This document shows positions 1 to 39,303 of a stretch of DNA of 39,303 nucleotides, one piece after another. How positions within the stretch are numbered: position 1 is the first letter of the stretch; the number at the start of each line of letters is the position of its first letter. Position numbers and translations under genes: made by a program. This DNA is from a virus. Under the pieces are notes generated by a model. The model did not search any database and was not told where the DNA came from. It saw only the letters and a list, made by a program, of their open reading frames with translations. The DNA is taken from IMG/VR virus record IMGVR_UViG_3300027983_000037, positions 1 through 39,303 of that record; one strand, written 5' to 3'.

Positions 1-527
1 TTAGCACCCTTCCAAAAATCAAAAGGATTGATTGCTTCTTCGTCTTTGAATTCAGGCTTCATTACTTCTTGAATCTTTTCAAAGATCTTGACACCATACT
101 TGTACAAAAATACCTTTCCTTCGTTTTGCGGATTAGAAGGATCAGACACGACATAAACATTACTTGTGTATGTCAACTTACGCTTACGATCACGAGCAAG
201 ATTCTTATCACTCTCAACACCAGAATTCCACAATTGAGTGTTTAATTCTGAAACTGGATCCTTTTGATTGTTTGTAGTCAAACAATTTTCAATATACCAT
301 CCGCCCGGACCCTTGAAAGCGTGACCATAAACCTTTGCCCACGGACAATCTTCATTCTCTACTTCAGGCAAGAAACGAATGATAGCAAAACCATTACCTG
401 ACTTATCAAGTTCTGGTCTCCAGAATCTATCGTCCTTGTAATCAGTCTTCTTTGACTGATCTTCCATCTTTTTAATCAATTCGTCCATTCCTGTTTTCGA
501 CTTCTTTTTTAAATCATTAAATCCCAT
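1..527 (-). CDS. 32: Single-stranded DNA-binding protein gp32 (C-terminus cut by window edge)
   Basis: This is the T4 gp32 homologue, the cooperative ssDNA-binding protein of the phage replisome. The ATG is at 527-525 and the frame is open to base 1. The translation has a basic N-terminus (GFNDLKKKSKTGMDELI), then the core with FAIIRFLP, WYIENC, RKLTYTSNVYVVSDP and NEGKVFLYKYGVKIF, the order found in gp32. The T4 zinc-ribbon cysteines are largely gone: the Cys of WYIENC remains, but the CPVC pair is replaced by DPVS, as in many marine T4 relatives. The acidic C-terminus lies outside the window. A consensus sigma70-type promoter at 606-633 gives a leader of about 70 nt. gp33 lies just upstream, as in related phages. 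Confidence 0.93.
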   Translation of the reverse strand, partial: MGFNDLKKKSKTGMDELIKKMEDQSKKTDYKDDRFWRPELDKSGNGFAIIRFLPEVENEDCPWAKVYGHAFKGPGGWYIENCLTTNNQKDPVSELNTQLWNSGVESDKNLARDRKRKLTYTSNVYVVSDPSNPQNEGKVFLYKYGVKIFEKIQEVMKPEFKDEEAINPFDFWKGA

Positions 528-605
528 AAGTGCATTACCTTTCCCGAAGATCTACTTCGGCCTATTTTAGAATATATCATGGGAACTCCCCATGTACTCA
601 GTGCA

Positions 606-633
606 AGTATATCATGTATTATCGAGTTGTCAA
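606..633 (-). promoter_or_regulatory. Sigma70-type promoter for gp32
   Basis: On the minus strand TTGACA (633-628) and TATACT (611-606) are separated by 16 bp. Transcription would start near 600, leaving a leader of about 70 nt that carries an AAAGG Shine-Dalgarno-like stretch before the gp32 ATG. Unlike most promoters of this window it is not fused to the start codon. Confidence 0.75.
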
Positions 634-639
634 GTACTT

Positions 640-888
640 TTATTTAAAAGGTAACTTATTTTTAGATTTGGGTAAAAGATTCAATCCTCGACCTTCCTCT
701 GTAATTTTCTCTAAAATGGGTTTTGACAACAATTTAGATATTATTATGTATTCTATGTTATGTGTTTCACATATAGAGACTATAGCGTCGATATATGAAG
801 AATTATGGGTAAGTATATAACTTTCTATTTTTCGAGAAATGTGCTCTTTTGTGAGTTCTATAGAATCTTTTTGTGGGTTGTTTATCAT
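640..888 (-). CDS. 33: Late-transcription coactivator gp33-like protein
   Basis: A small helical protein of 82 residues. Its middle (SYIDAIVSICETHNIEYIIISKLLSKPILEKI) and its C-terminal patch (GLNLLPKSKNKLPF) match the cyanophage-type gp33 family. gp33 bridges the phage late sigma factor and RNA polymerase, with the C-terminal hydrophobic patch contacting the beta flap; this is family knowledge. Immediate proximity to gp32 is the expected synteny. The start codon lies 6 nt after a TATAAT box (895-900), so the mRNA is probably leaderless. Function is inferred from pattern and synteny rather than from a long alignment. Confidence 0.72.
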   Translation of the reverse strand: MINNPQKDSIELTKEHISRKIESYILTHNSSYIDAIVSICETHNIEYIIISKLLSKPILEKITEEGRGLNLLPKSKNKLPFK

Positions 889-894
889 GTTCTC

Positions 895-922
895 ATTATA
901 CAGTTCTGGGGAAATAAAGCAA
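895..922 (-). promoter_or_regulatory. Sigma70-like promoter abutting the gp33 start codon
   Basis: TATAAT (900-895) lies 6 nt before the ATG at 888, with TTGCTT (922-917) 16 bp further upstream. The predicted start site coincides with the A of the ATG. This is one member of a recurring leaderless promoter class in the window. Confidence 0.65.
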
Positions 923-928
923 TTTTTT

Positions 929-949
929 TATATATATACTTCTAAAGGA
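929..949 (+). promoter_or_regulatory. Late-like TATATATA box plus Shine-Dalgarno
   Basis: A TATATATA stretch (929-938) precedes an AAAGGA ribosome-binding site in front of the ATG at 957. It resembles a variant of the T4 late box. The same arrangement (TATATATA, then an AGGAG-type site) stands before the gene at 4712, so a late promoter is likely but not certain. Confidence 0.4.
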
Positions 950-956
950 ATAAAAT

Positions 957-2267
957 ATGCCTACAACTGACACGAATAATAATATAATTGTAACAATTTA
1001 TGATGGAATTGCTACTCTTGGTACCGATTACGATACATCTGGTATAACACCTGGTATTCATATACCTTTCTCAAAGATGGTATGGGGAAATGAATATTAC
1101 TCATATAGAGTAGGTGATGAATATCCTATGCCAATCGACGTAAAGTCGTTTCTCGGATCTTCTGGAGCTGGATATTTATTAGGAATTACTGGAAATGTCT
1201 TCGGACTTGGTACTTTTACTGTTGGTAACACCAAAACCTCCCCTTTATATGTCGCTGGTTTGGGAATAACAAACACCGATTTTCCTCCTGTAAACATCTA
1301 TGGACAAGTACAAGGAATAACAAGTGGAATTTTGGTTGGTGTTACTGTTGGCCCTATAGTATTCGGAACCACCATGATCGGTGTTTTTGGGATAAGTGGC
1401 GCCGCTGCTATAACAATCACTGGTGGACGATTTTTAGGTAGTTCTACTGATTCTGTATCTTCAAATTCCAAGATCGTCGGTATCAGTATGAGTACTGGAC
1501 TATTGGGATTTACTCTAGACAGTATTAAGATATTTGGACCAACTGGTCAACCTTATATTCCTTCTGTATTGAATTACATGGACGGAAACACACTCGCGCC
1601 AATTGGTATGAGTGGGGATTCACTCAAGGTAAGTATAGTAAATACTGGAATAACATTTACATTAAATTTGACATCTACTATAGGTGTCACAAATGCCTCT
1701 GAATCCCCTCTGAAAATTCAGGGTGGCACTGCATCAGACAATCCTGTTCTTATTAAGTATTATAATTCAAGTACAGTACCGATTTCTACACCATATCCGA
1801 TATCAGCACAAATTGTAAGTGTTGGTTCTACCTTTGGCGCTCAGATAGATTCTATAATTAGTGCTATAAGTGGAACTACTGGTAATATTGCTGCAATAAA
1901 GAATAATACAAATATTATATCAACAATTAACGATAAGATATCTTCTGGTGGTATTAATGTTAAAGTAACTGAAGTGTTGAAATCAAGTAGAATACAAAAT
2001 AATGCAATAACATTTACAGATATAAGTGTAAAAGCTATAACTATCGGTTCTACTGTTGTGTTAAAAAGTGGGGTTAATCTTAAAGCACCATCAACAAACA
2101 CTTCAACTGTATATATTGGAAGTGATATAATCATAGCAAATAAAGATGCCGCATATCCCCTGGAGCCAGGTGAAAGTATATTCATAGAATGCAATTCGAC
2201 GAATATAATATATTGTTGTGCAAAAATTGATCCAACTAAACAAAAATTAATCTATATCGCGTCATAA
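957..2267 (+). CDS. Probable virion structural protein, beta-rich
   Basis: 436 residues, rich in Gly, Thr, Ser, Ile and Val, with almost no charged helical stretches. Short repeating turns such as GITSGILVGVTVG and GIGTT-like segments suggest an extended beta structure, as in tail fibre, baseplate or head decoration proteins. The C-terminal end (about residues 385-436) has a YPLEPGESIFIEC segment of the kind seen at the edge of many phage surface beta domains. A good AAAGGA ribosome-binding site precedes the start. It is followed after 3 nt by the next gene, so the two form an operon. I recognise no named family; assignment as a virion protein rests on composition and late-like promoter context. 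Confidence 0.5.
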   Translation: MPTTDTNNNIIVTIYDGIATLGTDYDTSGITPGIHIPFSKMVWGNEYYSYRVGDEYPMPIDVKSFLGSSGAGYLLGITGNVFGLGTFTVGNTKTSPLYVAGLGITNTDFPPVNIYGQVQGITSGILVGVTVGPIVFGTTMIGVFGISGAAAITITGGRFLGSSTDSVSSNSKIVGISMSTGLLGFTLDSIKIFGPTGQPYIPSVLNYMDGNTLAPIGMSGDSLKVSIVNTGITFTLNLTSTIGVTNASESPLKIQGGTASDNPVLIKYYNSSTVPISTPYPISAQIVSVGSTFGAQIDSIISAISGTTGNIAAIKNNTNIISTINDKISSGGINVKVTEVLKSSRIQNNAITFTDISVKAITIGSTVVLKSGVNLKAPSTNTSTVYIGSDIIIANKDAAYPLEPGESIFIECNSTNIIYCCAKIDPTKQKLIYIAS

Positions 2268-2270
2268 CAC

Positions 2271-3023
2271 ATGTTATCTCGTAATCAAAATTTACGAACA
2301 TCTGTATCCAGTAAAGACAAAAAACCTGGATCTGTTGGTGAAATTCTTAACAGTTTTACCATGATCGGATTAAGTATGACATCTTCTATTAAGTTAGAAG
2401 ACAGTGTAACTGAAATTGTTGGTACTCCCAATATAAAAGTTACTGGGACGACTGTTGTATTTGATTATAATATCAATCCAATTGCAATGAATGCTTTTTT
2501 TGATAACTTTGTACCAGGCACGACTTTCACTTTAACCAATGGTGCCTATGACTGGAAAACATATAATCTAGATGGTGGTTATACCTTTGACAAAAAGATA
2601 AATAACTTAGTCATAGCAACTTCTGGTACTTTATCAAATGTAATAGATCAAGTGTATCTTGCTAATCATTTTGATGCTACACCTATAATTACTAAAAATG
2701 TTGCTGTTTATACTGCTTTAGAAAAGAATGTGTTTTTACTAACCAATACATTACACAGTGCAGCAAATTCATTTAGCATAAACAAGGTAGTTGTAAATTC
2801 TATTATAGAAATTGATAATGTTAAATATAAAGTTTTAAGTATTTCTAGTGTACCATTTAAAGAAAAACTAATAATAACTTACACAAATACAGACGAAATT
2901 ATAGATGTTATTAGTTTTTCTATAACAGAACCGCAAATTATAAATCTATACAGCACCACAAATGATCAATCTGGAACTTCATCATCAAATATCACAACAT
3001 CAGCATCAAATATTAGTTATTGA
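2271..3023 (+). CDS. Hypothetical protein, likely virion-associated, downstream partner of the beta-rich protein
   Basis: 250 residues, Asn/Thr/Ser/Ile rich, predicted mostly beta. The N-terminal 25 residues are basic and polar, the middle holds alternating hydrophobic strands, and the C-terminus ends in a Ser/Thr/Asn-rich tail (about 228-250). It starts 3 nt after the previous stop codon, so it is probably translated from the same late mRNA and may act with it, for instance as partner or chaperone in fibre or baseplate assembly. No motif or family is recognised. Its stop codon nearly touches the 3' end of the convergent tRNA-Arg. Confidence 0.5.
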   Translation: MLSRNQNLRTSVSSKDKKPGSVGEILNSFTMIGLSMTSSIKLEDSVTEIVGTPNIKVTGTTVVFDYNINPIAMNAFFDNFVPGTTFTLTNGAYDWKTYNLDGGYTFDKKINNLVIATSGTLSNVIDQVYLANHFDATPIITKNVAVYTALEKNVFLLTNTLHSAANSFSINKVVVNSIIEIDNVKYKVLSISSVPFKEKLIITYTNTDEIIDVISFSITEPQIINLYSTTNDQSGTSSSNITTSASNISY

Positions 3024-3025
3024 AC

Positions 3026-3100
3026 ATTCCCGGCTGGATTCGAACCAGCGACCTACAGATTAGAAATCTGTTGCTACTATCCAGCTGAGCTACGGGAATA
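3026..3100 (-). tRNA. tRNA-Arg(UCU)
   Basis: A complete cloverleaf of 75 nt: 7-bp acceptor (ATTCCCG with CGGGAAT), D arm GCTC-AGCTGG-GAGC-like, anticodon loop TTTCTAA with anticodon TCT, and a canonical T arm containing GGTTCGAATCC. The discriminator is G and no CCA is encoded. It decodes AGA, a codon favoured by AT-rich phage genes. It lies downstream of a terminator-like hairpin that follows the gene at 3149-3457. Confidence 0.93.
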
Positions 3101-3122
3101 AAAAAACACTCCCATGAGTGCT
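3101..3122 (-). terminator. Rho-independent terminator
   Basis: On the minus strand the stem CACTC/GAGTG with a 4-nt loop is followed by seven T residues, just after the end of the gene at 3149-3457. The T run directly abuts the tRNA-Arg 5' end, so read-through may be needed to make that tRNA from this unit. Confidence 0.6.
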
Positions 3123-3148
3123 TTTAAATTTGATATTTAAATCAAGAT

Positions 3149-3457
3149 TTACGATGTCAATGAAAGAACAGGTCCAGAAACCTTCTTCTGTGGAATGAAA
3201 AGATTATTCACAACAGCACCTGTATAGTGATCTTCTAAATCTTTCAGGGGATTCAAAAGGAACATGATATCTTTTATATTAATAGGAATACCATTCGAGG
3301 TATCTGCATAAGGCAGCCACTTAACAAAGAGTAACTTACCATCTTGAGATGGAACCAACACACAAGGATCCTTAAAGTTTAAAATATCACCATCTACTGT
3401 GATATTAGCAATGATCTCTTCGCCTGTATTCAACCGAGCAATTTTAACTACTGACAT
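3149..3457 (-). CDS. Small conserved phage protein, possible Sm-like beta barrel
   Basis: 102 residues. The opening (VVKIARLNTGEEIIANIT followed by a strand and KDPCVLVP) follows the pattern of small proteins common in marine T4-like phages that look like Sm/Lsm-type barrels: a GEEI turn, then short strands and a proline-rich tail. That comparison is from memory of the pattern and is tentative. An AAAGGAA ribosome-binding site sits well placed before the ATG. A hairpin terminator follows. No catalytic residues are visible; an RNA-binding or small scaffold role would be speculation. Confidence 0.5.
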   Translation of the reverse strand: MSVVKIARLNTGEEIIANITVDGDILNFKDPCVLVPSQDGKLLFVKWLPYADTSNGIPINIKDIMFLLNPLKDLEDHYTGAVVNNLFIPQKKVSGPVLSLTS

Positions 3458-3483
3458 AATAATATTCCTTTCTAAAAATATAT

Positions 3484-3711
3484 TTACAATCTCTTACAAC
3501 AATCACATTTATTCAAAAGTCTATCCCAGAATCCACAAGGATCTTTGTCTGGGTCCGCTGGCCAGCAAGAACAACCACCATCTCCTAACAATTCTTTGTT
3601 ATCAGGATGCATTGCTCGAGCATGTGCTTCGATTATCTCATCTTGAGTAAGAAGAAGATCTAAACATCTTCCATCTACTACTACTGTTGTTATTGTTAGT
3701 TTGTTGTTCAT
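3484..3711 (-). CDS. Small Cys-rich hypothetical protein
   Basis: 75 residues. The N-terminal half is a short alpha/beta segment; the C-terminal half carries six cysteines (CSC, PCGF, KCDCC), suggesting a zinc-binding or disulphide knot. The ATG is preceded by an AT-rich leader lacking a clear Shine-Dalgarno. A perfect T4-type late box (TATAAATA, 3761-3768 minus strand) lies about 45 nt upstream of the start, suggesting late expression. No family recognised. Confidence 0.5.
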   Translation of the reverse strand: MNNKLTITTVVVDGRCLDLLLTQDEIIEAHARAMHPDNKELLGDGGCSCWPADPDKDPCGFWDRLLNKCDCCKRL

Positions 3712-3760
3712 TTTAAAACGGGCTTTAGCAGTGCCTTATACACATTGAAACCATACAGTA

Positions 3761-3768
3761 TATTTATA
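3761..3768 (-). promoter_or_regulatory. T4-type late promoter box
   Basis: Exact TATAAATA on the minus strand. A start site would fall near 3755, giving a leader of about 44 nt for the Cys-rich gene at 3484-3711. Confidence 0.6.
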
Positions 3769-3829
3769 ATGGATTTTTGAAGCACATACCCAAAAACTTT
3801 TCAATTTTGTTAAAATACATTATCTAGAA

Positions 3830-3904
3830 TAGCCTCAAGGGGATTTGAACCCCTGTAACGACCTTGAAAGGGTCGTGTCCTGGACCAGACTAGACGATGA
3901 GGCC
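3830..3904 (-). tRNA. tRNA-Glu(UUC)
   Basis: A 75-nt cloverleaf: acceptor GGCCTCA paired with TGAGGCT (first pair G-U), D arm CGTCTAG...CCAGGAC as in bacterial tRNA-Glu, anticodon stem CGACC/GGTCG with loop CTTTCAA (anticodon TTC), and a canonical T arm around GGTTCAAATCC. No CCA is encoded. It lies 5 nt downstream of the aberrant tRNA-like structure and is presumably co-transcribed with it. Confidence 0.92.
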
Positions 3905-3909
3905 AAGAA

Positions 3910-3980
3910 TACGCCGTCATGGTGCTGCCCCATGTTGAACCCGTTATAAGCGGGTCTGCGAAGCTGTCCGCCCACGGCGC
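3910..3980 (-). tRNA. Aberrant tRNA-Ile(UAU)-like cloverleaf
   Basis: 71 nt fold into a full cloverleaf: 7-bp acceptor (GCGCCGT with ACGGCGT, first pair G-U as in the neighbouring tRNA-Glu), 2-nt linker, a short D arm of 3-4 bp, a 5-bp anticodon stem with loop CTTATAA (anticodon TAT, U33 present), a 4-nt variable region and a 5-bp T stem (CATGG/CCATG). The T loop is GGCAGCA instead of TTCRANY and the D loop lacks GG, so the usual elbow contacts are missing. It could be a minimal tRNA, a decaying tRNA or a tRNA-shaped RNA of other use. Adjacent to tRNA-Glu. Confidence 0.55.
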
Positions 3981-3988
3981 AAGATTGA

Positions 3989-4237
3989 TTAGTGATCATA
4001 ATGAATTATAGTCTTTTTAGTAGAAGCATGATCTCGGTCATCAATAATAAAATAGTTAGCATGTTGACGGTCACTATCGTTACCTAGTCTATAATTAATT
4101 TGTGATACTCCTAATTTTGAAATATTATCTTCATTTAGTGTTATGAGGTTAAATACTAACTCATTTCCTTTTAAAACAGCTTCTCCAACAGAAGAAGCAT
4201 CTATAGGAATATCTATAAACAGTCTAAATGTATTCAT
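3989..4237 (-). CDS. Hypothetical protein upstream of the tRNA pair
   Basis: 82 residues, alpha/beta, with an N-terminal strand (NTFRLFIDIPI) and a polar, His/Asp-rich C-terminus. No family recognised. It is the first gene behind a consensus promoter (4244-4272) whose TATAAT ends 6 nt before the ATG, so the message should start at the AUG. The stop codon is 8 nt from the aberrant tRNA, so this promoter probably also transcribes the two tRNAs. Confidence 0.5.
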   Translation of the reverse strand: MNTFRLFIDIPIDASSVGEAVLKGNELVFNLITLNEDNISKLGVSQINYRLGNDSDRQHANYFIIDDRDHASTKKTIIHYDH

Positions 4238-4243
4238 GTAGGT

Positions 4244-4272
4244 ATTATACAGGGTAGTTGTCGAACTGTCAA
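4244..4272 (-). promoter_or_regulatory. Perfect sigma70 promoter fused to a start codon
   Basis: TTGACA (4272-4267), 17-bp spacer, TATAAT (4249-4244), then 6 nt and the ATG at 4237. This is the cleanest example of the leaderless promoter class here. It likely drives the 82-residue gene and the tRNA-Ile-like/tRNA-Glu pair. Confidence 0.85.
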
Positions 4273-4282
4273 GTCCATTTCA

Positions 4283-4639
4283 CTACAATTTCATTATTCC
4301 ATCATCTGAGGTGTAATATATTTTATGAAAGATCTCTTTACACCAAAGAAGACAAAGATCACAGGGTTTTGACATTCTAAGTTCTTTGTATTTATTCATT
4401 CTGACGTTTACTAATATCAATCGTTTGTCTTTATATTCTTTGGGTATCTTGGTAAATGCGTCTAATTCTGAATGCATTTCATCATACCTATAGCCAATTT
4501 CCTTTGCTTTTGGGTGGGTTTTGAATGAATTTGTACCAACAGATATCAAGGTTTTCTTGTAAAATATCATAGATACATGCTTTTTCTGCCTTGGTATCAT
4601 AAGGCATATAGGTTTTGCCAATTTAACATAATTTGTCAT
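4283..4639 (-). CDS. Cytidine/deoxycytidylate deaminase-fold protein
   Basis: 118 residues with the two zinc motifs of the deaminase superfamily: H56-S-E58 (the HxE motif, Glu as proton shuttle) and P92-C93-x-x-C96. After the second motif comes IFHKIYYTSDDG, the usual strand with Tyr/Ser before DG. It is shorter than dCMP deaminases, so substrate (free nucleotide, RNA or another base) is open. Family knowledge supports hydrolytic deamination; the rest is inference. Its start lies 6 nt after a TACAAT box, again leaderless. Confidence 0.65.
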   Translation of the reverse strand: MTNYVKLAKPICLMIPRQKKHVSMIFYKKTLISVGTNSFKTHPKAKEIGYRYDEMHSELDAFTKIPKEYKDKRLILVNVRMNKYKELRMSKPCDLCLLWCKEIFHKIYYTSDDGIMKL

Positions 4640-4645
4640 ATGATC

Positions 4646-4673
4646 ATTGTACTGTATTTAGATAATAAATCAA
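4646..4673 (-). promoter_or_regulatory. Sigma70-like promoter for the deaminase-fold gene
   Basis: TACAAT (4651-4646) is 6 nt from the ATG at 4639, with TTGATT (4673-4668) 16 bp upstream. Weaker than consensus but the same geometry as the other start-codon-fused promoters. Confidence 0.55.
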
Positions 4674-4684
4674 TCTTTAATTTT

Positions 4685-4703
4685 TATATATAATAACAGG
4701 AGA
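4685..4703 (+). promoter_or_regulatory. Late-like TATATATA box and AGGAG ribosome-binding site
   Basis: TATATATA at 4685-4692 is followed by AGGAGA just before the ATG at 4712. A start near 4698 would give a short leader with a normal Shine-Dalgarno, matching the arrangement before the gene at 957. Confidence 0.4.
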
Positions 4704-4711
4704 TATGATAA

Positions 4712-5674
4712 ATGAAAATAAATGAAGCAAAATCAGCATATAAAGAATTCTTTACCACAATTTTAGTCGAACAATTAAAAGATGAAATAAAAGTACATGG
4801 TTGTATAATACCTCCTAAGTATACAAATTCATATTTAAAAGAAGCATTAAATAATAATTTGATGTTATTTCTAGAAATGTCTGATGCGACTGATAGGTCA
4901 AACGCAGAACTCTTCGGAAGATTGCAATCTCAGGGCTTAAGCCCTGAGCAAATATCAAACAGTGGTGGATTTAAGAATTCAAAAGGGCAAGGTACGAAGG
5001 GATTTAATATGACGCCTAAGGAGTTCGCAGGAATGAACAGGGCGGCAGCGGCAGCGGCAGCTCCTGTGGTTAGTACACCAACCACTTCGCGTGGTGGTGG
5101 TGGTGGTGGTGGTGGTGGTGGTGGTGGTGGTGGTGGAGCTCCATCAGAGTCCGCAGCAGAGAGTATTACTTCACGTCTTAAAGCTAACCAAGATTATCAA
5201 CGCCGAAATCCTGCAACAGGTCGAATAGAACTGAATCTAGATCCAAGTGGGCTTGCCAGAAGTGTAACTACAGGCGATTTACATCCTAGTAATAAGAATT
5301 ACGAACTAGATAGAATATCTAGAGCATCAGCTGGTTTGGGTCTTGGTGGTGGTAGTGTCCCACCAACGAATACTGCTACAGCCCCTGGTGCTGCAGCACC
5401 AGGTTTAAAAGGTAAGATACCTTGGGGAAAGATTGGAGTTGGTGTTGGTGCAATTGCTGCTGGCAAAATAATCTATGATTATTTTAATAAAAATGAAAAT
5501 GGAGCTCCGAATCAAAATGGAGCTCCACCAATAGTACCAGTAGCTAGAGATGAAGTTCAGCCTATGGTAGTTCCTTTCGGTGGATTCCCATCTCGTCGAG
5601 GATTCTCGGTAAATAGCAACAATACCTCAAGTTTTAATAATAATACAAATAGTAATAATATTAACAGTTTTTAA
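4712..5674 (+). CDS. Low-complexity virion-type protein A with poly-Gly tract
   Basis: 320 residues. The N-terminus (about 1-30) has an amphipathic segment with ILVE at 17-20, resembling a prohead targeting peptide ending in [LI]xE. Residues 109-144 are Ala- then Gly-rich (15 consecutive Gly), then a polar region, a Gly-rich hydrophobic stretch (about 232-258, GKIGVGVGAIAAGKIIYDYF) that could insert in a membrane, and an Asn/Ser-rich tail. It is paralogous to the protein at 12114-13268: similar N-termini and nearly identical last 40 residues. Possibly an internal head or ejected protein; this is inference. Confidence 0.55.
   Translation: MKINEAKSAYKEFFTTILVEQLKDEIKVHGCIIPPKYTNSYLKEALNNNLMLFLEMSDATDRSNAELFGRLQSQGLSPEQISNSGGFKNSKGQGTKGFNMTPKEFAGMNRAAAAAAAPVVSTPTTSRGGGGGGGGGGGGGGGAPSESAAESITSRLKANQDYQRRNPATGRIELNLDPSGLARSVTTGDLHPSNKNYELDRISRASAGLGLGGGSVPPTNTATAPGAAAPGLKGKIPWGKIGVGVGAIAAGKIIYDYFNKNENGAPNQNGAPPIVPVARDEVQPMVVPFGGFPSRRGFSVNSNNTSSFNNNTNSNNINSF
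5093..5134 (+). repeat. (GGT)14 microsatellite inside protein A
   Basis: Fourteen perfect GGT units followed by GGA encode a 15-Gly run. Such a tract is prone to slippage in units of three, so linker length should vary between isolates without frameshift. Confidence 0.95.
5552..5671 (+). repeat. 120-bp inverted repeat, left arm
   Basis: This stretch, the 3' end of protein A, is matched in inverse orientation by 12120-12239, the 3' end of protein A'. By eye only four of 120 positions differ, all in third codon positions or conservative. The two arms bracket about 6.4 kb of late genes. Confidence 0.9.
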
Positions 5675-5679
5675 AACCT

Positions 5680-6021
5680 ATGAAAAACAATATACAAGAA
5701 AGTATACAATCACAAATACAATTAGCTACTGGTAGGGCATCTTATGATGCAGCTCCTCCTTCGAGTAGGCAACAAGCTATTAACTTTGCTAGCAATGCAG
5801 CACTGCCTGGAATGATGGGTTATCAAATGTTTGCAAATAGCAGAGAAGCCAAAAAAACTGCAGCTGCAGCTGCAGCAGCTGCAGAAGCTGCAAAAACTGG
5901 TAAAAGTATTCCTGTTCCTCTTCCTCCGAAATTTCCGAGATTAAAGATGGGTGGTAAAATAGGATTAGCTGCAGCAGCAGCTGCACTTTTATATTATGGT
6001 TACGCCAATTCAGAAGAATAA
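5680..6021 (+). CDS. Ala-rich hypothetical protein
   Basis: 113 residues. A polar N-terminus is followed by a poly-Ala helix (about 60-71), a Pro-rich hinge (PVPLPPKFP) and a C-terminal Gly/Ala hydrophobic segment (about 91-108) long enough to span a membrane. It starts 5 nt after protein A and is followed by protein B after 3 nt, so the three form one unit. Composition links it to the neighbouring low-complexity proteins. No family recognised; a virion or membrane-interacting role is inferred from context only. Confidence 0.45.
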   Translation: MKNNIQESIQSQIQLATGRASYDAAPPSSRQQAINFASNAALPGMMGYQMFANSREAKKTAAAAAAAAEAAKTGKSIPVPLPPKFPRLKMGGKIGLAAAAAALLYYGYANSEE

Positions 6022-6024
6022 AAT

Positions 6025-7305
6025 ATGACTTATTTTCCTATAGCTAACAATATTATAACTAAAAAAAATAATATTCAGTTAGGCCCATCTATTGCTTTGT
6101 CTATGTTAGCAGAAACATGGTGGAACCCAATGACCTGGTATGGTGAAGGAGCAGCAAAAGAAAAAAAAGAAGAGGAAGAAAAAAAGGAACGTGCTGATCA
6201 CAAAGCCGCAGCTGAAGCTTTTGCAGCTGATAATAGGGATACAGAAGAAGGAATAGCTTCCGATCCACGTAGTCATGAACTAAAAAAGAAAGAAGATCCT
6301 AATAGTGATACAGGTCCATTAGCAGATCAACAAGCGGCAGAAGATGATTTTGACGCATATAGTGCCGTAGATCCTGACACTGGAGAGGAAAGACGTGGTT
6401 CTATTAAAGACGAAGGTGGCAAATTGACTCTACAAAATGTTGGCGCATGGGAGAACTCAACAAAGTCGGCAGGGGAAAATTATACAAAGGATAAGGGGTT
6501 TATCCGTGCGGGTACTGTTAATCAAAAACAGAGTATAACTAATAATTCATCAGGTCCGAGCTCGGATACTATGACCCGTTCATTTACTTTAAAACCAACA
6601 TCAGGCCAGGTCAGAGGAGCACCCACAACACCTTCTGGCGGAGCTGCTGCAACACCTTCTGGCGGAGCTGCTGCAACACCTTCTGGCGGAGCTGCTGCAA
6701 CACCTTCTGGGGGAGCTGCTGCAACACCTGCTGGCGGAGCTGCTGCAACACCTGCTGGCGGAGCTGCTACTGGTGGTGGCGGAAGCGCAACTGGGAATGC
6801 CAAAACGGGTGATAATAATGTAGGAACCATAACTACTACAGGAAAGGTGGGTGGTAATGTAACTGCTCAAGGAATGGTTACAGACATTAAGGTTGGGGGG
6901 TATGGAAATAAAAAGCAAGTTGAAACTTGGTCTGGTGAGCTTACAACAAATAGAAGCAAAACAGTCGATGGGAAAACAACAATAGACAATGATAAACCAA
7001 AATCAACAGACTCTCCAGGAGCTTTAATGGCTGACAATCTAAGTGATGATGAAGCATTTGCTTCAGATGATAAAGCGAAAGAAGATAGAATTAATATAAA
7101 GAAAGAATCAGATGTGAAGTATGCAGAGCAATTAGACAAGGAACAAGCGGAGGCAACTGCTGCAAAGGAAGAGAAACTAGAAAGAGAAACGAAAGTAGAT
7201 GATGACATAAAAGCTGCTGAGGCTGAGCAAGCTAATAAATTACTAGAAAAAAAGAAACTAGCGGATTCAGCTGTTTATATGAAAGATATGTCTTTAATAA
7301 AATAA
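6025..7305 (+). CDS. Low-complexity virion-type protein B with TPSGGAAA repeats
   Basis: 426 residues. The N-terminus contains SMLAE (27-30 region), again an LxE that could be a prohead-protease site. A charged Glu/Lys helix follows, then six 8-residue repeats TPSGGAAA/TPAGGAAA (about 202-249), then a domain with TGDNNVGTITTTGKVGGN and TAQGM that is closely matched in the protein at 13284-14492, then a charged coiled-coil C-terminus (about 335-420). Together with its paralogue it forms the second member of two inverted gene pairs. Function unknown; an internal or structural virion component is plausible. Confidence 0.5.
   Translation: MTYFPIANNIITKKNNIQLGPSIALSMLAETWWNPMTWYGEGAAKEKKEEEEKKERADHKAAAEAFAADNRDTEEGIASDPRSHELKKKEDPNSDTGPLADQQAAEDDFDAYSAVDPDTGEERRGSIKDEGGKLTLQNVGAWENSTKSAGENYTKDKGFIRAGTVNQKQSITNNSSGPSSDTMTRSFTLKPTSGQVRGAPTTPSGGAAATPSGGAAATPSGGAAATPSGGAAATPAGGAAATPAGGAATGGGGSATGNAKTGDNNVGTITTTGKVGGNVTAQGMVTDIKVGGYGNKKQVETWSGELTTNRSKTVDGKTTIDNDKPKSTDSPGALMADNLSDDEAFASDDKAKEDRINIKKESDVKYAEQLDKEQAEATAAKEEKLERETKVDDDIKAAEAEQANKLLEKKKLADSAVYMKDMSLIK
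6628..6771 (+). repeat. Six tandem 24-bp repeats in protein B
   Basis: Six in-frame copies of a 24-bp unit coding for TPSGGAAA (last two TPAGGAA-). Copies one to four are nearly identical, suggesting recent expansion. Confidence 0.9.
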
Positions 7306-7309
7306 TAAG

Positions 7310-8119
7310 ATGAAATCTCTCCGCTCTCTATTACACTCGATTTACGAAGATACTACCACTAAGCTACCCCCCAAATCCGTCTTGTCCTCGACTGGTAAGT
7401 TATTAACTTCCTCTCAACGGAATCCAACTCATGATGATATAGTTTGGGAGCATCATAAAACCGAATTTGGATTTGATAATGAAGCTGCAATGGATGATCA
7501 CATACAGAACACTTCGGCAAATCCAGGCCACACCGAATCAGGACTAGATTTTGCAATGAAAAGAGGGTATGCACGGGTTAGTAGAGTTGGTAATAATTTT
7601 TGGGTAGAAGCGCACAATGCATCACATGCTCAAGACGCAATTCAAAATTTAATGAAATTAATAACCCATCCCAATTCTATACAAATTGATACCCAGCATA
7701 CAGAGTCAGATGACGGACAGTTTACATCTGATTCGTTGGATCATCCAAGAGACATAGCAAGATATATTAGTAGTGGACCAAGAAATGCTAAGGTAATAAA
7801 ACAAACTTGGGCACAAAAAAATGCATGGAGATTGAGTCAGGGAAACACTGAAGGCATATCACCCACTCCGCCTCCTGATGAAAATCTACAACAAAGAATG
7901 GATAAGGCTAGAAGAGATGAACCAGAATGGAAAAGAGCCGCTGAATCTCATGACCCGACTCTTCCGATTCTTTCTGAAAAATGGGTTGAATATGATGTTA
8001 AAGTCGGAGAAACAAACACATCTTTGTTTGAACCAGGCACAAATTTTGATATGAAGAAATTTCTCAGGAAACTGAGAAAGAAACATGGTCTTCAAGAATT
8101 TCTTCCTGGCGAGAAATAA
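7310..8119 (+). CDS. Hypothetical protein with prohead-targeting-like N-terminus
   Basis: 269 residues. It opens with a short basic hydrophobic helix followed by IYED (IYE at 11-13), reminiscent of the propeptides that T4 gp21 protease removes from packaged proteins. Residues about 78-115 (SGLDFAMKRGYARVSRVGNNFWVE) form a compact alpha/beta segment. The C-terminus is basic (KKFLRKLRKKHG). It starts 4 nt after protein B and ends directly against the convergent lysozyme-like gene. No family name can be given. The basic tail and N-terminus fit a DNA-associated internal head protein, by inference. Confidence 0.5.
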   Translation: MKSLRSLLHSIYEDTTTKLPPKSVLSSTGKLLTSSQRNPTHDDIVWEHHKTEFGFDNEAAMDDHIQNTSANPGHTESGLDFAMKRGYARVSRVGNNFWVEAHNASHAQDAIQNLMKLITHPNSIQIDTQHTESDDGQFTSDSLDHPRDIARYISSGPRNAKVIKQTWAQKNAWRLSQGNTEGISPTPPPDENLQQRMDKARRDEPEWKRAAESHDPTLPILSEKWVEYDVKVGETNTSLFEPGTNFDMKKFLRKLRKKHGLQEFLPGEK

Positions 8120-9454
8120 TCATTTAGTTGCATGATAATCTGACACTGAAATATTGTTCTTGTACTGAAGACTAGGATTATCAACCATAGTAGCTTTGTG
8201 TTCTTTCACAATTCTCTCTGCTTCTTTTTTATAACCTCTAGCACCTATATTTAAATATTTTAATAATTGACCTTGATGTTCGTGTATTTTTTCTTCTTCT
8301 GGTGACGACTCTACTCCATCCGATCTCATAGGAGCATGAAGCAGTTGCCCTGACGGTATTTCGTGTATCGTGTGAATCAATTGTCCGCCAGTATATAGAT
8401 GATATGCAATCATTTTACCACCCCACCCTATACTACGTCCTATACTCCTCACTTCTATGTCTGGTAAATGCCCCTCTGGTTTATTATTAGAATCTAATAC
8501 GGGTAATGTGTGATCATATGTCCTAACATGAGATCTTTCTTCATTACTGTGTTCAAAAACACTACCTGTCGGTTCTATTACAGGATTACCTGGCTCATGT
8601 GGTATCATAGGTGCGTTATATGCAAATTCGCCACCTGAATCAAAAATACTCCCGTCCAACTTTGGCTCATTACTGAATAATGCTTCTATAACATATTTTC
8701 TTCTTTTATATTGATACGATTCTTTAACAGGTTCTTTTGCCGTAGGTATATGCTTTTCGATATTTTTATCCCAATGTGATTGTAATTTTTCTAGTCGTTG
8801 TACACTTTGATCACGATATACACTGTTTCCGTCATCTCCAGGAAAAGAAGCCCATTCTCGTGAAAGCATAGTTGAAGTATGTTGACTCATTTTATTGGTT
8901 TTTAAAAATTCCTCTACTGCCTCTGGTGTTTTTACTTTAAGTCTATATTGTAATAATTTAACAGCCATTTTGTCTTGCTCTTCTGGGTGCATACTTTCCC
9001 CCTTTAACCAGTCGTAGGTTTTTCCTATTATTTGATATCTACCAAAAGCATTACTACTGTCCCTTCCTCTGTTATACAACACAGAAGTTTTTGGGTGTTT
9101 GGTCAAATCCTCGACCTGAGCTCCGCCAAAAAGTGTATTATATCCACCTTTTTCGTATTTGGAAGTTCCCTCACCATCCGATATTGTATCTAGCATAGCT
9201 CTGGTATATGGTCCATAACCACCAGTTGAGGTCTGGGACGCAACAGGGGGGATCGTAGTGGGTGTAACAGGGGTTACTGACTTCGGTGGATCTACATTTG
9301 CTGGGATATATGGGGGTTCTGCCCGAGATCCAAACAAGCCAAGTGCTACCCCTCCTGCGATACCGGCAGCTGCTGCTAGTGGAAGTAGAGATTTTTCTTG
9401 TAATTCTTGATCCCATTGTTCCATCAGGTATAATATCTTCTTTATATTAGGCAT
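8120..9454 (-). CDS. Virion-associated GH104 lysozyme/transglycosylase-like protein
   Basis: 444 residues in three parts. Residues 1-45: a targeting-like helix (ILYLME) and a Gly/Ala hydrophobic segment (LPLAAAAGIAGGVALGLFG). Residues 46-78: a Pro/Thr linker. Residues about 79-235: a domain matching the lambda R endolysin family (GH104), with ISDGEGT (E95 the likely catalytic Glu), GGYNTLFGG, KTSVLYNRG, NAFGRYQI and a SREWASFPG segment. The rest is unassigned. GH104 enzymes cleave peptidoglycan glycan strands. The membrane segment and targeting-like start suggest a packaged or ejected enzyme, not a free endolysin. It is transcribed from a late box 8 nt before its ATG. Confidence 0.75.
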   Translation of the reverse strand: MPNIKKILYLMEQWDQELQEKSLLPLAAAAGIAGGVALGLFGSRAEPPYIPANVDPPKSVTPVTPTTIPPVASQTSTGGYGPYTRAMLDTISDGEGTSKYEKGGYNTLFGGAQVEDLTKHPKTSVLYNRGRDSSNAFGRYQIIGKTYDWLKGESMHPEEQDKMAVKLLQYRLKVKTPEAVEEFLKTNKMSQHTSTMLSREWASFPGDDGNSVYRDQSVQRLEKLQSHWDKNIEKHIPTAKEPVKESYQYKRRKYVIEALFSNEPKLDGSIFDSGGEFAYNAPMIPHEPGNPVIEPTGSVFEHSNEERSHVRTYDHTLPVLDSNNKPEGHLPDIEVRSIGRSIGWGGKMIAYHLYTGGQLIHTIHEIPSGQLLHAPMRSDGVESSPEEEKIHEHQGQLLKYLNIGARGYKKEAERIVKEHKATMVDNPSLQYKNNISVSDYHATK

Positions 9455-9461
9455 CTACCAC

Positions 9462-9473
9462 TATTTATAAATA
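9462..9473. promoter_or_regulatory. Two overlapping divergent late promoters
   Basis: The 12-bp sequence TATTTATAAATA contains TATAAATA on both strands: 9466-9473 on plus and 9469-9462 on minus. With start sites about 6 nt beyond each box, the plus transcript begins at the ATG at 9479 and the minus transcript about 2 nt before the ATG at 9454. Only 24 bp separate the two start codons and no Shine-Dalgarno can fit on either side. Confidence 0.8.
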
Positions 9474-9478
9474 ATAAT

Positions 9479-9793
9479 ATGTTAAAGAAAAAAGACATAA
9501 ATCGTCCAAGTTTGACAGAAATTTTACTAGAGAACGATGCTGTTGCTATCTCGTTTACGAAGGCAACCACAGGAACACACAGAAAACTGATCTGTTCATT
9601 AAAAAATATACCCACAAATCATTTGAAAACACTAAAATCAATTCTTGGTGGTGGAGGCGCCCCTGAAACTCTGGTAGTATGGGATGTATTAAACGGTGGT
9701 TGGAGAAGCTTCAGAATATCTAGCATCATCAGTGTAGATTTACCAAAAAACCACCAAGAAAATAAAAAGAAAAAAGAAAAAGAAGTTGATTAA
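9479..9793 (+). CDS. Small DUF2693-like phage protein
   Basis: 104 residues. The core (AISFTKATTGTHRKLICSL, then LVVWDVLNGGWRSFRISSIISV) follows the pattern of a small phage family: FTK...G..R...C, followed by VWD...WRSFR...I. I associate it with DUF2693, a short SH3-like barrel of unknown role. The C-terminus is a Lys/Glu tail. The ATG lies 6 nt after a perfect late box, so the mRNA should be leaderless. The family name is from memory; the motif itself is seen. Confidence 0.55.
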   Translation: MLKKKDINRPSLTEILLENDAVAISFTKATTGTHRKLICSLKNIPTNHLKTLKSILGGGGAPETLVVWDVLNGGWRSFRISSIISVDLPKNHQENKKKKEKEVD

Positions 9794-9813
9794 AACTGTG
9801 TATGTGTTATACT
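9786..9813 (+). promoter_or_regulatory. Sigma70-like promoter fused to start codon
   Basis: TTGATT (9786-9791), 16 bp, TATACT (9808-9813), then 6 nt and the ATG at 9820. The box overlaps the end of the preceding gene. It decides the start of the next gene, because an ATG at 9802 lies inside the promoter spacer. Confidence 0.6.
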
Positions 9814-9819
9814 TCACAT

Positions 9820-10272
9820 ATGAAAACCTATAAAATAATACCTTCTATTGAGGGGTCTCAATATCCTAGAATTACTATAAAGAAAAACAGCGAAGGCAAA
9901 GTAGTTATTTGTCTTGATGACTGGAATACCAAAGAAAGTGAAGATGGATGGTCTCCTTCAGAAATAGAGGAACTGATTTCATCACTAAACTTATCTTTGA
10001 AAAAAGCAAAACAGATAAATATTAATGAAAATACTGATTGTCTTTTTTCAGATGTAGGAGATAATATGTTAGAAAAACCTTCTAGACCAAAGTACACCGA
10101 AGAATGGGTTTCAAGATTGATCGAATTATCCAATGAGAGTGTATATTCTTATGAGAAGTACCTTCTCGATGAAATTGGTTATAAAGAACTAGCCGTTAAG
10201 ATGAAAGCGTTGCAAAAGCATATTTTACGATATATGGGTGGAACGAAGAATATCGAAGATACCATCGAATAG
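9820..10272 (+). CDS. Hypothetical protein
   Basis: 150 residues. An N-terminal beta segment (KIIPSIEGSQYPRITIKK) precedes an acidic patch and a helical C-terminal half. No family recognised. The start at 9820 is preferred over the ATG at 9802 because TATACT sits 6 nt before it, matching the leaderless geometry seen elsewhere. The gene ends just before a palindrome and another strong promoter. Confidence 0.5.
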   Translation: MKTYKIIPSIEGSQYPRITIKKNSEGKVVICLDDWNTKESEDGWSPSEIEELISSLNLSLKKAKQININENTDCLFSDVGDNMLEKPSRPKYTEEWVSRLIELSNESVYSYEKYLLDEIGYKELAVKMKALQKHILRYMGGTKNIEDTIE

Positions 10273-10278
10273 ACCATT

Positions 10279-10294
10279 TTGTCGGCGCCGACAA
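10279..10294. promoter_or_regulatory. 16-bp perfect palindrome, candidate operator
   Basis: TTGTCGGCGCCGACAA, a perfect palindrome with GGCGCC centre, ends 7 bp upstream of the -35 box at 10302. A similar 16-bp palindrome with the same centre occurs at 35653-35668. There is no loop or T run, so it is unlikely to be a terminator; dimeric repressor or activator binding is plausible. Confidence 0.5.
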
Positions 10295-10301
10295 TATGGG
10301 C

Positions 10302-10330
10302 TTGACAGACTGTCAAAATCCTAGTATAAT
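10302..10330 (+). promoter_or_regulatory. Exact consensus sigma70 promoter
   Basis: TTGACA (10302-10307), 17 bp, TATAAT (10325-10330), both hexamers perfect. The start site is predicted near 10337, so the in-frame ATG at 10331 precedes the transcript and the ATG at 10340 is the likely start, with a leader of about 3 nt. Confidence 0.85.
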
Positions 10331-10339
10331 ATGGGTTAT

Positions 10340-11092
10340 ATGAAAACCGACTATAAAATATCGACCCAAGAAGAGTTAGACGAATATCTGAACGGTAAAG
10401 AGCATAAAGCACAAACAGAGACTCCGTTGATCTCCCCATCATTGTCTGATGTTTACAACATAATACAAACTCCAAATTCATCGTTTGGTATTGTTTCTGC
10501 GGTGCGATTTAATAACACAAACGAAGACAACGAAAAATCAGATAAAGAATTACAACTTCAAATTCAGGATAAGTATCTTTATAGAGACATTCGTGGGTCT
10601 TATACCCAAGACAATGGGTATGGAATCAGATATGAAGATAGTGTTCTGATTTTTGGTATATCCAAATCTGCCCTGATTTCTTTGGGGATACAGAACGGTC
10701 AACATAGTGTTTTGTACAAATATGGAGCAGAATTTTGTTCTATCGGGACAAACAAGACAAATGTTAGTGATGTATTATATGAGTTTAATATAAATGATGG
10801 GCAAGATTTATTAGAATTTGCTCAAAACAGTATTGTGACTTTTTTTGAAAAACGAAGAAGAAGTTCACGAAAAAACGAAAAATATACATTTATACCAGAT
10901 ATTAATGGTGTGTCAGATAATGTCATCCGACATAATACCTCGTCATATAAATTACAAGAACTGGAACCCTGGAGTTTGTACAAATGTATGCGTTCTGGAC
11001 CAGGCGGTGACAGAGGAAAACAAAAGTGGATCACGATCTTTGAGAGAAATTATGATGAAGTTGAAAAACGAGACATTATAAATAATATATGA
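10340..11092 (+). CDS. DUF3293-like protein, early paralogue
   Basis: 250 residues. Residues about 55-175 carry SFGIVSAVRFNN, an Asn/Glu-rich helix, EDSVLIFGI, ISLGIQNGQHSVLYK and YGAEFCSIG. This resembles DUF3293 proteins (I-x-A start, E-S-x-x-V, then L-G..Q.A). The gene at 11089 repeats the same blocks in the same order, ending in KY.FIP in both. This copy is driven by an exact sigma70 promoter while its paralogue has a late box. Cellular role of the family is unknown to me. Confidence 0.5.
   Translation: MKTDYKISTQEELDEYLNGKEHKAQTETPLISPSLSDVYNIIQTPNSSFGIVSAVRFNNTNEDNEKSDKELQLQIQDKYLYRDIRGSYTQDNGYGIRYEDSVLIFGISKSALISLGIQNGQHSVLYKYGAEFCSIGTNKTNVSDVLYEFNINDGQDLLEFAQNSIVTFFEKRRRSSRKNEKYTFIPDINGVSDNVIRHNTSSYKLQELEPWSLYKCMRSGPGGDRGKQKWITIFERNYDEVEKRDIINNI
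11077..11084 (+). promoter_or_regulatory. Late promoter inside the end of the upstream gene
   Basis: Exact TATAAATA overlaps the last codons of the gene ending at 11092 and lies 4 nt before the ATG at 11089. The late transcript would start at or within the start codon. Confidence 0.65.
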
Positions 11093-11655
11093 AAACCTTT
11101 ATTCAACTATTGAAAGAGATGTCCAGTTTGAGTAGGGTCAATAGTCATGTAAAAACTCCATCTATGTCCTTTGGTGTTATTTCTGCGATGAAAGGTTTCG
11201 ATGCCGATGCACTAGAGCATCAGGGTCTATCTGTAGATGAATTGAAATCGGTTAAAGATAAACATCATGCACGTAATGAAGAAAAACACATAGAGTTAAA
11301 AAAACAAGTCAGATCTATGAATTATGGATATATCGAGCATGATGGTCTTTGGACAAATGCAAAAGGGGTAGCTGGGTACGAAAAGAGCTTGCTAGTCCCA
11401 CACATATCAACAGATGAATTGATTGCTTTAGGAAGTCACCACAATCAAGAAGCGGTTATTCATAAAAGTGGAACAAATTTTACTATGATTGATGTGGCAT
11501 CTGGTAAAGGAATCATGGATTTTCAACACGGGAAAGACAAGAACCTAGATCTTGCAGCAGCAAGTACCAGAGATTATTGGTCAAGATTGAGGTATGGATC
11601 ACATAGTGATAAAAAATATGTGTTTATACCCAAAGATACAGAAAATAGTCAATAA
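11089..11655 (+). CDS. DUF3293-like protein with packaging-signal-like N-terminus
   Basis: 188 residues, overlapping the upstream paralogue by ATGA. The first ten residues MKTFIQLLKE strongly resemble the capsid-targeting peptides of T4 internal proteins (MKTYQEFI-type) ending in LxE, the cut site of the gp21 prohead protease. The body has SFGVISAM, GYEKSLLVPHI, ELIALGSHHNQEAVIHKSGTNF and KKYVFIP, parallel to the gene at 10340. A late box is placed for leaderless transcription. I infer a version of the early paralogue that is packaged in the head and delivered at infection. Confidence 0.5.
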   Translation: MKTFIQLLKEMSSLSRVNSHVKTPSMSFGVISAMKGFDADALEHQGLSVDELKSVKDKHHARNEEKHIELKKQVRSMNYGYIEHDGLWTNAKGVAGYEKSLLVPHISTDELIALGSHHNQEAVIHKSGTNFTMIDVASGKGIMDFQHGKDKNLDLAAASTRDYWSRLRYGSHSDKKYVFIPKDTENSQ

Positions 11656-11670
11656 TTCTCTGAAAAGAGC

Positions 11671-11699
11671 TTGACAACCCCTCATATCCTTGGTAGAAT
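11671..11699 (+). promoter_or_regulatory. Sigma70 promoter with extended -10
   Basis: TTGACA (11671-11676), 17 bp ending in TGG, TAGAAT (11694-11699). The transcript would have a leader of about 77 nt, including an inverted repeat CACTCA/TGAGTG and an AAAGGA site before the ATG at 11783. Confidence 0.7.
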
Positions 11700-11782
11700 A
11701 CACACTGTAAGATAATGGTCTCCGCACTCAGATCATTATAATCTTCTTAAATGAGTGTACATCTTAAAGGAAACGTATCATT

Positions 11783-12052
11783 ATGCAAAAGTCGCAAACC
11801 AAGTTCAGTAAGCAGCGCAATGTCATCAATCATCTCTCGTCTGGTAAGTCTCTCACTGCTGCACGAGCAAAGTCAAAGTTCGGAGTAAAGAATCTGAGAG
11901 CATGCATCAGTTCTATTCGAGCGAAGGTAGAGACGTATGGAAATTGGGAAATCACAACCGATGGAAATGGTGCATACTCAATGTATGATACCCACCCAGG
12001 TCGTCGTACTTACACGTTCAATCGTGATGGTACACGCACTATGATCGCGTGA
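11783..12052 (+). CDS. Small winged-helix-like DNA-binding protein
   Basis: 89 residues. The segment VINHLSSGKSLTAARAKSKFGVKNLRACISSIRAK reads as a helix-turn-helix (skip-like loop at SKFGVKNL) followed by GNWEITT and a beta wing ending RRTYTFNRDG. This pattern is common in small phage proteins of the excisionase or MarR-like winged-helix kind. It has its own promoter, leader with AAAGGA and a strong terminator, so it is a monocistronic unit. Two related-looking winged-helix genes lie at 35844-36343. Regulator of phage transcription is a reasonable inference. Confidence 0.6.
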   Translation: MQKSQTKFSKQRNVINHLSSGKSLTAARAKSKFGVKNLRACISSIRAKVETYGNWEITTDGNGAYSMYDTHPGRRTYTFNRDGTRTMIA

Positions 12053-12083
12053 TTCAAAACAAGTTTTATTGATTCGCAAGAGA

Positions 12084-12107
12084 CCCCACAGTAATGTGGG
12101 GTTTTTT
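12084..12107 (+). terminator. Rho-independent terminator
   Basis: Stem CCCCACA/TGTGGGG with loop GTAA followed by six T residues, 32 nt after the stop codon of the small winged-helix gene. Confidence 0.92.
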
Positions 12108-12113
12108 GTTATT

Positions 12114-13268
12114 TTAAACAAAACTGTTAATATTATTACTATTTGTATTATTATTAAAACTTGAGGTATTGTTACTATTTACCGAGAATCCTCGACGAGG
12201 TGGGAATCCACCGAAAGGAACTACCATTGGTTGAACTTCTGGTGGAATGGCAGGTATTATTGGTGGAGTAGTGGGAATCGGGGAAGCTTCATCTTCTTTG
12301 TTAATACCAAGAAGTTCTAATTGCTTACTATAATTTTTTTCCGCTTTTTGCATAATGTTATTTTCTGATTTCAAGAACTCTGTATCATCTCTTGTATCAT
12401 CTGTTACGTAATTGAACATCTTAGGAACATAATGTCCAAGAGCTAAGAGACCTGCTGCTGCAAGTCCATATTGTCCATATTTTGCATATCCTCCAGATGC
12501 CAATTTGGTACCAAATGATTTTAATCCTGCGATACTAGCCATTTCTGATAATATTCGTGATGATTTAATAGTCATTGATGATTCAGGAATATCAATTGGA
12601 TCTCCCATGGGATCTCCGATAACTCCCCACATGTTTTCACGCTTTCTGAGCAATATATCATTATCCATTGCAATTCGGCGAAGTTTGTTTTGGTGTTTTT
12701 TCTCAACACGGACATTTTCTTCTTTTTCCTTTTTTCCAAGTGCATCTTTGGATACATCTCCTTCAGTACCATAGGAATTAGTTATTGCATCTCCAGCCGC
12801 ATTTCCAATCACACCTCCACCCCATGCTCCACCAATACCTCCAATTACTCCGCCTATCACTGATCCAACACCAGGAAAAATAGCTGTTCCTATAGCTGCC
12901 CCAGCTGCCGCACCTCCCCAAAATCCCAAACCGCTACCTACACCGGCACCAGTAGCTCTAATAGCAGTTTTTCCTATATTTTCAGCCGTTCCAGCTCCTT
13001 TTTCTTTATTTTCTTGCCATTCGTCCCGACCACCCAATCCTGCCTCCACCACACCTGTTACAGGGCCCCATAGAATTTTTTCATTTATCATGAATTTTTT
13101 TATTAACTTCTGCCTAATTTCTTCTTTAATAATAGGATTTGTATATTTAACAGAAAGGTTGGGATCTATAATAGTCCCATTAATAGCTATTTCATTATTT
13201 AATTGTTCAATTAAACATGATTTAAAATAATCTTTATATATTATTTTTATACTGTTAATAGATGTCAT
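12114..13268 (-). CDS. Low-complexity virion-type protein A' (paralogue of 4712-5674)
   Basis: 384 residues. The N-terminus (IIYKDYFKSCLIEQLNNEIAINGTII) parallels that of protein A, with LIE at 19-21 as a possible prohead cleavage site. A long Gly-zipper segment (about 107-160, with repeated GxxxG such as GSVIGGVIGGIGGAWGGG) and a second Ala/Gly hydrophobic stretch (about 266-280) could insert in a membrane. The last 40 residues are almost identical to protein A and lie in the 120-bp inverted repeat. It follows the gene at 13284 after 15 nt. A role in membrane penetration during DNA ejection is a hypothesis. Confidence 0.5.
   Translation of the reverse strand: MTSINSIKIIYKDYFKSCLIEQLNNEIAINGTIIDPNLSVKYTNPIIKEEIRQKLIKKFMINEKILWGPVTGVVEAGLGGRDEWQENKEKGAGTAENIGKTAIRATGAGVGSGLGFWGGAAAGAAIGTAIFPGVGSVIGGVIGGIGGAWGGGVIGNAAGDAITNSYGTEGDVSKDALGKKEKEENVRVEKKHQNKLRRIAMDNDILLRKRENMWGVIGDPMGDPIDIPESSMTIKSSRILSEMASIAGLKSFGTKLASGGYAKYGQYGLAAAGLLALGHYVPKMFNYVTDDTRDDTEFLKSENNIMQKAEKNYSKQLELLGINKEDEASPIPTTPPIIPAIPPEVQPMVVPFGGFPPRRGFSVNSNNTSSFNNNTNSNNINSFV
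12120..12239 (-). repeat. 120-bp inverted repeat, right arm
   Basis: Inverse copy of 5552-5671 with about four differences. It codes for the shared C-terminus containing VQPMVVPFGGFP and an Asn/Ser-rich end. Confidence 0.9.
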
Positions 13269-13283
13269 ATTATCTTTTTAAGG

Positions 13284-14492
13284 TTATGTGACTTTTTTCT
13301 TAACAGGTTCTGCTTCAGAACTAAGAGGTCTTGCTTCAGCTCCTACTTTACTTATTACTTTATTTACTGCGGAACCTACTGCGGAACCTGCTGAGGATAC
13401 TGAATCTACTGCGGAACCTACTGCGGAACCTACTGCGGAACCTACTGCGGAACCTACTGCGGAACCTACTGCGGAACCTGCTATTGTTGGTCCACCTTGA
13501 CTACGACCAGCCTGTTGTAGTGCAGCATTTGTGTTAGCTTCCTTCGTTTGACGGTCAGTTTCTAATGTGCTTGCTGGTGTTGCTGCTAGTGGTTTTTCTG
13601 GACCATCAAGTTCTACAAAATTTCTAGTACTCATTCCACCTGCTCCACCTGCTCCAGCTGCACCAGCTGCACCACCTGCTCCGGCTGCTCCGGCTGCACC
13701 AGCTGCACCAGCTGCACCAGCTGCTCCACCTGCTCCGGCTGCACCAGCTGCACCAGCTGCTCCACCTGCTCCGGCTGCACCAGCTGCTCCGGCTACTCCG
13801 GCTGCTCCGGCTGCACCACCTGTATTTGTTTGTGTTCTTTGAGATTCACCTTCGGGATTACTGCCTTGCCAACCAGCCTTCCCTCCTCTTCCACTATACT
13901 CAATGTTTGTAGCCATTCCTTGAGCATTTATATTACCACCCACAGTTCCTGTATTAGTTACGGTTCCTACATTATTATTACCCGTTGTAGCGTCTCCACT
14001 TCCAGTACGTACTGTGTTATTTGTGGTAGTGTTATTAGAGTTTGTGTTATTGGAGTCTCTGTTATTGTTGAATGATTTTTTATTGTCAGAATTAACTTTT
14101 GTGCCAGCGCCAGCGCCAGCGGCAGAATCTTCTGCATCTTTTACTACCTCTGTATCAACACCAGGATCTGCTCCAAACATATTAGCAACGGCATTAATAC
14201 CTAAACCAAGTGGTGATGAATTCCATATTACTTTTCCCACATCACCAGCTGCAGCTAATACATTACCCTTACCGAGATTTTTTTCAGCATCCTTTGCATT
14301 TTGATAGGCCCAGTACCTACTCCTCGGAGTAGTTACGGTTTTATCTTCTAGTATAGTAGGAGAATATTCTATTAGTTTTTGTTCTAATAGCATACCTAAT
14401 TTCTCATTCATCGATTCATGAATAAGAAGTTTAGCTTTATGAAGATTTTTGTTTATTATATGAAATACGATTTCTTGTGTTTGTTTACTCAT
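13284..14492 (-). CDS. Low-complexity virion-type protein B' with collagen-like Gly-Ala-Ala repeats
   Basis: 402 residues. The N-terminal 40 residues are helical with LLE and LIE near 35-41. Residues about 166-195 (TGNNNVGTVTNTGTVGGN, NAQGM) match the shared domain of protein B. Then come about 60 residues of GAA/GGA tripeptides in collagen-like phase without proline, and later eight VGSA units (about 336-375). The C-terminus is short and basic. A TATATATA late-like box sits 4 nt before the ATG. The repeats are probably an extended linker. Opposite-strand reading frames here are long only because of the repeat composition. Confidence 0.5.
   Translation of the reverse strand: MSKQTQEIVFHIINKNLHKAKLLIHESMNEKLGMLLEQKLIEYSPTILEDKTVTTPRSRYWAYQNAKDAEKNLGKGNVLAAAGDVGKVIWNSSPLGLGINAVANMFGADPGVDTEVVKDAEDSAAGAGAGTKVNSDNKKSFNNNRDSNNTNSNNTTTNNTVRTGSGDATTGNNNVGTVTNTGTVGGNINAQGMATNIEYSGRGGKAGWQGSNPEGESQRTQTNTGGAAGAAGVAGAAGAAGAGGAAGAAGAAGAGGAAGAAGAAGAAGAAGAGGAAGAAGAGGAGGMSTRNFVELDGPEKPLAATPASTLETDRQTKEANTNAALQQAGRSQGGPTIAGSAVGSAVGSAVGSAVGSAVGSAVDSVSSAGSAVGSAVNKVISKVGAEARPLSSEAEPVKKKVT
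13366..13479 (-). repeat. Eight 12-bp repeats (VGSA) in protein B'
   Basis: The 12-bp unit actgcggaacct (plus strand) is present in eight perfect copies, two plus six, split by an 18-bp variant. It encodes V-G-S-A periodic residues. Confidence 0.9.
13635..13827 (-). repeat. 9-bp degenerate repeat array (Gly-Ala-Ala) in protein B'
   Basis: About 190 bp of GCTCCACCT/GCACCAGCT-type units on the plus strand encode Gly-Ala-Ala and Gly-Gly-Ala triplets on the minus strand. Higher-order blocks recur, implying slippage or unequal exchange. Confidence 0.85.
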
Positions 14493-14496
14493 ACAT

Positions 14497-14504
14497 TATA
14501 TATA
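14497..14504 (-). promoter_or_regulatory. Late-like TATATATA box
   Basis: TATATATA on the minus strand ends 4 nt before the ATG at 14492. It is one base from the consensus late box, and the spacing matches the leaderless late promoters nearby. Confidence 0.4.
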
Positions 14505-14510
14505 CAAAAC

Positions 14511-14537
14511 AAAAAACCGGCACCTTGGGGTGCCGGT
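14511..14537 (-). terminator. Strong Rho-independent terminator
   Basis: A 9-bp GC-rich stem (ACCGGCACC/GGTGCCGGT) with a 4-nt loop, followed on the minus strand by a T-rich tract. It closes the unit of the membrane peptide and the outer-membrane protein. Confidence 0.9.
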
Positions 14538-14568
14538 CTCTTTTGTATAATAAAAATAATATTATAAA

Positions 14569-14715
14569 TTAGGCAAATAATGCACTAACCCAACCAACAA
14601 CCTGCTTTGCGCCTGCAACTGTGAACGGAAGCACTGCGAGCAAAACTCCGACTTGCAAGGGGCATTTCCAAGAAAAGCAACACTTTGAAACGACTGGACA
14701 TGATTTTGTACTCAT
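14569..14715 (-). CDS. Cys-rich single-pass membrane micropeptide
   Basis: 48 residues (ATG 14715, TAA 14571-14569). Four cysteines lie in the first 18 residues (C6, C12, C13, C18). A hydrophobic helix of about 20 residues (VGVLLAVLPFTVAGA and following) comes next. The Shine-Dalgarno AAGGAG is one of the strongest in the window, so abundant translation is expected. It lies between the outer-membrane protein gene and a terminator, so the two are one unit. It could be a holin-like, lysis-regulating or exclusion peptide; the sequence does not decide. Confidence 0.65.
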   Translation of the reverse strand: MSTKSCPVVSKCCFSWKCPLQVGVLLAVLPFTVAGAKQVVGWVSALFA

Positions 14716-14739
14716 ATATTATCTCCTTTCTTTATAAAA

Positions 14740-15510
14740 TTAGAACTTAATTCCGAGACTGGCAGTCAGAGTATAATTTTGCTCTGCACTTGCTGTGACG
14801 TTTTGATATACTGGAAGCGCGATACTAGTGTCTAAACTAATATTATCTGTGATGCTCCATTTGAGATCAGGGCCCACCAAGATGTTTTGCTGACCGTCAG
14901 AGTCTACTGTATAGTTCTGCCATACATTCAGACCTAGATCTAGGTTCTTTGAGAGACTATGAACCCATGAGGAATTCATAGTAAGAATATCCTCTGTGAC
15001 CTTACTACCGAATGCCAATGAAAAGGCATCTCCTGTAACAAATTCATAATTCACCGTCTGAATAAACTTTGAGTTCCATGGCAAAACAACAGTAACAGCA
15101 CCACCAAGAGATGGATCAAAAGACGATGCACCATATACAGTATTCATCGGTGTATCAAGACCAACACGCAAAGCAAGGTCTAGTTTTTCACTAGCAAATG
15201 CATCCCATGTGAGATCAAGACCAATAGCACCTAGTTCTGTGGTTTCCTCAATATAGACAGGAATGGTCAAAGAAATATCTAGTGAATCCGAGAGGTTATA
15301 ATTTACTCCCTGAAGGAACTGAATAAGAGTTGGTTGAACGTCACCCTTGTAGTTTACAATCGAAAAGGTTTCGGTTACTGAAATCTTATCTGTGAAACTC
15401 AATGTAGATGGACAATCAGGTTTCCCTGTGGTTGGGCAGACATTTTGAGCGAAGACTAAATTTGCGGCCGCTGCGGATACTAATACTGATGCAATTACTT
15501 GTTTAAACAT
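14740..15510 (-). CDS. Phage-encoded outer-membrane beta-barrel protein
   Basis: 256 residues with a clear signal peptide (basic MFKQ, hydrophobic core, cleavage after VFA at about 21). The rest alternates amphipathic strands separated by Asn/Asp/Gly turns, and the protein ends in ASLGIKF with a terminal Phe, the hallmark recognised by the BAM complex. An N-terminal pair of cysteines (C25, C33 region) could form a disulphide. The AGGAG ribosome-binding site is strong. Likely inserted in the host outer membrane to change surface receptors or block superinfection, by analogy with Lom-type phage proteins; this is inference. Confidence 0.65.
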   Translation of the reverse strand: MFKQVIASVLVSAAAANLVFAQNVCPTTGKPDCPSTLSFTDKISVTETFSIVNYKGDVQPTLIQFLQGVNYNLSDSLDISLTIPVYIEETTELGAIGLDLTWDAFASEKLDLALRVGLDTPMNTVYGASSFDPSLGGAVTVVLPWNSKFIQTVNYEFVTGDAFSLAFGSKVTEDILTMNSSWVHSLSKNLDLGLNVWQNYTVDSDGQQNILVGPDLKWSITDNISLDTSIALPVYQNVTASAEQNYTLTASLGIKF

Positions 15511-15645
15511 TCTTTCTCCTGTTTATGAATTAAATTACCGAGAATTCGGCGTGTCTACTATGTATGTCAGAGCAAGGACAACTTGGGTCTAAAATAGAGG
15601 ATTTTCGAAAAAGCTTAGGCCTTTGTTGATTTTTGACGTAAAAAC

Positions 15646-16308
15646 TCAGTTTATCCACAACCGTATGCCGACACCATACGCTGTATTAGTATCAACCGTG
15701 AACATTCGCACCTCTCGGCCAGCAAGAGCCTCAATCACCTTTTTGTCTGTAAGAATGATATCCTGAATGTCATTCATATCAGAGTCAGTTGGCGCAACCA
15801 CTCTAGAACATATAGTTCCTTCGATTCTTACCGGCAGTTCTATCGTATCTTTGAGATAATCCCGTATGATTTCATCATCATCACCTTCATCCACCTTTAC
15901 CCCCTCATCCACTCCATCCTCATCCATTTCGGGCTCGCCAGGGATCTTGGTAATAAAATTATACTCTCCATTAGCAAACTCATGCTCGGCACGGGGAACT
16001 TCATAATATCGTTTTAGGTTTAGATGTTTTGCCAATGCTCTTTCCCAACACGCACCTTTGGAGAACTGAAACCCCGATAGCATATAAATTGCCTGACAGG
16101 TTATCAATGCCTCTATGTCTCTTCGAGCGCAATCTTCATAATCATAATCACTAGGAGGGTTTATTCCTTTTTCTTTGTCCATTCGAGCTGGATTGATGAC
16201 ATCCCACCCGGCGACCTCTAATTGTCTTTCTTTGGCAAAGAATGCGTCCCAATTATTGTTCGGGAGACCAGTCATTGCCCCAGCGATATAAATTTTTGGC
16301 AATTTCAT
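15646..16308 (-). CDS. DUF4406 (nucleoside 2-deoxyribosyltransferase-like) protein
   Basis: 220 residues. The first 110 residues carry KIYIAGAMTGLPNNNWDAFF, AGWDVINPA, an acidic DYEDCARRDIEALITC helix and SKGACWERALAKHLN. These are the signatures of DUF4406, related to nucleoside deoxyribosyltransferases with a Rossmann-like fold. A very acidic linker (about 126-148) leads to a C-terminal domain (about 150-220) that I do not recognise. A role in nucleotide or nucleoside handling is suggested by the fold family only. It has its own promoter with the ATG 8 nt from the -10 box. Confidence 0.65.
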   Translation of the reverse strand: MKLPKIYIAGAMTGLPNNNWDAFFAKERQLEVAGWDVINPARMDKEKGINPPSDYDYEDCARRDIEALITCQAIYMLSGFQFSKGACWERALAKHLNLKRYYEVPRAEHEFANGEYNFITKIPGEPEMDEDGVDEGVKVDEGDDDEIIRDYLKDTIELPVRIEGTICSRVVAPTDSDMNDIQDIILTDKKVIEALAGREVRMFTVDTNTAYGVGIRLWIN

Positions 16309-16316
16309 AATGTTAT

Positions 16317-16345
16317 AGTATACTCTATAGATTAGATTTTGTCAA
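16317..16345 (-). promoter_or_regulatory. Sigma70 promoter of the DUF4406 gene
   Basis: TTGACA (16345-16340), 17 bp, TATACT (16322-16317), ATG 8 nt downstream at 16308. The transcript leader would be only about 2 nt. Confidence 0.75.
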
Positions 16346-16383
16346 GTTTTTGGTCGAAAAAGTGGATAAAAGTGGGTAAAACT

Positions 16384-16391
16384 TATAAATA
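16384..16391 (+). promoter_or_regulatory. T4-type late promoter of homing endonuclease
   Basis: Exact TATAAATA ends 4 nt before the ATG at 16396, so the message should begin at the start codon. It fixes the start: an ATG-less extension to 16339 would lie upstream of the transcript. Confidence 0.7.
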
Positions 16392-16395
16392 TAGT

Positions 16396-17103
16396 ATGGA
16401 ATCAACTATTGAAAAAATTGCAAGAATATATCTTGTCCGACTAAATGGCGGCGGTAAATACACTGGGGTTACAACTAATAGCATAGAAAAACGATGGACA
16501 CAGCATTGTTATGCTGCAAAAGTTAACAAAACTAAATCTGTGCTACATGCTGCCATACGAAAATATGGTGCAGGTGCATTTACAACAGAAGAACTCTACC
16601 AATCTACCGACCTTGAGCATACCTTGAATGTGAAAGAAATGGAATTTATCGTGGAACACAAAACTCATGTATCTGAAGGCGGGTATAACTTAACACTGGG
16701 CGGAGAAGGGATGGCTGGTCATGTTCCTTCTGAAGAAACACGGAAAAAAATGTCTCTGACAAGAAAAGGAAGACGTTTTTCAGAAGATCATCGTCGAAAA
16801 ATATCCAAAGCAAATACAGGAAAAGTTCGTTCAGATGAAGCTAAACAAAAAATGTCTTTGCATGGTAAAAGTCCTTCCAAAGAAACACGGCAAAAAATAT
16901 CTAAAGCAGGAAAAGGAAGAGTTCATTCTGACGAATCCAAACAAAAAATGTCAAAGGCTAAAAAAGGGAAACCTATTTTAGCAGAAACTCGACTAAAAAT
17001 GTCAGAAGCGAAAAGGGGCAGAATTATTCCAATAGAAACTAGACGAAAAATGGCAGAAAGTCAAAAGTTGCGTCGATTACGACAGGTATCGCCACCGTTA
17101 TAG
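16396..17103 (+). CDS. GIY-YIG homing endonuclease with NUMOD3 repeats (copy 1)
   Basis: 235 residues. The nuclease domain (about 8-95) has RIYLV and KYTGVTT as the GIY and YIG strands, EKRWTQH with the catalytic Arg, an AAIRKYG helix, and FIVEHKT with the metal-binding Glu, ending in GGYNLTLGGEG. Residues about 105-225 hold six or more S(E/D)ET(R/K)xKMS helices, the NUMOD3 DNA-binding repeats, with a Lys-rich spacing. It is closely related to the gene at 25531. It stands alone on the plus strand, converging on a long minus-strand operon, and is probably a selfish freestanding element. Confidence 0.88.
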   Translation: MESTIEKIARIYLVRLNGGGKYTGVTTNSIEKRWTQHCYAAKVNKTKSVLHAAIRKYGAGAFTTEELYQSTDLEHTLNVKEMEFIVEHKTHVSEGGYNLTLGGEGMAGHVPSEETRKKMSLTRKGRRFSEDHRRKISKANTGKVRSDEAKQKMSLHGKSPSKETRQKISKAGKGRVHSDESKQKMSKAKKGKPILAETRLKMSEAKRGRIIPIETRRKMAESQKLRRLRQVSPPL

Positions 17104-17493
17104 GTTTTTTTGCTTCGGCTTCCAGTCACGCCATAAATCTTTCCAATAACCTAGACGCTTGACGTAGCGTCGTGAAATGCGATTATTTTCTATTTCAATA
17201 TAACTGTCCCCCACGTCGTTCAGATGACAATAATATTTTGGACACCACGATTTCGGATCGTTATCTTCTCTCATCATTACGCCAGGAGACGGCTTAATGG
17301 TCTTCCGTTCTTTAAACGGCGTTAAGATTCCAGGCAACTTATTGATGTTGAAGAAATAACCAATAATGTCGGTGTCGGTCTGGTCACTCCACCAGAGAGA
17401 AAATTCTTGTTCGGTCATATTAGGATACCAAATATATCCTCTATGTCCATGATCTTCAGATAGGAAAACTTCAATGGTGTTATCACGCGACAT
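17098..17493 (-). CDS. Hypothetical protein, last gene of long operon
   Basis: 131 residues, rich in Trp, Tyr and Asp, with YIWYPNMTEQEFSLWW near residues 20-35 and a basic C-terminus (KDLWRDWKPKQK). No family recognised. It overlaps the gene at 17483 by 11 nt and overlaps the end of the homing endonuclease by 6 nt in convergent fashion. The operon that begins at 23196 ends here. Confidence 0.5.
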   Translation of the reverse strand: MSRDNTIEVFLSEDHGHRGYIWYPNMTEQEFSLWWSDQTDTDIIGYFFNINKLPGILTPFKERKTIKPSPGVMMREDNDPKSWCPKYYCHLNDVGDSYIEIENNRISRRYVKRLGYWKDLWRDWKPKQKNL

Positions 17494-17863
17494 CGATGTT
17501 CTTCTTTCTGTTGATATAAATTGTTTCTCCTGCTCGAGTCACGATCTTCAATACGATATCTGTATTCTCCCAAAGATCATGTAGTTCTTTGAGTTCGGGA
17601 ATATCATATATTCCTCTAGATGACATTCTACGACCAAATTGTTTGCGCACAATCCACTGACTTGTACCAGCATATCCAAATTTTTTACAAATTGCGTTAA
17701 TATACTGACGAGTACACAAAGTGCTTAATGCTGGATTGAATGGATTCACGCCTCGAATATTCTTTGAATTATACGATTTAATATAGAAATATTCTAGAAA
17801 TATTCGTTCTGTCTTTGTTAAATTTGCGAGAGTGTTAGTAACGGTAGTTGAATTATTATTCAT
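17483..17863 (-). CDS. Hypothetical protein, possible DNA-binding
   Basis: 126 residues. After a Thr/Asn-rich start, the segment LTKTERIFLEYFYIKSYNSKN and later TRQYINAICKKFGYAGTSQWIVRKQFG look helical and basic, reminiscent of helix-turn-helix modules. The C-terminus is beta (IVLKIVTRAGETIYINRK). No confident family. It overlaps the preceding gene by 8 nt. Confidence 0.45.
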   Translation of the reverse strand: MNNNSTTVTNTLANLTKTERIFLEYFYIKSYNSKNIRGVNPFNPALSTLCTRQYINAICKKFGYAGTSQWIVRKQFGRRMSSRGIYDIPELKELHDLWENTDIVLKIVTRAGETIYINRKKNIDVA

Positions 17864-18080
17864 CTGTCTCTTTTCTTAAAATGTTATCTAGGTATTCTTG
17901 CTCATCAGTCGCCAGATAGGTTGTGTTTGATAAATGCATTGACAGCAATTGTTCTGCCAATGTCTGAGCTTTTTTGTAACAAATATCACTATAAAACAGG
18001 TCATTTTTGGTATTATGTAGATGTGATTGATCTACCCAATAATGAACCTTCTCTAGCATATGTGTTACTTCGTTGTCCAT
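17856..18080 (-). CDS. Hypothetical helical protein
   Basis: 74 residues from the ATG at 18080; an in-frame ATG at 18116 would give 86. The later start is preferred because it lies 8 nt after the upstream stop and is preceded by AATAAATATAGT, one mismatch from the late box and spaced exactly as before the gene at 16396. The protein is helical (KAQTLAEQLLSMHLS). Function unknown. Confidence 0.45.
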   Translation of the reverse strand: MDNEVTHMLEKVHYWVDQSHLHNTKNDLFYSDICYKKAQTLAEQLLSMHLSNTTYLATDEQEYLDNILRKETDE

Positions 18081-18087
18081 ACTATAT

Positions 18088-18339
18088 TTATTCGTATGGA
18101 TCATCTTCTGAATCATCGTCGTCTGTTTCTTTCTTAAGCATATTAATAAGTTCTATGCTTTTGATCTGATTGGTCTCAGTCATAAACTCTATGCCTCGTT
18201 TGTACATATCAGGGTTAACTTCTTTGACATAATCCATGAATATTAACAATCCATAGATCAAAGCCTGTATCTCTTTCGATTGAGTATCTGTCTCTGCATC
18301 AATATTTTTAGCTAGTTCGTTGTAAAAAAAATCATCCAT
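18088..18339 (-). CDS. Hypothetical helical protein with acidic tail
   Basis: 83 residues, helical throughout (IQALIYGLLIFMDYVKEV), ending in a Glu/Asp-rich tail (about 72-83). It starts 3 nt after the upstream gene. No family recognised. Confidence 0.45.
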   Translation of the reverse strand: MDDFFYNELAKNIDAETDTQSKEIQALIYGLLIFMDYVKEVNPDMYKRGIEFMTETNQIKSIELINMLKKETDDDDSEDDPYE

Positions 18340-18342
18340 GTG

Positions 18343-18564
18343 TTATACTTTCTTTGTTGAAGGTTGTTGTAAGATCGGGTTTTCTGATGCGTATCTTATC
18401 GTGTGTTTATCAGCATGTTTATGCCTTAAAGCCGCCAGCACTACTACTGGTTCTATATGTGTTGCTGCCCAGTGTGTTGTAAAACTGCTAGCATGTGAGG
18501 ATGATAGAGCTTCCAAAACTGCAATTGTGTCTGCATGGGAATTCAAATAGCCTACTTTTTTCAT
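18343..18564 (-). CDS. Miniature alpha-repeat protein, copy 1
   Basis: 73 residues built of about two helical repeats. Conserved blocks are AVLEALSSSHASSFTTHWAA, then EPVVVLAALRHKHAD, then ASENPI. The same blocks occur in genes at 18662, 28764 and 33441. The pattern (A..h..D.hVVLAALRH..A....TV.hA..NPI) resembles leucine-rich-variant/HEAT-like alpha solenoids. Coupled by ATGA to the membrane micropeptide upstream. Role unknown; a protein-binding surface is likely for such repeats. Confidence 0.6.
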   Translation of the reverse strand: MKKVGYLNSHADTIAVLEALSSSHASSFTTHWAATHIEPVVVLAALRHKHADKHTIRYASENPILQQPSTKKV

Positions 18565-18665
18565 CGTAAATACTCGATTATCAATTTAGTTGCTGAATAT
18601 CCAACAATAAAACATATGATTGCTACGAGTGTTTTATCTAATATTTGTTGTATTTTTATTTTCAT
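18561..18665 (-). CDS. Single-pass membrane micropeptide (34 aa)
   Basis: ATG 18665, TGA 18563-18561. The peptide starts with a polar basic stretch (MKIKIQQILDK), then a hydrophobic helix (LVAIICFIVGYSA) and a short charged end. It overlaps both neighbours by ATGA, so it sits in a continuous coupled reading chain, which supports it as a real gene despite its size. Confidence 0.6.
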   Translation of the reverse strand: MKIKIQQILDKTLVAIICFIVGYSATKLIIEYLR

Positions 18666-18964
18666 TTAATTATATCCTTAAAAATTGGGTTCATTCTTGC
18701 GATATCTACTGTAGTGGAATTTGCCTTATGATGTCGTAGAGCAGCTAGAATCACCACTGGATCACTGTGCCTGACTGCCCATCGAGTTACTGTATTATCA
18801 GCCAATATATGTGCTAGTCCAGCTAAAGCTATTTCTTGGTCCTCCATCCTTACTGCATGATGTAGTATATACACATCATATGTGGTACGCTCTAAAATAC
18901 GCATCCAATGAGCTTTGTTGTGGGCTGTGAGCTCAATTGACACGCCAACACATGGATTTATCAT
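18662..18964 (-). CDS. Miniature alpha-repeat protein, copy 2
   Basis: 100 residues with about three helical repeats: EIALAGLAHILADNTVTRWAV, SDPVVILAALRHHKANSTTV, ARMNPIF. The N-terminal 35 residues are degenerate. Same family as 18343, 28764 and 33441. Coupled by ATGA to the gene at 18961 and to the micropeptide downstream. Confidence 0.6.
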   Translation of the reverse strand: MINPCVGVSIELTAHNKAHWMRILERTTYDVYILHHAVRMEDQEIALAGLAHILADNTVTRWAVRHSDPVVILAALRHHKANSTTVDIARMNPIFKDIIK

Positions 18965-19269
18965 TTAGTAGTCTCCTTAAGACTGTCACCGACATCCTTC
19001 GCAGTTTTCGCATTGTAGTCCACAGACACCAACACCTTTGCATACTCTCCTGTTTTCTGTATGACCTGTTGTAGACTTGCAATAGTTCCATATCCATAGA
19101 ACTCTTCGCCGACCATTAACATTGGCCCACCCTCAAAATCTATCATGTTTGGTGCTACTCTTATAAACTCCGATACTCCACTTACCTCAAAGATGCCTCG
19201 TTCCATATCAATCCACTTAACAGTTCTTGCGGTAGAATATCTACTATGTACTGTGAATTTATCGTTCAT
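18961..19269 (-). CDS. Hypothetical protein
   Basis: 102 residues, mainly beta, with VKWIDMERGIFEVSGVSEFIRVAPNMIDFEGGPML near residues 17-52. It lies directly after the RNA ligase with ATGA overlap and may serve with it. No family recognised. Confidence 0.45.
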   Translation of the reverse strand: MNDKFTVHSRYSTARTVKWIDMERGIFEVSGVSEFIRVAPNMIDFEGGPMLMVGEEFYGYGTIASLQQVIQKTGEYAKVLVSVDYNAKTAKDVGDSLKETTK

Positions 19270-20324
19270 TTTAATTCCTTTTCTTTTAACAAATACGAGT
19301 TTGATACAACTTTGAAGTTCAGACTTCCATCACAGGCTTTGAACACAAGCCCTTCGCGTTCTTGTTTGTCATTCAGTGCTGACTTTCCTTCTGCCAGCAA
19401 CAATAATTGACTGACAGTGCCGGGATGCAAATCCTCGTTCATCAAAATAATAGGAACATGGTCAAGACCCATACTCTCAATTACCATTCGTCTGTATTCT
19501 GGCTTTAGGAATTTGCCTGATTTGATATGGTATATATCATACACATAAAATGCGTGTTTCGCAAGCTTATAGATATTACTTTGTATGCCGGGTCCAACTA
19601 ACTCTCCTTGAATAGCCCAATCGCTGGGATTAACATGGCGGCAACACCGCATTTTACTTTCAATATCGTTAGCTCTAACGGTGTCCCAAAAAGTATTACC
19701 TACTGACTCCATTAGATCTATGTTATGACTACACACACCAAATACTCCATTGATTAAATAGCATGTTGCTGCGGATCCTTCAAGCTTCTCTGTAATTTCA
19801 AAGAGAGTATCTTTTGCTTCAAAGATTTCTTTTGATAAATTTTGAGCTCGTTCTTGATTCGATCTAGGAATCGAGGAAGGATAATTGCCTTTTGCTACTC
19901 CACTTAACTGTGCCGTCAAGGATGGAGTCCACAGGACTATTCCTAGAAGTTCTGTGACATCTAGACCCTCGACGAATTGATCAGGGGTGATTCTTGATTC
20001 GTCGGTTCTTGTGTCGTACATACAAGCCGAATACAGATCCAGCACCAGCCCCTGACTGATTTGCCCACGCAAAACTATAGTCCGCAGTCGTTCGCCTGGC
20101 CCATGCCCCATAAACTCACGAGGGGTTTTGTCTTTGCTCAAGAACGGTGCCACATGATGCGGCACCCATGAATCAATCTCGATATAGACTACGAGTTCGC
20201 CTACTTCAAAATCTCTTTTTCTGACCACGACAGACCAGCCACCAACCTTGGCACACTCGATGTTATCGGCGCCCTCGATAGGATGGATTGAATCTATTTT
20301 TCTTATTGTTGCGAGTTTTCTCAT
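19266..20324 (-). CDS. RNA ligase, Rnl5/DRB0094-like family
   Basis: 352 residues. An N-terminal OB-like region (about 1-130, with IHPIEGADNIECAKVGGW and GELVVYIEIDSWVP) precedes the nucleotidyltransferase domain. K180-L-E-G is motif I with the adenylated lysine, AIQGELVG (about 237-244) is motif III, EGLVFK (324-329) motif IV and FKVVSNSYLLK (337-347) motif V. This order and the N-terminal domain match the Deinococcus-type ligases that seal 5' phosphate ends in RNA. In phages it may repair tRNAs cut by host nucleases, consistent with tRNA genes in this genome. Coupled to both neighbours. Confidence 0.85.
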   Translation of the reverse strand: MRKLATIRKIDSIHPIEGADNIECAKVGGWSVVVRKRDFEVGELVVYIEIDSWVPHHVAPFLSKDKTPREFMGHGPGERLRTIVLRGQISQGLVLDLYSACMYDTRTDESRITPDQFVEGLDVTELLGIVLWTPSLTAQLSGVAKGNYPSSIPRSNQERAQNLSKEIFEAKDTLFEITEKLEGSAATCYLINGVFGVCSHNIDLMESVGNTFWDTVRANDIESKMRCCRHVNPSDWAIQGELVGPGIQSNIYKLAKHAFYVYDIYHIKSGKFLKPEYRRMVIESMGLDHVPIILMNEDLHPGTVSQLLLLAEGKSALNDKQEREGLVFKACDGSLNFKVVSNSYLLKEKELK

Positions 20325-20647
20325 TTTGATTCTCCTATTAATTTTCCGTTCTTAACCAATAACCATACTTCCCATTCATTTGATTCACACAGTTTCGTTG
20401 TGTATTTCATCGCATCGGCATTATTGTCAGCATCGGATTTAGAGGTATCAACCCCCTGAAACCTAGCAGAATCAACCCAGAGATCGTTGTCATCTACATA
20501 AATTATTCTGTAGTATGTTAGAGGATCTAGTGCATAATCAGGATATGAGTATCCTCCACTTGTATCAGCTATTGATTCCTCTCTAGAATGGTAGCAAATG
20601 GCCAAATATTCTAGTTTACGGAGTTCGTGGTCTGTTTTCTTTTTCAA
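20321..20647 (-). CDS. Hypothetical protein
   Basis: 108 residues, alpha/beta, with YPDYALDPLTYYRIIYVDDNDLWVD (about 35-60) and a C-terminal strand (WEVWLLVKNGKLIGE). It is encoded between the RNA ligase and a small beta protein with ATGA overlaps on both sides. No family recognised. Confidence 0.45.
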   Translation of the reverse strand: MKKKTDHELRKLEYLAICYHSREESIADTSGGYSYPDYALDPLTYYRIIYVDDNDLWVDSARFQGVDTSKSDADNNADAMKYTTKLCESNEWEVWLLVKNGKLIGESK

Positions 20648-20880
20648 TCGTTCGTCCTTTCAAAGCAATGAAATACTAATTTACCGCCATCCAACTGATA
20701 AGTGCCAACATAGGCGCTGTTTGGATTTACGGTTACTCCAGTTCTATAAATTTCGAAAGTTCGTGTGATGTGGTGGGTGTTATTAGCATCAACTAAAGCC
20801 CAAATACACGGAACCTCATATGGTATTCGATCAGCAAATTTTTGTGTCTGAATGGTTAGAATTCTAGCATTTACTGGCAT
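20644..20880 (-). CDS. Small beta protein
   Basis: 78 residues. The pattern (YEVPCIWALVDANN, TFEIYRTG, YVGTYQLDGGKLVFHCFE) resembles small phage proteins with a short barrel ending in GG.LV.H.FE. I do not assign a family with confidence. Preceded by 29 nt of spacer from the upstream gene and overlapping the next by ATGA. Confidence 0.45.
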   Translation of the reverse strand: MPVNARILTIQTQKFADRIPYEVPCIWALVDANNTHHITRTFEIYRTGVTVNPNSAYVGTYQLDGGKLVFHCFERTND

Positions 20881-20909
20881 TACAATTGTTTGAACATCTG
20901 TCGATTCTT

Positions 20910-21524
20910 TCAGTTCATCGGTCGATCATCGGTCGATTCTTCTTTTGATAATTCCAATTTCCATTTTGCAACTTGATTCTCGTACTCGATTTCATTCATC
21001 AGTTTTTGTACTTCTGTTTGAGGATGTTCTGGCCGGTGATTCTTCCATGATTTCCACACGCGACATTCTGCTTCTGTTGTAGATTTCGATTCTGTTCCTA
21101 TGGCACCAAGTTTTATTCCAGAACTCATCAGGAGCACCTTATGCCCAGGAAGTATCTTTTGAAAGTCTCTTTCAATACATTCCCGAATAACTTGCAATCT
21201 CGCAGAGGGTATCTCATGTGGTAGAGTTATTACAAACACATCGCCAGGGTTCACCTGAAGTCGTTGCATATCACCAATGAATAAGATGTCCATCTGTTCT
21301 GTTGGATCGAGTGGCAAAGCCGCAATCTTCTCCTGGAATTCCCGCTCACGCTCTGCGAACGATACCGACATCAGGGGATGATCGCCAACCATTTCCTTCA
21401 GCCGCTTGATTTCGATCAGTTGATCAACGAGCCAAGATTTCTCTTTGTGTGTGCTATCTGTTGGTTTATCGTCTTGAGCACCAAATCGTTTCGTGATGTT
21501 TTTAATCCAATTTTTCATTTCCAC
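20910..21524 (-). CDS. Conserved phage hypothetical protein with PGDVFVITLP motif
   Basis: 204 residues. A helical N-terminus leads to LQVNPGDVFVITLPHEIP (about 90-110) and a helix, then ILPGHKVLLMSSGIKLGAIG (about 122-145). This pair of motifs, spaced by one helix, recurs in many short phage proteins of unknown function. The C-terminus is a charged helix. It overlaps the metallophosphoesterase gene by 10 nt. Confidence 0.5.
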   Translation of the reverse strand: MEMKNWIKNITKRFGAQDDKPTDSTHKEKSWLVDQLIEIKRLKEMVGDHPLMSVSFAEREREFQEKIAALPLDPTEQMDILFIGDMQRLQVNPGDVFVITLPHEIPSARLQVIRECIERDFQKILPGHKVLLMSSGIKLGAIGTESKSTTEAECRVWKSWKNHRPEHPQTEVQKLMNEIEYENQVAKWKLELSKEESTDDRPMN

Positions 21525-22171
21525 TCCAATCCTGTTGTAGTTTCTGACTTTTCTCTTGCAAGAATCACTCGATTTACTTCAATCGTGGTTTGCATATCTG
21601 TCCACCATTTCTGATATTGAGGGCTGGCACGAATCTCGTCGATGGTGACTGGTGTATAATTTGTGTGTTCCACACAAACTGAGTAATATTGTGGATCAGG
21701 CTCTACAGGACTGTAACGGGGCACCCTGTCCAACATCACTCTTTCGGCATGAAGATGCGCGTGGATGTTCAACCATTTTCTGCCGACCTTTGCGCTCCCC
21801 CTGCCCAAACTTTGTGGATGAACAGGAATGTGAGAAAGAACTTCGTGCGCCAGAGTGTGCGTGGCACGAATATCATAAAAATATTTAGAGTACTCGCCCA
21901 TAGTAAGTTTGTCGTGATTCCCCTTTATCAAGACTTTCTTGCCGTTGAGTTGTCCCAAGATCTTTAGGTGTTTGTTTTCAAAGCATATGTCTCCGAGCAT
22001 ATAAACCTTATCGTCTGCACGAACAACTTCATTCCATCGTTGCAACATGATTGCATCACCTTCGGCGGCATTGGCATATGGTCTAACCTTTTCGCCATTA
22101 TACCGTGTGAACTTATAGATATTGTCGTGCCCAAAATGAGGACACCCGATCAAAAATGTTGCTTTGCTCAT
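21515..22171 (-). CDS. Calcineurin-like metallophosphoesterase
   Basis: 218 residues from the ATG at 22171, which overlaps the stop of the micropeptide upstream (ATGA); a longer frame exists but its first residues are unlike the family. Motifs in order: GCPHFGHDNI (usually DxHFGH), YMLGDICF, IKGNHDKL, HIPVHP and NIHAHLH. The Asp of motif 1 is replaced by Cys, which should alter one metal site. The family hydrolyses phosphomonoesters or diesters, such as nucleotides or cyclic messengers; the substrate here is unknown. Confidence 0.8.
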   Translation of the reverse strand: MSKATFLIGCPHFGHDNIYKFTRYNGEKVRPYANAAEGDAIMLQRWNEVVRADDKVYMLGDICFENKHLKILGQLNGKKVLIKGNHDKLTMGEYSKYFYDIRATHTLAHEVLSHIPVHPQSLGRGSAKVGRKWLNIHAHLHAERVMLDRVPRYSPVEPDPQYYSVCVEHTNYTPVTIDEIRASPQYQKWWTDMQTTIEVNRVILAREKSETTTGLEWK

Positions 22172-22281
22172 TTTATAGTTACCAATGCGTATATAATTCC
22201 GAACAATGTTGTTACGATCATGAACCATGCAACACAAGTCCCTATTCTATCCCAAAGTTGTACGATTGTCAATGGTTTCAT
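22168..22281 (-). CDS. Single-pass membrane micropeptide (37 aa)
   Basis: ATG 22281, TGA overlapping the ATG of the metallophosphoesterase. Residues 1-14 are amphipathic and about 15-36 form one hydrophobic helix (GTCVAWFMIVTTLFGIIYAL). No Shine-Dalgarno; translation probably depends on coupling to the gene just upstream, whose stop is 1 nt away. Confidence 0.6.
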   Translation of the reverse strand: MKPLTIVQLWDRIGTCVAWFMIVTTLFGIIYALVTIK

Positions 22282-22282
22282 T

Positions 22283-22414
22283 TTATGATAAGTCAATATA
22301 TTTTTTCTTTTTGTAGTTCTTTTCTTCTTTGTCTAGTCTAGTTATCATTATTCCCCATATAATCATCATGGAGGACAATGTTATCACATCAATCAATAAG
22401 ATATATTCGATCAA
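22283..22414 (-). CDS. Single-pass membrane micropeptide (43 aa, TTG start)
   Basis: The frame opens at TTG 22414, which overlaps the TGA stop of the previous gene (TTGA), and ends at TAA 22285-22283. A hydrophobic helix (YILLIDVITLSSMMIIWGI) is followed by a strongly basic tail (KEEKNYKKKK), the charge pattern of an N-out, C-in membrane peptide. The TTG start is inferred from the coupling geometry. Confidence 0.5.
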   Translation of the reverse strand: MIEYILLIDVITLSSMMIIWGIMITRLDKEEKNYKKKKYIDLS

Positions 22415-22710
22415 TCCCACGGATCAAGCCCAATTGATCGTATATCATCCCAATACAGTTCTAGGTTTAATTTGTCGTGTGCCTTCTCCATGGCACTATT
22501 TGCAACACTACATTTATTCTTGGCATCATTAATTGTCATACGAGATCTGAAAGTATCAGACCCCTTTAGTTTCTTTGTTATTTTTTTCAATGTATCTGTA
22601 GCTTTATTGGCTATTGCGATGGCCTTATCTAATTTCCGTTCTGCGATTTCTACATCAGAACCCGGCTGAGGTTCATCGTAATACATATCAAAGTCATCGT
22701 ATGTTGACAT
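22411..22710 (-). CDS. Hypothetical coiled-coil protein
   Basis: 99 residues. An acidic Tyr-rich start (STYDDFDMYYDEPQ) is followed by a long Lys/Ala helix (about 22-85) that should form a coiled coil. Located between the ferredoxin gene and the membrane micropeptides. No family recognised. Confidence 0.5.
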   Translation of the reverse strand: MSTYDDFDMYYDEPQPGSDVEIAERKLDKAIAIANKATDTLKKITKKLKGSDTFRSRMTINDAKNKCSVANSAMEKAHDKLNLELYWDDIRSIGLDPWD

Positions 22711-22717
22711 TTATTTT

Positions 22718-22978
22718 TCATTTCTTGAAATGATCGGCATTGATCTGAATGTACTTGTACCATTCGAGTGGCAAGTCGTCTTTAGTATAGATGGCCTGCA
22801 CAGGACATTCATCAACACACAATCCGCAGTCGATGCATATTTCAGGATCTATATAAAGTTGAGGCACTTCAGGATGTTTCGCAGAACTCCTTACTGGATG
22901 GATGCAGTCCACAGGGCAAACTTCGATACAAGAACCGTCCTTTGTTCCAATACACGGCTCGGCAATTACATGTGTCAT
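22718..22978 (-). CDS. 7Fe ferredoxin (FdxA-like)
   Basis: 86 residues. Cysteines at 9, 17, 21, 25, 48, 51, 54 and 58 reproduce the spacing of Azotobacter FdI-type ferredoxins, which bind one [3Fe-4S] and one [4Fe-4S] cluster. EPCIGTKDGSCIEVCPVDC and CIDCGLCVDECPV are nearly canonical, and the end (EWYKYIQINADHF) is typical of bacterial FdxA proteins. It is a one-electron carrier in the cytoplasm. In a phage it is an auxiliary metabolic gene. It belongs to the operon starting at 23196, and an Fe-S carrier gene lies about 1 kb upstream. Confidence 0.9.
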   Translation of the reverse strand: MTHVIAEPCIGTKDGSCIEVCPVDCIHPVRSSAKHPEVPQLYIDPEICIDCGLCVDECPVQAIYTKDDLPLEWYKYIQINADHFKK

Positions 22979-23196
22979 TTGAATTCTTTCATTGCTTGCA
23001 GTATTTCATCTGCAATAGTTTGAGGTTCCATTTGCACTGCCGTATGTGTAGCGCAGAGCACAATAATAACTGACCCATTGTCATTTTGGTGTTTAATTAA
23101 AGTTCCAATTCGACATAACGAATCATCATGTCCATTCATCAGAGCTTTTAATTGTCTTGCACATTCTTTTTTATCAATTTTGGTTATTTGTTCCAT
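22975..23196 (-). CDS. Hypothetical protein, first gene of the ferredoxin operon
   Basis: 73 residues, alpha/beta, with SVIIVLCATHTAV (about 42-54). No family recognised. The ATG lies 6 nt after TATAAT of a strong promoter, so it should be read from a leaderless mRNA. It overlaps the ferredoxin start by ATGA and so sets the translation rate of the operon. Confidence 0.5.
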   Translation of the reverse strand: MEQITKIDKKECARQLKALMNGHDDSLCRIGTLIKHQNDNGSVIIVLCATHTAVQMEPQTIADEILQAMKEFK

Positions 23197-23202
23197 GTGT
23201 TT

Positions 23203-23231
23203 ATTATACCATAAAGCTTATGCCTTGTCAA
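23203..23231 (-). promoter_or_regulatory. Perfect sigma70 promoter fused to a start codon
   Basis: TTGACA (23231-23226), 17 bp ending in ATGG, TATAAT (23208-23203), 6 nt, ATG at 23196. The -35 box lies inside the last codons of the macrodomain gene. It probably drives the run of genes down to 17098. Confidence 0.88.
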
Positions 23232-23685
23232 GCGGTTCGTAGATAATTATTCGTGTATTGATGTCATTTATGAGTGGCTGTAATGCCGCCTCAATAAGAG
23301 GTTTCACATCGAGCCAATTTAGTCCACCAAGACCACAACCAAGTGCTGGAATGGCAATAGACCGAATGTTTTTTTCTATGATCACTTTTGCCAATGCCTC
23401 CAGTCCTGATTCAATATCTTCCATTCGACTATTGTCTCGCCAATGCCGCTTGGTAGGGAAGTTGATGATGTATCGTGGTGCTGGTACTCCAGTCTCATAG
23501 ACGAGCATTAGTCCAGGCTGTACCTTTCCCAATCTACATTCCTTAACATAAAGCATGAAGTTATTAGTAAAGGCTCTTTTGAAGTGTAATGCAATGCCTG
23601 CGCCCATTACACCAACACAGTTCACAGTATTCACCAATGCCTCTGCATCGCTCTTAAGAATATCGCCGTTTTTATATTCGATCAT
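23218..23685 (-). CDS. DarG-like macrodomain (ADP-ribosyl hydrolase)
   Basis: 155 residues from the ATG at 23685, 1 nt after the upstream stop. Motifs: NGDILKSDAEALVNTVNCVGVMGAGIALHFK, IINFPTKRHWRDNS, and AIPALGCGLGGLNWLDV. These match the macrodomain half of DarG, which removes ADP-ribose from DNA and so counters the DarT toxin. The DarG C-terminal half is absent. A free-standing phage copy could protect phage DNA from host DarTG defence; that role is inferred, while the fold is clear. Co-transcribed with the A-type Fe-S carrier from a late box. Confidence 0.85.
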   Translation of the reverse strand: MIEYKNGDILKSDAEALVNTVNCVGVMGAGIALHFKRAFTNNFMLYVKECRLGKVQPGLMLVYETGVPAPRYIINFPTKRHWRDNSRMEDIESGLEALAKVIIEKNIRSIAIPALGCGLGGLNWLDVKPLIEAALQPLINDINTRIIIYEPLDKA

Positions 23686-23686
23686 A

Positions 23687-24046
23687 TTATGCACTGAAAG
23701 ACGAACCACAGCCACATGAAGTGGAGGCATTAGGGTTATCAAAAACAAATCCTCGACCCATTATTGCATCTTTATAGTCTATTGTTAGCCCATTAAGATA
23801 AAGATATGACTTGGGGTCGCATATAATACGCACAGTAAACGGTTCATCATTGCTCCGTTTAAATGAATGTTCCCATGTCTCATCGTTTTCTTTCAGATTC
23901 TCTGTTAGATCAAGGATATAGGAAAATCCTGAGCATCCCCCGCCCTTGACGCCAACACGCAAACAAGTCTTGCTCGCATCGAGCTCTTGATATAGAATGG
24001 TGGTGTCGAGTTCGCGAGCTGCTGTTTCAGTGATAAGAATAGGCAT
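23687..24046 (-). CDS. A-type Fe-S carrier (IscA/ErpA/HesB family)
   Basis: 119 residues. The three conserved cysteines are present: C38 in KGGGCSGF and C111, C113 in SCGCGSSF near the end. The sequence between them (ICDPKSYLYLNGLTIDYKD...GFVFDNPNA) is standard for the family. These proteins bind and pass Fe-S clusters to apo-proteins. HesB-like genes are known from cyanophages. Here it lies in the same neighbourhood as a phage ferredoxin, a likely client. It is driven by a T4-type late box 12 nt before the ATG. Confidence 0.9.
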   Translation of the reverse strand: MPILITETAARELDTTILYQELDASKTCLRVGVKGGGCSGFSYILDLTENLKENDETWEHSFKRSNDEPFTVRIICDPKSYLYLNGLTIDYKDAIMGRGFVFDNPNASTSCGCGSSFSA

Positions 24047-24057
24047 GTTCTTCGTTA

Positions 24058-24065
24058 TATTTATA
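24058..24065 (-). promoter_or_regulatory. T4-type late promoter for the Fe-S carrier/macrodomain pair
   Basis: Exact TATAAATA on the minus strand, 11 nt before the ATG at 24046; predicted leader about 6 nt. Confidence 0.7.
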
Positions 24066-24086
24066 CTAATTTAGCTGAGATTTTTT

Positions 24087-24096
24087 TACTATCAAC
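24087..24096 (-). repeat. GTTGATAGTA motif, copy 1
   Basis: Ten-base motif on the minus strand overlapping the stop codon of the gene at 24092-24403, about 22 bp upstream of a late box. Four more exact copies occur at 28729, 32222, 35600 and 37653, each on the minus strand between transcription units. Confidence 0.6.
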
Positions 24097-24403
24097 TTTG
24101 CTGGCGCAAACGCTCAGCATCTTCGTCCGCATCTTTTTGCTTATATGCCTCTGTTAGCATCTCTAACATCTCATCATCAGATGCAGTTCTAACAAGAATA
24201 TCAGCTTCTGCCAATGGATTCCTGTCTATCCACGGTGTCTCTTTTAGAGCTCTGGTATTAGCTTCATATATAAGTTCTTGAACTTCTTCTAGTCTTACTG
24301 TAAGACTGCCAAGATCAATCACATCTTCTTTTGGTGTCTCAGCGATCATCTTCTGTAATGTATTGCGTTCACCAAGTAATTGCTCTAATGATGCTTCACT
24401 CAT
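24092..24403 (-). CDS. Hypothetical coiled-coil protein
   Basis: 103 residues, almost wholly helical and acidic, with heptad-like leucines (LEQLLGERNTLQKMI, VRLEEVQELIYEAN). Last gene of the 25433 operon, coupled by ATGA to the membrane micropeptide upstream. No family recognised. Confidence 0.5.
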   Translation of the reverse strand: MSEASLEQLLGERNTLQKMIAETPKEDVIDLGSLTVRLEEVQELIYEANTRALKETPWIDRNPLAEADILVRTASDDEMLEMLTEAYKQKDADEDAERLRQQS

Positions 24404-24525
24404 CTGTGTGTGTCCTCTTTTTTAATGATTGAATAAATCCAAACGCTGACTACAAGAATTGGAAACAGTAATACCACTAACATTGATCCAACAAAATCTT
24501 GAATTGATAGGATTGTATTAATCAT
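24400..24525 (-). CDS. Single-pass membrane micropeptide (41 aa)
   Basis: ATG 24525, TGA 24402-24400. An N-terminal polar segment is followed by a long hydrophobic helix (FVGSMLVVLLFPILVVSVWI) and a charged tail (KKEDTHR). Both ends overlap neighbours by ATGA. An AGGTG lies before the ATG. Confidence 0.62.
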   Translation of the reverse strand: MINTILSIQDFVGSMLVVLLFPILVVSVWIYSIIKKEDTHR

Positions 24526-24635
24526 TTGCACCTATCGTAAACATATTTCCGTACCAACCAACAAAACAGAATGATTCCTAGAACCATTCCGCCGATTAGT
24601 TTAAGATTTTCTGATACTGTCGTCATGTCATCCAT
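24522..24635 (-). CDS. Single-pass membrane micropeptide (37 aa)
   Basis: ATG 24635 overlaps the TAA of the DUF1828 gene by one base; TGA overlaps the next ATG. Residues about 14-28 (LIGGMVLGIILFCWLV) are hydrophobic and the tail is basic (RKYVYDRCK). Confidence 0.62.
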   Translation of the reverse strand: MDDMTTVSENLKLIGGMVLGIILFCWLVRKYVYDRCK

Positions 24636-25132
24636 TATAATTTTCCTTCTCTAAACTTTGCGTTGTTGATATTTGTCTCTTCTGACTCAATTGGCTCAAT
24701 GTGATACATCGAATATGCTCTACTCCCCTTTTCGGCAATTCGGATGATTCCTTGTATTAGTCGAAGCATAACTGCTGCATAGTTATCAGTAGACTTCGTT
24801 TTCACAAACAATACCCCATTCACGAACTCTAGTCCATGAGTAAGGCATACATCTTTTCTATGATTCACATTAATAGTATTTTGATACTCTGATAGATACA
24901 TTGTTGGGTGTTGATCCTTGACCCAACGAACGGTTTCTCCCAAATCAGTAATGATAAAGTGGTCAGTCTGTTCGTCGATAAAGATGTCGATTACGGTGCC
25001 ATCAGGAAGTATAAACGGGGTACGGAACCGAATATATTTGTTTACATAAGTAGGATGAAACAATCCTTCTATTGTGCCATCCATGAAGTTTTGCACGAAT
25101 GGATTATCCCACGCTGATTTATTTTCGTTCAT
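24635..25132 (-). CDS. DUF1828-like protein
   Basis: 165 residues. Residues about 33-75 (IRFRTPFILPDGTVIDIFI, HFIITDLGETVRWV) carry the TP...PDG..I..Y/F and ITDLGET signature that I associate with DUF1828. The rest has a beta core and a C-terminal helix (AVMLRLIQGIIRIAEKGS). Role of the domain is unknown. It lies between membrane micropeptides with overlapping start and stop codons on both sides. Confidence 0.6.
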   Translation of the reverse strand: MNENKSAWDNPFVQNFMDGTIEGLFHPTYVNKYIRFRTPFILPDGTVIDIFIDEQTDHFIITDLGETVRWVKDQHPTMYLSEYQNTINVNHRKDVCLTHGLEFVNGVLFVKTKSTDNYAAVMLRLIQGIIRIAEKGSRAYSMYHIEPIESEETNINNAKFREGKL

Positions 25133-25251
25133 TTTGTTTTCCTAATAATAGTAATAGTTAAAATACCTTTCTTAACCAACCAAATACAAAATACAACTCC
25201 AACAAGGAATCCAACACCACAACTTACGAAGGCAGTTAAAAATACAGTCAT
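25129..25251 (-). CDS. Single-pass membrane micropeptide (40 aa)
   Basis: ATG 25251, TGA 25131-25129, with ATGA overlaps at both ends. A hydrophobic helix starts almost at the N-terminus (VFLTAFVSCGVGFLVGVVFC) and continues to a basic C-terminal part (KKGILTITIIRKTK). Confidence 0.62.
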   Translation of the reverse strand: MTVFLTAFVSCGVGFLVGVVFCIWLVKKGILTITIIRKTK

Positions 25252-25433
25252 GTTAATTCCTCTGGCGTTCCAAGTGGATCGTATCCAACATTATCATTCT
25301 CCGCTTCTGTCCAAGTCTTATGGATAAGCAATCCGTCAAAATCAAGACTCCAATACCAGCCCTCGGTAAGTTCGGCGGGAGTTAGTGCGAGTTCGATATC
25401 CTCACTCAATTCTTCGTATCGGTCTTTTGTCAT
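25248..25433 (-). CDS. Hypothetical protein, first gene of the micropeptide operon
   Basis: 61 residues, acidic, with GWYWSLDFDGLLIHKTWTEAE (about 25-45). No family recognised. The ATG is 6 nt after a perfect TATAAT. It is translated from a probably leaderless mRNA and is coupled by ATGA to the membrane micropeptide. Confidence 0.5.
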   Translation of the reverse strand: MTKDRYEELSEDIELALTPAELTEGWYWSLDFDGLLIHKTWTEAENDNVGYDPLGTPEELT

Positions 25434-25439
25434 GTATTT

Positions 25440-25468
25440 ATTATACCTTAAAAGTGGGTGTTTGTCAA
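25440..25468 (-). promoter_or_regulatory. Perfect sigma70 promoter fused to a start codon
   Basis: TTGACA (25468-25463), 17 bp ending in AAGG, TATAAT (25445-25440), 6 nt, ATG 25433. The region just upstream also carries the divergent late box of the homing endonuclease. Confidence 0.88.
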
Positions 25469-25516
25469 GTGATTTGTGTGTTTTTTCGTTATTTTCGACA
25501 TTTTACTCATCTGTTG

Positions 25517-25524
25517 TATAAATA
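25517..25524 (+). promoter_or_regulatory. T4-type late promoter of homing endonuclease copy 2
   Basis: Exact TATAAATA, 6 nt before the ATG at 25531; predicted start site at 25530. Confidence 0.7.
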
Positions 25525-25530
25525 TAGCAG

Positions 25531-26274
25531 ATGATTACTGATGTAGCAAAGGTGGGAAGAATATATCTAGTCCGTTTAAACGGAGAGCCAAAATATGTTG
25601 GGTTTACTACACAAGGTATAGAAAAGCGATGGGAAGAGCATTGTTGGAAAGCAAAAAATAACGGTATAAATGTTATTCATGCCGGCATCCAAAAATATGG
25701 TAAGGATGCCTTTACAACCGAAGTACTTTACCAGTCGGCCGACCTCGAGCACACACTGAATATTAAAGAAAATCAATTTATTATGGAACATAAAACTCAT
25801 GTTTCTGAAGGTGGGTATAATTTAACAATGGGCGGGGAGGGAATGATTGGTGCTTCCGATGAAACCAGACGAAAAATATCAAAGGCCGGAAAAGGAAATC
25901 GAAACGCTGTTGGGTATATTCATTCTGAAGAAGCTAAACAAAAAATGTCTGATGCGAAAAGGGGAAAAAGCAGTGGTCGTGTTTGTTCTAAAGAATGTAA
26001 ACAAAAAATATCTGAAGCTAAAAAAGGCAAATACCCTTCTGAAGAAACTAAATACAAAATGTCTATTGCTAGTAAGGGAAAAGCAAAGTCGTCCGAACAT
26101 CGTAGAAACGTTTCTTTGGCAAATCTAGGGAAAGTTTTATCTGTAGAACATTGTCGAAAAATATCCGAATCACACAAAGGGAAATGGCATTCTGAAGAAG
26201 TTAAACTAAAAATATCAGAGTCTCTAAAGAAGCGAGCCGCTTTGCGACGCCTGACAATTATTCATAATCCCTGA
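25531..26274 (+). CDS. GIY-YIG homing endonuclease with NUMOD3 repeats (copy 2)
   Basis: 247 residues. The nuclease domain has GRIYLV, KYVGFTT, EKRWEEHC (Arg), IQKYGKDAFTTEVLYQS and FIMEHKT (Glu), ending GGYNLTMGGEG. About seven NUMOD3-like helices (SEEAKQKMS, SKECKQKIS and others) follow to residue 235. Strong similarity to the gene at 16396 in every block indicates duplication or independent arrival of one family. Its last 17 nt overlap the end of the convergent DNA ligase gene. Confidence 0.88.
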   Translation: MITDVAKVGRIYLVRLNGEPKYVGFTTQGIEKRWEEHCWKAKNNGINVIHAGIQKYGKDAFTTEVLYQSADLEHTLNIKENQFIMEHKTHVSEGGYNLTMGGEGMIGASDETRRKISKAGKGNRNAVGYIHSEEAKQKMSDAKRGKSSGRVCSKECKQKISEAKKGKYPSEETKYKMSIASKGKAKSSEHRRNVSLANLGKVLSVEHCRKISESHKGKWHSEEVKLKISESLKKRAALRRLTIIHNP

Positions 26275-27403
26275 TTGCAATTCCCACAGGAAATCTAGGA
26301 ACGTTATTGGCCGTAGTAAATCCTTGATGCCTAATTGTGAGTAGCTTACCAACAACAAGTGTTGGATTCTTTAAATATGGTTTTAAATTCTCCAACGCCC
26401 CCTCAAGCTTGCAGTTGAAAGTGTCACCATTCTTTGTGACACAGCAAAATACTGCACACTCCGACATTCGGCCCCGACCTGCTTCTACACCGACTATTTG
26501 AAACTCCGAATCATCAAAATCTTTTAATTTCTGAAGATTATAAGATCGCTTGCCAATTTCATACATCGAGTCAGTATTTCTACACATCGACCCCTCATAC
26601 CCCCTGAAACGATCCAATTCAAAGCACTCCATAAGCTGATCTTCAGATATTACGTTTCGTGTCTCTACTGCAATTAGGGGGGACTTCAACCCCAGCCCTT
26701 CAATAGTTTTAGAGCGATAGCTGAATGGTAAATCGTCGGCTATTAAGTCGTAAACGTGATATTCCACCACTTCATGCCCAGCCTTTGGTGTGTCTTGGCG
26801 AACAAAACTAACAATTTCTTCAAATTTATTTTTATACATATGGTTATACAATTCACCATCGAAAATTAAATTCTCTGCATTGGCTCCTAGCGTCATTTCT
26901 ACTGCACGAGCAATATGCGGCACGCCAGTAATAGGTTTACGGGTACGAGACCACAAAGTGCATTTGCCGTTTTTCACAATTGCAATACATCGAATACCGT
27001 CCAACTTTGGCTGACAATGTGCTGGAAAAACGATCTTATGAGCGTGATCCCTAAACTTCTGAGCCAGCATCGGTTCGATTCCACCTAAAATGATTTTATC
27101 GACCTTACCGCTTTTTGTTTTGGCTATGCTATCTGAATAACCCCCCTTAAGTTTCTTTTCCCATTGAGCATATGCCTCAATAAGTGCTTGTTCGCCAGGT
27201 GAAGTCTCATTGACCTTGCCGATGTTCTTTCCATCAAGAATCATCTCGCTGGTTGTCTGAAACTTTCCGCCGACCTGACCATACACTTTCGTGATGATGT
27301 TGCCGTGGACGGTAATTGTCCATTGCTGAACACTTCCATTGCTGTTCAGCGAATAGAGTGAAGGTGTCAGACCATTAGGGTACGGTACTGTTTTTGTTTT
27401 CAT
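26258..27403 (-). CDS. ATP-dependent DNA ligase with N-terminal WGR-like domain
   Basis: 381 residues from the ATG at 27403, which overlaps the upstream stop by ATGA. Residues about 15-85 (LYSLNSNGSVQQWTITVHGN, GKFQTTSEMI, ANE-like Pro-Gly turn) look like a WGR domain. K133-L-D-G-I-R is ligase motif I, LIFDGELYN motif III, YEGSMCR motif IV and LQKLKDFDDSEFQIVG motif V, followed by an OB domain. The enzyme seals nicks in duplex DNA during replication, repair and recombination. It ends the operon that begins at 28624. Confidence 0.85.
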   Translation of the reverse strand: MKTKTVPYPNGLTPSLYSLNSNGSVQQWTITVHGNIITKVYGQVGGKFQTTSEMILDGKNIGKVNETSPGEQALIEAYAQWEKKLKGGYSDSIAKTKSGKVDKIILGGIEPMLAQKFRDHAHKIVFPAHCQPKLDGIRCIAIVKNGKCTLWSRTRKPITGVPHIARAVEMTLGANAENLIFDGELYNHMYKNKFEEIVSFVRQDTPKAGHEVVEYHVYDLIADDLPFSYRSKTIEGLGLKSPLIAVETRNVISEDQLMECFELDRFRGYEGSMCRNTDSMYEIGKRSYNLQKLKDFDDSEFQIVGVEAGRGRMSECAVFCCVTKNGDTFNCKLEGALENLKPYLKNPTLVVGKLLTIRHQGFTTANNVPRFPVGIAIRDYE

Positions 27404-27597
27404 TGTGATTTTGCCTTGATTTTGAAATATGCTTCTTCTGCTTTGGCAGCTCGTCGATCCATAATTTCTGCTTTGCTCCAAATCTTTTGAGCCGTTTTCG
27501 CGAAAGCACTTGCTTCCTTGTCGAGTGCGTTGGTTCGATCCTCGAGTGTTTGCCATTTAGAATAGGCATTACTCTCTTTTGCTGATACTTCTTTCAT
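27400..27597 (-). CDS. Coiled-coil repeat protein, tandem copy 3
   Basis: 65 residues, helical, with the shared pattern AYSKWQTLE...A...AEEAYFKIKAKS. It is the third of three adjacent paralogues (27794, 27594, 27400) joined by 4-nt ATGA overlaps, directly before the DNA ligase. Function unknown; a coiled-coil bundle is likely. Confidence 0.5.
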   Translation of the reverse strand: MKEVSAKESNAYSKWQTLEDRTNALDKEASAFAKTAQKIWSKAEIMDRRAAKAEEAYFKIKAKSQ

Positions 27598-27797
27598 TTT
27601 GATTTTGCTTTCTTGTTATTATAATAGGCAGATTCCGCCTGCCAGGTTTTCCATTCTGCTCGATCCAGTACTCTACACATACTTGTATAGGCATCATATA
27701 ACTTATTACATTCTAATGCTATGCCTTTTTCTGCTTTTTCTAGAGCCTTCCACTTTTCGCGGGCTATAGTTGATTTATTAAGTATTTTCGGTTTCAT
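27594..27797 (-). CDS. Coiled-coil repeat protein, tandem copy 2
   Basis: 67 residues with AREKWKALEKAEKG and AEWKTWQAESAYYNNKKAKS, aligned with its two neighbours by the KW..LE and AE.AY positions. Overlaps both by ATGA. Function unknown. Confidence 0.5.
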   Translation of the reverse strand: MKPKILNKSTIAREKWKALEKAEKGIALECNKLYDAYTSMCRVLDRAEWKTWQAESAYYNNKKAKSK

Positions 27798-28126
27798 TTT
27801 GATCTCGTCTTTTTAATTTCTTTTACTTTCATCTCTACTTCCTTGACTTCCTTGTCTGAAAGACCAAGAAAATCTTGAACTGTACCAGTCATCCAGCCAC
27901 TTTTCATCTCTTCTTCTTCTTCCTTAAGAGCATAGTATTCTCCCTCAGCTTCGTATTCCAATTGAACAGCCTTATTGAGTGCAGCTGATGTTTTATTGTT
28001 CGCTATACAAGACTTGTTATCTGCTATATCGGCTGCTTTTGCTGCCTTTGCCAGAAGTTTCCACTTTGTATAGGCCGCTTTGGATGGTTTTGGTTTATGT
28101 GGTGTTTTGATTGATTTAGATTTCAC
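27794..28126 (-). CDS. Coiled-coil repeat protein, tandem copy 1 (GTG start)
   Basis: 110 residues from GTG 28126, which overlaps the upstream TGA (GTGA). It has AYTKWKLLAKAAKA and YEAEGEYYALKEEEEE in the positions shared with the two following paralogues, plus a C-terminal extension rich in Lys/Glu. Basic Pro/Lys-rich N-terminus. Function unknown. Confidence 0.5.
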   Translation of the reverse strand: MKSKSIKTPHKPKPSKAAYTKWKLLAKAAKAADIADNKSCIANNKTSAALNKAVQLEYEAEGEYYALKEEEEEMKSGWMTGTVQDFLGLSDKEVKEVEMKVKEIKKTRSK

Positions 28127-28344
28127 GTAATTTCCTTTTGCGCTCTGAAGTCGCTAATTCCTTGTTTGCCAATCATGTCTCCGGCATCAACTGCCGCATT
28201 TTGATCAACCAAATACTCTGCAATAGCTTCGTTGGTCTCATCTTCGGTGTTGAATCGAAGGGGCTGATCATCGTCTAACCATCCAGCATCATCTCAACCA
28301 TAAAAAAAGTTGTGTGCTACATACCAATGTTGTTTTGTTTTCAT
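28123..28344 (-). pseudogene. Small gene interrupted by an in-frame TGA
   Basis: From ATG 28344 the frame reads 16 residues (MKTKQHWYVAHNFFYG), then TGA at 28296-28294, then continues openly for 56 residues (DDAGWLDDDQPLRFNTEDE onward) to a TGA that overlaps the next GTG start. The context suggests an original Trp codon (TGG to TGA). The intact coupling at both ends argues for a recent mutation, a sequencing error or programmed read-through. TGA is a normal stop elsewhere here, so general recoding is excluded. Confidence 0.6.
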
Positions 28345-28345
28345 A

Positions 28346-28624
28346 TTAGATTTCTTTGTGGATATAAAATGTGATTCCGGCCTTCTTGCGGTTCTTCATC
28401 ACCTTCTCATAAGTAGCACGAATCCGCAGCATCATGAATGAACTCTTGACGAGGAATCCATGATCTCTTATGCCATCCGCAAAAAAGTAACCAGTACCAG
28501 TCTGTGCTTGTTTCTGAGCACGAGTAAGCTTCTTGAATGCTAACTCCATGCCAGGCATGTCTTTAGATTCGATGGTGAAGGAGTATTCTTTAGACTTGAG
28601 GGGTGACTTGAGGGGTGTTTTCAT
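28346..28624 (-). CDS. Hypothetical basic protein
   Basis: 92 residues from ATG 28624, chosen because the -10 box GAGAAT ends 7 nt upstream; a longer frame would start before the transcript. Lys-rich N-terminus (MKTPLKSPLKSKEY), then alpha/beta. No family recognised. First gene of the DNA ligase operon. Confidence 0.5.
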   Translation of the reverse strand: MKTPLKSPLKSKEYSFTIESKDMPGMELAFKKLTRAQKQAQTGTGYFFADGIRDHGFLVKSSFMMLRIRATYEKVMKNRKKAGITFYIHKEI

Positions 28625-28631
28625 GTGGTGT

Positions 28632-28660
28632 ATTCTCCCATAATGTTGTAAGGGTGTCAA
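28632..28660 (-). promoter_or_regulatory. Sigma70 promoter with TATGG-GAGAAT extended -10
   Basis: TTGACA (28660-28655), 17 bp ending TATGG, GAGAAT (28637-28632), ATG 7 nt on. The same TATGG-GAGAAT-AYACA core occurs at 32141, 35781 and 37572, so this is a distinct subclass. Confidence 0.75.
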
Positions 28661-28728
28661 GCTGATGGGGTGATAATTTGTCATAATTTGTACTGTGGCC
28701 ATGTGTGTAAGCGTAAACGCTAGCGCGA

Positions 28729-28738
28729 TACTATCAAC
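28729..28738 (-). repeat. GTTGATAGTA motif, copy 2
   Basis: Exact copy, about 70 bp upstream of the promoter at 28632-28660 and about 26 bp after the stop of the repeat/RCC1 gene. Confidence 0.6.
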
Positions 28739-28763
28739 TTATTTCGTGGCGGTTGTGCCATTC

Positions 28764-29153
28764 TCATGTTATGTCGCACTGGCCGGAACCGTTGCTTCCC
28801 CACGCTTGCACAGTGCCGTCGGCGCGAAGGGCGATGGTGTGATGGACACCCCCTGCAATCTGTTGGATCATATTAAAAATTGGATTCTTTGATACGATGT
28901 TTACCGTAAACATTGTTGCTTCTTTGTGTCTTAAAACTGCCAACAATACTCTTGCATCTCTGTGTTGTGCTGCCATATGTACTGTATATAAGTCAGCACA
29001 CGAGTGCGCTAGTGCAGCCAGAACCACTATTGGATCAAGGTGATTCGCGGCAAACCGTGTTGTTGAGAAATTAGACTTACCATCTGCTAGAGCCTCTAGT
29101 GCCCATGCTGTGTCAATTGATCGTGCTGCAATTGGAATTGTTCCTGCGTCCAT
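28764..29153 (-). CDS. Miniature alpha-repeat protein fused to a single RCC1 repeat
   Basis: 129 residues. Residues 1-95 hold three alpha-repeats of the family seen at 18343, 18662 and 33441 (LDPIVVLAALAHSCADLYTV, VLLAVLRHKEATMFTV, VSKNPIF). Residues about 99-129 are one textbook RCC1 repeat (IAGGVHHTIALRADGTVQAW, GSNGSGQCD) and then the frame stops. A full RCC1 propeller needs seven such blades, so this is a captured fragment or a truncated fusion. The RCC1 part is more GC-rich than the rest, in favour of recent acquisition. Confidence 0.65.
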   Translation of the reverse strand: MDAGTIPIAARSIDTAWALEALADGKSNFSTTRFAANHLDPIVVLAALAHSCADLYTVHMAAQHRDARVLLAVLRHKEATMFTVNIVSKNPIFNMIQQIAGGVHHTIALRADGTVQAWGSNGSGQCDIT

Positions 29154-29158
29154 GTCTT

Positions 29159-29344
29159 TTATTCCTTACAGGGGATATTGCGATACCCGCCTTCTACCTT
29201 TTCTGTAATGTTAGATTTCACGAGCATAATGTGCATCTTTTCTTCCATGACTGTGAACTCAGCCTTTGCTGTTTCTACAAACTGTTGCGCTTCAAGTACA
29301 TTGTCGCAAGTGAACTCTAGTCTGATTGTTATTTCTCTGCTCAT
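29159..29344 (-). CDS. Hypothetical protein
   Basis: 61 residues from ATG 29344, which overlaps the upstream stop by ATGA. Alternating strand/helix (REITIRLEFTCDNVLEAQQFVETAKAE), possibly a small ferredoxin-like fold. No family recognised. Confidence 0.45.
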   Translation of the reverse strand: MSREITIRLEFTCDNVLEAQQFVETAKAEFTVMEEKMHIMLVKSNITEKVEGGYRNIPCKE

Positions 29345-29862
29345 TTTGTTTCTCCTTCTGTCCTTATTAGTGGGACAATTTCTGTGTATTTTGGAATCAG
29401 GTTGCGTAGATAAGTAAGCCATCGAGTTTGGAAATCGAAGCGTCGAGTTTTCTCGCAGTGCAAGGACAATGCTTTTTGCTCTGTCTTAACAAACGATGAT
29501 TTTGCCCACACTTCGACGACAGCCGCAGCCGCCAACATCTCCACCTCAGCATAAGACAATGAGTGTTCCGCAGCTGCGATCTGTTCTGTTAATCTAGTAA
29601 ATGTCATTTCGGTCTTTGGAATCAAACATTTACCAGTAACATGGTCGATTTGAGCTTTGCCCCTCTTCTCATAATTAATTACCGTCGGCCATGAAAGTAA
29701 ATCTTCACGCTCACAAGGAGTGCCATCGACATCTCTATAATTATCGGTGTCCTTCATGGTTTTTAATTCCTCAAGAGTTGGCGTACTGCGCCATTCCCCC
29801 TGATAAAGAATCCAAGCTGGTGTGCCATCATCGTGATTTTCTGTGTAATCAATTATAGACAT
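29341..29862 (-). CDS. Hypothetical protein
   Basis: 173 residues from ATG 29862. The N-terminal part is polar with Trp residues (GTPAWILYQGEWRSTPT); the rest is helical with an Ala-rich stretch (about 113-130). No family recognised. It follows the CobT-like gene by 13 nt and is in its operon. Confidence 0.45.
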   Translation of the reverse strand: MSIIDYTENHDDGTPAWILYQGEWRSTPTLEELKTMKDTDNYRDVDGTPCEREDLLSWPTVINYEKRGKAQIDHVTGKCLIPKTEMTFTRLTEQIAAAEHSLSYAEVEMLAAAAVVEVWAKSSFVKTEQKALSLHCEKTRRFDFQTRWLTYLRNLIPKYTEIVPLIRTEGETK

Positions 29863-29875
29863 TTGTTTTCTTTCT

Positions 29876-32134
29876 TTACGATGCAATCTGTTCAATGAAC
29901 TTCGTTAAAAGAGCCTTACTTACAAGGTTTGGGCTCATACTCTTACGAAACGCCGTGCATACCTTTGCAACCGATACTGATCCTCTTTGCAAGTTATCCA
30001 GTTCGTTATCGTCGTCGATTGCGAGAGCCGATCCACGAACAACATACATCTCGTCATAACCATTATATCGTGAACCTTGATCGGCGACAAAGAATCCTTC
30101 TTTCTTGAAAGATGATTGCTTTGCAGTCTTATCGGCACCTTTACTGTCAGGATTGGTAAACGCCGATACACAATTATCATGAATTGTGGATTTATTGTAG
30201 ATATAAAATCCGATCACATTTGCTCCAGTTTGTTCTGCATGAATCCGCAACATGACTTTTGTAGACATTGAATTGTACGAATAATAATTATGTTGATCGT
30301 CATCTTTCCAATTCTTATCAAAATACTTTTTGGTGTTGTATGTTTTCTTACTTGCAGGATCAATAAGAAATACTTTGCTATTTGCATTGCTGTTATATGC
30401 AGTACCACCTTCACCGTCAGTAAGGAAGATGGAGCTGCAAATCTGAATGTTATGCTTCTTCTGAAATGCGTTCACAATACTAGATGCCGCAACAATACAC
30501 TCGTTAAGTGGAGTAGAGTGCAAAACCAACAAAGGCGAAACTGCATTTCTTTGGGATATATTAAACATATTTGCCAATGCAGATGTCATTTCTTTCATTG
30601 ACATTGACGAGCTCACAAAGTTCAACAATGCAAAATTATCTAATTGCATGATGCTGGAGTCCATTTTTGGCGCTCCACTCATACATTGGCTATCGTTCGT
30701 GTATGGTGTGCCATCTTTTGATTTCCACGAACCACACTTAACTGATTCAACATCGCCAAGATTTTCGCCCATCATTTCAAGACGAACATGAACACTAGAG
30801 AACGAATAGACCTCAAATGGAATGTTGCATTTCTTGCAAAACAAAGCAATGAGAAAGCATTGTTTGATCGTGTCCTCGATGCAATCTGTCATAGAACTCG
30901 ACCAGTCCACGAACATAACAACGCCGTGATTTTTACCTTCACGAATCGTAACATGACGAGCAAAAATATCTTCTGAAAACTTATATTTCATCATCTTGAC
31001 ACAATCCAAGATTCCTGTCTTGGATATGTTTGTTCTCTTGTGGGCATCTGCAGCCTTCTTCATCTCGAATTGTTTGACCAAGATTCCTACTGATTTCTTG
31101 GATTGAGTGATGAATGTTTTTGCTTTGACCAAAGATTCTTCGAAATACTTATCGGCATCTCGGTAATAACCGCCAGGCTGCTTAATCAGCATTTCTGTAT
31201 GACTGGATCGAATCTGATTGATTTCTGCGGCCGTGATAATGAGATTCTCAAGAATCGGTGCAGGAATTGTTAGATAACTGCAATCCTTTGTTGATTTATC
31301 AACAAGTTTTTCAGAGTTCTTCAAGAATGCCTCATGACACGCCGGCATTGCAGGAGCTACAGAGTTCAGATCGTATCCCTTACCGCCTTGGATTCCGTTA
31401 CACTCTTGTGGTGCATCGCCCTCTTCCCCCTCTTCTCCGCCGCCTTTGACTTTCTTATATGCCATTTGGGGTTCAGGAGGCGGTGCCTTTTCACGATTTT
31501 GACTGATCTCAAAGTCCCAAATATCTTTGGTGATCTGCACAACATCCTCAAATGTTTTTGATTCTGCGATACGATCTACAAAGACTTGCTCTTCAGTAGA
31601 GAATGTAACACCCATGTTTTGTTCGGCAGATACGCCCAACTTGAAATGGAGATTGATTCGATCCATAAAGCATCGCTTTTCAGCTGGGCTTTTCTTCAGA
31701 TCAAAGAAGTCTTTTGCGTTCATGAAATTATACGCCGCAATAAAATCACGGCGCAGGCCTGGAAACTTTGTCTTAATAAGTCGTTCAATGCGAGCATCTT
31801 CTACGATATTCAGATACGACATTGCGATATGCCCGTGCGAATCGCCGCCGATTTCTTGAGCATCCACAGACCATTCGCCTTTGTGCTTTGACGCAGTTTC
31901 ACGAGCATCATCGTATGGTGTGTATAAAGCATGACCAATTTCATGGCCTACCAACATATCATAAGTAGAATTGTCCATGTCTTTCCATACTGGAAGAACA
32001 AGTACACGATTCTTGGTATCAAACATGGCCGTCTTTGATTTAATATCGTGCCTTACCGAGATATTCTCGGTGGCAAGAAGCTGTGCGAGAATACTTTTAG
32101 AACCTTTGTTCACATTATTTTGGGAGTGAGTCAT
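29876..32134 (-). CDS. CobT-like protein: HExxH metallopeptidase-like plus VWA domain
   Basis: 752 residues. Near the N-terminus lies H64-E-I-G-H68 (GHEIGHALYTP) with NIVEDARIERLI (109-120) as the likely third-ligand helix, a zinc-peptidase-like arrangement. After an acidic linker (about 215-245), a von Willebrand A domain (about 403-700) contains D410-W-S-S-S414, the MIDAS DxSxS, and a later IFLTDGEGG. The partner is the CobS-like AAA+ ATPase at 34062: MoxR/CobS ATPases act with VWA proteins to remodel targets or insert metal. Cyanophage cobS genes are known. The target here is unknown; no cobalamin genes are nearby, so chelatase function is doubtful. Confidence 0.8.
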   Translation of the reverse strand: MTHSQNNVNKGSKSILAQLLATENISVRHDIKSKTAMFDTKNRVLVLPVWKDMDNSTYDMLVGHEIGHALYTPYDDARETASKHKGEWSVDAQEIGGDSHGHIAMSYLNIVEDARIERLIKTKFPGLRRDFIAAYNFMNAKDFFDLKKSPAEKRCFMDRINLHFKLGVSAEQNMGVTFSTEEQVFVDRIAESKTFEDVVQITKDIWDFEISQNREKAPPPEPQMAYKKVKGGGEEGEEGDAPQECNGIQGGKGYDLNSVAPAMPACHEAFLKNSEKLVDKSTKDCSYLTIPAPILENLIITAAEINQIRSSHTEMLIKQPGGYYRDADKYFEESLVKAKTFITQSKKSVGILVKQFEMKKAADAHKRTNISKTGILDCVKMMKYKFSEDIFARHVTIREGKNHGVVMFVDWSSSMTDCIEDTIKQCFLIALFCKKCNIPFEVYSFSSVHVRLEMMGENLGDVESVKCGSWKSKDGTPYTNDSQCMSGAPKMDSSIMQLDNFALLNFVSSSMSMKEMTSALANMFNISQRNAVSPLLVLHSTPLNECIVAASSIVNAFQKKHNIQICSSIFLTDGEGGTAYNSNANSKVFLIDPASKKTYNTKKYFDKNWKDDDQHNYYSYNSMSTKVMLRIHAEQTGANVIGFYIYNKSTIHDNCVSAFTNPDSKGADKTAKQSSFKKEGFFVADQGSRYNGYDEMYVVRGSALAIDDDNELDNLQRGSVSVAKVCTAFRKSMSPNLVSKALLTKFIEQIAS

Positions 32135-32231
32135 GTGTATATTCTCCCATGATCATGTCCCGCTGTCAAGCGGTAAGGACAAGAATTATATTATGCAAGT
32201 GCAAAAGTCCGATAACCTTTTTACTATCAAC
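32135..32231 (-). repeat. Duplicated upstream regulatory element, copy 1
   Basis: About 97 bp before the CobT-like gene match 37566-37662 before the gene at 37161. The first 45 bp (promoter) are nearly identical. A middle GTCCGATAAC block and the terminal GTTGATAGTA motif (32222-32231) are also shared. Confidence 0.75.
32141..32169 (-). promoter_or_regulatory. Sigma70 promoter of the CobT-like operon
   Basis: TTGACA (32169-32164), 17 bp ending ATGG, GAGAAT (32146-32141), 6 nt, ATG 32134. Leaderless geometry. Confidence 0.78.
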
Positions 32232-32235
32232 ATTT

Positions 32236-32424
32236 TCAGCCGCATCTGATTCGGCAATCCAGTACAGCAGACTTAAGAGATTGCTCTACGATCTCGACAC
32301 GCTTGGCAAGCGGAAGATCATCAAAGTATTGCGATATGTTTACTGTGATTACAACAGAGCCGCCATCGTACTTATACTTAATCTTGGTGGCTTGTGGCAT
32401 ATTTTGATTTTGATCGTCGTTCAT
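32236..32424 (-). CDS. Hypothetical protein
   Basis: 62 residues from ATG 32424, which overlaps the upstream stop (ATGA). Beta strands (KIKYKYDGGSVVITVNIS) then a helix (AKRVEIVEQSLKSA). Last gene of the CobS operon. No family recognised. Confidence 0.45.
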   Translation of the reverse strand: MNDDQNQNMPQATKIKYKYDGGSVVITVNISQYFDDLPLAKRVEIVEQSLKSAVLDCRIRCG

Positions 32425-32789
32425 TTTGTCTCCCACTTTGCCGCAAGTTCCACCACCGTCTTTGCCTCGTCGGCAACGAATTGCGCTTCATCGGCGGCAC
32501 GGTCTGCCGCCCATGTCAAATCCTCTAATAAATTGCGTACTTTGCCTGTAGCCTCAATATCACCGACTGCAAATGTACTGTGCGCCTTCGCTGCAACTTC
32601 TGCTGCCTGAACTGCCAACTTTGCGGTTCTATCTGCAATAACAATTGCGAATCTATGTGCCCGTGCAAGAGCCGCAGTGAGTTCTTGAGTTGTGGCGGTC
32701 GAATCCGGCACCGAAGCCCATACACCACTCGGTTCAGATTTACCAATCTCGACCAATGTTTCCCAAATTGGGGCTGGTTCTTTGCTCAT
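32421..32789 (-). CDS. Hypothetical Ala-rich helical protein
   Basis: 122 residues from ATG 32789, 1 nt after the upstream stop. Residues about 40-118 form Ala/Glu-rich helices (AALARAHRFAIVIADRTAKLAVQAAEVAA, then WAADRAADEAQFVADEAKTVVELAAK), likely a coiled coil or helical hairpin. No family recognised. Confidence 0.5.
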   Translation of the reverse strand: MSKEPAPIWETLVEIGKSEPSGVWASVPDSTATTQELTAALARAHRFAIVIADRTAKLAVQAAEVAAKAHSTFAVGDIEATGKVRNLLEDLTWAADRAADEAQFVADEAKTVVELAAKWETK

Positions 32790-32790
32790 T

Positions 32791-33174
32791 TCAATACTCC
32801 ACTTCGGCTGTTTCTTCTTCAAGTTTCTTAACATGACCGAGAATACGATCAGCAATATCATCTGCTGTTTCAGCAACAACAATATCGTTCTGATTCTCGG
32901 ATAGCTTAATACTCGACCACCATACAACATCATCGGGGTGTTCCAGTTCGTTCGTCAATGCCGCCACAAAACTGGCCGCAGTAGATGTCATGCTGCTTGG
33001 TTGAACGGATTCACCTGCCAGCCTCATGCGAATGACTGCCTTTTTGTTTTTACACCAAATTACTTCGGCAACAAACCGTTTACACACACGGTGCAGGGGC
33101 TGAACGATAGAATCTTGCGTGGCATTAGTCCACTCGGTTGCAACAAATGTCAGCGATATATCAAAATATGTCAT
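32791..33174 (-). CDS. Hypothetical protein
   Basis: 127 residues, alpha/beta with a Lys/Arg-containing strand (WCKNKKAVIRMRLAGES) and an acidic C-terminal helix. Starts in ATGA overlap with a 13-residue remnant of the alpha-repeat family. No family recognised. Confidence 0.45.
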   Translation of the reverse strand: MTYFDISLTFVATEWTNATQDSIVQPLHRVCKRFVAEVIWCKNKKAVIRMRLAGESVQPSSMTSTAASFVAALTNELEHPDDVVWWSSIKLSENQNDIVVAETADDIADRILGHVKKLEEETAEVEY

Positions 33175-33212
33175 GTTTTTACTTTCTGTAAAATAGGGTT
33201 GTCTCTTGCCAT
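33171..33212 (-). pseudogene. 13-codon remnant of the alpha-repeat family
   Basis: ATG 33212 to TGA 33173-33171 encodes MARDNPILQKVKT, which matches only the last helix of the alpha-repeat proteins (compare ASENPIL, ARMNPIF, AARNPII). It keeps a start 1 nt after the upstream stop and ATGA coupling to the next gene. Most of a former gene was probably deleted while translation coupling was preserved. Confidence 0.5.
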
Positions 33213-33213
33213 T

Positions 33214-33456
33214 TCAATCTTTCATTATTTTCAATTTAATGTTATATCCAAACGGCAGCATTGTAAACCATATATAAAAAATCATATATGGAATCAGGAT
33301 ATACAAAAGAATATTGTCATACCAAGCAAAGTTTGCTCCGATTATCAAGCATATTCCATAATATACTGATAAGACAAACAAACAAATACACGCTCCATTT
33401 GAGAGCAGGTACGATAAAGGACGATAAATAATGTTGGTTTTCAATTGTTTATCCAT
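33214..33456 (-). CDS. Two-pass membrane protein
   Basis: 80 residues with two hydrophobic helices (about 17-38 GACICLFVLSVYYGICLIIG and about 47-68 ILLYILIPYMIFYIWFTML) and basic ends. It overlaps the alpha-repeat gene at 33441 by 16 nt. No family recognised; a host-membrane effector is possible. Confidence 0.55.
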   Translation of the reverse strand: MDKQLKTNIIYRPLSYLLSNGACICLFVLSVYYGICLIIGANFAWYDNILLYILIPYMIFYIWFTMLPFGYNIKLKIMKD

Positions 33457-33656
33457 CCAGTAATGATTGGATTTCTTGCCGCAATAGAAACTGTGCCCGC
33501 ATCAGCATATCTGTGCCTTAATGCAGTCAGAACCACTACTGGATCGTCGCTTGATGCCGCAAGATGTGTGGTATATGTGTCGGCATTGTCCCGCGCCATC
33601 GCTTCCAAATGAAGATCATAGTTTGTTACTTGCTGTTGTGTTGTGCCATCATTCAT
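33441..33656 (-). CDS. Miniature alpha-repeat protein, copy 4
   Basis: 71 residues with two repeats: LEAMARDNADTYTTHLAASS, DPVVVLTALRHRYADAGTV, AARNPII. Same family as 18343, 18662 and 28764. Coupled by ATGA to the acidic protein upstream. Role unknown. Confidence 0.6.
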   Translation of the reverse strand: MNDGTTQQQVTNYDLHLEAMARDNADTYTTHLAASSDDPVVVLTALRHRYADAGTVSIAARNPIITGWINN

Positions 33657-34042
33657 GATCGGTTTTCATCCTCGTAGTTATCCATAGATCGACACTCCAT
33701 CGGCTCGTCGTAGTAGGCGGCCTCGAAATCACTCATCTCATCAGAACGCCCGTACACAAGCTCGCCACGCCAATGACCCTCTTCATTATCGCCGTAATTG
33801 TCCTCATCGTCCTCATCAGGCCGAGCTCGCTCTGTGTCCAAGTCCAAATCATCATCGTCGAATGGATCGAGCTCATCTTCGATATCATCGTCATCGTCAT
33901 CGTCGCCGACATTACCCACTTTGTCATCATCTTCGTCGCCGAAATCTGATTCGCCTGGGTCTGCGAATGGTAAATCAACATCTTCCCTGAAATCGGGATC
34001 GAACGAGCTTGGTTGTGTTTCTGATTGTGTGTTGTTTGTCAT
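33653..34042 (-). CDS. Strongly acidic hypothetical protein
   Basis: 129 residues from ATG 34042, preceded by AAAGGAAA. Asp and Glu dominate (long DDDD runs at about 45-80), suggesting a disordered DNA mimic or a protein that binds basic partners. It follows the CobS-like ATPase by 19 nt. No family recognised. Confidence 0.55.
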   Translation of the reverse strand: MTNNTQSETQPSSFDPDFREDVDLPFADPGESDFGDEDDDKVGNVGDDDDDDDIEDELDPFDDDDLDLDTERARPDEDDEDNYGDNEEGHWRGELVYGRSDEMSDFEAAYYDEPMECRSMDNYEDENRS

Positions 34043-34061
34043 AATGTAGTTTCCTTTTGTA

Positions 34062-35462
34062 TTAGATTTTCTTACCTGAAGTGTTGTTGGCATTATACTG
34101 AATCGGATATCCGATTGTTTTGCCAGTAATAAATGGCCCAGCGGCAGCAATGTTCTGCTGTTGAATCATAATCTCCAGTTGTGCCTGCAGTTGTTCAGAT
34201 GTTCTCGCCGAAGGATCAACAATAGTTAGAACTTCGTCGATCACTCCCTTAAGCTCCGTACCTTCTTCAAACACAGCTGCGGCAAGAACCATATCGCCGT
34301 CGATCTTGGTGTATGCAGAGAAGAATGCTTCTGAAGTTTCGGCATCGAATCGTGCAAGACTCATACGAATTGCCTTTTCCTTTTCGCCGAACACAGAATA
34401 AGCTTTGACGATATTCACCAATCGTCGTGTTGATATTACTTCGTCAATCGAGCCTTCCGCAAACAACTTACGGATCATTTCCGCCCACTTCGTGAGACAA
34501 TCTGCAAAACTCTTGTCCTCAACACCAAACTTATTCATGGCCTTGATCACAATCTTCTTTTCGACTGGTCGCGGCGCATATTCCTGTTCGTATGTGTAAT
34601 CGAAACGATCCAACATAGCTTCGTTCATAACATTGGTGCCGATGTATCGTCCGTCATCACTTCCCTTGCCTTTCGTGTTCGCCGTTGCAAACACCGTGAA
34701 TCCGGCCGCAGGAACGACAATTTGATTGATCTTCTTGAGATAGATGCCTTTTCCTTCGAGAACTGGTTGGAGGCACATAAGTTTACTGGTGCCGAGATCA
34801 ATCTCGTCCAGTAAAAGCACTGCACCGTTACGCATCGCCTGAACCACAGGCCCGTCCTGCCAGACCGTGCTACCGTTCTCCAGGCGGAACCCCCCTAACA
34901 AGTCATCCTCATCGGTTTCTGCAACGATATTCACCCTGAAACATTCACGCTTCAGTTTCGCACAGACTTGTTCGATCATTGTCGTCTTACCATTACCACT
35001 CATGCCAGTAATGTATGTTGGCGCAAACAGCCGAGTCTTGATGATCTTCTCAATATCTGCGAAATGTCCCCACGGCACATATTCATCACAGATCATGGGC
35101 ACAATGGTCATACGGTCGCCACCAGTCATTCCCATGACTGCGGCGGTTGCGAGACTCATTGTAGATGCGTTTGCGCCCATTATCTTATCCTCGGTTGAAA
35201 TCAACCGAGTAATCGCAACTGGCACTAGATCAGGCGAGCCTGGGCCCATAGGGAGAACATAGACACCACGAGAAACTCGGCATGATGGATCATTAACGAT
35301 CCACGCAGGGGGCGTCATCATGTTCAGAGAATAAGCAATATGCTTTATTTCTGATCGTGTAAACGAAGTGTGCGATGGATATAGAAGTTTGGCCTGTGCG
35401 ACAAATACGCGCCGAGGTTCACTCATATCAGGAGAGACGATAATGTTTGTAGAGTTGGACAT
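34062..35462 (-). CDS. CobS-like (MoxR-type) AAA+ ATPase
   Basis: 466 residues from ATG 35462, set by the promoter 6 nt upstream. Walker A is G153MSGNGKTT161, Walker B VLLLDEID (215-222), sensor 1 is FATANTKGKG, and DRFDY with a C-terminal helical lid follows. An N-terminal domain of about 130 residues is unassigned. Family members form hexameric rings that work with VWA-domain proteins; the CobT-like protein at 29876 is the obvious partner, encoded in a separate unit with a similar promoter. cobS-type genes are a known feature of marine T4-like phages. Confidence 0.85.
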   Translation of the reverse strand: MSNSTNIIVSPDMSEPRRVFVAQAKLLYPSHTSFTRSEIKHIAYSLNMMTPPAWIVNDPSCRVSRGVYVLPMGPGSPDLVPVAITRLISTEDKIMGANASTMSLATAAVMGMTGGDRMTIVPMICDEYVPWGHFADIEKIIKTRLFAPTYITGMSGNGKTTMIEQVCAKLKRECFRVNIVAETDEDDLLGGFRLENGSTVWQDGPVVQAMRNGAVLLLDEIDLGTSKLMCLQPVLEGKGIYLKKINQIVVPAAGFTVFATANTKGKGSDDGRYIGTNVMNEAMLDRFDYTYEQEYAPRPVEKKIVIKAMNKFGVEDKSFADCLTKWAEMIRKLFAEGSIDEVISTRRLVNIVKAYSVFGEKEKAIRMSLARFDAETSEAFFSAYTKIDGDMVLAAAVFEEGTELKGVIDEVLTIVDPSARTSEQLQAQLEIMIQQQNIAAAGPFITGKTIGYPIQYNANNTSGKKI

Positions 35463-35468
35463 ATGGGT

Positions 35469-35497
35469 ATATTCCCATAGGTGTGTCCCATTGTCAA
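35469..35497 (-). promoter_or_regulatory. Sigma70 promoter of the CobS operon
   Basis: TTGACA (35497-35492), 17 bp ending TATGG, GAATAT (35474-35469), 6 nt, ATG 35462. The TATGG extension replaces a good -10. Confidence 0.72.
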
Positions 35498-35599
35498 GCC
35501 CCATGAAAGATATTTTGGAGGGAATTATGAACTAAGCACATATGGAGCCCAGTTAATTTACTTTACTGTTTATGATTGGGCTTCGATTTGCCAAAAAAT

Positions 35600-35609
35600 T
35601 ACTATCAAC
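35600..35609 (-). repeat. GTTGATAGTA motif, copy 4
   Basis: Exact copy about 100 bp upstream of the CobS promoter, within a 320-bp gap between divergent units. The gap also holds two palindromic clusters and a doubtful 60-codon frame. Confidence 0.6.
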
Positions 35610-35652
35610 AAAATATGATCCATTTGCGCCGGCATAATAGGCGCATATCATC

Positions 35653-35668
35653 TTCGTGGCGCCACGAA
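35653..35668. promoter_or_regulatory. 16-bp perfect palindrome, candidate operator
   Basis: TTCGTGGCGCCACGAA, centred on GGCGCC like the palindrome at 10279-10294, lies midway between the divergent CobS and winged-helix units. One of the winged-helix proteins could bind here; inferred. Confidence 0.5.
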
Positions 35669-35713
35669 TATGTCGCCATTGATCGCTAGTGGAGTGTACA
35701 GACTCCGCTAGGA

Positions 35714-35753
35714 GCGTAGTGGAGTCTACTTTCAATTCTGCACTCCACTACGC
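35714..35753. repeat. 12-bp inverted repeat pair upstream of regulator promoter
   Basis: Arms GCGTAGTGGAGT (35714-35725) and ACTCCACTACGC (35742-35753) are perfect, 16 bp apart. A further AGTGGAGT lies at 35688-35695 with a partial inverse at 35701-35710. The cluster ends 28 bp before the -35 box at 35781, consistent with an operator or a large hairpin. Confidence 0.6.
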
Positions 35754-35780
35754 CCCGTACATATTATTTACATTATATGC

Positions 35781-35809
35781 TTGACAACGACACAACATTA
35801 TGGGAGAAT
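35781..35809 (+). promoter_or_regulatory. Sigma70 promoter of the winged-helix pair
   Basis: TTGACA (35781-35786), 17 bp ending TATGG, GAGAAT (35804-35809). Unlike its relatives it is followed by a leader of about 28 nt with AAAGGAA before the ATG at 35844. Confidence 0.78.
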
Positions 35810-35843
35810 ATACACAGTTCAACAAGAAAGGAACTACACACAT

Positions 35844-36089
35844 ATGGCAACTCCTGCTACTTCATCAACACCATCCTACCTTACTGCGCCTCACATGACG
35901 GCCGACCAACTGGATAATATGTTCTCCAACTTGGAGAATAATCTAAAGCTCGGTTCTCGCATGACTGTTAAACACCTCGCCGAGTTTCATGGCGTGAGTA
36001 TTTCTACCATGCGACAGATGCTTGTACACCACTACGGTGCCAACATTATCTTCACAAAGGGTCGCACCGGCGGCATCAAATTGAGCTAA
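35844..36089 (+). CDS. Winged-helix-like DNA-binding protein, copy 1
   Basis: 81 residues from ATG 35844; a longer frame begins inside the promoter and is rejected. After a Thr/Ser/Pro start, MTVKHLAEFHGVSISTMRQMLVHHYG (about 45-70) is a helix-turn-helix, followed by a short wing IIFTKGRTGGIKL. The next gene has the same plan, so the two are tandem paralogues separated by 2 nt. Likely a phage regulator; target unknown. Confidence 0.65.
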   Translation: MATPATSSTPSYLTAPHMTADQLDNMFSNLENNLKLGSRMTVKHLAEFHGVSISTMRQMLVHHYGANIIFTKGRTGGIKLS

Positions 36090-36091
36090 AT

Positions 36092-36343
36092 ATGGCACAT
36101 ATCAATTCGGCATATGTTCATTATCAAGGATTTTTTGATGGCCTTGAAAGGCAAGTTATGGCCGGAGCTGGTTGGACTCTCAAGCAGCTTGCAGAGGATC
36201 ATGATGTTAAACCTGCGGCAATGCGGAAGCATCTTGTGGAGCACTTTGGAGATCGCGTTTATTTCACAGTCGGCCGAACTGGTGGAATCCGACTTTTTCC
36301 CGATGACGGCATCAAGTTCGATCACACACAGCCCTCGGTATAA
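36092..36343 (+). CDS. Winged-helix-like DNA-binding protein, copy 2
   Basis: 83 residues. WTLKQLAEDHDVKPAAMRKHLVEHFG (about 28-53) is a helix-turn-helix and VYFTVGRTGGIRL the wing, matching copy 1 block by block. A heterodimer or a pair with divergent specificity is possible. Followed by a terminator. Confidence 0.65.
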   Translation: MAHINSAYVHYQGFFDGLERQVMAGAGWTLKQLAEDHDVKPAAMRKHLVEHFGDRVYFTVGRTGGIRLFPDDGIKFDHTQPSV

Positions 36344-36349
36344 ATAACT

Positions 36350-36402
36350 ATGCTGGTGGGACTGCAGCTCCCGGGGCTGCAGTTCTGCTGGCACCTTTTT
36401 TT
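36350..36402 (+). terminator. Rho-independent terminator of the winged-helix unit
   Basis: A long hairpin (TGCTGG...ACTGCAGC/GCTGCAGT...CTGGCA) followed by seven T residues. A TATAAATA at 36339-36346 overlaps the stop codon just before it. Confidence 0.8.
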
Positions 36403-36420
36403 ATTTAAGTTTTTTTAGCC

Positions 36421-36460
36421 AAAAAAAGCGCCCCGCTGGCATTCTGCCAGTCGGGGCGCC
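36421..36460 (-). terminator. Rho-independent terminator on the opposite strand
   Basis: Stem GGCGCCCCG/CGGGGCGC with inner GGCA/TGCC pairing, followed on the minus strand by seven T residues. It ends the unit of genes 37565 to 36497. Confidence 0.88.
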
Positions 36461-36496
36461 AAAAGTTGCGCTTGATGACCATCAGCGCAATGCTTG

Positions 36497-36619
36497 TTAT
36501 GGGAAGGTAGAGATTGCCCGTATTGCTGCCCATGAAGCACATAATGCCATGATTGTTGCCATAATGAGGATACCTACATCAAACCATGATGGACAATTAT
36601 CATTATTAATATATTTCAT
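36497..36619 (-). CDS. Single-pass membrane micropeptide (40 aa)
   Basis: From ATG 36619, overlapping the upstream TGA. Polar start (MKYINNDNCPSWFD) then one hydrophobic helix (VGILIMATIMALCASWAAI). The longer upstream frame lacks a start signal and overlaps the previous gene. Possibly works with the coiled-coil membrane protein encoded just upstream. Confidence 0.58.
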   Translation of the reverse strand: MKYINNDNCPSWFDVGILIMATIMALCASWAAIRAISTFP

Positions 36620-37164
36620 AGTTTCTCCATATACGAAATCACGATCAGCGAAGTGATTGTAACATTGGTCAGCAATGCCAGCCCGAACCAAGTGAGTACA
36701 GTCCACTTGTCTGTTTTCTGTTCAATCCGAGAGATTCTCGATCCCAGCGCTTCAAGATCATCATAAAGCTCATCCATTACAGCTTCTGATATGTCGTCTT
36801 TCAGTTCTTGCTTCTCTTTGCTGATAATCTCGGCAAATGAATTGTCGATGTTGCATGAGCTCATACGAGACTTAAATGCCGCATCAATCCTCTCGTCGAG
36901 CTTTTCAATATCGTAATAAATCCCATTCAGTTCGACTTTCAGGCCTTCGATGCTCTCTTTGGTGCTCTGCTTGTACACATAAAGCTCATCGTGTTGAGCG
37001 TTTACGCCCCTAAAAAGCTCTTTGATGGACTGGTCATTGTGTGTATCAAGACCAATCTTCATTGAATCGAGACTGGCAACGATGGGGGCAGAATTGCTGA
37101 CCTTGACTTTGTTTGATTTGCGGGCGGGTGATTTCACGATAGGTTTCTTTGTTTCTGCGTTCAT
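36616..37164 (-). CDS. Coiled-coil protein with C-terminal membrane anchor
   Basis: 182 residues. Basic, disordered N-terminus (about 1-30), long coiled coil (about 45-152) and a C-terminal hydrophobic helix (about 155-178, TWFGLALLTNVTITSLIVIS). Tail-anchored topology with most of the protein in the cytoplasm is likely. Overlaps both neighbours by 4 nt. No family recognised. Confidence 0.55.
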   Translation of the reverse strand: MNAETKKPIVKSPARKSNKVKVSNSAPIVASLDSMKIGLDTHNDQSIKELFRGVNAQHDELYVYKQSTKESIEGLKVELNGIYYDIEKLDERIDAAFKSRMSSCNIDNSFAEIISKEKQELKDDISEAVMDELYDDLEALGSRISRIEQKTDKWTVLTWFGLALLTNVTITSLIVISYMEKL

Positions 37165-37565
37165 GAATTGGCCTCACCCATGTTCCACTCTTGGGACAGC
37201 ATCTCTGCCGTATATGCCGCCGTTTCATATTGCGGTTCAGGGCCGACATCGTTGGACTTTGCGAGATCATCACGAAGCTGACGAAAGCCACCAAGCATAT
37301 CATGAAACGCCAGCAAGTGCTGCTTGAGACTCGCCACCGACTTCTGCATCATCTGATGGAACTGCTCCTCTTCTTCAGTGGCATCAGGATCAGAATGATG
37401 CTGGTTACCGGCCGCCATAACTGCCTTACAGATCAATTCGTTGGTGCAAAGACCCATGCCGAACTTTGCCATACTTGTGCCGAGCAGGTCGATATGTCCA
37501 ATGAGAATGTTTGCGGGCATAGGAGAGCGCAGAACGCTCACGATAGGAGGCTGATTTGTAGTCAT
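37161..37565 (-). CDS. Hypothetical protein, paralogue of 37871-38392
   Basis: 134 residues. Shared blocks with the other copy: PANILIGHIDLLGTSMAKFG...C, LRDDLAKSNDV, YETAAYTAEM. Helical. First gene of its unit, with ATG 6 nt after the -10 box. The paralogue lies just upstream beyond tRNA-Lys and a terminator. No known family. Confidence 0.55.
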   Translation of the reverse strand: MTTNQPPIVSVLRSPMPANILIGHIDLLGTSMAKFGMGLCTNELICKAVMAAGNQHHSDPDATEEEEQFHQMMQKSVASLKQHLLAFHDMLGGFRQLRDDLAKSNDVGPEPQYETAAYTAEMLSQEWNMGEANS

Positions 37566-37662
37566 GTGTATATTCTCCCATGATCATGTCCCGCTGTCAA
37601 GCGGTATGGACAAGATTTTATGGTGCGATTGCACAAGTCCGATAACATCGTATACTATCAAC
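37566..37662 (-). repeat. Duplicated upstream regulatory element, copy 2
   Basis: Second copy of the roughly 97-bp element before 32134. It carries the promoter TTGACA (37600-37595), 17 bp, GAGAAT (37577-37572), ATG 37565, and the GTTGATAGTA motif at 37653-37662. Confidence 0.78.
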
Positions 37663-37671
37663 TTTCTGCAT

Positions 37672-37722
37672 AAAAAAGCCCCATCTAGCCTCTCTTTGTT
37701 TCAAGTGAGTGCTAGACAGGGC
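37672..37722 (-). terminator. Terminator-like hairpin after tRNA-Lys
   Basis: On the minus strand GCCCTGTCTAGC pairs imperfectly with GCTAGATGGGGC across a 24-nt loop, then six T residues. It separates tRNA-Lys from the next promoter. Confidence 0.65.
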
Positions 37723-37785
37723 ATTTAAGCAGCACCGAATGACCATTGGCGCTGCCTAATGATCGTTGCGAGCCGTGGAGTCATA

Positions 37786-37858
37786 TGCCTTCTGTGGGAC
37801 TCGAACCCACGACCAGAGAATTAAAAGTTCCCTGCTCTACCAGCTGAGCTAAGAAGGC
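37786..37858 (-). tRNA. tRNA-Lys(UUU)
   Basis: A 73-nt canonical cloverleaf: acceptor GCCTTCT/AGAAGGC, D arm GCTCAGCTGGTAGAGC, anticodon loop CTTTTAA (anticodon TTT), T arm GGTTCGAGTCC, discriminator A, no encoded CCA. It lies 12 nt downstream of the gene at 37871 and is probably co-transcribed with it. Confidence 0.95.
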
Positions 37859-37870
37859 CTTCTGTTTTTG

Positions 37871-38392
37871 TCAGTCATCGACCTGATAATCATCGAATCC
37901 ATTAGTTTCCAGCTCATCCTCGTCGCAATCATCCTCATTCGCCGGCTCGTTGGTGAACGGGAATGGATTATGCTGCGTGTTCTTCTTGGGCAGTGGGCCA
38001 TCAACGGCCGTACGGTCGAACCCGGCCATTCGCTCATCTTCCATCATTTGTGCAGCATATGCCGCAGTCTTATACTGGCAGCCGTCATCGACTTCATTGG
38101 CCTTTGCCAAGTCCATGCGAAGCGTGCGCAGGCAGCCGGTGATTGCAACAAGGGCTTCCATGTCGGTTCGCAGCTGCGCCAGACCTGCCTTTATTTGTAC
38201 GGCAATCTCGTCGTTTGCGCCAGCATGAGCAATATGCTGCTGGAGCGACTCTACGTAGCTGTTGAACAGCTGGGAGCGGCACATATTAGACCCGAACGTT
38301 GCAAGGCTGCCGCCGAGCATGTCCAAGTGGCCGATAATAATGTTTGCGGGCTGGAGAGAGCTAATGCTCACGATAGGTGTTGAAGTGGTCAT
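37871..38392 (-). CDS. Hypothetical protein, paralogue of 37161-37565
   Basis: 173 residues. The N-terminal part repeats the paralogue (PANIIIGHLDMLGGSLATFG, LRMDLAKANEV, YKTAAYAAQMM) and adds an acidic tail (about 135-173, DDCDEDELE and DDYQVDD). Clearly more GC-rich than its sister. ATG is 7 nt after TACAAT. Function unknown. Confidence 0.55.
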   Translation of the reverse strand: MTTSTPIVSISSLQPANIIIGHLDMLGGSLATFGSNMCRSQLFNSYVESLQQHIAHAGANDEIAVQIKAGLAQLRTDMEALVAITGCLRTLRMDLAKANEVDDGCQYKTAAYAAQMMEDERMAGFDRTAVDGPLPKKNTQHNPFPFTNEPANEDDCDEDELETNGFDDYQVDD

Positions 38393-38399
38393 GTTTGTA

Positions 38400-38428
38400 A
38401 TTGTACCTTAAAGTGGTGGGAGTGTCAA
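38400..38428 (-). promoter_or_regulatory. Sigma70 promoter before the GC-rich paralogue and tRNA-Lys
   Basis: TTGACA (38428-38423), 17 bp ending AAGG, TACAAT (38405-38400), 7 nt, ATG 38392. The -35 box abuts the stop codon of the next gene upstream. Confidence 0.78.
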
Positions 38429-38430
38429 GC

Positions 38431-39303
38431 TTAGTGGGTTGCCCCGGCGATGGTGGCCGAGACTGCAAACCCCGATGCCAGGGCGTTCTGCAAACTTACA
38501 GCATATTCGGCCTTGGATGTTGGGCCCTTCCATGTCAGGCCGACGATGCAGTTCTTTGGATCCAAAAAGCGCATGTCGTCGGCCGTGCCGTCTAGGACGG
38601 GATAGCCCCACCAGTTCTTCGGCATGTCCTCGGCGTTCTTTACGCCGAATACCATTGCCACATTATGGCCCCGATATAAGGCCGAAACCACGGTGGCGGC
38701 ATTATCCTCATTGTGGGAGAGTGTGAGATGGTAATTCGGCGGCAGCAAGCTGTCGAGCCGGCTGCCGATCTTCGTGTAATCGTAGAATCGAACCATCGGA
38801 AAGCGCACGAACAGCTCCGGCCACATAATCTCCCACATAATGTCGCTGAATGCGTTTAAACGCACAGCCGGGAGCTTTTTGGCCTTGAAGCAGCGCTTCT
38901 GAAATGATGCGATCTCTTTCTCAATCGAACGGAGAGCCGCCATTGCCGGTGCGCCGCCACCAAAAAGTTCCCGTGTTCTCATGATTCTGGCTGTTCGCAC
39001 TGGCGTTGGCATGCTTGGATTATTGGCGCATCCTACGCCCATAACCGAGTGTCCGGCGTTATGCCCTAGGCATCCGGCCGTGCATCCTGCCGAGCGACTT
39101 GGGCACACGTCGATACCGGCCGAGTCAGCTGGTGCCAGTGAGAGGCTCAGAATCATATGAGCATCCACGCCCGGGCGGGCCGAGACCTTCGCCAGCTTGC
39201 TGTTTGAACCTTCGTGGCTCATGATCGGGTTCTTGCGGCGGCCGAGGCCGGTGCAGCTGCGCAGCTGTTCGTAATGGCGCACGCTGGCACGCAAATTGGC
39301 GTA
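38431..39303 (-). CDS. Conserved phage protein with Cys cluster (5' end cut by window edge)
   Basis: At least 287 residues; the frame is open to the right edge, and an internal ATG at MSHEGSNSK may be the real start. Blocks: ILSLSLAPADSAGIDVCPSRSAGCTAGCLGHNAGH, RLNAFSDIMWE, VRFYDYTKI, LPPNYHLTLSHNE, WWGYPVLDGTADDMRFLDP. I recall this order from a widespread phage family (gene 88 / DUF7227 type) of unknown function. The cysteines (CPxxxxGCxxxC) could bind metal or an Fe-S cluster. It is among the most GC-rich genes here. Confidence 0.6.
   Translation of the reverse strand, partial: YANLRASVRHYEQLRSCTGLGRRKNPIMSHEGSNSKLAKVSARPGVDAHMILSLSLAPADSAGIDVCPSRSAGCTAGCLGHNAGHSVMGVGCANNPSMPTPVRTARIMRTRELFGGGAPAMAALRSIEKEIASFQKRCFKAKKLPAVRLNAFSDIMWEIMWPELFVRFPMVRFYDYTKIGSRLDSLLPPNYHLTLSHNEDNAATVVSALYRGHNVAMVFGVKNAEDMPKNWWGYPVLDGTADDMRFLDPKNCIVGLTWKGPTSKAEYAVSLQNALASGFAVSATIAGATH

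Follow-up and report, generated by a model that had tools for sequence, protein, structure and literature searches.

A phage tRNA-Ile(UAU) in which A18 and G55 probably take the place of the G18-Ψ55 elbow contact

Background

The nearest precedents for tRNAs with an unusual elbow are suppressor tRNAs with unusual D and T loops obtained by in vivo selection and a staphylococcal tRNA-Gly. The staphylococcal peptidoglycan tRNA-Gly is non-translational and, like the RNA described here, carries changed D and T loops in a normal cloverleaf. Among cytoplasmic tRNAs the G18-Ψ55 contact counts as universal.

Residue 18 contacts residue 55 inside the elbow, and the G19-C56 pair forms the exposed face (PMC4810234). 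RNase P, T-boxes and the ribosome, in its A, P and E sites, dock on this face (PMC4810234). Elbow positions 18, 54 and 55 are the sites of the modifications Gm18, m5U54 and Ψ55 (PMC7912444). Phage tRNAs can escape tRNA-cleaving defences by anticodon-loop changes or by expression (PMC10264068, PMC11555353).

We analyzed a stretch of 39,303 nucleotides (the window), which is an IMG/VR record of a T4-like phage. It is regarded as T4-like because its CobS-like ATPase and peptidase match those of Pelagibacter phage HTVC008M and of cyanophages. A first-pass annotation had pointed to a tRNA-Ile(UAU)-like cloverleaf with abnormal D and T loops in this window.

Results

The gene and its fold

The gene comprises 70 nt and the discriminator A73 at 3910 (Table 1). 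Read on the minus strand from 3980 to 3910, it is GCGCCGU GG GCGGACAGCUUCGC AG ACCCG CUUAUAA CGGGU UCAA CAUGG GGCAGCA CCAUG ACGGCGU A, with an acceptor stem of 7 bp (its first pair is G·U), a D stem of 4-5 bp, and anticodon and T stems of 5 bp each. CCA is absent from the window copy and is encoded in some of its relatives. The cloverleaf of the first-pass annotation is borne out: the stems are full, and the search for a better fold that would exclude it returned the cloverleaf itself as the minimum free energy (MFE) structure of the minus strand (-30 kcal/mol, z -2.9, with 2 of 200 shuffled sequences equally good). No cloverleaf was obtained when the plus strand of 3910-3980 was folded.

Table 1. 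Positions of the tRNA-Ile(UAU) gene, its parts and other genes of the window
Feature	Positions	Strand	Remarks
tRNA-Ile(UAU) gene, alternative elbow	3910..3980	-	sequence, MFE cloverleaf, covariance with relatives
Acceptor stem, 5' strand GCGCCGU	3974..3980	-	pairs with 3911-3917; compensatory changes at 7/7 pairs
Acceptor stem, 3' strand ACGGCGU	3911..3917	-	compensatory changes in relatives
D arm GCGGACAGCUUCGC	3958..3971	-	A18 = 3965, G19 = 3964; G18 G19 in canonical orthologues
Anticodon arm ACCCG-CUUAUAA-CGGGU	3939..3955	-	UAU at 3948-3946; compensatory changes at 5/5 pairs
T arm CAUGG-GGCAGCA-CCAUG	3918..3934	-	sequence; coupling of the loop to A18 in every allele
tRNA-Glu(UUC), canonical elbow	3829..3905	-	4 nt downstream of tRNA-Ile; ARAGORN, Rfam 61 bits
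tRNA-Arg(UCU), canonical elbow	3024..3100	-	ARAGORN, Rfam
tRNA-Lys(UUU)	37786..37858	-	called normally by ARAGORN, Rfam
82-aa ORF directly upstream of tRNA-Ile	3989..4237	-	synteny by blastp
RNA ligase (phrog_968; Pfam RNA_ligase)	19266..20324	-	possible tRNA/RNA repair enzyme

The unusual loops had also been read correctly: the T loop is GGCAGCA (G54 at 3929, G55 at 3928, C56 at 3927, A57 at 3926, G58 at 3925), and the D loop has AG where canonical tRNAs have GG. With the canonical tRNAs of RF00005 the window copy has in common the cloverleaf, the arm lengths, U33, A37, A73, G53-C61, G19-C56 and a purine at 57; it departs from them in A18 for G18, G54G55 for U54U55, G58 for A58 and G8 for U8. 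As a result of G8 the usual U8-A14 contact is absent, as it is in sister phages with the canonical elbow. Neither ARAGORN nor the Rfam tRNA model (searched to E = 10) reports the gene, though each finds the adjoining tRNA-Glu, and its score is below the RF00005 gathering threshold (29 bits).

The anticodon loop has seven nucleotides, CUUAUAA, including U33 and A37, both of which are found in all 14 relatives described below. Marks recognized by isoleucyl-tRNA synthetase (IleRS) are A73, A37, A38, C4-G69 and C29-G41. The window copy keeps them all; U12-A23 is absent. Across the relatives A73 and A37 are each present in 14/14, A38 in 13/14 and C29-G41 in only 10/14, and C29-G41 was dropped as a strict IleRS mark.

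AUA accounts for 32% of the Ile codons in 21 window ORFs; the codons served by the other window tRNAs (AGA, GAA and AAA) are also common in these ORFs. Other features of the window are a 120-bp inverted repeat (5552-5671 and 12120-12239; 96.7% identical) lying within two different ORFs, two related NUMOD3/GIY-YIG homing endonuclease genes (16339-17103 and 25531-26274; about 76% identical over 294 bp), and an element of about 38 bp present four times (28624-28662, 32134-32171, 35779-35816 and 37565-37602; about 84% identical), perhaps a shared promoter.

Stem conservation in relatives

Two contigs carry the window tRNA stretch unchanged, and further relatives were found by a pattern of the anticodon loop and the T loop. 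A search of INPHARED phages for DNA related to the RNA and the sequences beside it matched only the adjoining tRNA-Glu. In an alignment of 14 alternative-elbow Ile(UAU) sequences the acceptor, anticodon and T stems are paired in 97.5% of cells vs 30-40% for slid controls, and compensatory changes occur at 16 of the 17 stem pairs. A first set of six sequences, with the D stem included, likewise keeps its stems by compensatory changes. Thus stem conservation, chosen beforehand as a check on the annotation, holds, and so does its view that the gene is not simply decaying.

Orthologues with the ordinary elbow

A covariance model of the relatives, searched over related phage records, led to L107 and L108. 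ARAGORN reports both as tRNA-Ile(TAT); they are ordinary tRNA-Ile(UAU) genes with ACGGUUUU in the D loop and the T loop UUCGAUU. A homologue of the 82-aa ORF lies directly upstream of tRNA-Ile(UAU) in canonical- and alternative-elbow relatives alike. The genes of the sister T4-like phages (L107, L108, L428 and L429) share with the window copy this synteny, the architecture of the acceptor, anticodon and T stems, the CUUAUAA loop, the short D arm GCGGAC..CGC and G8 G9; they have GGUUUU in the D loop and UUCGAUU in the T loop, whereas the window has AGCUU and GGCAGCA. The anticodon loop is identical in orthologues of both kinds.

The alternative-elbow gene L135 and L107/L108 have the anticodon stem and most other positions in common; their differences lie chiefly in the variable loop and the two loops of the elbow. 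In a small tree of concatenated genes, L135 and the canonical region L414, which holds L108, are sisters (support 1.0); a second canonical region, L413, is separate from them. Because the gene that follows this ORF in sister phages has ordinary loops, we regard the difference as an orthologous elbow swap, and the alternative-elbow tRNA-Ile(UAU) has a common origin with recognized tRNAs. Both elbows occur within each of two anticodon-stem lineages (GCCGA and ACCCG). Therefore either the elbow switched at least twice or the gene underwent recombination.

The annotation had stated that neither usual elbow contact can form. This is right for one of them: the consensus G18-U55 contact, present in the same-locus orthologues, is absent from the window copy, where the coupled residues A18 and G55 replace it. 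For the other it does not hold: when aligned to orthologues with the canonical elbow, the window copy retains G19 and C56, and the changes are confined to G18, which becomes A, and U54U55, which become GG. A loss of the elbow contacts is not supported.

Coupling of positions 18 and 55

The T loop had been part of some of the earlier search patterns, and its invariance in those scans is partly ascertainment. For this reason we ran a scan with no constraint on any of the T loop or on the core of the D loop, to which this bias does not apply, and obtained 38 contigs with 20 distinct alleles. A18G19 goes with G54G55C56 in 12 of 12 alleles (GGCAGCA in 11, GGCAACA in one), and G18G19 goes with U55C56 in 8 of 8 (UUCGAUU in five, AUCAACA in two, UUCAACC in one). 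G19 and C56 are invariant in all alleles of this syntenic group. The chance of such a 12/8 split is 1 in 125,970 for independent alleles; the sequences are related, so allele counts are not counts of independent events and the figure is only a guide.

We also scanned 3.7 Mb for cloverleaves with no requirement on the elbow and obtained 150 distinct RNAs, against none from shuffled sequence. All 15 RNAs with G55 have an AG D loop, and all 133 with T/C55 have GG. These counts are not a survey, as the GGCAGCA T loop had served in part to choose the loci. Among the 15, the D loop of one Met tRNA, from a 379-kb phage, is ambiguous and allows two readings. Two further RNAs have G18A19 with U55U56, resembling compensatory changes of the 19-56 pair. 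Taken together, the coupling suggests that G18·Ψ55 is replaced by an A18/G55 contact while the outer G19-C56 pair is kept. Three-base Watson-Crick kissing between D-loop GCU and T-loop AGC was considered and rejected; it is broken in the AGAUU, AGUUU and ..CAGUA alleles, which keep A18G19.

Other isotypes, phages and cellular genomes

The A18/G55 coupling is also found in unrelated phage contigs (L268, L381, L293 and L420), in tRNAs for Asn, Thr, Trp, Pro, Asp, Glu, Lys, Met/CAU, Gly and Ile-GAU. In the L268 array A18G19 accompanies G55C56 in Thr, Pro, Trp, Asn, Asp, two Glu(UUC) and Ile(GAU) tRNAs; the second Glu(UUC), with the D loop UUUAAAAGAUAG, is the least clear case. Some L268 tRNAs with G55 fit imperfectly: Gly has the T loop AGAGUUA and an unclear A18G19, Glu(CUC) has A56, and the Ala D loop contains both AG and GG.

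The contig L381, from a Bacilli bin, is rich in tRNAs and carries a tmRNA as well as ORFs resembling a release factor and a homing endonuclease. Its Ile(UAU), Lys(UUU), Lys(CUU; with U56) and two CAU tRNAs have the alternative elbow, alongside ordinary Gly, Leu, Pro, Arg, Asp and His tRNAs. ARAGORN found the adjoining ordinary tRNAs and missed the alternative-elbow copies, including Ile and both Lys. Rfam accepts alternative-elbow copies in L381 (46.7 bits) and L136 (43.7 bits) as tRNAs. In L380, from an Atopobiaceae bin, the Ile(UAU) form lies near terminase-, portal- and MuF-like ORFs, as judged from translations. The same T loop, GGCAGCA, recurs in unrelated phages: T4-like phages, L136, the Atopobiaceae phage L380 and L381.

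A model search over 783 bacterial genomes (one order and one class), which scored 12 candidates per genome under strict filters so that rare chromosomal cases may escape, found the alternative form only in phage-like contigs. The matches were two phage-bearing bins, a 283-kb phage-like contig with an alternative-elbow Gly(GCC) (L420/L422) and one ordinary tRNA-Met, a weaker match in genome G411 that was discarded. A pattern scan across GTDB gave 33 matches, of which only two (L380 and L381) form a cloverleaf; the other 31, as well as the candidates L010, L014, L015 and L018, were set aside as chance matches without one. BLAST of the L136, L268 and L381 tRNA arrays against cultured phages yielded only partial matches, mostly annotated as ordinary tRNAs; two that were inspected, CBA120 tRNA-Met and Akh-2 tRNA-Ile, have canonical elbows.

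Several other RNA-related genes were seen in phage and phage-like contigs. An RNA 2'-phosphotransferase (phrog_5470) and an RNA-binding protein (phrog_850) near the L420/L422 tRNA-Gly form a possible tRNA repair cluster. tmRNA genes (RF00023, 109-117 bits) are located at L005:4265-4633, L006:2846-3212, L011:2417-2794 and L381:21-412; the tag is ANTRAFAMAA in L005, L006 and L011, which are relatives of the window phage, and the T loops of the tmRNAs of related phages and of L381 are ordinary. A permuted tmRNA (RF04321, 64 bits) lies at L298:2997-3192 in a contig that also carries an alternative-elbow tRNA-Ile. The 379-kb phage record G051 (L372-L374) has 62 tRNA matches. Here and in a related 112-kb record, G052 (L375), the elbow of some tRNAs is altered in further ways: C55 accompanies G18, and in Met and Trp U56 accompanies A19.

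Discussion

The window gene probably encodes a working phage elongator tRNA that reads AUA as isoleucine, with an A18/G55 inner lock in place of G18·Ψ55 and G19-C56 kept. As far as sequence comparison can tell, a working AUA-decoding tRNA is the simplest reading. Such a tRNA would fold into the normal L with the G19-C56 docking face intact, would be charged by IleRS and would be used on the ribosome. Lacking G18, U54 and U55, it could carry no Gm18, m5U54 or Ψ55. Because these residues are gone, its elbow would be independent of host modification enzymes, and it would look unlike the host elbow to any enzyme that reads this region.

That the gene is a decaying pseudogene might be suggested by the failure of ARAGORN and the Rfam tRNA model to recognize it; the compensatory stem changes and the identical loops in distant phages refute this, and its probability is negligible. 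A non-translational tRNA or a tRNA-shaped regulator or decoy is very improbable. Altered D and T loops do mark the staphylococcal tRNA-Gly, but that RNA is a bacterial glycine tRNA, whereas the phage class spans many isotypes, several of them in one array, and keeps the ribosome-docking G19-C56; in place of a glycine anticodon and a bacterial cell-wall role we find UAU and a phage genome. The anticodon loop, moreover, is strictly kept. The regulatory RNA proposed by the first-pass annotation was rejected because the syntenic orthologues are ordinary tRNA-Ile(UAU) genes.

Three readings concern the reason for the swap. A18/G55 tRNAs may remain uncut by a nuclease of the host or of a rival phage that reads the D/T elbow, so that phage translation continues after depletion of host tRNAs. 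This escape trait is a reason for the working tRNA, not an alternative to it, and we propose it tentatively. All alternative-elbow forms found sit in phage or phage-like contigs, including those from the 783 bacterial genomes; the window phage has an RNA ligase, and the contig with tRNA-Gly has an RNA 2'-phosphotransferase close by. Evasion of tRNA-cleaving defences by way of the elbow is plausible because phage tRNAs are known to evade such defences (PMC10264068, PMC11555353) and D-loop bases distal to the cut site affect the PARIS nuclease AriB (PMC12409363). The evading phage tRNAs of van den Berg et al. (PMC10264068) also differ from the host tRNA at conserved loop positions; however, their changes are in the anticodon loop, while those of the window tRNA are in the elbow and their evasive role is hypothetical. 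Published evasion works through the anticodon loop or high expression, and mutations of the cleavage site in the anticodon loop or stem, the hallmark of anticodon-nuclease evaders, are absent from the window tRNA. Besides, our findings include no candidate nuclease that reads G18-U55, and the window phages alter Ile(UAU) only, with the adjoining Arg and Glu tRNAs canonical. Neutral compensatory drift, in which rapidly evolving phage tRNAs would have acquired A18/G55 repeatedly as an equally tolerated substitute for G18-U55, is rather unlikely: other elbow pairs do vary in the huge phage and its relative (G18 with C55, A19 with U56), and the L424 allele GGCAACA with A18 is one T-loop base from the common form, but recurrence of the seven-base GGCAGCA in unrelated phages is not predicted unless genes were exchanged. 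Finally, a purine-rich A18/G54/G55 lock could be stable without Ψ55, m5U54 and Gm18, which would help when phage tRNA synthesis outpaces host modification and would involve no defence. The swap does remove three commonly modified elbow positions (PMC7912444) together; the other window tRNAs, however, keep the normal elbow and presumably use host enzymes, and we consider this reading unlikely.

In a bolder form, of which we are far from confident, A18/G55 with G19-C56 would be a second heritable "elbow code" of phages that fits many isotypes, moves between unrelated phages and hides tRNAs from enzymes reading G18-Ψ55, with ribosome docking intact. The enzymes evaded might be host defence nucleases, modification enzymes and possibly a phage-encoded nuclease for host-tRNA shut-off. 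We found no description of A18/G55 tRNAs in the literature searched, which covered few subscription journals.

Since the A18/G55 swap is found again in phages that are not related, there seems to be a second working design for tRNAs in phages; as a coupled natural replacement, the swap suggests that an elbow can be made in at least one more way. The matched natural pairs, with the same stems and two elbows, allow tests of what the elbow is for. Counts of phage tRNAs by ARAGORN or T-loop-based models are too low, because alternative-elbow copies are missed, for example by ARAGORN in L381. If defence evasion is indeed the reason for the swap, tRNA-based counter-defence of phages would extend from the anticodon loop to the elbow.
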